Shown here: positions 1-43,236 of the stretch, in pieces
Layout: each line of letters begins with the position of its first letter
How positions within the stretch are numbered: the first letter of the stretch is position 1
DNA from: Eubacterium sp.
GTDB taxonomy: Bacteria > Bacillota > Clostridia > Lachnospirales > Lachnospiraceae
Direction: 5' to 3'
Assembly (NCBI GenBank): GCA_024681515.1
Contig: JAILAR010000060.1
Span: 1-43,236, forward strand
Length of the DNA: 43,236 bases
The notes under the pieces: model-generated
What the model saw: only the letters and a program-made list of their open reading frames with translations
Told to the model about the DNA's origin: nothing
The model's database searches: none
Position numbers and translations under genes: made by a program

Positions 1-121
1 GCATGGATGCGCTGCGGACCAGAATGGCCTCTGCATCAGCGTCATCACATACTGTATAATTCTCTCCCAGAAGATCCAGACCGCAGGCTGCGATCGGATT
101 CAGACACTTTACCTTTGTCAT
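1..121 (-). CDS. serA: D-3-phosphoglycerate dehydrogenase, N-terminal fragment (cut by window edge)
   Basis: Only the first 40 codons are in the window; the gene runs off the left edge. The visible peptide begins MTKVKCLNPI and contains a D-A-E-A-I-L-V-R-S stretch, which is how the substrate-binding domain of 3-phosphoglycerate dehydrogenases begins. The enzyme oxidises 3-phosphoglycerate to 3-phosphohydroxypyruvate, the first step of serine synthesis, and would supply the substrate of the adjacent SerC. Its ATG overlaps the serC stop by one base (TAATG), so the two are translationally coupled. The assignment rests on a short peptide plus the serC neighbour; another 2-hydroxyacid dehydrogenase is possible but less likely. 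Confidence 0.8.
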   Translation of the reverse strand, partial: MTKVKCLNPIAACGLDLLGENYTVCDDADAEAILVRSASM

Positions 122-1203
122 TACGAATTTTCCTCCTCAAACGCCTTCATGAATGCTACCAGCTTCTCTACGCCTTCGATGGGCATTGCGTTGTAGATGG
201 ATGCGCGCATACCGCCTACGCTTCTGTGACCCTTCAGGTTTACAAAGCCTGCTGCTGTAGCTTCCTTCACGAACTTTGCATCCAGCTCATCATTTCCTGT
301 TACGAAAGGAACGTTCATCAGAGAACGGTCTTCCTTCACAACAGTACCCTTGAACATCTTGCTCTGATCCAGGAAATCGTACAGGATCTTTGCCTTCTTC
401 TCGTTGTGCTCCTTCATAGCCTTCAGGCCGCCCATATCCTTGACCCACTTGAACACAAGGCCGCAGATGTAGATGCCGTAGCACGGAGGTGTATTGTACA
501 GGGACTCAGCGTCAGCCTGTGTCTTGTACTTCAGCATGGTGGGAACGAACTCCGGAAGGTCGTCGCGGATCAGGTCCTCACGGATGATCACTACAACAAC
601 GCCGGCAGGTCCTACGTTCTTCTGAACGCCGAAGTAGATGAGGCCGTAATCGGATACATTTACCGGCTGAGACAGAATGTCGGAAGACATGTCTGCTACC
701 AGGATCTTGCCCTTGGTGTTCGGAAGCTTGTGGAAAGCGGTTCCGTAAATGGTATTGTTATGGCAGATGTATACATAGTCTGCATCCTCGGAGATCGGAA
801 GATCCGAGCAGTCCGGGATGTAGGAGAAGGTCTTGTCCTCGGAAGAAGCAACTGCATTTGCCTTGCCGTACTTCTTAGCTTCCTGATAAGCCTTCTTAGC
901 CCACTGACCTGTAATGATGTAATCAGCTACGCCGTTCTTCATCAGGTTCATGGGTACTGCTGCGAACTGCTGGGAAGCGCCGCCCTGCAGGAACAGAACC
1001 TTGTAGTTGTCCGGGATGTTCATCAGGTCGCGGAGATCCTGCTCTGCTTCCTTGATGATGTTGTCATAGACCTTGGAACGGTGGCTCATTTCCATGACGC
1101 TCATGCCGCTTCCCTTGTAGTCCATCATCTCCTCTGCTGCCTGCTTCAGAACGACCTCCGGAAGAACCGACGGGCCTGCTGAAAAGTTAAATACTCGTGC
1201 CAT
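121..1203 (-). CDS. serC: Phosphoserine aminotransferase
   Basis: A full-length 360-residue class V PLP aminotransferase. It converts 3-phosphohydroxypyruvate plus glutamate to phosphoserine, and can also act in pyridoxal phosphate synthesis. The N-terminus M-A-R-V-F-N-F-S-A-G-P is the family signature. A G-G-A-S-Q-Q-F motif lies near residue 75. The PLP lysine is K195 in the F-G-V-Q-K-N-V-G-P-A-G motif, and the His-Arg motif G-H-R-S-V-G-G-M-R-A-S lies near the C-terminus. The start is fixed by a GGAGG about 10 nt upstream. It follows ilvB after 78 nt, which hold a short palindromic repeat, and overlaps serA. Confidence 0.96.
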   Translation of the reverse strand: MARVFNFSAGPSVLPEVVLKQAAEEMMDYKGSGMSVMEMSHRSKVYDNIIKEAEQDLRDLMNIPDNYKVLFLQGGASQQFAAVPMNLMKNGVADYIITGQWAKKAYQEAKKYGKANAVASSEDKTFSYIPDCSDLPISEDADYVYICHNNTIYGTAFHKLPNTKGKILVADMSSDILSQPVNVSDYGLIYFGVQKNVGPAGVVVVIIREDLIRDDLPEFVPTMLKYKTQADAESLYNTPPCYGIYICGLVFKWVKDMGGLKAMKEHNEKKAKILYDFLDQSKMFKGTVVKEDRSLMNVPFVTGNDELDAKFVKEATAAGFVNLKGHRSVGGMRASIYNAMPIEGVEKLVAFMKAFEEENS

Positions 1204-1245
1204 TTTTATATATCCTCCATAAAATTTTTCAATATTGTGTATTCG

Positions 1246-1279
1246 TGTCAGGATTCTTCGGCTTCGCCTCAGAATGACA
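1246..1279. repeat. GTCATTCTGAG-family palindromic repeat, short copy
   Basis: A 34-nt hairpin in the ilvB-serC spacer. The arms are TGTC..ATTCT and AGAAT..GACA around an inner GGC-TTC-GCC stem. The TCAGAATGACA end matches four other intergenic sequences in this window, at 4837, 6039, 8691 and 29489. It lies between ilvB and serC without a T-run, so it is not a classic terminator. Confidence 0.75.
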
Positions 1280-1281
1280 GT

Positions 1282-2964
1282 TTACTTGGGCGCATCCTTT
1301 TCGGTGTCGAAGCATGTCTCGATCGGTGCACCCGGTGCTACCATCGGCCATACCTTGTCATCCATGCCGATCTGGCAGTCGATGACCTGCGGACCCTGAC
1401 CCTTTAATGCGGCAGCCAGTGCCTTATCAAACTCTTCCAGAGTCTTTACGGTATATGCCGTTGCGCCGAGTCCCTCGGAAACCTTCTGGAAATCCACCTT
1501 GTCATTCAGCATGGTATTGGAATACCGCTTGCCGTAGAACAGTGTCTGCCACTGACGCACCATACCGAGTACATGATTGTTGATGACGATCTCGATGACA
1601 TGTGCATTCTCACGGGCTGCGGTGGCCAGCTCCTGCAGGTTCATACGGAAGCATCCGTCACCTGCGATATTGATGACCGTCTTTGTGGGCTGTCCCGTCT
1701 TTGCACCGATGGCCGCGCCCAGACCAAAGCCCATGGTACCGAGTCCGCCGGAGCTGAGGAACTGTCTCGGCTTTGCGTAGTTGTAAAACTGCGCTGCCCA
1801 CATCTGATGCTGGCCTACATCCGTTGTGATGATCGCCTTGCCCTTGGTAGCCTCATAGATCTTGTTGATGATGGCCGGGCCTGTCAGATGCTTCATATCG
1901 TAGACCATGGGATAATCCTTCACAAGCGTGCGGATCTCCTTCATCCAGGAGGCCTTCTTTGACGGTGTCAGCTGTGCGTTGATGCGCTTCAAGATCTCTT
2001 TTGCATCACCGATGACACTTGCATCTACACAGATATTCTTATTGATCTCGGCTGCATCGATATCGATGTGCAGGATCTTTGCACCGGTGGCAAACTTTGC
2101 AGGATTTCCGATCACACGGTCGGAAAAACGTGCACCGACAACGATCAGCAGATCTGCCTTGTTTACACCGAAGTTGGAAGCCTTGGTTCCGTGCATACCG
2201 ATCATTCCGGTATACCGGGAATTGGTTCCGTCAAATGCACCCTTACCCATCAGGGTATCACATACCGGAGCATCGATCTTGTCTACAAATTCCTTCAGTT
2301 CGGCAGATGCACCTGCAATGGTGGCACCGCCGCCTACCAATACGAAAGGACGCTTGGAAGCTTTGATCATGGAAACGGCCGTTGCAATATCCTCTTCCTT
2401 AATGGTATCCGTCACCTTCTTGATCGCTGCAGGCTTCTTCGGAGTGTAATCTGCCTTTGCAGCAGTTACATCCTTTGTGATGTCCACAAGTACCGGTCCC
2501 GGACGTCCGCTCTTTGCAATGGAAAATGCTCTGCGGATGGTGTCAGCCAGCTGATGTACATCCTTTACGATGAAGCTGTGCTTCGTGATCGGCATAACCA
2601 CGCCGGCGATATCGATCTCCTGGAAGCTGTCCTTACCGAGCATGGCAACACCGACATTTGCGGTGATGGCAACGAGGGGTACGGAATCCATGTAAGCCGT
2701 CGCGATACCGGTAACAAGATTTGTTGCACCCGGTCCGCTGGTAGCCATGCAGACACCGACCTTGCCGGTAGCTCTGGCATAACCGTCCGCCGCATGGGCC
2801 GCGCCCTGCTCGTGACTGGTCAGGACATGATGAATCTCTGCGGAATGCTTGTACAGTGCGTCGTAGACATTCAGGATGGTTCCTCCCGGGTATCCGAACA
2901 CCGTATCTACGCCCTGTTCCTTCAGACATTCGATAACGATTTCTGAACCTGTAAGCTGTTTCAT
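1282..2964 (-). CDS. ilvB: Acetolactate synthase, large (catalytic) subunit
   Basis: A 560-residue ThDP-dependent enzyme. It condenses two pyruvates, or pyruvate and 2-oxobutyrate, at the start of valine, leucine and isoleucine synthesis. The three domains of the family are present: an N-terminal ThDP (PYR) domain with G-Y-P-G-G-T-I-L and the catalytic Glu in S-H-E-Q-G-A-A-H; a central domain; and a C-terminal PP domain with the GDG...NN ThDP/Mg motif (G-D-G-C-F-R-M-N through I-V-I-N-N). A GGGAGG lies 7-8 nt before the ATG. No small regulatory subunit (ilvN) gene is visible in the window. It has its own promoter at 3014-3042, so it can be transcribed separately from ilvD upstream. Confidence 0.96.
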   Translation of the reverse strand: MKQLTGSEIVIECLKEQGVDTVFGYPGGTILNVYDALYKHSAEIHHVLTSHEQGAAHAADGYARATGKVGVCMATSGPGATNLVTGIATAYMDSVPLVAITANVGVAMLGKDSFQEIDIAGVVMPITKHSFIVKDVHQLADTIRRAFSIAKSGRPGPVLVDITKDVTAAKADYTPKKPAAIKKVTDTIKEEDIATAVSMIKASKRPFVLVGGGATIAGASAELKEFVDKIDAPVCDTLMGKGAFDGTNSRYTGMIGMHGTKASNFGVNKADLLIVVGARFSDRVIGNPAKFATGAKILHIDIDAAEINKNICVDASVIGDAKEILKRINAQLTPSKKASWMKEIRTLVKDYPMVYDMKHLTGPAIINKIYEATKGKAIITTDVGQHQMWAAQFYNYAKPRQFLSSGGLGTMGFGLGAAIGAKTGQPTKTVINIAGDGCFRMNLQELATAARENAHVIEIVINNHVLGMVRQWQTLFYGKRYSNTMLNDKVDFQKVSEGLGATAYTVKTLEEFDKALAAALKGQGPQVIDCQIGMDDKVWPMVAPGAPIETCFDTEKDAPK

Positions 2965-2978
2965 ATAGTATCCTCCCG

Positions 2979-2995
2979 GCAGCGTATAACGCTGC
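2979..2995 (-). promoter_or_regulatory. Leader hairpin next to the ilvB ribosome binding site
   Basis: The 17-nt sequence GCAGCGT-TAT-ACGCTGC (minus strand) is a perfect 7-bp hairpin ending 1-2 nt before the GGGAGG of ilvB. With the predicted start site near 3007 it would be the main structure of a roughly 43-nt leader. It could protect the RNA 5' end or affect ribosome access. Confidence 0.5.
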
Positions 2996-3013
2996 TATGT
3001 TAGAAATGTTTAT

Positions 3014-3042
3014 AATATAGCACTATTCGTTTTTTGTGGCAA
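3014..3042 (-). promoter_or_regulatory. Predicted sigma-A promoter of ilvB
   Basis: On the minus strand, TTGCCA (3042-3037) and TATATT (3019-3014) are separated by exactly 17 bp. The predicted start is about 43 nt upstream of the ilvB ATG. No T-box or attenuator-like leader is visible in the short 5' UTR. Confidence 0.6.
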
Positions 3043-3141
3043 GTTAAACTTATGTAGGAAATTCGCCGTTTTTTTGTTGATTTTGAGTAAATCCGGAGGG
3101 GTTCGATAATCCATTTTCCCTCATTCAAAACGGCGGATACA

Positions 3142-4812
3142 TTAGTTCTTAGGTATCTCCAGGATCGCACCGCGGTTACCGCTGGTTACCATGGATGCGT
3201 AGCGTGCGAGGTATCCTGTGGTTACCTTCGGCTCACGCGGCGTCCATGCAGCCTTCCGTTTTGCCAGTTCTTCGTCACTGACCTTGAGGGTGATGGAGTA
3301 ATTATTGATGTCGATCTCGATCATATCGCCCTCTTCTACCAGTGCGATAGGTCCGCCCACAGCTGCCTCCGGGGAGACATGTCCGATGGAAGCGCCGCGG
3401 CTTGCACCGGAGAACCGTCCGTCGGTGATGAGGGCTACGGTAGAGCCAAGGCCCATACCTGCGATGGCAGATGTGGGGTTCAGCATCTCGCGCATACCCG
3501 GACCGCCCTTGGGGCCTTCGTAACGGATGACGACCACATCGCCCTCTACTATCTTACCACCCAGGATGGCTGCGATGGCATCCTCTTCGGAATCGAAGAC
3601 ACGGGCCGGGCCTTCATGCTTCAGCATTTCCGGAACCACTGCGGAACGCTTTACTACGGAACCGTCCGGTGCCAGATTGCCCTTCAGGACTGCCAGGCCG
3701 CCGGTCTTGGAATACGGATTGTCGATAGGACGGATAACCTCCGGATCACGGTTTACGGCGTTCTTTACTGCTTCGCCGATGGTCTTGCCGGTTACGGTCA
3801 TGCAATCCTCATTTATGAGGCCAAGATCACACAGCTGCTTCACTACCGCGTACACACCGCCGGCTTCGTTCAGGTCTTCCATGTAGGTCGGACCTGCCGG
3901 TGCCAGGTGGCAGAGGTTCGGTGTCTTCTCGCTGATGGGGTTTGCAAAAGAGATATCGAAGTCAAATCCGATCTCATGCGCAATAGCCGGAAGATGCAGC
4001 ATGGAGTTGGTGGAGCAGCCCAGTGCCATATCCACGGTCAGCGCATTGAGGATAGCTTCCTTTGTGATGATATCCCGGGGACGGATGTTCTTTGCCAGCA
4101 TATCCATAACTGCGTAGCCTGCTTTCTTTGCCAGGCGGAGACGCTCGGAATAAACAGCGGGAATGGTTCCGTTTCCCGGAAGGCCCATGCCCAGGACCTC
4201 TGTCAGGCAGTTCATGGAGTTCGCGGTATACATACCGGAGCAGGAACCGCAGGTGGGGCATACATTCTCTTCAAATGCTGTCACGTCCTCTTCCGTGATC
4301 TTGCCGGCAGTATACTCGCCGACTGCCTCGAACATGGAGGAAAGGCTGCGCTTCCGTCCCTTTACATGGCCGGCCAGCATGGGGCCGCCGGATATGAATA
4401 CGGTGGGAACGTTCACACGTGCCGCTGCCATAAGTAAGCCCGGAACGTTCTTGTCGCAGTTGGGGATCATGACCAATGCATCAAACTGATGGGCGATGGC
4501 CATAGCCTCGGTGGAATCCGCGATGAGGTCGCGAGTTACCAGCGAATATTTCATACCGATGTGTCCCATGGCGATACCGTCGCAGACTGCGATGGCCGGG
4601 AACATGACCGGTGTTCCGCCTGCTTCCGCAACGCCAAGCTTTACTGCTTCGGCGATCTTGTCCAGGTTCATATGACCCGGAACGATCTCGTTGTAGGAGC
4701 ATACGATGCCGACCATAGGCTTCTTGATCTCTTCATGGGTATAACCCAGTGCATTCAGCAGAGACCGTGCCGGTGCCTGCTGCAGACCGCATTTCATATT
4801 ATCACTTTGCAT
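3142..4812 (-). CDS. ilvD: Dihydroxyacid dehydratase
   Basis: A 556-residue Fe-S dehydratase that converts 2,3-dihydroxy-isovalerate (or -methylvalerate) to the 2-oxoacid, the third common step of valine/isoleucine synthesis. Cluster-binding cysteines are seen in N-C-D-K-N-V-P-G and [16 protein letters not shown]. The C-terminal G-R-F-S-G-A-S-R-G motif is also present. I start it at the ATG at 4812 ([12 protein letters not shown]), which has GGGAG 8 nt upstream. The open frame continues to 4875, but those 21 codons translate an intergenic palindromic repeat, so an annotated N-terminal extension would be an artefact. It lies downstream of leuB and upstream of ilvB. Confidence 0.95.
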
Positions 4813-4836
4813 ATTATGTACTCCCTTCTTTTCATT

Positions 4837-4917
4837 TGTCATTCTGAGCCGCAGGCGAAGAATCCCTTCACTCATTCCGCAGGATCCTTCGTCGCTCTTC
4901 GCGCTCCTCAGGATGAC
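4837..4917. repeat. GTCATTCTGAG-family palindromic repeat, full copy
   Basis: About 81 nt between leuB and ilvD, with ends TGTCATTCTGAG and CTCAGGATGAC in inverted orientation. The inner units are GAAGAATCCCTTCACTC and GGATCCTTCG, which recur at 6039 and 29489. The repeat carries short GCGAAG/CTTCGC-type sequences but no T-run. Confidence 0.8.
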
Positions 4918-4927
4918 CTATTTATGT

Positions 4928-6010
4928 TTAGACTCTTTCTGCGATGAGACTTCCCATCTCATTTGTCTTCACCTGAGGCTCACCCGGCTTTGCGATATCG
5001 ATGGTGCGGTAGCCCTCTTCCAGGACCTGCTTTACCGCATTTTCGATGGCATCCGCTTCCTTGTCCAGATCAAAGCTGTAACGCAGCATCATAGCTGCGG
5101 ACAGGATCGTGGCAATGGGGTTTGCGATGTTCTTTCCTGCGATGTCCGGTGCGGATCCGCCTGAGGGCTCGTACAGACCGAACTTCGTTTCATTCAGGGA
5201 TGCTGACGGCAGCATGCCGATGGAGCCTGTGATCATGGAAGCCTCATCTGACAGGATGTCGCCGAACATATTCTCTGTCAGCATAACATCGAACTGGGCC
5301 GGATCCTTCACCAACTGCATGGCTGCATTGTCCACCAGCATGGTTTCAAATGTAACGTCCGGATAATCCGCTGCCACTTCCTGAGTGATCTTCCTCCAGA
5401 GGCGGGAAGAATCCAGAACATTTGCCTTATCCACCAGCGTCACCTTGCTGCGGCGCTTTCGTGCGATATCAAATCCCTTGATGGCGATGCGTCGGATCTC
5501 ATCCTCCGTATAAAGGAGAGTATCCACAGCCGTCATCTTCCCGTCGATCTCTTTGGTGTATCTTTCACCGAAGTAGAGACCGCCGGTGAGTTCCCGCATG
5601 ATCATCATGTCGAAGCCCTTCTCTGCCACACTCTCCTTCAGAGGGCAGGCTTCCTTCAGTTCCGGATAGAGATATGCGGGACGAAGATTTGCGAAGAGGC
5701 CCAGCTCCTTGCGGATCTTCAGAAGTCCTGCTTCCGGCCGCTTGTTGGGGGGCAGCTTGTACCACGGGGAGGTCTGTGTATTTCCGCCGATGGAACCCTG
5801 CAGGATCGCATCCTTGTTTTTGGCCACAGACACTGCCTCGTCGGTCAGCGGTTCGCCGGTTGCATCGATGGAGCATCCGCCCATCAGAATGTCTTCGTAG
5901 TGAAATGTATGTCCGTACTTTGCACCTACTGCGTCCAGTACCTTCTGGGCTTCCGTAACGATCTCCGGACCGATGCCGTCGCCCTTAATGACGCCGATAT
6001 TATATTCCAT
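4928..6010 (-). CDS. leuB: 3-isopropylmalate dehydrogenase
   Basis: A 360-residue beta-decarboxylating dehydrogenase. It oxidises (2R,3S)-3-isopropylmalate to 2-oxoisocaproate with NAD+, the third leucine-specific step. The nucleotide and metal site motifs G-D-G-I-G-P-E-I-V (residues 10-18) and R-E-L-T-G-G-L-Y-F-G-E-R are present, as is the C-terminal G-S-A-P-D-I-A-G-K-N-I-A-N-P region that positions NAD+. The length is normal for the family. GGAGG lies 5 nt upstream of the ATG. It follows leuD by 139 nt that contain a palindromic repeat. Confidence 0.96.
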   Translation of the reverse strand: MEYNIGVIKGDGIGPEIVTEAQKVLDAVGAKYGHTFHYEDILMGGCSIDATGEPLTDEAVSVAKNKDAILQGSIGGNTQTSPWYKLPPNKRPEAGLLKIRKELGLFANLRPAYLYPELKEACPLKESVAEKGFDMMIMRELTGGLYFGERYTKEIDGKMTAVDTLLYTEDEIRRIAIKGFDIARKRRSKVTLVDKANVLDSSRLWRKITQEVAADYPDVTFETMLVDNAAMQLVKDPAQFDVMLTENMFGDILSDEASMITGSIGMLPSASLNETKFGLYEPSGGSAPDIAGKNIANPIATILSAAMMLRYSFDLDKEADAIENAVKQVLEEGYRTIDIAKPGEPQVKTNEMGSLIAERV

Positions 6011-6038
6011 ATTTTCCTCCAGTCATGCGGATCGATCA

Positions 6039-6114
6039 TGTCATTCTGAGGCGCAGCCGAAGAATTCCTTCACACATCGATCAGGATCCTTCGCACTTCG
6101 TGCTCAGGATGACA
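6039..6114. repeat. GTCATTCTGAG-family palindromic repeat, full copy
   Basis: A 76-nt copy between leuD and leuB, beginning TGTCATTCTGAGGCGCAGCC and ending GTGCTCAGGATGACA. It has the same organisation as the copy at 4837-4917. Confidence 0.8.
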
Positions 6115-6149
6115 GGCTTGTTACCGCATTATTAATAATCTGTTCTTAG

Positions 6150-6641
6150 TTAATCGTTCTTTGCGTTAATCGAGTTGATCAGTCCGCCGCTTGTGATGAT
6201 GTTCTGCATGAACGGCGGGAACGCCTGACCCTGATAGGACTTGCCGGTGGTCACATCCGTGATCACACCGCTGTCAAAATCGATCTCCACCTCATCCTCT
6301 GCCTTGATCTCGGCAGCCGCTGCCGGGCACTCAATGATGGGAAGTCCGATGTTGATGGAATTCCGGTAAAAGATCCGGGCAAAGGTATCCGCGATGACGC
6401 ATGCGATACCGGACGCCTTAATGGCGATGGGGGCGTGCTCCCGGGAAGACCCGCAGCCGAAGTTCTTTCCGGCCACCATGATATCTCCAGCCTTTACACG
6501 CTTTACAAAATCCTTATCAATATCCTCCATGCAGTTCTTTGCCAGCTCCGCCGGATCTGCCGTCGTCAGATACCGTGCGGGGATGATGACATCTGTATCC
6601 ACATTGTCACCGTATTTATGTACTGTTCCGTGCGCTTTCAT
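6150..6641 (-). CDS. leuD: 3-isopropylmalate dehydratase, small subunit
   Basis: A 163-residue aconitase-swivel subunit that pairs with LeuC to isomerise 2-isopropylmalate to 3-isopropylmalate. The swivel signature [10 protein letters not shown] is at about residues 58-67 and [14 protein letters not shown] is near the N-terminus. The short form matches the two-subunit LeuC/LeuD type of Clostridia and archaea. AAAGGAG lies 6 nt before the ATG. It is unusual in being separated from leuC by a small membrane-protein gene. The 160 nt upstream (6642-6801) show no gene or clear signal. Confidence 0.95.
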
Positions 6642-6801
6642 TTATGTCTCCTTTCAAATAATCTGCCAATTAATTATTCAGCACTCATTATCTCATAAAC
6701 CATCTGATAGGATATTCTCCTGAATGATCACTTCGGGTTCTTTCATACTCATACTCATGATCCGGTCATTGATCACAGTATCCCATGAACAAACCGGGCG
6801 A

Positions 6802-7143
6802 TCAGCTTTCCTTGTTTGACCCGGATTTTTTCCTCCCGCCGATCATGACAGAAGATACCACAGCATAGATCACAACCAGGCCGATCACTGCAAATTCCAT
6901 ATACATGAAAATGTGCAGCTTTGTCAGGCAGAACACACCCAGCATACCGAACTGGATCCCGATCATGGAAAACACGATCCCAGATTGCCGATAATGGGGT
7001 GTCTTATTCATGGTCCGGCGCTGCTTTTCATCTGCATAGAGCCACGCATTGTTGATCAGCGGCCCCTTTTGCAGCAGCTGCAGGATCCCCAGGACCAGGC
7101 TTCCGGCCGCGACCAGAAAGAGAACGATACCCAAAACGATCAT
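6802..7143 (-). CDS. Small three-helix membrane protein (DUF3784-like, tentative)
   Basis: A 113-residue protein with three predicted membrane segments: residues 2-24 (I-V-L-G-I-V-L-F-L-V-A-A-G), about 54-73 (G-I-V-F-S-M-I-G-I-Q-F), and about 78-101. A charged loop between segments 1 and 2 contains W-L-Y-A-D-E-K-Q-R-R, and the tail is basic (G-G-R-K-K-S-G). The layout resembles DUF3784 proteins, but I cannot confirm this. GGAGG lies 6 nt before the ATG. Its position between leuC and leuD suggests co-transcription with the leucine genes. No enzymatic motif is visible, and a function in leucine synthesis or transport would be a guess. Confidence 0.75.
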   Translation of the reverse strand: MIVLGIVLFLVAAGSLVLGILQLLQKGPLINNAWLYADEKQRRTMNKTPHYRQSGIVFSMIGIQFGMLGVFCLTKLHIFMYMEFAVIGLVVIYAVVSSVMIGGRKKSGSNKES

Positions 7144-7156
7144 TCAGCACCTCCGA

Positions 7157-7169
7157 ATTCCATACATCG
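7157..7169 (-). repeat. Partial copy of the start-codon-proximal leader repeat
   Basis: On the minus strand the sequence CGATGTATGGAAT is followed directly by TCGGAGG and the start of the small membrane protein. It matches the proximal end of the repeat found before leuC, the P1 hydrolase and the Cys-rich Feo protein (GCGAAGTATGGAAT). The distal half is not recognisable. Confidence 0.45.
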
Positions 7170-7236
7170 AAGTTTGTTTTATTCGCACTTTGCTCTTCGT
7201 GCTTCGCGATCACACTTCGCTATACAGGCTTCGTGA

Positions 7237-8508
7237 TCACAGATCCTCCGGTGATGCGATCTTTCCGAGGATCGCCGATGCCGCAGCAACTGCCGGGCTG
7301 GCAAGATAGATCTCGGAATCAATGGCTCCCATACGGCCGACAAAGTTCCGGTTGGTGGTAGATACTGCACGTTCGCCATGGGCCAGAATACCCATATGTC
7401 CGCCGAGACACGGTCCGCAGGTCGGCGTGGATACGATGGCACCGGCCTCAACAAAGATCTCTGCCAGACCTTCGCGGATCATCTGCAGATACACTTCCTG
7501 GGTTCCCGGGATAATGATCACGCGAAGCCAGTCCGCAACCTTACGTCCGTTCATGACATCCGCCGCAATGCGCATATCCTCGATTCGTCCGTTGGTACAG
7601 GAACCGATGACAACCTGATCGATCTCGATATCGCCCTGCGCGTGGATCTCGTCAATGGTCTTCGTATTCTCCGGCAGATGCGGAAATGCAACCGTCGGAC
7701 GAAGCGTTGAAAGATCGATCTCGATCACTTCATCATACTCTGCATCCTCATCTGCTTCGTAAACCGTATATTCCTTATTCGGAGCATGCTCCTTCATGTA
7801 TTCTATGGTCTTCTCATCTACCGGGAAGATCCCGTTCTTTGCGCCGGCTTCGATGGCCATATTGGCAACCGTAAAACGGTCATCCATGGACAGAGCCGAA
7901 ACTCCCTCGCCCGTGAATTCCATGGACTTGTAGCGTGCACCGTCCACACCGATCTTACCGATGATATGCAGGATCAGATCCTTACCGCTGATCCAGGGAG
8001 CCTTCTCGCCCTTCAGAACGAATTTGATGGCGGACGGAACCTTGAACCAGGCCTTACCCGTCACCATACCGGCTGCCATATCCGTGGAACCGACGCCGGT
8101 AGAGAATGCACCCAACGCTCCGTAGGTACAGGTATGAGAATCCGCACCGATGCAGGTATTTCCTGCAACGATCAGGCCTTTCTCCGGAAGCAGCGCGTGC
8201 TCGATTCCCATCTGACCGACATCGAAATAATTCACGATGCCATTTGCCTTAACAAAATCCCGCACCTGCTTCACATGCTCAGCACTCTTAATGTCCTTGT
8301 TCGGTGTGAAATGATCCATGACCAGTGCGATCTTCGTATTGTCAAAGACCGTCTTCTTCCTGAACTTTGCCAGTTCGTTAATGGCCACCGGTGTGGTCAC
8401 GTCATTTCCGAGTACCAGATCCAGATTTGCCTCGATGAGGTCTCCGGCCTTCACGGACGGAAGTCCTGCATGCGCAGCCAGGATCTTCTGTGTCATCGTC
8501 ATACCCAT
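7237..8508 (-). CDS. leuC: 3-isopropylmalate dehydratase, large subunit
   Basis: A 423-residue aconitase-superfamily subunit carrying the catalytic 4Fe-4S cluster. The cluster ligands are visible in V-I-G-S-C-T-N-G-R and in [19 protein letters not shown] is the conserved active-site segment. The roughly 420-residue length is the two-subunit anaerobe/archaeal type (LeuC/HacA). It is first in the leu-ilv-ser gene series. AGGAGG lies 9 nt before the first of three possible in-frame ATGs (M-G-M-T-M-T-Q), so the exact start may vary by a few codons. It is probably controlled by the divergent LysR regulator. Confidence 0.95.
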
Positions 8509-8523
8509 ACTTCTTATCCTCCT

Positions 8524-8575
8524 ATTCCATACTTCGCGCCTAAAGCGCTCCGTAGATTATCATTTCGCACGTATT
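8524..8575 (-). repeat. Leader repeat upstream of leuC
   Basis: A 52-nt repeat that on the minus strand ends GCGCGAAGTATGGAAT and runs directly into the AGGAGG of leuC. The copy at 10982-11033 has the same 52-nt length, and the proximal 30 nt recur at 11885-11914 with one difference. Confidence 0.75.
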
Positions 8576-8617
8576 CACAGATTGTCTGCTTTATGATAGT
8601 ATTCATCGAGTTTACGC

Positions 8618-8648
8618 TTGATTCTATCATATAAATGTATATAATGAA
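8618..8648. promoter_or_regulatory. Overlapping divergent promoters of lysR (plus) and leuC (minus)
   Basis: Plus strand: TTGATT (8618-8623), 16 bp, TATAAT (8640-8645). Minus strand: TTCATT (8648-8643), 16 bp, TAGAAT (8626-8621). The two hexamer sets occupy almost the same 31 bp, so RNA polymerase could serve only one at a time. The predicted start sites are near 8652 (lysR) and 8614 (leuC). Confidence 0.6.
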
Positions 8649-8671
8649 AATATATAATTCGAATACTTATT

Positions 8672-8686
8672 ATAACTTTCAGTTAT
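8672..8686. promoter_or_regulatory. Candidate LysR-type operator (T-N11-A dyad)
   Basis: ATAACT-TTC-AGTTAT is a perfect interrupted palindrome containing TAAC-N5-GTTA, the T-N11-A form bound by LysR-family regulators. Its centre is about 65 bp upstream of the inferred leuC start, the usual recognition-site position for activation. It is about 27 bp downstream of the inferred lysR start, which would suit autorepression. Confidence 0.6.
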
Positions 8687-8690
8687 GAGT

Positions 8691-8829
8691 CAAGGGATCC
8701 TTCGCTTTGCTCAGGATGACAGGTCACATGTCATTCTGAGGCAGATTGTACAAGCATTCCGGTGCCGTACGCGCGGCAGCGCGTATGGGCAGGGAATGCG
8801 TAGAAGGGTCGAAGAATCCCCTCACTGAC
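8691..8829. repeat. GTCATTCTGAG-family repeat with nested long hairpin, in the lysR leader
   Basis: Half-units GGATCCTTCG..CTCAGGATGACA and TGTCATTCTGAG..GAAGAATCCCCTCACTGACA lie around an insert. At 8754-8799 is a 46-nt imperfect hairpin with arms GCATTCC/GGAATGC and GTACGCGC/GCGCGTAT around a GGCA loop. It sits in the inferred lysR 5' UTR, ending about 25 nt before the ATG. Confidence 0.75.
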
Positions 8830-8854
8830 ACATCATTTTACGAAAGGAATAAGC

Positions 8855-9901
8855 ATGATCGACAACCTCAATCATTACCGTGTATTTCTTGCCGTTGCAG
8901 AAACGGAAAGTATCAGCCGCGCCGCAGAGAGGCTCTTCATCTCCCAGCCGGCCGTCAGCAAATCCATAAAGAATCTGGAGGATGCACTCTCCGTTCATCT
9001 GATCGAGCGGTCTTCCCGCGGGATCAAACTGACGGAGCAGGGCAAACTCCTCTATGAGCATCTGCAGGAAGCATTCCAGAGTATCCGCACCGCCGAGGAG
9101 GAATTGCGTCAGGCAAATGATCTCGGGATCGGCGAGCTTCGGATCGGAGCTTCCACCTCGCTCTGTCGAAACATCCTGCTGTCCTACCTATCCGACTTTA
9201 TCACCCGCTATCCCCACATCAAGGTATCCATCAACTGTCACTCCACACTGACCACCGTGCGTCAGCTGGAGGAAGGACGGATCGATCTGGGACTGATCTG
9301 TGAAACCACCCTTCCCGACAAACTCACCTACCAGCCGCTGCAGGAGATCCATGATACCTTCGTGGTGAATCCCTCCTACCTGGAGCATTTCTATGTGCGC
9401 GAGCAGGCCGCGGATCATGTTGCTGATAACCCATGGCTTTTTGCCGGAAATGTAACGAGTCTGCTCCATACACCCTCCAAACAAGCCGCCAATATCACAT
9501 CCGGAAAAAAACAAACCGGAAAGCGAAACAAGGCAGCACATTCGGATCTCGTTCTTCCACCGGACATGTCCGCATATGAGATCCTTGAACGCTGCAATTT
9601 AATGCTTCTGGAACGCGGAAATGTCACCCGCAACCACCTGGAGCATTTCTTCTTTCAGCAAAACATCCAGCCCGGTCAGGTGCTGGATGTCAATAACATG
9701 GATCTTCTGATCGATTTTGCAAAGATCGGTATGGGAGTATCCTCCGTGGTGAAGGAGTTCGCTGCGGAAGCTCTGACAGACGGATCTCTCATCGAGCTCC
9801 CCCTTCCCTCCGCCGTTCCGCCGCGGACCGTAGGCTTCTGCTACAGTCCGCAGCGTCGGAGTAATCCGTCCCTGATAAAATTCCTTGAACTCCGAAGTTG
9901 A
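8855..9901 (+). CDS. LysR-family transcriptional regulator, probable regulator of leu/ilv genes
   Basis: A 348-residue LysR-type regulator, longer than the usual 290-310. The N-terminal winged helix-turn-helix spans residues 4-62 (S-I-S-R-A-A-E-R-L-F-I-S-Q-P-A-V-S-K-S). A linker helix and a periplasmic-binding-like effector domain starting near residue 92 follow. The extra length is a basic, low-complexity stretch at about residues 190-240 (rich in K, T, S, A) inside the effector domain. AGGAAT lies about 6 nt before the ATG. The gene diverges from leuC across a shared promoter region holding a T-N11-A dyad. I infer that it senses a leucine-pathway metabolite and activates leuC; the effector is unknown. 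Confidence 0.9.
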   Translation: MIDNLNHYRVFLAVAETESISRAAERLFISQPAVSKSIKNLEDALSVHLIERSSRGIKLTEQGKLLYEHLQEAFQSIRTAEEELRQANDLGIGELRIGASTSLCRNILLSYLSDFITRYPHIKVSINCHSTLTTVRQLEEGRIDLGLICETTLPDKLTYQPLQEIHDTFVVNPSYLEHFYVREQAADHVADNPWLFAGNVTSLLHTPSKQAANITSGKKQTGKRNKAAHSDLVLPPDMSAYEILERCNLMLLERGNVTRNHLEHFFFQQNIQPGQVLDVNNMDLLIDFAKIGMGVSSVVKEFAAEALTDGSLIELPLPSAVPPRTVGFCYSPQRRSNPSLIKFLELRS

Positions 9902-9938
9902 AACCTGTTTTTCCCCACAGCAACCTCCTGTCTGTTTA

Positions 9939-10967
9939 TTATTCAAGATCTCTCCGCGCCGGATATCCGTACGCACCTTCCGCATTATCGACTGCGCGAA
10001 GGATGGCCTGCGATACCACATCCGCCGCGAGTATTCCCACCAGATCCATATCCGCCTTCACGGTCCCTACGGATAACGCATAGATGCTGTCGCCGTCTGC
10101 TGATGTATGTACCGGACGAATGGCCCGGGCAAACCCATCATGCGCCATACCTGCAATTTTGCAAAGCTGCGGCTTGGCAAAATCGGCGTTGGTGATCACC
10201 GCCGCAAGTGTGGTATTCCCGACAAAACCACCGTCTCCGCCGGACACACCGTCCTTCGCCGAAGGATCCTCCAGAAACTTATTCCCGGAAAGTTCCCTGC
10301 ATTCCGTCATATACTGCGTGGTACTCCGGAGATGCTTCTTATCCTCCGTAAGCAATCCCGCGATCTGCTTTCCCGTCTCCGGATTATAGACATCTCCAAG
10401 AGCATTCAGGACAACGATCGCACCGATCCGAAGCTCTCCAACCTCTACGGCATAGCTGCCGATCCCGGTCTTCATACAATGATCCATTCCGCAGATCTTA
10501 CCCACCGTAGCACCGCATCCGGCGCCGAAATTTCCGTCCCGGTAGTTTGGGGCTTCCATGGCAGTCTTTGCCGCAGCGTATCCCATGTCCCCATCCGGCC
10601 GTGTATACACATCCCCTACGGTCAGATCGAAAATGTCCGACTGCACCACCAGCGGCACCTTTGTCACACCCACGTCAAAGCCGATATCATGCTCCTCCAG
10701 GTATTTCATAACCCCGTTTGCAGCCCCCAGACCGAAGGCGCTTCCGCCGCCGAGGACCACCGCATGTATGGTTTCCGCACTCATAAGCGGATTCAGGATC
10801 TGTGAATCCCTTGATGCCGGGCCGCCGCCCCGCACATCCAGTCCTGCCTTCATCCCGTTTTTCATATCCTCACCGCACAGGATCACGGTACATCCCGTAG
10901 CCGCTTCCCTGCTTTCTACCTGACCGATCCGAACCGGTCCGATTTCTTTTATTGATATCTCTCGCAT
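9939..10967 (-). CDS. P1/DmpA-family Ntn hydrolase (aminopeptidase or peptidase-like)
   Basis: A 342-residue member of the self-processing N-terminal-nucleophile family that includes DmpA and the nylon-oligomer hydrolase NylC. Visible features are the N-terminal V-R-G-G-G-P-A-S-R-D strand-turn, L-G-G-G-S-A-F-G-L-G-A (about residues 72-82), G-F-G-A-G-C-G-A-T-V-G-K type segments, and the expected autocleavage site at N251-T252 (G-N-T-T-L-A-A-V). Cleavage there would expose Thr252 as nucleophile. I start at the ATG at 10967, which follows GAGGGGG; the frame is open upstream to 10997 but that covers the ribosome site. The substrate is unknown. It is convergent with lysR and stands alone. Confidence 0.88.
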   Translation of the reverse strand: MREISIKEIGPVRIGQVESREAATGCTVILCGEDMKNGMKAGLDVRGGGPASRDSQILNPLMSAETIHAVVLGGGSAFGLGAANGVMKYLEEHDIGFDVGVTKVPLVVQSDIFDLTVGDVYTRPDGDMGYAAAKTAMEAPNYRDGNFGAGCGATVGKICGMDHCMKTGIGSYAVEVGELRIGAIVVLNALGDVYNPETGKQIAGLLTEDKKHLRSTTQYMTECRELSGNKFLEDPSAKDGVSGGDGGFVGNTTLAAVITNADFAKPQLCKIAGMAHDGFARAIRPVHTSADGDSIYALSVGTVKADMDLVGILAADVVSQAILRAVDNAEGAYGYPARRDLE

Positions 10968-10981
10968 ACAAACCCCCTCTG

Positions 10982-11033
10982 ATTCCATACTTCGCACACA
11001 AACGCGCTCCGTCGATTATCTTTTCGTACGTAT
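10982..11033 (-). repeat. Leader repeat upstream of the P1 hydrolase
   Basis: A 52-nt copy matching 8524-8575, including ATTCCATACTTCGC, GCGCTCCGT and GATTATC blocks in the same order. On the minus strand it ends just before the ribosome binding site of the P1 hydrolase. Between it and the terminator at 11158 (11034-11157) I see nothing else. Confidence 0.75.
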
Positions 11034-11157
11034 CATCTGTTTACCCGCCTTACAACACTTATACAATGCGTGCCACATGATAATCATTCCACACTTCACG
11101 GTACACCGCGCTTACCCCTTCTTGTTTCATACTACCACAATTCTACTTATCTTAACA

Positions 11158-11205
11158 GAAAAAAACGGGTCTTTCACCTGCAAAATGTGAAAGAATCCCG
11201 TTTTT
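11158..11205. terminator. Bidirectional intrinsic terminator at the end of the feo operon
   Basis: An A-run followed by ACGGG, TCTTTCAC, a 9-nt loop, GTGAAAGA, CCCGT and a T-run. The stem is long with one small internal loop and has A/T tracts on both sides, so it can work in either direction. It lies 46 nt downstream of the last feo-operon gene (minus). Confidence 0.9.
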
Positions 11206-11251
11206 CGTGATGTCGCGTTGTCCCTTGTTTTTGAAAATAATCCGGCACGGA

Positions 11252-11638
11252 TCACCGCACCTCAATAACCTTATATCCTGCCCGGACCACCGCCCCGGTC
11301 AGCACTTCTTCACTGACATCTGCGTCCATGCGGACCGTGGCCTCTTTCTTCCGAAGATCCACATCTGCATTTACATGCTCCAGGCGATTCAGCGCATCCT
11401 CCACCGCCGCCGAACAGCCTGCGCAGCGCATCCCGTCTATGACCAGTGTCTTCTCGGAAATGATGGTCCCCAGCTTTTTCTTCGGTACGGTCGATGTCTC
11501 ATCCTCCCCACCGCCGCAGCAACTGCCTTTGCCTGCAAAATGGCGGAGCGTGCTTCGAAGCGCAAAGAGGCCCGCCGCGATCAAAGCCGCGACGAGCACT
11601 CCCGTAGTGATTGCATTTCCTGTTCCCGTAAGAATCAT
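11252..11638 (-). CDS. Membrane-anchored heavy-metal-associated (HMA) domain protein
   Basis: A 128-residue protein. Residues 5-27 form one membrane segment (A-I-T-T-G-V-L-V-A-A-L-I-A-A-G). A C-C-G-G-G motif at 40-44 follows, then a linker and an HMA fold from about residue 62 with the metal-binding loop G-M-R-C-A-G-C (C72, C75). HMA domains with this loop usually bind Cu+ or other soft metals, but here the gene is last in the feo operon and overlaps the upstream Cys-rich gene by 4 nt (ATGA), so translation is coupled. It may buffer or hand over metal at the inner face of the membrane near FeoB. That role is inferred from context. Confidence 0.85.
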   Translation of the reverse strand: MILTGTGNAITTGVLVAALIAAGLFALRSTLRHFAGKGSCCGGGEDETSTVPKKKLGTIISEKTLVIDGMRCAGCSAAVEDALNRLEHVNADVDLRKKEATVRMDADVSEEVLTGAVVRAGYKVIEVR

Positions 11639-11865
11639 GATCCTCTCCTGACAAGTTCTGTTTTTCCTCCCGGTTCACCGGGATGGCAGTTTCCCGCTCT
11701 CGGACAGCCGCTGCAGGAGCTGCAGCAACCGCCGCAGCTCTTGCAGTTCACACCGCAGATCACCGATTTTCCCTGTCTTTTATCATGCACCATGCTGCAT
11801 ATGATCAATGCAACGATCGTAAGTACAATGAGCAGGATCAGAATTGTTCCTAACGTTCCATTCAT
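11635..11865 (-). CDS. FeoB-associated cysteine-rich membrane protein
   Basis: A 76-residue protein with an N-terminal membrane helix (G-T-I-L-I-L-L-I-V-L-T-I-V-A-L-I-I-C) followed by G-K-S-V-I-C-G-V-N-C-K-S-C-G-G-C-C and further Cys residues (nine in all between the first CG and G-N-C-H). This is the layout of the small FeoB-associated Cys-rich family found downstream of feoB in Firmicutes. It may act as an iron or redox partner for FeoB; this is not established here. I choose the ATG at 11865 (GGTG 6 nt upstream); an in-frame ATG at 11877 is the alternative. It lies 51 nt after feoB. Confidence 0.85.
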   Translation of the reverse strand: MNGTLGTILILLIVLTIVALIICSMVHDKRQGKSVICGVNCKSCGGCCSSCSGCPRAGNCHPGEPGGKTELVRRGS

Positions 11866-11884
11866 TATGATCACCATTTTCAGT

Positions 11885-11914
11885 ATTCCATACTTCGCGC
11901 CTGAAGCGCTCCGT
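11885..11914 (-). repeat. Leader repeat between feoB and the Cys-rich gene
   Basis: Thirty nt nearly identical (one transition) to the proximal half of the leuC leader repeat, in the same orientation. It begins 2 nt after the feoB stop and ends about 20 nt before the Cys-rich start. Confidence 0.75.
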
Positions 11915-11916
11915 AT

Positions 11917-14331
11917 TTACGCTGACTTCTTTACTTTATAATCCAGCTTCTGGCTCTCCTTATACGGCCGGAAAAGCAGATAAACAAATGCAACCAGAAT
12001 CGCGAAGGCCAGGATCACCCAGGCGCTGAAGGTACCCGAGATCAGCATGCCGATCTGATATACGCAAAGCGCGACTGCGTAAGCGAATACGCACTGATAA
12101 CCGATGGCAAACCAGGTCCACTTGCCGCTGTTCATTTCCCGCTTGATGGCACCGATGGCTGCGAAGCAGGGTGCACACAACAGGTTAAACAGCAGGAAGG
12201 AGTAACCTGCAAGCCTGGTCAGACCTTCGAAGTCCAGAACACCGAAGACACCCACAACCTCTTCCTTTGCAACCAGACCCATGACGGTTGCCACGGTTGC
12301 ACGAATGTTATCAAATCCAAGAGGTGCAAAGATCCATGCGATACCGCTTCCGATCTTGCCCAGGATACTGTCTTCCAGAGCAACATCCGGGTTGAATCCG
12401 AAGGCTCCGTCCACCCATCCGAAGGACTTGCCTGCCCAGATCAGGATGGAAGAAAGCAGGATGATGGTTCCGGCCTTCTTGATGAAGGACCAGCCACGCT
12501 CCCACATGGAACGAAGCACCGCACCCACCTTCGGCAGATGATATGCCGGAAGCTCCATAACGAAGGGTGCCGGATCCCCGGCGAACATCTTCGTCTTCTT
12601 CAGGATGATACCGGAAAGCACGATCGCCGCGATACCGATGAAGTATGCACTCCATGCGATGAGTCCCGAACCGTGGAACAGTGCCGCTGCGATCAAAGAA
12701 ATGATGGGCAGCTTGGCTCCACAGGGGATAAAGGTCGTCGTCATGATGGTCATACGACGGTCACGTTCATTTTCAATGGTCCGGCTTGCCATGATACCCG
12801 GCACGCCGCAGCCGGTTCCGATGAGAACCGGAATAAAGGACTTACCCGAAAGCCCGAACTTCCGGAAGATACGGTCCATGATAAATGCGACACGGGCCAT
12901 GTAGCCACACTCTTCCAGGATCGCCAGGAAGATAAAGAGTACCAGCATCTGGGGTACAAAACCAAGTACCGCGCCTACACCGGCTACGATACCGTCCAGG
13001 ATCAGACTTTTCAGCCACTCTGCACAGTTCACGGCATCCAGACCCTTCTCGATAAGAGCCGGGATACTCGGGATCCAGGTGCCATACTCCGACGGATCCG
13101 GAGAATCAAATTCACCGTCCTCATTGAAGGCACCCGCTTCATCCAACGCACCCTCGATGTCATAGCCCTTCTCGATCAGATCATCTGCATAAGTCTCATA
13201 CGCCTCGGTAAATCCGTCCAGATCACCGTCATCAAATGCCGCTTTCAGATCCTCGGCACCGATTACATTTTCATCTGCTGCCGCAGACTCTACAACTGTC
13301 TTAACCGGGTCTACAAATACATGCTCCTCGGCCCACTTGTCTGTATCCGCATCCAGTTCTCCGTTCATACCAAAGAGATGGAAGCCGTCACCGAAAGCAT
13401 TGTCGTTTACCCAGTCCGTTGCCCAGCCACCCACGGTGGAGATGGACACATAGTAGACAATAAACATGATCACCGCGAAGATGGGCAGCGCCAGCCAGCG
13501 GTTGGTAACGATCTTATCGATCTTGTCGGAAGTGTTCATCTTCGTTCCCGTCTGCTTTTTCTTCAGCACGCCGGAAATGATGGACGAAATAAACGAATAC
13601 CGTTCATTTGTGATGATGCTCTCCGTATCATCGTCAAACGCCTTCTCCATCTCCGTGATCTCTGCGGATACATCCGGAAGGTTCGGTGTCGACTCACGGA
13701 TCTTATCGTCTCTCTCCAAGAGCTTGATAGCGAAGAATCTGCGTTCCTCTTCTTTCACATCAGCGGGGAGTTTCTCCTCTACTCTCCGGATGTAGGACTC
13801 TGCCTCAGCCGAGAACTCATGACGTCTTCCGGCTACCGTACCGGCCTTTGCCAGTTCGATGGCCTTCTGGGTAACCTTGTCAATACCGGTTCCCTTCATG
13901 GCGGAGATCTCAAATACCGGAACACCCAGCTTGTCCGCCAGTGCCCTGGTATTGATCTTGTCTCCGTTCTTCTCCACCAGGTCCATCATGTTGACAGCCA
14001 CAACCACGGGGATGCCAAGCTCCAGCACCTGTGTGGTCAGGTACAGGTTTCGCTCCAGGTTCGTACCGTCCACAATGTTGATAATGGCATCCGGACGCTG
14101 TCCGATCAGATAATTCCGGGCTACGACCTCCTCCAGAGTGTAGGGGGACAGGGAGTAGATTCCCGGCAGGTCCTCGATGCGGACCTCCTTATCCCCTTTC
14201 AGCTTACCTTCCTTTTTCTCAACTGTTACGCCCGGCCAGTTGCCCACATACTGGTTTGCACCGGTCAGTGCGTTGAATAATGTTGTCTTTCCGCAGTTAG
14301 GATTTCCTGCAAGAGCTATACGTATCGCCAT
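11917..14331 (-). CDS. feoB: Ferrous iron transporter FeoB
   Basis: An 804-residue inner-membrane Fe2+ transporter. The N-terminal G-protein domain has the G1 motif G-N-P-N-C-G-K-T-T (residues 9-17), G-V-T-V-E in switch I, the G3 motif D-L-P-G-I-Y-S-L and the G4 motif N-M-M-D. A helical regulatory domain and the Gate/FeoB_C membrane core (G-T-G-C-G-V-P-G-I-M and P-C-x-A-K-L-P-I segments) follow. It carries an acidic insertion of about 100 residues (about 315-415) after the first membrane helix, probably outside the cell. The start is one base after the feoA stop, so expression is tightly coupled. Confidence 0.97.
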   Translation of the reverse strand: MAIRIALAGNPNCGKTTLFNALTGANQYVGNWPGVTVEKKEGKLKGDKEVRIEDLPGIYSLSPYTLEEVVARNYLIGQRPDAIINIVDGTNLERNLYLTTQVLELGIPVVVAVNMMDLVEKNGDKINTRALADKLGVPVFEISAMKGTGIDKVTQKAIELAKAGTVAGRRHEFSAEAESYIRRVEEKLPADVKEEERRFFAIKLLERDDKIRESTPNLPDVSAEITEMEKAFDDDTESIITNERYSFISSIISGVLKKKQTGTKMNTSDKIDKIVTNRWLALPIFAVIMFIVYYVSISTVGGWATDWVNDNAFGDGFHLFGMNGELDADTDKWAEEHVFVDPVKTVVESAAADENVIGAEDLKAAFDDGDLDGFTEAYETYADDLIEKGYDIEGALDEAGAFNEDGEFDSPDPSEYGTWIPSIPALIEKGLDAVNCAEWLKSLILDGIVAGVGAVLGFVPQMLVLFIFLAILEECGYMARVAFIMDRIFRKFGLSGKSFIPVLIGTGCGVPGIMASRTIENERDRRMTIMTTTFIPCGAKLPIISLIAAALFHGSGLIAWSAYFIGIAAIVLSGIILKKTKMFAGDPAPFVMELPAYHLPKVGAVLRSMWERGWSFIKKAGTIILLSSILIWAGKSFGWVDGAFGFNPDVALEDSILGKIGSGIAWIFAPLGFDNIRATVATVMGLVAKEEVVGVFGVLDFEGLTRLAGYSFLLFNLLCAPCFAAIGAIKREMNSGKWTWFAIGYQCVFAYAVALCVYQIGMLISGTFSAWVILAFAILVAFVYLLFRPYKESQKLDYKVKKSA

Positions 14332-14332
14332 C

Positions 14333-14551
14333 TTATTCCACCTCGATCATTTCTGCATCTGCTTTCCGAACGGAAAGCTCATAGTTCCTCACTGTGATCT
14401 CTACCGGATCTCCCAGCGGAGCAACCTTACGGACATAGATCTCCACGCCCTTGGTGATCCCCATGTCCATGATCCGGCGCCGGATCGCGCCTTCACCGCT
14501 TAATTTTCGTACATGTACGGTCTGACCGACCTTTACATCACGCAGTGTCAT
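14333..14551 (-). CDS. feoA: FeoA-family SH3-like protein (second copy)
   Basis: A 72-residue cytosolic FeoA domain, an SH3-like beta barrel that assists FeoB. R-R-R-I-M-D-M-G-I-T-K-G-V-E-I-Y-V and the closing Y-E-L-S-V-R-K-A-D-A pattern are typical. The start at 14551 (M-T-L-R-D-V-K-V-G-Q) follows AGGAGG by 7 nt; the upstream in-frame methionine covers the ribosome site. It ends one base before feoB and follows another feoA by 53 nt. Two tandem feoA genes in front of feoB are common in Clostridia. Confidence 0.93.
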   Translation of the reverse strand: MTLRDVKVGQTVHVRKLSGEGAIRRRIMDMGITKGVEIYVRKVAPLGDPVEITVRNYELSVRKADAEMIEVE

Positions 14552-14604
14552 ATTATATCCTCCTGTTTTATACACATCTCGTCACGCCCACCTTATGAGC
14601 CGGC

Positions 14605-14814
14605 CTAAACTAATATCTTATTGGCCATGTCTCGTCCGATGGCAACCCGGGATTCCATCACGTTTACGATCAGATTTCCATTCACTTCATTCACCACCGT
14701 GACCGCAGAACCCGGCACAAATCCCAGTTTCTCCAGATGCTGACGCACTTCCGGTTTTCCTCCGACTTTTTTCACAACAGTTGTTTCTCCCAATGGAGCC
14801 AAACTAAGCGGCAT
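14605..14814 (-). CDS. feoA: FeoA-family SH3-like protein (first copy)
   Basis: A 69-residue FeoA domain: M-P-L-S-L-A-P-L-G-E-T, then H-L-E-K-L-G-F-V-P-G-S-A-V-T-V-V and the C-terminal S-R-V-A-I-G-R-D-M-A-N-K-I. It is first in the feo operon. GGAGG lies 9 nt before the ATG at 14814; a GTG one codon upstream (14817) is 6 nt from it and could also be used. The promoter and iron boxes are immediately upstream. Confidence 0.92.
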   Translation of the reverse strand: MPLSLAPLGETTVVKKVGGKPEVRQHLEKLGFVPGSAVTVVNEVNGNLIVNVMESRVAIGRDMANKILV

Positions 14815-14871
14815 CACTCGTCACCTCCGTCTAACCATATAATAGTGCTTTGTATCTGTACTTTTATCGCA

Positions 14872-14893
14872 TTGGTTAGCCTTATCTAACCAA
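14872..14893. promoter_or_regulatory. DtxR-type operator over the feo transcription start
   Basis: TTGGTTAG, a 6-nt centre, then CTAACCAA: a perfect 8-bp inverted repeat with GGTTAG half-sites like the DtxR/IdeR iron box. It covers about +1 to +20 of the inferred feo transcript. Confidence 0.75.
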
Positions 14894-14897
14894 ACCC

Positions 14898-14926
14898 ATT
14901 ATAGTTAGCGCACGCTAACATGTCAA
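14898..14926 (-). promoter_or_regulatory. Consensus sigma-A promoter of the feo operon with an operator in its spacer
   Basis: On the minus strand TTGACA (14926-14921), a 17-bp spacer and TATAAT (14903-14898) match the consensus exactly. The spacer contains the 16-bp palindrome GTTAGCG-TG-CGCTAAC (14919-14904), a DtxR-type site. A bound repressor would occupy the space between the two hexamers. Confidence 0.88.
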
Positions 14927-15002
14927 TCATGAATTTCATAAATTTTAAGTTTTTTATTGTTTCAGATAATTTCGAGACCCATAGTATAATTTTCATCGGT
15001 AT

Positions 15003-15030
15003 GGGATTGATAGAAAGGGATTGATAGAAA
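15003..15030 (+). repeat. 14-bp tandem duplication in the dtxR leader
   Basis: GGGATTGATAGAAA is repeated twice without a gap, just downstream of a TATAAT at 14985-14990 that may be the -10 of the regulator gene (no good -35 is seen). Confidence 0.8.
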
Positions 15031-15124
15031 GCTCATTCCGTGGTAAATTTATAGTTGTTTGTGAATGCACTCAATGTGAAGGTATTGAGAAGGAAAACGT
15101 CAGTTAAGTTAAAGGAGTTTACTT

Positions 15125-15505
15125 ATGGCATTACAGGAATCAGGGGAAATGTATCTTGAGACGATCTATGTTCTGTCTCTGAAATCATCGGCTGTCAGAG
15201 CCATCGACGTCAGCGAGGAAATGGGATATTCCAAGCCGTCCGTCAGCCGTGGTCTGAGCCTTCTGAAGGACGAAGGTCTGATCAAAAAGGATGAAAGCGG
15301 TTATATTAAACTGACTGAAGCCGGGAGCATCCTGGCAAAGCGTATCTACGAACGCCATACCGTTCTGTCCCGGCTCTTTATGGATCTTGGGGTAGATGAA
15401 AAAACCGCCACGGAAGATGCCTGTCGGATCGAGCACTATATCAGTGATGCGACCTTCGATGCCATCAAGGCGCATATGCTGAAATACGGCAGCCAGAAAA
15501 ACTGA
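15125..15505 (+). CDS. DtxR/IdeR-family iron-dependent repressor
   Basis: A 126-residue metalloregulator with the N-terminal winged helix (S-K-P-S-V-S-R-G-L-S-L-L-K recognition helix, residues 36-48) and the metal-binding dimerisation domain. It lacks the C-terminal SH3 domain of full-length DtxR. The primary-site residues expected from DtxR are present: M9 (in E-M-Y-L-E-T-I-Y, equivalent to DtxR Met10), C100, E103 and H104 (in D-A-C-R-I-E-H). MntR has Asp at the Met position, so this looks like the iron type. H78 of the ancillary site is kept, but its other two ligands appear to be Ser and Thr. AAAGGAG lies 7 nt before the ATG. It diverges from feoA across two iron boxes and is their likely ligand. 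Confidence 0.92.
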   Translation: MALQESGEMYLETIYVLSLKSSAVRAIDVSEEMGYSKPSVSRGLSLLKDEGLIKKDESGYIKLTEAGSILAKRIYERHTVLSRLFMDLGVDEKTATEDACRIEHYISDATFDAIKAHMLKYGSQKN

Positions 15506-15523
15506 CTGCCGCATTCCGCCTTG

Positions 15524-15556
15524 CAGATCTGCAGTGTTTGCAGATCTGTTTTATTT
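15524..15556 (+). terminator. Intrinsic terminator of the DtxR-family gene
   Basis: A perfect 10-bp stem CAGATCTGCA / TGCAGATCTG with a 5-nt loop, followed by TTTTATTTT on the plus strand. There is no T-run on the minus strand. Confidence 0.9.
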
Positions 15557-15568
15557 TGTATCCACGTG

Positions 15569-17983
15569 CTATGTATCCGAACCCTCTGCGTCCGAACGTT
15601 CCGTGATCAGCCGTGCTATGGTTTCGTACATTTTCTCCGGTTCCACCGGCTTGGACAGATGTGCATCCATCCCTGCGGCCAGCGACCGTTCCACATCTTC
15701 ATCAAAGACATTTGCGGTCATGGCAATGATCGGAACGGTCTTCGCATCCGGATGATCCAGGGCACGGATTCTCCGCGAAGCCTCCAGTCCATCCATTACC
15801 GGCATGCGGACATCCATCAGGATCGCCGCATAGAATCCCGGCTCACTCTTTCGGAACATACCTACCGCATCCTCACCGTTTCTCGCTCTGACCGCACGGA
15901 TCTCTTCCAGTTCCAGAAGATCTGCAAGGATCTCTGCATTCTGATCCACATCCTCTGCCATCAGGACTCTTTTCCCGGCCAGCACCTTTTCGATCCGGTC
16001 TTCACTCATCGCCTCCTTCGAGGACGTATCAGGTTCTTCTTTCAGGATTTCTTTCTTTTTCAGAACTTCATAGATCTCACGGAGCAACTGATCGGAGAAC
16101 AGCGGCTTTGCCAGGATCGTATCCACGCCCTGCATCCTTGCCTCTTCTTCGATCGTATCATAGTTCACACCGGTCAGCAGGAGGACGGCTATACTGTCCT
16201 GATCGAAGGTATGCACCTTCTTTGTCAGTTCCAGTCCGTTCAGACCCGGCATCTTATAGTCCGTCAGAAGCATGGTATAGGCTTCGCCCTTCTCATATGC
16301 TTTTCGGATCACATTCAGAGCATGCGCCGCATCCGTATCCGTCACCACCGATGTTATTCCGATGGTTTCGAGAATGCCCCGTACATGTTCACAGGAAATC
16401 TCGTCATCATCCACCACGATGGCGCGAAGCCCGGCCGGAAGCCGGATCCCCTGTTCTTCATGGGCCCGGCGGTCCGATGCCGTCAGAGAAACGGTCACCG
16501 TAAACTCGGAACCTGCCCCCTTCTGACTCTTCACCTGAATGGTACCGTCCATCATTTCCACAAGATTTTTCGTGATAGCCATACCCCGACCGCTGCCACC
16601 GTACTTGTTGGTATTGGACGCGTCCTCCTGGGAGAAGGTATCAAAGATCTTCGGAATATATTCCGGATCCATACCGATACCGGTATCCTGCATGATGAAA
16701 CGCAGGGTGCACCTGCCCTCTTCTTCCTTCAGCTGCTCTACGGTCAGTTTTACTTCCCCCGGAGCATCGGTAAACTTCACGGAGTTGCCCAGAATATTGA
16801 TCAGCACCTGCTTCAGTTTCAGGTCATCACCCACATAATAATCCTTTACGCCTCCGATGATGGTGCAGTCATAATGCAGCTTCTTCTCCTGGCACTGACC
16901 GTTGATGATGATATTGATCTGGCTCAGGAACTCACGGAAGGAGAATTCATCATTTTTCAGCGTCATCCGTCCGGATTCGATCCGGCTCATGTCCAGGATA
17001 TCATTGATCAGTCCCAGCAAATGATTGGCGCTGGAACCGATCTTCTCAAGATGCTCTCTGGTCCGCGGGTTCAGCTTCGGTTCCCGAAGAGCGATATTCT
17101 GCAGGCCGATGATGGCATTCATCGGAGTACGGATCTCATGACTCATATTGGAAAGGAAGCTGGATTTTGCCCAGCTGGACTCTTCTGCCCTGGCCTTCTC
17201 GACTTCCACCTGCTTCTCCCTGCTTTGCATAAACCCGTAAATATTCAGCAGGATCAGAAGGGACGCTACGATAAGACCGATCTGGATCAGACTGGCGTTA
17301 TGCATGGAACTGTCCACCTTATCCTTCTCCATCTGCAGATACTCCGTATCCACCGGTTCTCCGGGATGCAGGGCCTCATGCGTCTCATAATAGCTTTGCA
17401 TGGTCGTATGATACCGATCCAGCGCCTGATCCGAGGTCTGGTGCCTCCAGACACTGGATGTGAAAATGATCAGTCCCAGCAGCACCACCCAGGCCATGAT
17501 GGATTTTCCCATGCGCCGTTCGTGATCCCTGCGAAGAAAGAACCGAAAATACAGGAATCCGCAGATACTCCAGATGGAAAGGATCAGATAGGATTCCGTG
17601 GACAGCGTTGTAACGGACAGCAGGTTCGGGATCAGGAAAGCCAGTGCGAAAAGCAGTGAAACGATCATTCCGATCATGCCGAAGACCATGTTCTTACGGT
17701 CCTTCTCCTGCCGCGCAGTCTTCCAGGCAGAGGCCGAGGCCAGCGCGTAGGCGATGGTCGCACCAACCGTAGTCATATCCCCGATCCAGCTGATGGCCGT
17801 GCGTCCGAAGAACGGGAAAACAGCGGAAATGATCAGGATACAGAGAATGGCATTCTTCGGGACAAAGCTTCCCTCTTTCTTCTTTCCGACCCATTTCGGA
17901 AAGAGACCGTCTTCCGACAGGGAGTCCATCAGCCGACTGAGGGCGATGTAATTTCCGATCAGTCTCGAACTGAAGATCCACAC
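15569..17983 (-). CDS. APC-permease C-terminal half fused to a hybrid histidine kinase (3' part of a disrupted gene)
   Basis: An 804-codon open frame. Residues 5-190 resemble the last third of an APC-family amino acid permease (S-S-R-L-I-G-N-Y-I-A-L-S-R-L-M, then K-N-A-I-L, F-F-G-R-T-A-I-S-W-I), with about five membrane helices. A roughly 50-residue external loop and one more helix lead to HisKA with phospho-acceptor H282 (S-H-E-I-R-T-P-M-N). HATPase has the N box (L-I-N-I-L-G-N-S-V-K-F), G1 (D-T-G-I-G-M) and an atypical G2 (G-G-S-G-R-G-M). Two receiver domains follow (L-L-T-D-Y-K-M-P-G and I-L-M-D-V-R-M-P-V). The frame starts with no proper initiation site: a TGA lies two codons upstream of the GTG, and the permease N-terminus is missing. 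The sequence is probably the surviving 3' part of a permease-kinase gene. Confidence 0.8.
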   Translation of the reverse strand: MWIFSSRLIGNYIALSRLMDSLSEDGLFPKWVGKKKEGSFVPKNAILCILIISAVFPFFGRTAISWIGDMTTVGATIAYALASASAWKTARQEKDRKNMVFGMIGMIVSLLFALAFLIPNLLSVTTLSTESYLILSIWSICGFLYFRFFLRRDHERRMGKSIMAWVVLLGLIIFTSSVWRHQTSDQALDRYHTTMQSYYETHEALHPGEPVDTEYLQMEKDKVDSSMHNASLIQIGLIVASLLILLNIYGFMQSREKQVEVEKARAEESSWAKSSFLSNMSHEIRTPMNAIIGLQNIALREPKLNPRTREHLEKIGSSANHLLGLINDILDMSRIESGRMTLKNDEFSFREFLSQINIIINGQCQEKKLHYDCTIIGGVKDYYVGDDLKLKQVLINILGNSVKFTDAPGEVKLTVEQLKEEEGRCTLRFIMQDTGIGMDPEYIPKIFDTFSQEDASNTNKYGGSGRGMAITKNLVEMMDGTIQVKSQKGAGSEFTVTVSLTASDRRAHEEQGIRLPAGLRAIVVDDDEISCEHVRGILETIGITSVVTDTDAAHALNVIRKAYEKGEAYTMLLTDYKMPGLNGLELTKKVHTFDQDSIAVLLLTGVNYDTIEEEARMQGVDTILAKPLFSDQLLREIYEVLKKKEILKEEPDTSSKEAMSEDRIEKVLAGKRVLMAEDVDQNAEILADLLELEEIRAVRARNGEDAVGMFRKSEPGFYAAILMDVRMPVMDGLEASRRIRALDHPDAKTVPIIAMTANVFDEDVERSLAAGMDAHLSKPVEPEKMYETIARLITERSDAEGSDT

Positions 17984-18652
17984 TGCTCAGTTCATTGGTG
18001 GCATGGGCCAGATAATCCTTCAGCGCTCCGGTCAGTTCTCCCGTCTCCTCATCCGCCTGGCAGAATGGCATATAATTATCCCGGTATCCGATCCGGATCT
18101 TCCCATGCTTTTTCAGCCATTCCTCCTGATTCGGCTGCAGGGCTATATTTGTCCTTTTTTCATACAGACGTTCTTCGGAGATCCGCTCGGCAAAATACGG
18201 ATCCTCATCCTGGATCCCAGCCAGGGCCATGTTCAGCTCTGCCCGCAGATCCGGACGGTTCTTATTCACCGCATAGAAATAGTCCGACCCGCCGATCCTG
18301 TAGATCGGAACGGTCCGATTCTCCGCACTTATCGTGTATACCGTCGCATAACCGTCCACTTCTCCCCGTTCTACCAGAGCCATGGATTCATCTTCATCCA
18401 CCACCAGCGGAACGATCTCAAATGTCACTCCGTTCTTTTTTGCCCAATCCGCAAGGAACCCCTCCTGAATACTGCCTTTGTTCACACCGATCCGCTTTCC
18501 GCTCAGGGACGTCGGGTCATCTCCGGTGATCTCATGGTTATCCTGACTGATATAGATGTAATACGACTCCGTACCCATGGGCAGATCGGGATACAGCATG
18601 AACTCCTCCCGTTCCTGCTTATAGGATACATCGCTCAGGATATCGATCTCCC
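17984..18652 (-). pseudogene. Solute-binding (SBP_bac_3) sensor segment, out of frame at both ends
   Basis: In one frame this encodes periplasmic-binding-protein sequence. One lobe ends around E-R-L-Y-E-K-R-T-N, and a second SBP domain starts at W-L-K-K-H-G-K-I-R-I-G-Y-R-D-N-Y-M-P-F-C and stops after about 50 residues (Y-L-A-H-A-T-N-E-L-S-S-V-D-L-Q-F-E). Beyond that the frame carries only the shifted reading of the permease. The left end is out of frame with the signal-peptide fragment at 18635-18928. Two SBP domains followed by a kinase is a familiar sensor design in Clostridia, so I read this as the 5' part of a second sensor-kinase gene. Confidence 0.75.
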
Positions 18653-18928
18653 ATCCATCAGCTTCTGCAGAAGCTCCGGCCAGCTGCCCTCCACGTACTC
18701 ATAGGTCCATCCGGTGTACGCCGAGATCTTCTGATGATACTCGTAATCGATGCCGCAGCGTCTTCCGAAACTGTCATAATAACAGAAAGACGACTCATAC
18801 CAGCCGACCCGTACCACCTTCGGTTCCTTCTCCTCTGCTTCTGCCCTGATCGGCAGTGCAAGATTTATGAAAAATGCGAAAAGGAGAAGAAGGACTCCTA
18901 TACGCTTCAAAATTCTTTTCATTCGCAT
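18635..18928 (-). pseudogene. N-terminal fragment of the SBP sensor with signal peptide, frameshifted
   Basis: Ninety-seven codons starting M-R-M-K-R-I-L-K-R-I-G with a hydrophobic stretch L-L-L-L-F-A-F-F-I-N-L-A-L-P and A-E-A cleavage region, followed by the start of an SBP_bac_3 domain (V-V-R-V-G-W-Y-E-S-S-F-C-Y-Y-D). At about 18652 the sequence reads GATGGGAGATC. One extra base there would give L-M-D-G-E-I-D-I-L-S-D-V-S-Y and join the next segment, so one base is missing. GGGGG lies 6 nt before the ATG. It starts 14 nt after the DUF6179-type gene. Confidence 0.8.
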
Positions 18929-18942
18929 TATTTACCCCCGTT

Positions 18943-20058
18943 TTATTCCTCCGGCAGTTCGCAGGCCTCCGCAATACTTATATACAGTTCCCTGTAATCC
19001 GGCTCATCCCCGATCCCACTGAAACCAACGCCTTCTCCGTAGCGCATCAGTTTCTGTTTCAGTTCCTGCACCGGATATTTCCGGATCAGTGCCTGCTCCT
19101 TCAGGAAACAGACCATAAACCGATGGACTGCATCAACCCCGGTCAGATTCGGATCAAATCCGCGCGCCGGATATGTAAGAAAACCAGTCTCCTTCTGCGG
19201 TTCATATACAAGCAGACCGGATTCATAATCCTGAATAAACTGCCGGACGCCCCGAAGCGATTCCAGAATACACATGATCCCGAATCCGCAGATCCGGTCC
19301 TTCGCCAGCTGAACGTAGATCTTCCGTACTTCCTTCATCTTCCGATCGATCTCACGCCGTCCAAGTTCAAAGGCTTCTTCCGCCGACATGTCCGCCCGCG
19401 GCGTCATTTCCTCGGAGTTCACTTCACTCAGGGTATAGATCACGGCTCCCATCAGTTTCTGCATCGTATCATAGGAAATGATCGTTCGTTCATACGAACA
19501 GTATTTTGACGCAAGTTTCAGAACGATGGGATACATTTCTTCCGGCGTATAAAGGAGATTCTCCGGATCCAGCTTCATGTCCTCGATGGTCCAGCCTGAC
19601 TGATCCTTCTCCCGTCCATCCTTTCTGGAAACGTCTGCCCTGAGTGTCTGACTGTATTCATCCATGAAAACATCCAGCGCATCCAGATCTCCGCCGACCC
19701 GCTTTTCAAAATATTCATGCATGGTATCCATCAGTTCCTCATCCGTGATCAGGTCCCAGACCTCATCCCTTACACGGAAAAAGATCTCCTGAAGTCGGAT
19801 CAGAGTATCCCGGTAATCCTTCTGCATGATATATCCGCTGTCACAGAACAGATAATGAAGCTGCTGCAGGATCGTATCCCCAAGTTCCACGACCCGGAGT
19901 TCCTTCAGCGTCTGATGCTTGGCCTTAACCAGAAGTTCTGCATCCTGACGGCTGAGGAGATTTGCGCCGCCCGGGATCATCATGAGGGCATCATTCTTCT
20001 TCATGATGATATCCACCTGTTTTTTCTCCGATATTACGATGAGTTCGTCTTTGTTCAT
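18943..20058 (-). CDS. DUF6179-type protein of unknown function
   Basis: A 371-residue soluble, acidic, mostly helical protein without signal peptide or membrane helices. I recognise it tentatively as a DUF6179 protein (Clostridia, unknown function). Features are the N-terminal K-K-N-D-A-L-M-M-I-P-G-G-A-N-L-L-S motif, a central F-E-K-R-V-G-G-D-L-D-A-L-D region and Y-T-P-E-E-M-Y-P-I-V. No catalytic motif is evident. AGGAAAG lies 6 nt before the ATG. It has its own promoter, and the sensor-kinase remnant starts 14 nt downstream, so it was probably co-transcribed with that kinase. Confidence 0.75.
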   Translation of the reverse strand: MNKDELIVISEKKQVDIIMKKNDALMMIPGGANLLSRQDAELLVKAKHQTLKELRVVELGDTILQQLHYLFCDSGYIMQKDYRDTLIRLQEIFFRVRDEVWDLITDEELMDTMHEYFEKRVGGDLDALDVFMDEYSQTLRADVSRKDGREKDQSGWTIEDMKLDPENLLYTPEEMYPIVLKLASKYCSYERTIISYDTMQKLMGAVIYTLSEVNSEEMTPRADMSAEEAFELGRREIDRKMKEVRKIYVQLAKDRICGFGIMCILESLRGVRQFIQDYESGLLVYEPQKETGFLTYPARGFDPNLTGVDAVHRFMVCFLKEQALIRKYPVQELKQKLMRYGEGVGFSGIGDEPDYRELYISIAEACELPEE

Positions 20059-20087
20059 GTCAGGCTTTCCTTTCCCGGAATGATTCT

Positions 20088-20117
20088 ATTATACCATTTT
20101 GTCTCTCCGTGTGTCAT
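20088..20117 (-). promoter_or_regulatory. Predicted promoter of the DUF6179-type gene
   Basis: On the minus strand ATGACA (20117-20112), an 18-bp spacer, then TATAAT (20093-20088) with an extended TGG just before it. It lies 30 nt upstream of the start codon. Confidence 0.6.
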
Positions 20118-20161
20118 CAAAAAAATAACCCAAAACAGGCTTTTCATTTGTTTTCTACGGA

Positions 20162-20211
20162 GAAAAAAAGGCGGCCTCATCATCGCATATCAACGATCCG
20201 AGGCCACCCTT
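20162..20211 (-). terminator. Intrinsic terminator of the moxR-transglutaminase cluster
   Basis: On the minus strand: GGTGGCCTC, a 21-nt interior containing ATCG/CGAT, GAGGCCGCC, then TTTTTTT. A strong stem with one mismatch, 18 nt after the transglutaminase stop. Confidence 0.9.
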
Positions 20212-20229
20212 CACGGATGAACGATCTCA

Positions 20230-21540
20230 CTATCTTACATTTACTTCATTCAGTTCCAGTTTGAATTCGCCCCTGCGTAAGACCACCTTCGCCGGACTGA
20301 CCATCGGTGTGGACGGATATCTGCTCGTGTCATAATTGTAATACCCCGGACGAACGCGAAAAGCAAAATCCTGGATCTCATAATCCGTTTCAAGGAAGCA
20401 GATGTGTTCACTGGCATAGATCGGTGAAGGATCCATGTGATACCAGTTATCATTGATCCGTACCATCAGCCAGTAATGCTGCCCCGGACCGGGTTTTCGT
20501 TCCATCAGGATATTCTCGATCCCCACGGCATCCAGCAGCTTCTTACAGGTGATGGCATGGGTATAGCAGTCTCCGGATTCTCCGTTCATGCCGGCCAGTG
20601 CTTCCTCCACATCATCCCGCGGCGTACGTGTGTTGTTCCAGGGAATGTTCTTACGTACCCAGACATAGATGGCAAAGGCTTTTCCGATATCGTTCATATC
20701 TTCCGAGATCAGTTCCGAGATCAGTTCTTCCGTCCGCTCCTGCAGCGCCACCATATCTCCGTAATTCTCCGGTCGTTCCTGCACCGTGACCAATGCGGTG
20801 CTTTCTCCGGTCCTGCCGTAGCAGTCCGTTGCGGAGTAAACCACAGGATATACTCCCGGCCGGTCCAGGTTCACCTTTGAATTATCAATGACGAGCGGGG
20901 CGTCCGGATCCATCTTGTCTTCTACCGTCACGCCTGTTCGATAGGCGATACTCTCCCCCACATAAATGCTTTTGTTTTGTATTCCCTTGATCTCCGGTGT
21001 GATCTCCGGATCATATAAAGTCAGGTTTGCCGTAAGCACGGTCCGGTTTCCGCCCTCATCCTCCAGGGCAACCTTCACCTCCCGGGTACCTTCCTCGGAC
21101 AGATTTACCGCCTGCGAGAAGAAGACGGAGATCCCCGTCACGTCAGACATGGACGTGATAAAATCCTCCGGCGAAAGCCCCTCTCCGATCGCCCGTGTCA
21201 GATCCTGCACTGTCCCATCCGGAGCCGTTGTATCCTGTACGATCAATGTTGACTCTTTGGTCAGCGGACCAAAGGACAGCGTCACCGGATAGGCCCCTGT
21301 CTTCGAAAGATCCACATCAGAAAGATCCGTATTCAGGGAAATGTATCCCCAGGGCTCCTCCTCAAAATCCACTACCGTCGGCAGAGTCTTTTGCCCTGCC
21401 TCCACTGTTACCGCCGGGCGGACATTCTGATAGAACCGGGACATCAGGATGCCTCCGGTAACCACCGCGCCCACCAGGATTACCAAAACCGAGGCAAGGA
21501 TCACTAAACGTATTCTTTTTGCTTTTTGTTTTTGGTCCAT
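20230..21540 (-). CDS. Membrane-anchored transglutaminase-like protein
   Basis: A 436-residue protein: basic N-terminus, one membrane anchor at residues 11-33, then two or three Ig-like beta domains (about 45-255, with repeated P-G-V-Y-P-V-V-Y-S-A-T-D type strands), and a transglutaminase-like domain from about 260. The catalytic triad is visible: C325 in G-D-C-Y-T-H-A, H355 in G-Q-H-Y-W-L-M-V, D370 in W-Y-H-M-D-P-S. It would act outside the cell, as a cysteine protease or crosslinker of unknown substrate. It is the last gene of a MoxR/DUF58/DUF4129-like cluster, a common partnership. The ribosome site is weak. The 161 nt upstream (21541-21701) show no other feature. Confidence 0.88.
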   Translation of the reverse strand: MDQKQKAKRIRLVILASVLVILVGAVVTGGILMSRFYQNVRPAVTVEAGQKTLPTVVDFEEEPWGYISLNTDLSDVDLSKTGAYPVTLSFGPLTKESTLIVQDTTAPDGTVQDLTRAIGEGLSPEDFITSMSDVTGISVFFSQAVNLSEEGTREVKVALEDEGGNRTVLTANLTLYDPEITPEIKGIQNKSIYVGESIAYRTGVTVEDKMDPDAPLVIDNSKVNLDRPGVYPVVYSATDCYGRTGESTALVTVQERPENYGDMVALQERTEELISELISEDMNDIGKAFAIYVWVRKNIPWNNTRTPRDDVEEALAGMNGESGDCYTHAITCKKLLDAVGIENILMERKPGPGQHYWLMVRINDNWYHMDPSPIYASEHICFLETDYEIQDFAFRVRPGYYNYDTSRYPSTPMVSPAKVVLRRGEFKLELNEVNVR

Positions 21541-21701
21541 AGTTTGATCCGTTATTTCTTTTTCTTACTCTCCGTCAGTTGAAGATTCATCGCATCTGAC
21601 TCTGACACGTACAACATATATGTATCTGTATCTTCACCAAAACCATGTGTACGTATCTGCGAATCTACTGACACCACATATACATGATGCTGGGTCAAAA
21701 G

Positions 21702-22982
21702 CTATTTTGCCGCCTGCTTCATTCGGGAAAGGTACGCACGGTCCACGGTTACATTTCCATAACGAACGTTATTATACAGTGCAGTCAGCTCCGGCAGGGA
21801 CACACCGGCCTGCTCCAGCGCTTTCTCCTCGATATCCGCAGTGGTATCCGTTTCCGCTAAAATCAGATCTTTCTTCAGATTCATGACCCTTTTACGATAT
21901 ATCTTCCTCGCCCGTTCCTCCATGGACATGGAATCCCTCATACGCTTAAACAGAGAAGGATGTGGGATCTTCGTCCGGATATCAGTTTCTTTTGTCTCTT
22001 CCACCAGATCCACTCTCTGCATCACGGAGTTATTTCGATATCTTGCAGACAGGATCCGGAGTACACGTGCCAGGATCTTGATGATCACGAATACGGCCAG
22101 CGCCAGGAGCAGACCCTTCAGAACGAACTCCAGAATATTGGAATATGTGCCCGGTTTCGTTGCTTCCTGCCGCAGTTGCCGCGAGACCTCATGCGTCTTC
22201 TCTTTGCTGCCGAATCCGAAAAGATTCGCAATCCAGCGAAATACAAGAACAACACCGAAAAACAAGGTTTTGAGGATTCCCAGCATGGCCTGCAGGAATC
22301 CCACAAAGGCATCCGGAAGATGCACTGCTTCTCCCAGCAGGATCACAATGATCATACAGAGAAATACACCCACGATCACGATGGTATTCACCTTGGTGAT
22401 CTGTCGAATGGGAATCCCCCGGACATCCTTCGTGGAATCCATGTATTTCCGTGTACTGTCCGCATACAGGATCAAAAGATAAAAGATCAGAGTCACTCCC
22501 GTCAGGATCGCGGCGATCCCCGGCAGCCCCTCGATATCATAAATAAATCCGAAGGCCGATGCCAGAAGTCCCAGCACCAGGATCGGCCAGGGCACATCCA
22601 TGGGTTCGCCCAGGATGCCGCCTTTTGCCACATACCGGCAGGAGGTGACCATCAGCCCCAGCGCAAGACCGATCAGCATCCAGCGCTCCATACCGTCAAC
22701 AGCGAACAAACTGTCTGATCCTGTCAGCTGCTCTGCCGATGCTTTCACCGGAAGAAACCAGATCCCCACACCAGCGACCACGGTAAAAAGGACCAGAGGC
22801 CACATATGCAGTACCTTGTTTCTGAGAATATAACTGATCAGAAACAGCAAAGCCATCACAAGCAGTCCGACCCAGGACACATGGGGACGCTTCGTGGAAA
22901 GCAGGAACATTTCCATGAAGAGCAGATAAAATGTATATGCATACAGCGCCCGAAACAAATGGCGTGCTCTGTCAGTCCCCAT
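21702..22982 (-). CDS. Multipass membrane protein with DUF4129-like C-terminus
   Basis: A 426-residue protein with about ten hydrophobic segments in the first 310 residues, then a basic cytoplasmic tail (R-K-I-Y-R-K-R-V-M-N-L-K-K through S-L-P-E-L-T-A-L-Y-N-N-V-R-Y-G) that resembles DUF4129 tails, where such proteins end in a short helical domain. I start at 22982, which has AGGGGAG 7 nt upstream; the frame stays open to 23012. In related clusters this protein carries the transglutaminase domain itself; here that domain is encoded separately just downstream. Role unknown, presumably envelope assembly. Confidence 0.75.
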   Translation of the reverse strand: MGTDRARHLFRALYAYTFYLLFMEMFLLSTKRPHVSWVGLLVMALLFLISYILRNKVLHMWPLVLFTVVAGVGIWFLPVKASAEQLTGSDSLFAVDGMERWMLIGLALGLMVTSCRYVAKGGILGEPMDVPWPILVLGLLASAFGFIYDIEGLPGIAAILTGVTLIFYLLILYADSTRKYMDSTKDVRGIPIRQITKVNTIVIVGVFLCMIIVILLGEAVHLPDAFVGFLQAMLGILKTLFFGVVLVFRWIANLFGFGSKEKTHEVSRQLRQEATKPGTYSNILEFVLKGLLLALAVFVIIKILARVLRILSARYRNNSVMQRVDLVEETKETDIRTKIPHPSLFKRMRDSMSMEERARKIYRKRVMNLKKDLILAETDTTADIEEKALEQAGVSLPELTALYNNVRYGNVTVDRAYLSRMKQAAK

Positions 22983-23076
22983 TTCGCAACTCCCCTCTCT
23001 CCACGATTTCATTTACTGCCCTTGTGATCGTCTGCCATATGCGTACACAAATCCTCCAAATGATGTCTATGACAGA

Positions 23077-24198
23077 TCAATCCTCATACTCACTGACTTC
23101 CCAGCCATGCAGATAGGATCTGCGAGATTCAAAACCGACACGTGAATAATACGGAACCACACAAAGAACCGTTGCTTCCTCCCGGATCAGCCGGTCCAGG
23201 CGAAGAAGCAGATCCTCTTTGTAGTAAGGAGATATCACCAGATAAAGCGTATTCCGGTTGATGGATTTTACTTCCGCATCCAGCCGGCCCAGGAACGCAT
23301 CCTTTCCTTCCGATTTCCGGATCATGGTCAGATACTTGTCGATGGTGATACCGTGCGACAGTTCCGAGCCCATTCCCGGTTCCGAGATGGTCTGCCCGTC
23401 TTCGGTCAGGCCGTTACACCAGGCGGAGACGCGCTCCTTCTCCCTCAGGTGTTCCCTTGCCAGAGAGCTGGTGATGGAGATTGCCGCCTCAAGCAGCCGG
23501 TCCGCGCGGATCATGGTATCCGTATCCAGATTCAGAAGGATCTTCACCTCCGCATCCTGCGTAGCCTCAAACAGATTAACCTTCCACTCTCCCGTCCGTG
23601 CCGACTGCTTCCAGTTGATGGCACGGTAAGGATCCCCGGACTGATAATCCCGAAGGCCCCGGAAGGCCAGCGGATCCACGATGAGACTGCGGCGCGCTGC
23701 CATCTCCCCGATCCTTCCCCGGGTCAGAGACATCAGCTCCTGCACGTCCACCTTCTTCGGAAAAACATAAATTCCACGTTCTTCATTCTTTGACATGGCA
23801 AAAACGCGGGACATAAAAAAATCCCGCACCATGATATTTACCGACTCCACACGGAAATGTCCCCGCTCGGATCCGCGAAACGTCAGGGTTCTCCGGATCT
23901 TCTGGTGTCCGAGAATAGAGAACACATCGTTCCTGTGGTAATAATCCGTCACCACGGAATTCTCCATATCGTGAAACCGGAGCGCTCGATCCACTGAGAA
24001 TTTGTAATGGAACACCGGCAGCGGCAGCGCCTTGTCATTCTCGATCTCCAGGGTCAGCTCCGCTTCCTCTCCGCATTCCATATATTCCCGGCTGAAACTG
24101 AGGCCGGTACGAAGCCCCTTCTTCCAGTATTTCCGGTAAAGGCGTTCCTGTGAGAAGTATATGATTCCGATCATTAAAACAATAAGTATGAGATGCAT
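23077..24198 (-). CDS. DUF58 domain protein
   Basis: A 373-residue protein with one N-terminal membrane helix (L-I-L-I-V-L-M-I-G-I-I-Y-F) and the DUF58 core D-P-L-A-F-R-G-L-R-D-Y-Q-S-G-D-P-Y-R-A-I-N-W-K, followed by a von Willebrand A-like fold (L-L-N-L-D-T-D-T-M). DUF58 proteins act with MoxR AAA+ ATPases as chaperone-type pairs. The start at 24198 follows GGAGG by 6 nt; the GTG at 24213 lies upstream of that site and is not credible. It follows moxR after 39 nt. Confidence 0.9.
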   Translation of the reverse strand: MHLILIVLMIGIIYFSQERLYRKYWKKGLRTGLSFSREYMECGEEAELTLEIENDKALPLPVFHYKFSVDRALRFHDMENSVVTDYYHRNDVFSILGHQKIRRTLTFRGSERGHFRVESVNIMVRDFFMSRVFAMSKNEERGIYVFPKKVDVQELMSLTRGRIGEMAARRSLIVDPLAFRGLRDYQSGDPYRAINWKQSARTGEWKVNLFEATQDAEVKILLNLDTDTMIRADRLLEAAISITSSLAREHLREKERVSAWCNGLTEDGQTISEPGMGSELSHGITIDKYLTMIRKSEGKDAFLGRLDAEVKSINRNTLYLVISPYYKEDLLLRLDRLIREEATVLCVVPYYSRVGFESRRSYLHGWEVSEYED

Positions 24199-24237
24199 GC
24201 CACACCTCCGCACACTGACAGCCGGATAAAGGATCTG

Positions 24238-25185
24238 TCAGTCTTTCGACCAGTTTTCCGTAGGCACCGCTACTCCCCGGACCAGATCCCGGATCTGCTG
24301 CGCCCCGTCCGTTACGCCTACCGCGGTCATAACACGGTGTCCGAACACATAAGGCGCAAGGTAGCGCACATCGTCCGGCATCACATAGTCTCTTCCGGAA
24401 ATGGCCGCAAAACTCATGGTCGCACGAAGCAGCGCCAGGCTTGCACGAGGGCTGACGCCCAGCAGAAGCTTGCCCGAATGCCGCGTGGAATCCGCCACAG
24501 CCAGCAGATAATCACGAACCTCCTGCTTCACCGTCACCTGAGTTACGGCATCTGCCGCTTCCTCCAGCTGAGAAACATCCGCAACGGGGGTAATATTTTC
24601 CATGGGACTGCTCTGCATGAAGCGTTCCAGCATCTGCCCTTCCTGCTCCGAAGAAAGCGGTTTCATGGACAGCTTCATCAGGAACCGGTCCAGCTGCGCT
24701 TCCGGCAGCGGATAGGTTCCGGTAGTCTCGATGGGATTCTCCGTGGCAATGACCAGGAAGGGCTTCTCCAGAGGAAGGGTCTCACCGTCGATGGTCACAT
24801 GCCGCTCTTCCATGGCCTCCAGAAGGGCACTCTGGGTTCGGGGCGTGGCACGGTTGATCTCATCCGCCAGCAGCAGATTCGTGAACACCGGTCCCCTCAT
24901 CAGAGAGAACTCCTGGGACTTCTGGTTGTAAATGGACAGACCCGTGATATCCTGCGGAAGCAGGTCCGGAGTGAACTGCACCCGCCGGAAGGTGCCGTCC
25001 ACACTCTTCGCGAAGGCCTTGGCCAGGCTGGTCTTGCCCGTGCCGGGGACGTCTTCCAGGAGGACGTGGCCGCGGGAAAGGACGGCAGTGAACAGAAGGG
25101 TAAAGACCTCCTCCTGCCCGACGATCACCTTCCGGACATTCGCCAGGACGTCTGTATATAGCTTTCTTACTTCTTCTAAACGCAT
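24238..25185 (-). CDS. MoxR-family AAA+ ATPase
   Basis: A 315-residue AAA+ ATPase with Walker A at residues 46-53 (V-P-G-T-G-K-T-S), Walker B L-L-A-D-E-I-N-R-A, sensor 1 A-T-E-N-P-I-E, an arginine-finger region L-D-R-F-L-M-K-L and the lid domain G-V-S-P-R-A-S-L-A-L-L-R-A. It is expected to remodel or activate its partner proteins, probably the DUF58 and membrane proteins that follow. I start at 25185 (M-R-L-E-E-V-R-K-L-Y), with GAGG 6 nt upstream. The frame extends to 25308, but those residues come from repeat-like intergenic DNA. Confidence 0.93.
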   Translation of the reverse strand: MRLEEVRKLYTDVLANVRKVIVGQEEVFTLLFTAVLSRGHVLLEDVPGTGKTSLAKAFAKSVDGTFRRVQFTPDLLPQDITGLSIYNQKSQEFSLMRGPVFTNLLLADEINRATPRTQSALLEAMEERHVTIDGETLPLEKPFLVIATENPIETTGTYPLPEAQLDRFLMKLSMKPLSSEQEGQMLERFMQSSPMENITPVADVSQLEEAADAVTQVTVKQEVRDYLLAVADSTRHSGKLLLGVSPRASLALLRATMSFAAISGRDYVMPDDVRYLAPYVFGHRVMTAVGVTDGAQQIRDLVRGVAVPTENWSKD

Positions 25186-25241
25186 AGAAACCTCAATTCT
25201 TACCATCCGGTCCTCGGTGCTGCGGACTGACCTCAGATGCT

Positions 25242-25288
25242 GTCCTCGGAAAGCATCCCGTTCATTCCGCTGCGCACCTCGTCGTATG
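25242..25288 (-). repeat. 47-nt module shared with the nadK-argR spacer (copy 1)
   Basis: Blocks GTCCTCG, AAAGCATC, CATTCC and CCTCGTCG-T-ATG occur in the same order and almost the same spacing as at 33944-33991. It lies about 57 nt upstream of the moxR start. In copy 1 the frame that is open in copy 2 is interrupted. Confidence 0.7.
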
Positions 25289-25297
25289 TGCCAGTCA

Positions 25298-25656
25298 GGA
25301 TTTGACAATCGTACAGACCGTCTGCCCGTTCCCTAAGGCGACCATTTTGCGACGTCGGCACTTGGGCGATGAAAAACGAAGTGCCTGAATCGCCCTAGTG
25401 CGACGAATTATGTGTAAGAAGCATCCGAAGGAGCTGATTACACATAATTCGTTGCGAAGCCGCTACGTCGCAAATTGGAGTGCGATATGTCGTAAGGGGG
25501 ACCGCCGAAGGCGGTGGAACCTTACGGCCCGAGCAACGCGAGGGTGCTCTGTGCGAAGCACAGAACATCTGCGAAGCAGATGCACCACGCATTTTATGCG
25601 TGGTGGCACAGCGGTGTCGCCATGGGAATGCGGCAGACGGTCACGATGTCAAATCC
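25298..25656. mobile_element. Hairpin-rich MITE-like element with terminal inverted repeats
   Basis: A 359-bp non-coding element between purL and moxR. The ends (25298-25343 and 25613-25656) are imperfect inverted repeats of about 45 bp sharing GGATTTGAC, ATCGT, GACCGTCTGCC, TTCCC and GGCGAC in order. GTCA lies directly outside each end (25294-25297 and 25657-25660), as expected of a 4-bp target duplication. The interior is almost entirely paired: an 18-bp stem (25400-25417/25438-25455), a 10-bp stem (25346-25355/25465-25474), CGTAAGG/CCTTACG around ACCGCC-GAA-GGCGGT, CTGTGC-GAA-GCACAG, CATCTGC-GAA-GCAGATG, and a 10-bp stem with TTT loop (25583-25605). No transposase or credible ORF is inside. 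It could also be a structured RNA. Confidence 0.7.
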
Positions 25657-25670
25657 GTCACTCGGACGGT

Positions 25671-28600
25671 TTACAGGAAATATTCCACGCCGGACTCCAT
25701 GATCATCTGGTTCTTGTCGCCGTAGATATTGATGTAGTCACCGTCGGCGCGTCGCTCGGAGTGACCCATCTTGCCGAGGACACGGCCGTCCGGACTGGTG
25801 ATGCCTTCGATGGCCATGTAAGATCCGTTGACGTTGAAGTCTTCGTCCATGGTGGGGTTTCCCGCCAGGTCTACGTACTGAGTCGCCACCTGTCCGTTAG
25901 CGAAGAGCTTCTCCAGCCACTGGTCGTTGGCTACGAAGCGTCCCTCACCGTGAGACATGGGGATGGCGTACACGCCGCCCAGTTCTGCCTTCTGCAGCCA
26001 CGGGGACTTGTTGGAAACCACCTTGGTATAGGCGATGCGGGACTGATGACGTCCGATGGAGTTCCGGGCCAGAGTCGGAGAATTCTCGCTCTGGGGACGG
26101 ATCTCGCCGTACGGAAGGAGTCCCAGCTTGATCAGGGCCTGGAATCCGTTGCAGATACCCAGTGCCAGACCGTCGCGCTCGTACAGGAGCCTTTGCATTT
26201 CTTCCTTGATCTTCTCGTTCCGGAAGGTGGTTGCGATGAATTTTGCGGAGCCGTCGGGCTCATCACCGCCGGAGAATCCGCCGGGGATCATAACGATCTG
26301 TGCCTGGCTGATCTCTCTTGCAAATGCATCCACGGAATCCCGGATTCCTTCTGCATCCATGTTGTTCAGGATGATGGTATGTACGTCTGCACCTGCGCGA
26401 AGGAAGGCTCTTGCCGTATCGTCTTCGCAGTTGGTTCCCGGAAATGCAGGAATGAAGACTCTCGGCTTTGCCACCTTATGCTTGCAGATATAGATATTCT
26501 TCTCTTCGTAAAGACCGGTATTGATGGTCCTTGGTTCTACACCGGATGCCACCGGGAATACCTTCTTTAAGGTTCCGGTCCAGGCTGCCAGAGCCTCCTC
26601 CAGATCTACGGTCACATTACCGTAGGTAAACTTCTTCTCTTCGATCACGGTACCGATGACGGTTGCCGGGATCTCCAGAGCGGACAGGCTGTCCGCAGAA
26701 ACTTCCATCAGGATGGCGCCATACGCCTTCTCCACCAGTTCCTTCTTCGAGATACTCTTCTCATCCAGAGCCACGCCCAGCTTGTTGCCGAAGGCCATCT
26801 TGCTGACCGCTTCGATGATACCGCCGAAACCGATGGCGTATGCGCTCTCGATCTGGCCCTTCTCCACTGCTTTCCGAACCGCAGCGTACTTCTCCAATGC
26901 GTCGGAATATACCGGCAGGTCGTAGGAGTCACGATCAACTTTCAGGAGAACGAGTACATTTCCGGCCTTCTTCAGCTCCGGAGTTACGATGTTCTGCAGG
27001 GTGTTCACATCCACTGCGAAGGATACCAGGGTAGGCGGAACATCGATCTCATTGAAGGATCCGGACATGGAGTCCTTGCCTCCGATGGAAGGAAGTCCCA
27101 GGCCGATCTGTGCATTGTATGAACCCAGCAGGGCTGCCAGAGGCTTGCCCCAGCGGGTGGGATCCTCGGTCATACGCTCGAAATACTCCTGGAAGGTCAG
27201 ACGGATCTTAGACACGTCCCCGCCGGCTGCGGCGATCTTCGCCACAGAATCCAGAACCGCATAGTTGGAACCGTGATAGGGGCTCCAGGAGGAAAGATAC
27301 GGGTCATAGCCATAGCTCATCATGGTGACCGTATCGCATTTTTCCGTCATCAGCGGCAGCTTCGCCGTCATGGTCTGGATGGGAGTCAGCTGGTACTTAC
27401 CGCCGTAAGGCATGGTCACGGTACCTGCACCAATGGTGGAGTCGAACATTTCCACCAGACCGCGCTGTGAACAGACGTTCAGGTCTGCCAGAGTCTTCAT
27501 CCAGGTCTCCGCCAGATCCGCCGGCTCTTCTGTCGTAAAGTAGCTCTTTGCCTCGGGCTGCTCTATCCGTGCGGTGGTCTCCTGATGTGCACCGTTGGTA
27601 TTGATAAATGCACGGCTGAGGTTTACGACCTCCTTGCCTCTCCACTTCAGCACCATACGGGGTTCTTCTGTGACAGTTGCAACCGCAACGGCTTCCAGAT
27701 TCTCTTCCCTTGCATAGCCGATCATGGTATCCACATCCTTGGGATCTACCACCAGGGCCATACGCTCCTGGGACTCGGAAATGGCAAGCTCCGTGCCGTC
27801 CAGACCGGCATATTTCTTCGGTACCAGATCCAGGTTGATGTCCAGACCGTCCGCCAGCTCGCCGATGGCTACGGATACACCGCCTGCACCGAAATCGTTA
27901 CATTTCTTGATGAGTTTGGCAACCTCGGGACGGCGGAACAGACGCTGCAGTTTCCGCTCGGTGGGAGGATTCCCCTTCTGCACCTCTGCGCCGCAGGTTT
28001 CCAGACTTTCGGAGGTGTGTGCCTTGGAGGAACCGGTAGCTCCGCCACAGCCGTCACGGCCGGTACGCCCGCCCATGAGGATGATGACGTCGCCGGGATC
28101 GGAAGTCATACGCATGACATTTTCCTTGGGAGCCGCACCGATGACGGCACCGATCTCCATACGCTTTGCCACATAATTCGGATGATATACTTCGTTTACA
28201 AGGCCGGTGGCCAGACCGATCTGGTTACCGTAGGAGGAATAACCCTCTGCTGCGGTGGTAACGATCTTCCGCTGAGGCAGCTTGTTGGCCATGGTCTGCT
28301 TCAGAGAAACCGTGGGGTCTGCCGCGCCGGTGACACGCATGGCCTGATATACATAGGTACGGCCTGACAGCGGGTCACGGATGGCACCGCCCAGACAGGT
28401 GGCAGCGCCACCGAAGGGCTCGATCTCCGTGGGATGATTGTGAGTCTCGTTCTTGAAGCTTACCAACCAGTCCTGCTTCTCTCCGTCGATCTCCACCGGA
28501 ACCACGATGGTGCAGGCGTTGATCTCATCGGAAACATCCAGATCCTGCAGCTTGCCTTCTGCACGAAGGCGCTTCATGCCCATAAGGGCGATGTCCATAA

Positions 28601-29420
28601 GGCAGGTGAACTTGTCAGAGCGGCCGGCGTTGATCTTGGCAGCGTCCGCCTGGTACATTTCAAACGTCTTTTTAATGGGCTCGGTGTATGCGCCCTCGTC
28701 AAATGCCACGTCCGTCAGCTCTGTTGCAAAGGTGGTATGACGGCAGTGGTCGGACCAGTAGGTATCCAGCACCCGAATCTCGGTCATGGTAGGATCCCGA
28801 TGCTCCTCACCGCCGAAATAGTTCTGGATATGCTGAAAATCCTTGAAGGTCATGGCAAGGCCCAGAGAATCGTAAAGCGCCTTCAGGTCCGCCTCGCTGA
28901 GAGCCGTGAAGCCGTCGAAGATCTTTACATCTGCAGGCTCCGGGAATTCCATCACCAGCGTCTCCGGCTTGGTCTCGTCGGTGATCCGGGAATCCACCGG
29001 ATTCACCACATAATTCTCGATGTCCTTCTTTGCCTCATCGCTAAGTTCACCGGATACTACATAGGTTACGCCGGAACGAATGATGGGCTCGGACTCCTCG
29101 GACAGGAGCTTCACGCACTGCTCGGCAGAATCCGCTCTCTGATCGAACTGTCCCGGAAGATACTCGGTGGAGAATACGAAATCTCCCTCCTCCTTCGGGA
29201 ACTCCTCCTCATAGACAATGTCTACCGGCGGCTCGGAGAAGACGGTAACCAGTGCCCCCTTATATACCTCGTCCGTGATATTTTCGATATCGTAGCGGAC
29301 CAGTTCCCGGACACGGATCCCTTTCAGGCCCAGATAGTCCTTGAACTCCTTCTCCAGCTCATTTGCGCGGACTGCATAGTCCGGACGCTTCTCGACGTAG
29401 ATTCTTCTTACCTTGCTCAT
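25671..29420 (-). CDS. purL: Phosphoribosylformylglycinamidine synthase (single-chain)
   Basis: A 1,249-residue enzyme. It converts FGAR, ATP and glutamine to FGAM, the fourth step of purine synthesis. Domain order: N-terminal PurS-like region (about 1-150), linker, two AIRS-type ATPase halves (S-D-H-C-R-H-T-T-F near 235, N-H-P-T-E-I-E-P-F-G-G near 340, G-G-K-D-S-M-S-G-S in the second half), and a C-terminal class I glutaminase with nucleophile C1090 (L-G-I-C-N-G-F-Q). AAGGAG lies 6 nt before the ATG. The gene stands alone between a palindromic repeat upstream and the hairpin element 14 nt downstream of its stop. Confidence 0.96.
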   Translation of the reverse strand: MSKVRRIYVEKRPDYAVRANELEKEFKDYLGLKGIRVRELVRYDIENITDEVYKGALVTVFSEPPVDIVYEEEFPKEEGDFVFSTEYLPGQFDQRADSAEQCVKLLSEESEPIIRSGVTYVVSGELSDEAKKDIENYVVNPVDSRITDETKPETLVMEFPEPADVKIFDGFTALSEADLKALYDSLGLAMTFKDFQHIQNYFGGEEHRDPTMTEIRVLDTYWSDHCRHTTFATELTDVAFDEGAYTEPIKKTFEMYQADAAKINAGRSDKFTCLMDIALMGMKRLRAEGKLQDLDVSDEINACTIVVPVEIDGEKQDWLVSFKNETHNHPTEIEPFGGAATCLGGAIRDPLSGRTYVYQAMRVTGAADPTVSLKQTMANKLPQRKIVTTAAEGYSSYGNQIGLATGLVNEVYHPNYVAKRMEIGAVIGAAPKENVMRMTSDPGDVIILMGGRTGRDGCGGATGSSKAHTSESLETCGAEVQKGNPPTERKLQRLFRRPEVAKLIKKCNDFGAGGVSVAIGELADGLDINLDLVPKKYAGLDGTELAISESQERMALVVDPKDVDTMIGYAREENLEAVAVATVTEEPRMVLKWRGKEVVNLSRAFINTNGAHQETTARIEQPEAKSYFTTEEPADLAETWMKTLADLNVCSQRGLVEMFDSTIGAGTVTMPYGGKYQLTPIQTMTAKLPLMTEKCDTVTMMSYGYDPYLSSWSPYHGSNYAVLDSVAKIAAAGGDVSKIRLTFQEYFERMTEDPTRWGKPLAALLGSYNAQIGLGLPSIGGKDSMSGSFNEIDVPPTLVSFAVDVNTLQNIVTPELKKAGNVLVLLKVDRDSYDLPVYSDALEKYAAVRKAVEKGQIESAYAIGFGGIIEAVSKMAFGNKLGVALDEKSISKKELVEKAYGAILMEVSADSLSALEIPATVIGTVIEEKKFTYGNVTVDLEEALAAWTGTLKKVFPVASGVEPRTINTGLYEEKNIYICKHKVAKPRVFIPAFPGTNCEDDTARAFLRAGADVHTIILNNMDAEGIRDSVDAFAREISQAQIVMIPGGFSGGDEPDGSAKFIATTFRNEKIKEEMQRLLYERDGLALGICNGFQALIKLGLLPYGEIRPQSENSPTLARNSIGRHQSRIAYTKVVSNKSPWLQKAELGGVYAIPMSHGEGRFVANDQWLEKLFANGQVATQYVDLAGNPTMDEDFNVNGSYMAIEGITSPDGRVLGKMGHSERRADGDYINIYGDKNQMIMESGVEYFL

Positions 29421-29488
29421 GATGTGCTCCTTTTTTGATATGTAGTGTATCTTGGTGTTATTGTATTTCTTTTGTCGATCCTCTTCGA

Positions 29489-29593
29489 GTGACGGGATCC
29501 TTCGCCCCCTGGGCTCAGGATGACATGTTATCTGTCATTCTGAGTCATGCGCAGCATGACGAAGAATCCCTTCACTCACATCGCAGAATGACA
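29489..29593. repeat. GTCATTCTGAG-family palindromic repeat, extended copy
   Basis: About 105 nt between the AstE-like gene and purL. Half-units GGATCCTTCG..CTCAGGATGACA and TGTCATTCTGAG..GAAGAATCCCTTCACTCACA..CAGAATGACA lie in tandem. An internal GTCATGC-GCA-GCATGAC hairpin breaks the second unit. The repeat ends exactly at the upstream gene's stop codon. Confidence 0.8.
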
Positions 29594-30529
29594 TTATAGA
29601 TGTAGCTTCTTAATCATTTTATAGATCATGACATTCTGGTAGATCATGGGCTGCTCCTGAACAAAGAAAACGATCCCGTCCATGGGTGCCACCACTTCCG
29701 ACCGTACACGACCGTCCATCGGATTAATGATGTACGCCAGGGTCTGCCCCTTGCGAACCTCCTCATTTGTCCCGATGATCTGGTGGAAGAAGCCTGCATC
29801 GTCCGCCTTGATGGCCAGCATATCTTCTTCCTGCATGACCGTGGAAATGTATCCGCCCTGACAGTTGTACCGGATGATCCCCATTCGTGACAGGAACCGC
29901 AGCACACTGGACACCGCAATCTCCGCATCCTGCCGGTTGATCCGTTCGGTTCCTCCGGAGTAGATGGAGAAGGCATCCGTACCTGCCATCTGCCAGTTAT
30001 AATTCAGCGTGGTCCGGTCAAAGGACCGGATGTCGCTGGTGATCACGTACGGGAGTCCGAAAAGATTGGCCAGATTCCGGCTCTCATGCCCGGTCTGCAT
30101 CATCCGTACATGGGGAATATACCGACCCTGATGATAAAAGCTGGGGAACTGGATCCCGTACCTGTATTCTTTTGTCCTTTCCAGGATCGTATAGGCGATC
30201 CTGCTGGTGGCGGTACCGTTTCGATTCCCGGGAAACTCCCGGTTGATATCGGTATCATCTGACAGCCAGTGCTTCCGGCTGGCATTCATGGCACTGTAAT
30301 TCAGAGAAGGGATCAGCAAAATGGACTGATCCGCTGTGATCTCTCCTTCCGCTTCCAGAAGTGCCAGTTTCTGGCTGAGAAGCGAACAGATATACATCTG
30401 CTGAAATTCATTTCCGCGCATGGCGCCCACGATACAGGCCGCATGCTCTCCCTCTCCGAAATGATAGCCGTAAATATTATAGACTCCACGAAACGCCGTG
30501 TTCATGGAGAACAGTATTTCTTTTCTCAT
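29594..30529 (-). CDS. AstE/AspA-like (M14 superfamily) protein, probably without a full zinc site
   Basis: A 311-residue member of the succinylglutamate desuccinylase/aspartoacylase group. The fold is suggested by A-C-I-V-G-A-M-R-G-N-E (residues 31-41), I-P-S-L-N, D-T-D-I-N-R-E-F-P-G and a C-terminal biotinyl-like barrel (V-R-S-E-V-V-A-P-M-D-G-I-V-F-F). The usual zinc motif H-x-x-E reads R38-G-N-E41, and the segment that should give the third ligand reads G-I-Q-F-P-S-F-Y-H. Zinc binding is therefore doubtful. It is the second of a pair of related genes downstream of recN. The ribosome site is weak. Confidence 0.8.
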   Translation of the reverse strand: MRKEILFSMNTAFRGVYNIYGYHFGEGEHAACIVGAMRGNEFQQMYICSLLSQKLALLEAEGEITADQSILLIPSLNYSAMNASRKHWLSDDTDINREFPGNRNGTATSRIAYTILERTKEYRYGIQFPSFYHQGRYIPHVRMMQTGHESRNLANLFGLPYVITSDIRSFDRTTLNYNWQMAGTDAFSIYSGGTERINRQDAEIAVSSVLRFLSRMGIIRYNCQGGYISTVMQEEDMLAIKADDAGFFHQIIGTNEEVRKGQTLAYIINPMDGRVRSEVVAPMDGIVFFVQEQPMIYQNVMIYKMIKKLHL

Positions 30530-30570
30530 TATATTTTTATGCCTTACTTTTTCGTTTCTTTGTTCCGCGC

Positions 30571-31500
30571 TTACGCGCCTACGATCCGGGCCAGAAGCGA
30601 CCCTTCTTCAATCACAGGGTATTCCCGCATGGCGCAGATCACGCCGTCCTTCGGTGCCGTTACGACCTCCTCTACGGAACCGGTAATGACATCGATCACA
30701 TTTCCGATGACGGTTCCTTTCCGTACGAAGGAGGACACTTCCACCTCCGGGATAAAGATCCCGCTGGTGTCGGAATTGATATATGCCATCTCCGCGTCAT
30801 TGGTAACCAGCGGCTCCCGTGGGACGATGGTTTCTCCTTTCCAGATCCCAAGTTCCTTCATCAGCGCCAGAATCCCGTCCACCAGCTGGTTGCCATAGTT
30901 CGGATTGATCTTATATGCGTAGCTGGATTCGGTCACGAAACATTTCACGCCGATCCGATTCAGCTCATAAGCCAGACTTCCGCTTTTTACCTGATTGGAG
31001 GGATGGATCCAGATCATGTCCGTGTTGAGCGCCCTGGCATAGGGCATCAGCTCTTCCACACAGTCATCATTCATCCGGATCTGCAGAATCTCATGAAGGA
31101 ACATATTGCTTCCATGCACATCCAGACAGAAATCCGCACCGCGGATATCCTCAAATACACAAAATGCCGCATACTCTCCCATAACACCACTGGGGGAGCC
31201 CGGGAAGAGACCGTTCATTTCCAGCTCCGGTCCGGGGATCTCTCGCGTTCTGGCTTCCAAACCCAGTGGATTCAGTGCCGGATAGACATCCACGATCCCT
31301 GTCAGACTGGAAAAATCTTCTTTGATCCGGCGGAGCAGTTCATAACAGACATACTGCCCCTGCAGCTCGTCTCCGTAAATGCCGGACACGATGCAGATCC
31401 GCTTCTCCCGTCCCGTCAGCTGCTCCGGTGTCAGGCGGTTTTTCTTGATCTTCATTACTTCTTCCACCATCAGATTGACGGCGGCGACTGTTTCTATCAT
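30571..31500 (-). CDS. AstE/AspA-like (M14 superfamily) metallohydrolase-type protein
   Basis: A 309-residue paralogue of the next gene. It has I-V-S-G-I-Y-G-D-E-L-Q-G (residues 38-48), Y-P-A-L-N-P-L-G, E-M-N-G-L-F-P-G, and D-V-H-G-S-N (H129) that supplies a metal-ligand-type His. The canonical first ligand His of H-x-x-E is Tyr42 here (codon TAC, one base from CAC). The C-terminal region is a small barrel ending A-P-K-D-G-V-I-C-A-M-R-E-Y-P. The substrate is not known; the family removes acyl groups from amino acids. GAGGAA lies 5 nt before the ATG, and recN ends 24 nt upstream. Confidence 0.82.
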   Translation of the reverse strand: MIETVAAVNLMVEEVMKIKKNRLTPEQLTGREKRICIVSGIYGDELQGQYVCYELLRRIKEDFSSLTGIVDVYPALNPLGLEARTREIPGPELEMNGLFPGSPSGVMGEYAAFCVFEDIRGADFCLDVHGSNMFLHEILQIRMNDDCVEELMPYARALNTDMIWIHPSNQVKSGSLAYELNRIGVKCFVTESSYAYKINPNYGNQLVDGILALMKELGIWKGETIVPREPLVTNDAEMAYINSDTSGIFIPEVEVSSFVRKGTVIGNVIDVITGSVEEVVTAPKDGVICAMREYPVIEEGSLLARIVGA

Positions 31501-31524
31501 ATAGTTCCTCTGTCTTTCGATTTC

Positions 31525-33192
31525 TCAGGATGATGCAAGTAACTCCCGTGCGCTCTGCAGGATCGCATCCGTGATCCGGTCACCGCCCAGCAGACGTGCC
31601 AGTTCCTGTACGCGTCCTTCCTCATCCAGCTCTGTCAGGGAAGTGATCGTCTTCTCACCCACGACCTGCTTGTCGATCCGATACGCGGCGTCTCCCACCG
31701 CCGCGATCTGCGGCAAATGCGTGATGACCAGGATCTGTCTGGTCTTCGCCAGTCGTTTCAGGAGCATGCCGATCTTCTGCGCCGTAACGCCGCTGATCCC
31801 CACATCGATTTCATCGAAGACCAGGGTCGGCGTGTCTGCCGCATCGGATAACGTCGCCTTCAGCGCAAGCATCACCCGGGAAAGCTCACCGCCGGACGCC
31901 ACCTTATGAAGCGGTTTCGGCTCCTCTCCCTGATTTGTGGACAGGCAGAATACCACACTGTCCCTGCCGTCTGCGGTGATCTCCGCAGTCTGCGTGATAT
32001 CCGCATAGAATACCACGTGAGAGAAATTCATATCGAGTAAAGCATCCGTCACCTGCTTTGCCAGAGGCTCTGCCGCTGTCTTTCGGAGCATCGTCAGTTC
32101 ATCCGCTGCATGTTCCAAAGCTGCCTGCTCCTGCTTCATTTCCTGACGCAGACGTTCGATCTCCTCGTCTGCCTTAGTCAGCATTTCCAGCTCCGCTTCC
32201 AGATCATCTGCTGCCCGGAGTACTTCCTCCGGTGTCCTTCCGTATTTTGCCTTCAGGCTGTTCAGCAGATCCAGACGGTCAGAGATCCTCCTGAGTTCCT
32301 CGGGATCATAGGTGATCTCTTCCATGTATGCGGAAAGACTCTGGTTAAAGTCCGAAAGGAGTGCCTCCACTTCGGACAGCTGCGACGGAAGGGCTGCATC
32401 CGGTTCATACCGGACCATATCCTGAAGCCGCTTTGCCGCACGCGAGATCTGGCTGCCGCAGCCGGATGACGTATCGTCTCCGGTCAGTGACGCAACCTCC
32501 TGACAGATCCCCATCAGGTCCTCTGCGTGGGACATTTTCCGAAACTGTTCCTCCAACTCTTCATCCTCGCCGGGCCTTAGATTCGCTTCCCGGATCTCCC
32601 GTACCTGAAACTGCAGGAAATCAACGCGTCTTGCCCGCTCAGCCGGATCCTGATCCAAGGCTTCCAGTTTTCGGCGGATGTCCTGCACCTTGGAATACAG
32701 TTCCTGTACCTGCATTTTCTTCTCGGAAACCGCCGCATCACTGGCATCCAGAATCTGCATATGCCGCGCAGGTTTCAGCAGAGTGGTCTGTTCATGCTGC
32801 GCATGCAGGTTGATCAGTACCTCCGCCGTCTCCCGGAGCTGTGCCAGCGGCACTGTCTCTCCGTTGATCCGGTTTACCACACGGTTTTTCGAAAGCTTCC
32901 TGGTAATCAGGATCTCATCCTCCGTTAGCAGATCTTCCGGAAGAATCTCTGCCTCCAGAAGCCGCTGCCGTACCTGCGGTTTCAGGGTGAAAAGTACCTC
33001 AACAAGCCCGTCTTCTGCCTCGTCCCTGAGCAAAGTCCGGTCAAACCGTCCGCCCAAAGCGATTCCGATAGACCCGATCACTACGGATTTTCCGGCTCCC
33101 GTTTCACCGGTCAGAACATTCAGTCCGTCCGTAAAGGAAACCTCCAAATGATCGATAAGTGCAATATTCTTGATTCTTAAACTGACTAACAT
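31525..33192 (-). CDS. recN: DNA repair protein RecN
   Basis: A 555-residue SMC-like ATPase involved in double-strand break repair. The N-terminal Walker A is T-G-E-T-G-A-G-K-S (about residues 29-37). Two coiled-coil arms flank the centre, and the C-terminal half has the ABC signature (V-A-S-G-G-E-L-S-R-V-M) and Walker B (T-L-V-F-D-E-I-D-V-G-I-S-G). It begins M-L-V-S-L-R-I-K-N-I-A-L-I-D, typical of the family, with GAGGAGG 4-5 nt upstream. It follows argR, as in many Firmicutes, after a 118-nt leader with several hairpins. Confidence 0.97.
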   Translation of the reverse strand: MLVSLRIKNIALIDHLEVSFTDGLNVLTGETGAGKSVVIGSIGIALGGRFDRTLLRDEAEDGLVEVLFTLKPQVRQRLLEAEILPEDLLTEDEILITRKLSKNRVVNRINGETVPLAQLRETAEVLINLHAQHEQTTLLKPARHMQILDASDAAVSEKKMQVQELYSKVQDIRRKLEALDQDPAERARRVDFLQFQVREIREANLRPGEDEELEEQFRKMSHAEDLMGICQEVASLTGDDTSSGCGSQISRAAKRLQDMVRYEPDAALPSQLSEVEALLSDFNQSLSAYMEEITYDPEELRRISDRLDLLNSLKAKYGRTPEEVLRAADDLEAELEMLTKADEEIERLRQEMKQEQAALEHAADELTMLRKTAAEPLAKQVTDALLDMNFSHVVFYADITQTAEITADGRDSVVFCLSTNQGEEPKPLHKVASGGELSRVMLALKATLSDAADTPTLVFDEIDVGISGVTAQKIGMLLKRLAKTRQILVITHLPQIAAVGDAAYRIDKQVVGEKTITSLTELDEEGRVQELARLLGGDRITDAILQSARELLASS

Positions 33193-33204
33193 GTGTCCTC
33201 CTCA

Positions 33205-33310
33205 TAATATTTCCCGTCAGTTTCGGGAAGGCTGAGGATCCTCTGCATAATTATGCGCAGACCACTTTGTTCAGACGCTTACCGGTCTGCGTAAAAATCT
33301 GTCATGGTCA
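33205..33310 (-). promoter_or_regulatory. Hairpin-rich leader between argR and recN
   Basis: On the minus strand, in order: GTCAT..ATGAC, CGCAGACC (19-nt loop) GGTCTGCG, the self-complementary CATAATTATG, and TTCCCG-AAACTGA-CGGGAA just before the recN ribosome site. There is no T-run, so it does not look like a terminator. It may stabilise or regulate the recN transcript. Confidence 0.4.
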
Positions 33311-33766
33311 TCATGACAAACAGATCTTCAACTCATTGATCAGCGGCTCCACTTCTTCCAGCGTCCGCACGGCCAGAAACAACGTATCATCTCCTGCAAT
33401 ACAGCCCACCAGACCCGAGAGATGCATGTTATCCAATGCAGCCCCCACCGCCATAGCTGCCCCGGATACGGTCCGGATCACCACCAGATTACCGGCCGGT
33501 TCGATGGACAGGATCCCGTCGGACAGGATCCGCCTGTACGCAGTATGATTTCCGGTATTGCCTGCCACATAACGCGTTCCTTTACCGTCCCCGGACATTT
33601 TTTTCAGTCCGAGTTCCCGCATATCCCTGGAAACCGTCGCCTGCGTAGCCGGAAATCCTGCCTCGTTCAGTGCCTGCGTCAGTGCTTCCTGGGTTCCGAT
33701 GGGCTGGGCCGCGATGAGCTCCAGAATCTTTTTCTGGCGTTTTTCTTTTTTATTATTGTATTCCAT
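33311..33766 (-). CDS. argR: Arginine repressor ArgR
   Basis: A 151-residue hexameric arginine-responsive regulator. The N-terminal winged helix has A-T-Q-A-T-V-S-R-D-M-R-E-L-G-L (about residues 39-53). The C-terminal oligomerisation/arginine domain has G-C-I-A-G-D-D-T-L-F-L-A-V-R. It sits in the conserved nadK-argR-recN order. The Shine-Dalgarno is weak (AAAGAAT) and lies within the 12-bp sequence that is repeated at the other end of the upstream insertion, so initiation may have been altered by that event. Confidence 0.95.
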   Translation of the reverse strand: MEYNNKKEKRQKKILELIAAQPIGTQEALTQALNEAGFPATQATVSRDMRELGLKKMSGDGKGTRYVAGNTGNHTAYRRILSDGILSIEPAGNLVVIRTVSGAAMAVGAALDNMHLSGLVGCIAGDDTLFLAVRTLEEVEPLINELKICLS

Positions 33767-33770
33767 ACTT

Positions 33771-34052
33771 ATTATTCTTTAAATGAGCCATGCCGCCCGT
33801 ACACAGATTTTCCTCGGCACTATGGTCTGGACACAGATGCTTTTCTCGGACCGACTCGCGTCTAATTGCGGGGCCCCTAGCGGCACGTAGGCTTCCCGCT
33901 TCGCCTTACGGCTCGCGGATTGCCAAGTGCCGAGGCCCGCAACGTCCTCGCAAAGCATCGTATCCATTCCTGTATAGTGCCTCGTCGAATGGTAAGACCG
34001 AAGAAACATCAAAAACAGACTTCTTTTTTTGCCAAGGATAATTATTCTTTAA
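33771..34052. mobile_element. Insertion-like segment between nadK and argR, framed by 12-bp direct repeats
   Basis: ATTATTCTTTAA occurs identically at 33771-33782 and 34041-34052, enclosing 258 bp. CCGCCCGT also occurs beside both (33793-33800 and 34057-34064). Removing one unit would leave a 27-nt nadK-argR spacer, normal for this block. The interior has a 10-bp stem CCTCGGCACT/AGTGCCGAGG spanning about 110 nt and GATGCTTT/AAAGCATC partners that interleave with it. A 77-codon minus ORF (33779-34012) crosses it but has no ribosome site or known motif. No inverted terminal repeats are seen. Confidence 0.6.
33944..33991 (-). repeat. 48-nt module shared with the moxR upstream region (copy 2)
   Basis: The same ordered blocks as 25242-25288: GTCCTCG, AAAGCATC, CATTCC, CCTCGTCG-A-ATG, with one extra base between the third and fourth block. 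It lies inside the segment between nadK and argR. Confidence 0.7.
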
Positions 34053-34063
34053 GAAACCGCCCG

Positions 34064-34933
34064 TCATGTCTCCGGCGGTGCCACGGGGCGATCGAGTTTG
34101 CGCGAGATCACCTCATAGAAACTCCTCTGCTCCAGGCGGATCAGATGAAGCGGTACCTCGGACGCGACCACATCCACCCGGTCTCCCACCGAGATCTCAT
34201 AGTTCTTATATCCGTCAAAGGAAACAATGGCCTCATTGATCTGAGTCTTCCGCTTCTCTTCCAGTTCGATCCGGATCCGGTCGCCGGCATCAAAAACGAT
34301 GCTCTTTTTGGAGAGGGAATGGGGAGAGATCGGTGTCAGTACGATGGCCCTGGTTTTCGGAGATACGATGGGGCCGCCGGCGGAGAGATTGTAACCCGTG
34401 GAACCGGTGGGTGTGGAAATGATCACGCCGTCCGCCTCGTATGTATCGAAAAATACGTCATTAACATAGATCCGCAGTGCGATCAGACGGAGAACACCCT
34501 CCCGGATGATCACCACATCATTCAGAGCCGAGAACTCAGTGAATTCGGTCTGATCCTTTCTGCGGATCGAACCTGTCAGCTGCATCCGTTCTTCGATCAC
34601 ATAATCTCCGCGGATCAGGCGGTCCAGCATATCTTCCATGGCACCGCACTCCACCTCTGTCAGAAAACCTGTGGTTCCGAGATTGAGACCGATCATGGGC
34701 ACTGCACAGGAACCGATGGCATGGCTGGCACGAAGCATCGTGCCGTCTCCACCCAGAACGATCAGAGCATCTACCGATTTCATGATCGCATCCGCGATCA
34801 CTTCTCCGGGAGCCTCATCCCCTTCCCTGAGGACCGTAACTTCATGTCCTTTGGAAAGGATCAGCTGTTCCAGACGTTTTGTGACCGTCTCCTTCGGATC
34901 TTTATTCACATTTGAAAAAAGCAGAAAATGCAT
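34064..34933 (-). CDS. nadK: NAD kinase
   Basis: A 289-residue ATP-dependent NAD+ kinase making NADP+. The phosphate-binding G-G-D-G-T is at residues 61-65, N-L-G-T-T-G-F-L-T-E in the glycine-rich region, L-N-D-V-V-I as the NE/D motif, and D-G-V-I-I-S-T-P-T-G-S-T-G-Y-N-L-S-A-G-G-P as the second signature. The ATG overlaps the tlyA stop by one base (TAATG), so the two are coupled. Confidence 0.97.
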   Translation of the reverse strand: MHFLLFSNVNKDPKETVTKRLEQLILSKGHEVTVLREGDEAPGEVIADAIMKSVDALIVLGGDGTMLRASHAIGSCAVPMIGLNLGTTGFLTEVECGAMEDMLDRLIRGDYVIEERMQLTGSIRRKDQTEFTEFSALNDVVIIREGVLRLIALRIYVNDVFFDTYEADGVIISTPTGSTGYNLSAGGPIVSPKTRAIVLTPISPHSLSKKSIVFDAGDRIRIELEEKRKTQINEAIVSFDGYKNYEISVGDRVDVVASEVPLHLIRLEQRSFYEVISRKLDRPVAPPET

Positions 34934-35832
34934 TACTCTTCTCCGACTCCCTTATCCAGCACCGCGTGGCTTTCCTCCACCACCCGGTCGGGAGATATTT
35001 CACCCGGTACTGTATATTTCGTTTCATTACGGACGTTCGCGTCATTGGAAACGTTTGCGTCATCGAAAGTGTCTGATTCACTCACATCCCCCGGTTCTCC
35101 GGTCTTCTGAAGCCACACCAGATACTCTATATTTCCTTCCGGCCCCTTTACCGGAGAATAGGTCAGTCCCAGCGGCGTATAGCCGGCAGTGGGTGCAAAT
35201 TTCAGGATCTTCTCGATCACTTCCAGATGCACCTTCCGGTCGCGGACCACACCCTTCTTTCCGACCTTTTCGCGTCCCGCCTCAAACTGCGGTTTAATGA
35301 GTGCCACGACATAGGCTCCGTCCCGAAGAAGGCTGCTCAGCGGGGGCAGTACCTTCGTCAGGGAAATGAAGGAAACATCGATGGACGCAAAATCCAGCTC
35401 CGTACCATCGATCTGCTCCGGCGTTACATAGCGGATATTGGTCTTCTCCATGCAGACGACCCGCGGATCATTTCGCAGCTTCCAGTCCAGCTGTCCGTGT
35501 CCCACATCTACGGCGAATACCTTTGCCGCACCGCTCTGCAGCATACAGTCGGTGAAACCGCCGGTGGAGGAGCCCACATCCATACAGATGAGATCCGTCA
35601 GAGTGATGGGAAAGCTCTGCATGGCCTTCTCCAGCTTCAGACCGCCCCGGCTTACATACCGAAGAGTCTTCCCCCGAACCTCCAGAGTGCAGGTATCTTC
35701 AAACACACTGCCGGCCTTATCTTCTTTCTGATTATTCACATATACGATGCCGGCAAGGATCAGAGCTTTTGCCTTTTCACGCGACGGCGCCAGGCCCTGC
35801 TCCACCAGCAGGATATCCAGTCTTTTCTTCAA
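34933..35832 (-). CDS. tlyA: TlyA-family rRNA (cytidine-2'-O)-methyltransferase
   Basis: A 299-residue protein with an N-terminal S4 RNA-binding domain (K-A-K-A-L-I-L-A-G-I-V-Y-V-N) and an FtsJ-like methyltransferase domain (V-S-R-G-G-L-K-L, SAM motif D-V-G-S-S-T-G-G-F-T-D, A-L-I-K-P-Q-F-E-A-G). It is expected to 2'-O-methylate rRNA; some homologues are called hemolysins. There is no ATG. I use the TTG at 35832 (then K-K-R-L-D-I-L-L-V-E-Q-G), which has AAGG 8 nt upstream. A TTG at 35850 is the alternative. A charged tail of about 45 residues after the catalytic domain is extra. Confidence 0.93.
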   Translation of the reverse strand: MKKRLDILLVEQGLAPSREKAKALILAGIVYVNNQKEDKAGSVFEDTCTLEVRGKTLRYVSRGGLKLEKAMQSFPITLTDLICMDVGSSTGGFTDCMLQSGAAKVFAVDVGHGQLDWKLRNDPRVVCMEKTNIRYVTPEQIDGTELDFASIDVSFISLTKVLPPLSSLLRDGAYVVALIKPQFEAGREKVGKKGVVRDRKVHLEVIEKILKFAPTAGYTPLGLTYSPVKGPEGNIEYLVWLQKTGEPGDVSESDTFDDANVSNDANVRNETKYTVPGEISPDRVVEESHAVLDKGVGEE

Positions 35833-35862
35833 ATCCGGGCCCTTCTTCAATTCAGATAGTCT

Positions 35863-37842
35863 TTATTCAGAAATTCTTAATTCAGAGATTCTTCTGCGGA
35901 TCCGTTCTGCAATGGAATCCGTATCCAGACCCAGTCTCTTCCGAAGGGACGCGACGGTTCCGTGAGGTACGGTTTCCGGTTCGATACAGAAATGCAGATA
36001 GGGAACCCTGCACCCTTCCATCTGCAGAAGATAAGCCGCTGCCTCTCCGTAGCTGCCATGCTGAACCGATTCCTCCAGAACCACCAGCAGATCACTTTCC
36101 GATGCCGCCTGCCTGAGCATTTCCGAATCCAGCGGCTTGATGAATCTGGCATTGATCACTTTGATCTGCAGGCCATCCTCCCGTTCCAGGATCTTCCCTG
36201 CGGTTTCCGCCTGGGATGCCATGGGACCCACGGAAATGATTGTCACACGTTTCGAGCCGTTTTTTGCTCCGGGATCCGTATCCCCTGCCCCGCTTTCTTC
36301 TGATGATACATCTTCTGTGGATCGGAAATTTTCCGACGAATATACGACCTCCGCCTTCCCAAGTTCAACAGGCGCTGCCTTCTGTCCCGGCACATCCTGG
36401 GCCGAGCCCTTCGGGTATTTGATCGCCACCGGTCCTTCCAAAGTAACGGCATACCGCAGCATGGCCGCCAGCTCTGCGCCGTTCCGCGGACTCATGACGG
36501 TAAGGCCGGGCATTTCATCCAGATACGCCGTATCATAGATCCCGTGATGAGTTTCTCCGTCTTCACCCACCAGCCCGGACCGGTCCATGGCAAAGATCAC
36601 ATGAAGCTTTTGCAGGCAGACATCATGCAGGATCTGGTCATATGCCCTTTGCAGGAAAGAAGAATAAACGGCAACCACAGGAAGCATCCCTTCCTTTGCG
36701 AGTCCCGCGGCGAAGGTCACAGCATGAGCCTCCGCGATCCCGACATCGAAGGTCCTCTCCGGCCATTCTCTCTGGAATGCGCGAACGCCGGTTCCCCGTG
36801 CCATGGCTGCCGTGATCGCAACCATTTTCGGGTTCTCCCGTCCCAGTTCCAGAAGCGTCTTTGCAAAGACATCCGTAAATGTTTTGTAGCGTGATGCAGT
36901 CGGAGTCCCCGTCAACCGGTCAAAGGGACCGATGCCGTGGAACCGCTCCGGATGCCGCTCTGCCGGAATATATCCCTTACCCTTCCGCGTCTTTACATGA
37001 ACGATGATGGGCTTCTTCAGGCGGAACGCACGTTCAAAGGTGTCCACCATTTCCTGAACGTTATGTCCGTCCACGGGTCCGATATAGGTGATCCCCATTT
37101 CTTCAAAGAACATACCCGGTACCAGCAGATTCTTGATGGAATCCTTGGACCGTTTGATGCTCTTTGCCACCTTGGGACCTACACTGGGAATGGTCATAAG
37201 TGCGTTTTCCACATCCGATTTCAGTTCATTATAGGAACGTCCGGCACGAATGCGGTTCATGGCCTTGGAGAAGCCGCCCACATTCTTTCCGATGGACATT
37301 TCGTTATCATTTAGTACGATCACCAGCGGTGCTTTCAGCTGTGACACCGCATCCAGTGCTTCATAGGCCAGACCGCCGGTCATGGAGCCGTCTCCGATCA
37401 CCGCCGCGACACGGGGCATGACATATTCCGGATCCTCCGCGGCTTTCAGTTTTGACGCCATCACGATTCCCAGTGCAGCGGAAATGGACGTGGAACTGTG
37501 TCCGGTATTAAATGCATCGCACTCACTCTCACTGCTCTTCGGGAACCCGCTCATACCGTCCAGCTGGCGGAGCGTATCAAACCCTTCTCTCCGGCCGGTC
37601 AGCAATTTGTGGGTATAGCTCTGATGCCCGACATCAAATATGATCTTGTCCTCCGGCAGTTCCATACACAGATGCAGCGCCATGGTCAGTTCCACCGCAC
37701 CCAGATTGGACGCCACATGGCCTCCGGTAATGCAGACTTTATCCAACAGAAAATCACGGATCTCCGCTGCAAGCTGTGGGAAATCCGCCGGTCGGATATT
37801 CTTGATATCATTTTCTTTGTTGATCAGATCCAGTAATCTCAT
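35863..37842 (-). CDS. dxs: 1-deoxy-D-xylulose-5-phosphate synthase
   Basis: A 659-residue ThDP enzyme that makes DXP from pyruvate and glyceraldehyde-3-phosphate, the first step of the MEP isoprenoid pathway. Signatures are G-G-H-V-A-S-N-L-G, F-D-V-G-H-Q-S-Y-T-H-K, the ThDP motif G-D-G-S-M-T-G-G (about 150-157) through L-N-D-N-E-M-S-I, and D-V-G-I-A-E-A-H-A-V-T in the second half. A Ser/Glu/Gly-rich insertion of about 30 residues (Y-S-S-E-N-F-R-S-T-E-D-V-S-S) separates the pyrimidine and C-terminal domains and makes the protein slightly long. AGGA precedes the ATG. It sits downstream of ispA, linking two steps of prenyl diphosphate supply. Confidence 0.97.
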   Translation of the reverse strand: MRLLDLINKENDIKNIRPADFPQLAAEIRDFLLDKVCITGGHVASNLGAVELTMALHLCMELPEDKIIFDVGHQSYTHKLLTGRREGFDTLRQLDGMSGFPKSSESECDAFNTGHSSTSISAALGIVMASKLKAAEDPEYVMPRVAAVIGDGSMTGGLAYEALDAVSQLKAPLVIVLNDNEMSIGKNVGGFSKAMNRIRAGRSYNELKSDVENALMTIPSVGPKVAKSIKRSKDSIKNLLVPGMFFEEMGITYIGPVDGHNVQEMVDTFERAFRLKKPIIVHVKTRKGKGYIPAERHPERFHGIGPFDRLTGTPTASRYKTFTDVFAKTLLELGRENPKMVAITAAMARGTGVRAFQREWPERTFDVGIAEAHAVTFAAGLAKEGMLPVVAVYSSFLQRAYDQILHDVCLQKLHVIFAMDRSGLVGEDGETHHGIYDTAYLDEMPGLTVMSPRNGAELAAMLRYAVTLEGPVAIKYPKGSAQDVPGQKAAPVELGKAEVVYSSENFRSTEDVSSEESGAGDTDPGAKNGSKRVTIISVGPMASQAETAGKILEREDGLQIKVINARFIKPLDSEMLRQAASESDLLVVLEESVQHGSYGEAAAYLLQMEGCRVPYLHFCIEPETVPHGTVASLRKRLGLDTDSIAERIRRRISELRISE

Positions 37843-37931
37843 ATCTTCTTCCTAAGGCCATGCCACCAACCCGTGACATGCGACATGTCTTCATGTTCTG
37901 CAAACCACATCCGCGCTATGCGTCATATGCT

Positions 37932-38861
37932 CTATGATCTTCGTCCTACGAGACACTGCAGCAGCAGGATCAGTTCCTGCCCCGCATCATACCGGCCAAG
38001 CAGCCCGGACAAAGCGTCCGTTGCCGCATCCGTTTTTTCCTGCACATATGCCTCCGCAGCCTCCATTCCATGAAGGGTTACATATGTGGTCTTCTCGTTG
38101 CGTTCATCCTGTCCCACTTCCTTGCCCAGTTCCTCAGCGGTTCCGGTCATGTCCAGAATGTCATCCTGCACCTGGAACGCGACGCCGGCATCGTAAGCCG
38201 CTCTCCGGATGATCTCCGTTTCCTCCTCGGAAGCGCCTCCGAGAACCGCGCCGATCTGCATGGCGCATTCCAGCAGGGCCGCCGTCTTGTTGGCATAAAT
38301 GTATTCCAGCTGCTCATCCGTGAGCCTGGTTCCGGCCAGTGTCACATCCGCCGTCTGGCCTCCGAGCATGCCGAAAAGTCCCGGCCTGCGAGCCAGGATC
38401 TGCATGGCCTTCTCCACCTTTCGATTCCCCGGAGCCTTTGTGAAACAGTCTGCCGCTGCCTCATAGGCCAGATTCAGAAGCCCGTCTCCGGCAAGGATCG
38501 CCACATCTTCCCCGAAAGCCACATGTACCGTCGGCTTTCCGCGGCGCAGCGAATCGTCATCAATCGCCGGAAGATCATCATGCACCAGCGAATAAGTATG
38601 GATCATTTCCAGAGCCGTTGCAAAGATGACCGCGATCTCTCTGTCTACGACAACGTTGTCCGATGCAATCTCCGCGCCCTGTGCAATATCCCCGGCCGCA
38701 CGCTGACAGAAGGCATCATAGGTGAGAAGCAGAAGTCTCGGCCGAATCCTCTTCCCGCCGGAAGCCAGTGCATATTCCATGGCATTCCTGACCGGTTCTG
38801 CCAGACCCGCATCCTTTGTCATGTAATGGAGTGCGGTTTCCATTATCTTCCGGTTATCCAA
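37932..38861 (-). CDS. ispA: Short-chain polyprenyl diphosphate synthase (FPP/GGPP type)
   Basis: A 309-residue all-helical prenyltransferase. G-G-K-R-I-R-P (residues 35-41) binds substrate, the first aspartate-rich motif is D95-D-L-P-A-I-D101, and the second is F-Q-V-Q-D-D-I-L-D. The spacing of the first motif is typical of bacterial FPP synthases, though product length cannot be read with certainty. The start is a TTG at 38861 with GGGGGAG 7 nt upstream; the next ATG (38843) lacks a suitable ribosome site. xseB ends 24 nt before it. Confidence 0.94.
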   Translation of the reverse strand: MDNRKIMETALHYMTKDAGLAEPVRNAMEYALASGGKRIRPRLLLLTYDAFCQRAAGDIAQGAEIASDNVVVDREIAVIFATALEMIHTYSLVHDDLPAIDDDSLRRGKPTVHVAFGEDVAILAGDGLLNLAYEAAADCFTKAPGNRKVEKAMQILARRPGLFGMLGGQTADVTLAGTRLTDEQLEYIYANKTAALLECAMQIGAVLGGASEEETEIIRRAAYDAGVAFQVQDDILDMTGTAEELGKEVGQDERNEKTTYVTLHGMEAAEAYVQEKTDAATDALSGLLGRYDAGQELILLLQCLVGRRS

Positions 38862-38885
38862 AAGAGTTCTCCCCCTCTCATCCTG

Positions 38886-39113
38886 TTATTGCTCATTCGG
38901 TGACAGGATCCTTAGCTGCTGCTCTACGCCTTCCAGCGTCTTCTGACACTCACTGAGCAGTCCCACGCCCTCTGTATACAGCTTCAGCGCCTCCTGCAGC
39001 CCGGTTTCCTTTGATTCCAGCGACTGGATGATCTCTTCCAGACGCGCGAAGGATTCCTCTACGGAAAAATCGCTCTGCTGCGCATTGTCTTTTTCTTTCT
39101 TTGTATCACTCAT
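38886..39113 (-). CDS. xseB: Exodeoxyribonuclease VII, small subunit
   Basis: A 75-residue helical protein with F-S-V-E-E-S-F-A-R-L-E-E-I-I-Q-S-L-E and the A-L-K-L-Y-T-E-G-V motif of XseB. It assembles with XseA into the single-strand exonuclease. AGGAGGA lies 7-8 nt before the ATG. It follows xseA by 47 nt. Confidence 0.94.
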   Translation of the reverse strand: MSDTKKEKDNAQQSDFSVEESFARLEEIIQSLESKETGLQEALKLYTEGVGLLSECQKTLEGVEQQLRILSPNEQ

Positions 39114-39160
39114 GAACGGATTCCTCCTGATTCTGTCTGATGAGTATTCTGACTCTATAT

Positions 39161-40432
39161 CTATTCTGTACGATGAACATCCTCGGCCACCGCATCGATG
39201 GTGCCGTCATGCATCGTGATCTGCAGCCGGTCTCCCGGCTTCACATCACAGGCCGCCTGCACCGCCGCGCCATCCTTGCTGATATAACCAAATCCACCCA
39301 CCAGCTTTGCCGTAGGCGAAAGGCCGTTCAGCCGCTCATTCAGTAAAGCTGCCCGCTGCCGGGTAAGCTCATATTTACGGGACATGCCGAGATGTGTCCG
39401 CCGGGAAAGATCTTCCAGCGTACGTCCGGTCAGTTCCACCTTTGCCTGCATTTCACGGGCAAGCCGCTCCTGCAGCAGTCCGTACCTTTGTTTTTGATCC
39501 TTCAATCTGCCGGCAGGCCCCCGTTGTTCCAGACTGTCCTGCAAATGCACCAATCTGGCCTGCAGCAACCGCAGCCGCCCCTGCATTAACCGTTCCAGTG
39601 TTTCCCGCTTCTCCCGCACCTGCCGGAGCGTGGTCATAACATCCGGGATCGCCAGCTCCGCAGCAGCCGTAGGCGTCGCCGCACGAAGATCCGCAGCATA
39701 ATCTGCCAGCGTCACATCCCGTTCATGCCCGGTTGCGGAAATGATCGGTGTCACTGCATCGGCTACGGCTCTTACCACGATTTCCTCATTAAAGGAGTTC
39801 AGATCCTCACTGGAACCGCCGCCACGTCCGACAATGATGGTATCCAGTCCCAGCCGGTCCAAAGTACGGATACCGGCAGCGATGGTCTCCGCCGCCCCTT
39901 CCCCCTGTACCTTTGCAGGATACAGGATCAGTTCCACATACGGATTTCTTCGCGCCGCCGTTCTTCGGATGTCGCCAAGTGCGGCCGCCGTCTGTGAAGT
40001 AACGATCCCCACCCTCTTGGGAAACTTCGGGATCGGTTTCTTTCTTTCAAAATCAAACAGGCCTTCCTCGTTTAGTCGCTGTTTCAGCTGTTCGTACAGC
40101 ATTTTCAGCCTGCCCGCGCCGTCGCCGTCCATCTGGATCTTCTTTGCCACCAGCTTGAACTGGCCCCTTGCTTCATAAAAATTGGCCCGGCCATCCATTA
40201 CAATGGCCATGCCGTTTTGAAGTGTAAAATCCAGAGCCGATGCCTGATCTCCCCTCCATAAAGCCACAGGGATCAGTGCATTCTCATCCTTCAGGTCAAA
40301 GTAAATGTGTGAGTTAGGCTTGGCATTCAGATTAGTGACCTCACCTCTCACAAAGATACGGCGCACCACAAGATCATTTTCCAGAAGGCCCTTTAGATAC
40401 TGATTCAGTTGTGAGACCGTATATACCTTCAT
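39161..40432 (-). CDS. xseA: Exodeoxyribonuclease VII, large subunit
   Basis: A 423-residue nuclease subunit. The N-terminal OB fold (V-S-Q-L-N-Q-Y-L-K through H-I-Y-F-D-L-K-D) binds single-stranded DNA. The catalytic core contains I-V-G-R-G-G-G-S-S-E-D-L-N-S-F-N-E-E and G-H-E-R-D-V-T-L-A-D-Y-A-A-D-L-R-A-A-T-P-T. A long coiled coil and a short C-terminal domain follow. It begins 10 nt after nusB, and its Shine-Dalgarno is weak, suggesting coupling to nusB translation. Confidence 0.96.
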   Translation of the reverse strand: MKVYTVSQLNQYLKGLLENDLVVRRIFVRGEVTNLNAKPNSHIYFDLKDENALIPVALWRGDQASALDFTLQNGMAIVMDGRANFYEARGQFKLVAKKIQMDGDGAGRLKMLYEQLKQRLNEEGLFDFERKKPIPKFPKRVGIVTSQTAAALGDIRRTAARRNPYVELILYPAKVQGEGAAETIAAGIRTLDRLGLDTIIVGRGGGSSEDLNSFNEEIVVRAVADAVTPIISATGHERDVTLADYAADLRAATPTAAAELAIPDVMTTLRQVREKRETLERLMQGRLRLLQARLVHLQDSLEQRGPAGRLKDQKQRYGLLQERLAREMQAKVELTGRTLEDLSRRTHLGMSRKYELTRQRAALLNERLNGLSPTAKLVGGFGYISKDGAAVQAACDVKPGDRLQITMHDGTIDAVAEDVHRTE

Positions 40433-40442
40433 ATGAGCACGT

Positions 40443-40886
40443 TCACTCCGTCTGGGTAAGCAGTTGGTTCAGAACACCGTTGATGAACGAAACCGCTTTT
40501 TCATCACAGTATTTCTTTGCCAGTTCCAGCGCCTCATTGATTGCAACCTTCTCCGGGATATCATCATCAAACCGGATCTCATAAGCACCCACACGGAGGA
40601 TCGCCAGTTCCGCCTTTCCGATACGGCTCAGCTTCCAATCCTTGCTGGCAGATTCCAGCATTTTGTCCAGTTCTTCGGTCTGGTCAATGATTGCCTTCAC
40701 CTTGTCCCGGATGTAGTCCTCGTCCTTTGGCTGAAGTCCCTGCTTCATATCCGGCAGAAATACCTCCGGTTCTTCCAGGAGTGCGTCCAGATAATGCTCT
40801 GTCTGTTCTCCCATTCCCTCGGGAGGGAAAAAAGCTTCCCGGAATACGATCCGGAAGATACTGTCTCTTTCTTCTGTTCTTGTCAT
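40443..40886 (-). CDS. nusB: Transcription antitermination factor NusB
   Basis: A 147-residue helical RNA-binding protein of rRNA antitermination complexes. The N-terminal T-R-T-E-E-R-D-S-I-F-R-I-V-F and the conserved A-I-L-R-V-G-A-Y-E-I-R-F-D-D-D-I-P-E-K-V-A-I-N-E-A-L-E-L-A-K-K-Y mark the family. AGAGGA lies 7 nt before the ATG. It is downstream of an Asp23-family gene, the usual order in Firmicutes. Confidence 0.95.
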   Translation of the reverse strand: MTRTEERDSIFRIVFREAFFPPEGMGEQTEHYLDALLEEPEVFLPDMKQGLQPKDEDYIRDKVKAIIDQTEELDKMLESASKDWKLSRIGKAELAILRVGAYEIRFDDDIPEKVAINEALELAKKYCDEKAVSFINGVLNQLLTQTE

Positions 40887-40902
40887 AGATCCGTCCTCTT
40901 GA

Positions 40903-41283
40903 TTATTTATCCGAAAAATCGATTCCCGATACTCTCACATTGATCTTGGAAGCGGTCAGACCGGTCATGGTAAGCAGTGCCTGTTTCACCTTCTCCTGAA
41001 TGGCCTTGGAAACTTCCACGATATTGAACCCGAACTTCACAACCACCGATACGTCCACAGTAAAGGTATTATCCGCATATACCACACGGATCCCCTTCGA
41101 CAGGTTCTTCTTGCCCAGCTTGGAGATCAGTTCGTTCGGTATATTTCCGGTAAGCTTTGACACGCCGTCCACTTCCGTAACCGCAAGACCTGCGATATTG
41201 GATACCACATCATCCGCGATCCGGATAAAGCCGATCCCTTCATCATCCTGAAGTGTAAGTGTTGCTTTCTTTTCTTCTTCCAT
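40903..41283 (-). CDS. Asp23/Gls24-family envelope stress protein
   Basis: A 126-residue Asp23-domain protein: G-F-I-R-I-A-D-D-V-V-S-N-I-A-G-L-A-V-T-E-V-D-G-V, then the conserved V-D-V-S-V-V-V-K-F-G-F-N-I and V-K-Q-A-L-L-T-M-T-G-L. The family is membrane-associated in Gram-positives and is usually encoded just before nusB. I start at 41283; the open frame to 41436 would add 51 Cys/Arg-rich residues that only mirror the TM2 gene in another frame. Confidence 0.92.
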   Translation of the reverse strand: MEEEKKATLTLQDDEGIGFIRIADDVVSNIAGLAVTEVDGVSKLTGNIPNELISKLGKKNLSKGIRVVYADNTFTVDVSVVVKFGFNIVEVSKAIQEKVKQALLTMTGLTASKINVRVSGIDFSDK

Positions 41284-41320
41284 AATTTCCGTATTACCTC
41301 CGTATCGAGTATGAACCATC

Positions 41321-41524
41321 TCATGCAGCCTGCTTCTCGCTTCCCAGCAAATGTGCCCCTTCCAGAAGAGACAGAAGCATCGGGATCCCCGTCCAGAAGA
41401 ACAGAAGGTACAGAATGCCCTTCTTCCACTGTCCAAGATAGAATTTATGAATACCCAGCGTACCTGTCAGGATTGCCAGAACCCCTGCCAGTGTCCGATT
41501 TTTTTTCCTGTTGTTATCTGCCAT
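41321..41524 (-). CDS. TM2-domain membrane protein
   Basis: A 67-residue protein with two membrane helices (A-G-V-L-A-I-L-T-G-T-L-G-I-H-K-F-Y-L-G-Q and G-I-L-Y-L-L-F-F-W-T-G-I-P-M-L-L). The H-K-F-Y-L-G signature defines TM2 domains. AGGG lies 8 nt before the ATG. Function unknown. It is the first gene of the asp23-nusB transcript. Confidence 0.9.
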   Translation of the reverse strand: MADNNRKKNRTLAGVLAILTGTLGIHKFYLGQWKKGILYLLFFWTGIPMLLSLLEGAHLLGSEKQAA

Positions 41525-41609
41525 GTTATTTTCCCTTTATATGCGTTTACGTTGTATCCACGATGCCCGATCATTAATGGTCATCCGAGTATTATGCAAA
41601 GTCCATTTG

Positions 41610-41638
41610 ATTATAGCATAGAATCCCATGAATGAGAA
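41610..41638 (-). promoter_or_regulatory. Predicted promoter of the TM2/asp23/nusB transcript
   Basis: On the minus strand TTCTCA (41638-41633), a 17-bp spacer, TATAAT (41615-41610). The -35 is weak. The divergent yfhO-like gene has a TATAAT at 41712-41717 with no good -35. The rest of 41525-41814 holds nothing else I can name. Confidence 0.5.
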
Positions 41639-41814
41639 TCCATAACCTGAAATCTTCTGCCTAAAAATCTTACCGTAAAAATCTTATATGGAATACACAT
41701 TATAAATATGATATAATGAGTTGTTGTGTTTTCTTAAATAAAAGCGCATCCATAAAGTTACCGAAAAACCGATCGATCATCAGATCTTGTATATAAATCA
41801 CACGGAGGAATCCC

Positions 41815-43236
41815 ATGTCCAAACAGGGAAAAACACAGGCAAAAAAGACCGAGAAAAACCAAAACTCAGAAAAAAGCAGAAAACCGGCCGAATCCAAAGC
41901 AGCTGCTGCCATCGGCATGGACAAGACCCACATCCGCACCCTGCGGATCCTGGCCTTTCTGATCCCGTTCCTGGCAGTCCTGCTGGGACTTCTTGCCGGT
42001 TCCTTCGCTCCCTTCGGCGGCAAGGATGTTATGACCTCCGGCGGCATGTCGGAACACCTCACCTATTACTATGAACTCTATGACCGCGTTCACAGCGGCA
42101 AAAGCCTGGTATACAGCCTGACCTCCGGCTCCGGCTATGATTTCACCACCGTATTCACCTACTATCTGTCCGATCCGCTGAACCTGATCATCCTGATCTT
42201 CCCGCGGACCGCGATCCTTGCCGTGATCAACCTTCTGTATGCCCTGAAGATCGGTCTGGCAGGTCTGTTCTTCTCGATCTTCCTGACAAAACGGAAAGCA
42301 AGGATCGAAGCCCGCCGCCTCTCCATGGAGACGGAGCGCGCCGATACCATCCGTGCCATCGCCGACCGAAAAGCGGCAAAGAAGGAAGCGGCCCGTGCCA
42401 AGGCCAAAGCAAAGGGCGCCCGCGAGAAAAAGGACTTCAAGCTGGGCGGCTCCGAAGCTCCAAAGACGACCATAGGGACCTTCCTGTCCCTTCTGGATCT
42501 GCCGAATCTCGGTTTCTCGGCAGCCTTTGCCCTGTCCGCCTACATGCTCGGTCAGGGTCTGAATGTCGGCCACCTGTCAGTGGTTGTTCTCTTCCCTCTG
42601 ATCCTGATGGCGCTGGACAGCCTTCTGGAAGACGGAAAATGGCGTCTCTATGCTGCGCTGATGACCGCTTCGGTCTTCTGCAGTTTTTACATGACGATCC
42701 TGGTGTTCATCTTCTCTCTGCTTTACGTTGCATTGTTCGATCATAAAGACGTGAAGGCCGCTTTACGTGCGTTTCTTCTGAAACTGATCGCGGATGTGCT
42801 TGCGGCAGGCGCCGGTGCGCTGATCATTTTCAACTGCCTCGGAAGCACGTTCATGAAGAATGACATCTCCATCAAATTCCCGCTGGGCGCTTCCTCTACC
42901 ACTGTTTTTGACGTCGTCAAGGCCATGTTCCCCATGACCGCACCTTCCGAGGTCAACTACTTCGGCTTCGGGATCGATATCTTCTGCGGGATCCTGGCCG
43001 TCTTTCTTCTGGTGCTCTATCTGGGGAATCCCAATATCAATCTCCGCCGGAAGCTGGGACAGGCCGGCATACTGACATCTCTCACCCTGGCCCTCTTCCT
43101 GGTAACCCCGAACTATCTGTTCAACGGATTCTTTGCCTCAAGTGCAAATATATGCTTCTTCGGGTTCCTTTTCGTGGCCCAGCTTCTCTCCATGGCTTAC
43201 GAGGCGTTACTGAATCTGGACCATTCACCGGTATGG
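41815..43236 (+). CDS. YfhO-family multipass membrane protein, N-terminal part (cut by window edge)
   Basis: The window ends 474 codons into this open frame. A lysine-rich N-terminus of about 40 residues precedes the first membrane helix (I-L-A-F-L-I-P-F-L-A-V-L-L-G-L-L). The external loop M-S-E-H-L-T-Y-Y-Y-E-L-Y-D-R-V-H-S-G-K-S and Y-Y-L-S-D-P-L-N-L-I-I follow, typical of YfhO/GT-C-like proteins that take part in glycosylation of cell-surface polymers in Bacilli. An unusual basic, Ala/Arg/Lys-rich cytoplasmic insertion lies at about residues 158-220. GGAGG lies 6 nt before the ATG. It has a likely role in lipoteichoic acid or polysaccharide modification, by family only. Confidence 0.85.
   Translation, partial: MSKQGKTQAKKTEKNQNSEKSRKPAESKAAAAIGMDKTHIRTLRILAFLIPFLAVLLGLLAGSFAPFGGKDVMTSGGMSEHLTYYYELYDRVHSGKSLVYSLTSGSGYDFTTVFTYYLSDPLNLIILIFPRTAILAVINLLYALKIGLAGLFFSIFLTKRKARIEARRLSMETERADTIRAIADRKAAKKEAARAKAKAKGAREKKDFKLGGSEAPKTTIGTFLSLLDLPNLGFSAAFALSAYMLGQGLNVGHLSVVVLFPLILMALDSLLEDGKWRLYAALMTASVFCSFYMTILVFIFSLLYVALFDHKDVKAALRAFLLKLIADVLAAGAGALIIFNCLGSTFMKNDISIKFPLGASSTTVFDVVKAMFPMTAPSEVNYFGFGIDIFCGILAVFLLVLYLGNPNINLRRKLGQAGILTSLTLALFLVTPNYLFNGFFASSANICFFGFLFVAQLLSMAYEALLNLDHSPVW

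Follow-up and report, generated by a model that had tools for sequence, protein, structure and literature searches.

A hairpin-rich element beside purL as a probable ancient member of a family of small mobile elements that have a conserved RNA-like core and are spread across the Lachnospiraceae

Here, we describe a hairpin-rich element located between purL and a moxR gene in a Eubacterium sp. contig (JAILAR010000060.1, assembly GCA_024681515.1), the 43,236 analyzed nucleotides of which are hereafter called the window. The element is probably an ancient member of a family of small mobile hairpins, non-autonomous and spread across the Lachnospiraceae, in which the arms form a long stem capped by a conserved, RNA-like core of about 95 nt. 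Under this interpretation, a trans-acting enzyme would have mobilized the copies as DNA; on read-through, pairing of the arms would expose the core as a compact RNA domain, which some conserved protein or RNA might recognize or which might shield or process the transcript. Most likely, the core would serve in recognition, whether by the enzyme that moves the element or by a partner that binds RNA.

The element extends from position 25298 to 25656 and, as stated in the first-pass annotation, fills most of the purL-moxR gap (about 74% of approximately 485 bp). Both neighbors, purL (25671-29420) and a gene for a MoxR-type AAA protein (starting, by our reading, at 25185), are encoded on the minus strand, and their protein families were checked. 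The description of the element as hairpin-rich with inverted terminal arms was confirmed by alignment and folding. With the right flank reverse-complemented and locally aligned to the left one, the left arm (25298-25342, plus strand) and the right arm (25616-25656, plus strand, also recovered by the inverted-repeat search) are imperfect inverted copies with 2 mismatches and 4 gaps, and the orthologous left arm in genome G036 carries compensatory changes. The folding energy of 25290-25665 is -206.7 kcal/mol, compared to -127.7 +/- 5.3 kcal/mol for 100 shuffled sequences (z = -14.9), none of which equaled it. The interior is indeed a chain of hairpins, with GCGAAGC-type hairpins and additional inner inverted repeats (25342-25478, 25358-25401, and 25400-25455), and no gene of its own was found, given that Pfam searches (E <= 0.001) with the two plus-strand ORFs that cross the element (25398-26570 and 25480-25725) gave no family.

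The conserved core was delineated with two models, namely R1, built from nine cores of the genus, and R2, built from seven divergent matches that come from five genomes (the window's genus contributing one), were read on the plus strand of the window, and share one plan; the structure of R2 was drawn by us from the fold of one member. The core occupies 25338-25492 on the plus strand, and its 3' end resumes at 25612-25621, after an inserted chain. R1 scores it at 166 bits, with the window copy included in the training set of this model, and R2 at 28.2 bits (E = 4.6e-5 over 190 kb), a score that is untypically low because of the inserts. The core stem, CGACGTCGG ... CCGCTACGTC (25350-25469, plus strand), supported by inverted repeats, alignment, and covariation, encloses a hairpin with an internal loop (25358-25401). 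An extra AT-rich hairpin with the near-invariant tip GAAGCATCC-GAA-GGAGCTGAT (25400-25455, plus strand) belongs to the subfamily of the window's genus and is missing from the seven divergent cores of alignment A2. The last component is a mini-hairpin, GT[GCGA]AC, with a GNRA loop in simple copies; in the window (25480-25614, plus strand), it is split after GCGA by a chain of GCGAAGC-type hairpins (25486-25611, plus strand), which represents another type of repeat lodged within the first. Treatment of the 359 bp as a single unit is unsupported, since this chain interrupts the mini-hairpin of the core. The same interruption is found in one copy from G036 and one from G017, the chain is missing from seven other copies of the genus, and 16 of the 146 searched genomes match only the chain part of the element. 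Chains of short hairpins with GCGAAGC-type tips and variable stems comprise a second dispersed repeat type of the genus (window 25486-25611; L009 1300-1750; L019, L029, L027, and L011).

The window contains a second copy of the core family at 33816-33981, with arms differing from those of the first. Its core (33847-33949, minus strand), characterized by the R2 score (48.6 bits), fold, ORFs, and protein families, is flanked by a 3' arm (33816-33843) and a 5' arm (33952-33981), both read on the minus strand and defined by arm alignment. This copy lies between the genes for NAD kinase (34064-34933) and the arginine repressor (33311-33766), with the core strand in the sense orientation to both. 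Altogether, R2 yields at least five matches in the window's genome, two of them in the window (25338-25492, plus; 33847-33949, minus). A direct search produced two further partial copies in this genome along with a full-length copy, 85% identical, between the same purL and moxR genes in G036. The homologue search proposed in the first-pass annotation thus recovered a family of copies and not a single-copy sequence devoid of homologues. A pattern with 13 fixed letters, run over 61 genomes of the genus, hit 24 places in 17 genomes, 10 of which (in G000, G017, and G036) were judged by eye, from their surroundings, to be real copies. Nine of these cores could be aligned (the tenth is truncated), with a mean column identity of 84%; the arms outside the aligned cores vary from place to place and yet pair with each other. 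Two of the eight loci returned by a search, in a Planctomycetota MAG and in Sphingomonas, were taken as chance matches.

Outside the genus, the family is widespread. R1 matched 4 of 15 genomes of the genus and produced weak matches in four other genera (397 genomes), and R2 matched 118 of 299 Lachnospiraceae genomes, that is, 118 of 298 genera, at E <= 0.01, with E-values to be taken as rough. By our count, 24 of these 118 genomes contain at least 13 scored R2 candidates each. When a sample of the phylum was searched at E <= 1e-4 with stricter filters, matches were obtained in 5 of 398 genomes, four of them Lachnospiraceae (the window's own included) and one from another family. The Rfam search suggested for the element gave no matching family: the window has no match above the gathering threshold, and the search of nine loci returned only a tmRNA elsewhere in L128 and, at E <= 1, two weak microRNA matches far below the cut-offs. 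This tmRNA gene (L128 903-1252) belongs to G036 and has a truncated copy of the element in its vicinity. Three queries for carriage on phages or plasmids produced no match, nor did one pattern run against viral contigs, a weak search given that this pattern fits only 10 of the 99 known copies.

Applied to 85 sources, R2 yielded 99 matches, 85 of them distinct, which were aligned (alignment A3), providing for the covariation analysis on homologues that had been proposed. Changes on both sides were observed for 25 of the 26 core pairs, 86.7% of the paired cells can pair, compared to 67.3% in shuffled and 35-49% in slid controls, and the covariation score of 0.518, against 0.170 in shuffles, was reached by none of 500 shuffles; because A3 was fitted to the model structure, these counts lean towards that structure. 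In helices 2, 3, and 6, all cells with letters are paired; helix 1 is off register in one subfamily. The loop of the mini-hairpin is a GNRA tetraloop in 83 of the 85 distinct cores, and unpaired features persist as well, namely, the internal-loop UU (84 and 83 of 85) and a CU bulge (70 and 81 of 85). With helices that covary above the controls and the GNRA loop, the core behaves like a structured RNA, and its approximately 95 nt appear to fold like one, into a two-part stem, an internal loop, an apical hairpin, and the GNRA mini-hairpin. The suggestion that the element is a structured RNA riding on a transposable element accordingly finds support at the level of the family, in the covarying core and GNRA loop of the 85 distinct cores. 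The plus strand of the window core, antisense to purL and moxR, is the likelier RNA strand: helices 2 and 3 contain 7 G.U cells but no A.C cells, which favors this strand, as does the GNRA loop. Across the whole structure, 71 G.U cells stand against 95 A.C cells, which does not favor the plus strand and results in part from the register slip in helix 1.

The arms are paired but private. The 30 bases on either side of the core form their own duplex with a mean energy of -34.2 kcal/mol, compared to -10.2 kcal/mol when combined with arms from other genomes, and reach -15 kcal/mol or lower in 81 of 83 copies, compared to 9.9% of the cross-genome pairings; this comparison leaves out L079 (the same place as L237), L174 (flank too short), the composites L059 and L063, and second cores adjoining listed ones. 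The two copies with poorly pairing arms are L265 and L260. Within G321, G349, and G867, cores are 77-80% identical between copies, but the arms are only 58-62% identical, near the 55% of shuffled arms. In the recently expanded genomes G189, G166, and G235, the arms are common to the copies (85-95%), and the copies in G189 differ by paired changes of the inner arm, such as GGTACC, GGTGCC, and GGTATC, each with a matching change on the other side. When orthologous copies were compared between G321 (400 kb of one contig and 40 kb of another) and G903, four of five kept both arms (81-100%) and core (97-99%). In the fifth pair (L378 15593-15678 and L419 7876-7960), the cores are 93% identical and reciprocally best among 17 cores, and completely different arm pairs occupy the same site; concerted replacement of the arms, re-insertion at one point with conversion of the core, or differential loss from a tandem pair may be responsible.

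Several sources of the unrelated arms were considered. Drift with compensation was rejected as the whole cause, given that four of the five orthologues keep their arms and that paralogues in G321, with 77% identical cores, have arms of 59-60% identity, compared to 55% for shuffled arms. Copying of the host flank is unsupported at the murB-rapZ site. Derivation from elsewhere in the host was likewise rejected: in about 450 kb of G321 and 1.03 Mb of G903, exact matches of 16 nt or longer were confined to the locus of the arms themselves, and two other matches, one exact over 15 nt and one imperfect over 17 nt, are unconvincing. It is conceivable, albeit doubtful, that the heritable unit is the folded core, with the two long arms being renewed jointly, so that both can be exchanged around a core that stays in place.

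Evidence of mobility comes primarily from G189, where the core lies between 64-bp terminal repeats starting with GTAAC, of which 62 matches were found. In 14 distinct paired copies, 77 of the 112 positions of 8-bp flanks match, compared to 32.4 expected, and the observed 77 was reached in none of 20,000 permutations, as expected of target duplications. The matches per copy (of 8) are 7, 8, 6, 7, 8, 8, 7, 8, 4, 1, 0, 5, 6, and 2; the five copies with five or fewer matches count against the interpretation favored here. In G172, 10-bp direct repeats occur at the base of the stem in two of the six copies listed. Across copies more broadly, the longest exact flank match is at least 9 in 7 of 75, compared to 9 of 400 random pairings, with some of the seven coming from neighboring elements. 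The 8-bp duplications in G189 lend support, at the family level, to the original designation as a non-autonomous transposable element, and the combination expected of a MITE, terminal inverted repeats with no evident gene, was observed in the G189 repeats and in the window copy, the ORFs of which lack Pfam matches. IS66-type elements have GTAA ends and 8-bp duplications. Ends and duplications of this kind, as in an IS66-derived MITE, are present in G189, and the ends of the window copy differ. However, IS66 was rejected as the mover because the PF03050 transposase was detected in none of five genomes searched, drafts that may miss one; inspection by eye of the 1.5-kb flanks of six unpaired terminal repeats in the draft genome G189 revealed no transposase either. 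At the level of the family, the tested features of MITEs are all present, with the exception of a known autonomous partner.

At the purL site, 13 of the 24 loci processed were readable past purL. The copy in G036 (PurL 91% identical to that of the window's genome) has the same arms and core as the window copy, and comparison of the two orthologues showed 121 pairs of the folded element unchanged, 8 changed on both sides, 3 changed on one side, and 22 broken or gapped. The element is absent from G019 (PurL 96%), at most GAGTGACGGAT is left in G002 (93%), and G037 (94%) retains the element ends with a short piece of core, inverted in place (L008 1200-1700). A single old insertion with later losses fits these observations best. 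Among 12 loci at rseP-ispG, a full element was found in G036, left remnants in two loci, a right remnant in one, and no recognizable trace in seven, with one locus misread. At murB-rapZ, the element is present in G321 and absent from the sister genome G903, where the empty site contains neither arm and no palindrome; hence, the arms arrive with the element. By eye, this insertion shows no duplication beyond 2 bp. Of the 30 loci examined at murB-rapZ, the copy in G904 has unrelated arms, and the other 28 show none in the stretch examined by eye.

The window element is bordered on both sides by GTCA (25294-25297 and 25657-25660), which the first-pass annotation interpreted as a 4-bp target duplication. 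This interpretation is weakened by the recurrence of GTGAC at the same end of unrelated copies: by eye, other copies of the genus, located at unrelated sites, have G[TA][GC]ACG at one end and CTG[TA] at the opposite end, and the right GTCA is part of the recurrent end GTGACG read on the minus strand. Because copies at unrelated sites share these end motifs, the GTCA repeat is, at least in part, element end, and the boundaries of the homologues depart from those initially proposed with respect to the GTCA. In the suggested comparison with sites lacking the element, the sister genome G002 reads GAGTGACGGAT at this place, a sequence compatible with either a remnant or a target. The window copy itself has no clear target duplication, and its GTCA coincides with a recurrent end motif.

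Palindromes can be perfected by quasipalindrome correction, that is, by template switching or arm-to-arm conversion, and the family could consist of ordinary MITEs kept perfect in this manner, such that the covariation would be mutational in origin and no RNA function would be involved. The paired changes of the inner arms in G189 are compatible with such correction, as is the strand distribution of the neighboring genes: around 76 loci (L079 and L237 being taken as two), the nearest ORFs, from crude calls, are 11 (+,+), 20 (-,-), 12 convergent, 6 divergent, and 27 unresolved. Correction should nevertheless erase mismatches, but the UU, the CU bulge, and the GNRA loop persist, and one core shared over more than 100 genera is unexpected for plain MITEs, so that we consider this alternative unlikely.

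The same ORF counts, which reveal no sense-strand bias, led us to reject a sense-strand cis-regulator, and they similarly disfavor the broader proposition that the family is a conserved non-coding RNA gene or cis-regulatory RNA that was duplicated many times without being mobile. Strong covariation, the GNRA loop, and the rseP-ispG copy, which is old and shared, would suit such an RNA; the target duplications of G189 and its dozens of near-identical terminal repeats, together with decay and loss at rseP-ispG and purL, would not, which makes it quite improbable. Least plausible, and already disfavored, is mobility of the core alone, by insertion into the tips of palindromes already present, with the arms representing target sequence. 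The nearly unrelated arms within G321, G349, and G867 and the second repeat type, which in the window and G036 copies coincides precisely with the position of the GNRA loop, are in line with insertion of this kind, yet the murB-rapZ site in G903 has no palindrome or arm to insert into, and in the window's genus, the recurrent end motifs lie outside the variable arms.

A mobile hairpin family in which arms and core travel together can be compared with several known systems. REPINs and REP elements are short hairpins that are not known to have 8-bp duplications or long arms around a folded core, and the elements described here differ from them in possessing long arms around such a core and, in G189, 8-bp duplications. 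The likeness is that both are repetitive palindromic mobile DNA without a transposase of its own, as REPINs and REP elements are portrayed in the portions of the source drawn upon (PMC3116915). The pneumococcal BOX, RUP, and SPRITE are small interspersed repeats that have been reported in S. pneumoniae and, less densely, in S. mitis, and S. suis has elements related to BOX; for BOX and RUP, the sections used describe hybridizing terminal inverted repeats, target duplications, nested insertions, and a predicted RNA fold (PMC3049150). The present family resembles BOX and RUP as small interspersed repeats with pairing ends, target duplications, nesting, and an RNA fold, but BOX, RUP, and SPRITE are, in those sections, modular and share modules, whereas here one core occurs in unrelated arms. 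Transcripts of MITEs such as Correia and ERIC form stable stem-loops, and RNase III cuts Correia-containing mRNA at the terminal repeats (PMC10969869, in part); unlike in these partial descriptions, the elements analyzed here have a deeply conserved core, a GNRA mini-hairpin, and changing arms. IStrons combine a structured RNA, a self-splicing group I intron, with a DNA transposon and are proposed, in the excerpts consulted, to render insertions harmless (PMC4227781). A structured RNA-like core riding on mobile DNA is shared with IStrons so described, but the core here is only about 95 nt and has no Rfam family and no known catalysis.

So far as the portions of these sources extend, the family resembles MITEs in its paired ends, target duplications, and lack of a gene, and differs from them in having one deeply conserved, RNA-like core in arms that share no sequence. 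No description of the family was found in the part of the open-licence PMC literature covered by our searches, and within that part, the combination of a conserved folded core with self-pairing arms often differing from copy to copy appears to be new. If the interpretation is correct, the family would constitute a structured repeat found widely in a dominant family of gut bacteria, uniting a deeply conserved RNA-like core with mobile DNA. Copies next to housekeeping genes (purL, rseP, and murB) would then shape transcripts whenever transcription passes through them. It also poses the questions of what recognizes a hairpin with an unconserved stem sequence and how both arms are renewed at once. 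A hairpin recognized via its folded apex, as RNA or single-stranded DNA, and not via its terminal sequence would represent a type of mobile element undescribed in the portion of the literature searched.

Copies were also observed in close clusters. Genome G225 contains tandem arrays of three and four elements (L182 and L183), with spacings of 187 and 164 bp, and back-to-back pairs of cores approximately 100-400 bp apart (L175, L176, L181, L264, L117, and L077) seem to lie closer together than we would expect by chance.
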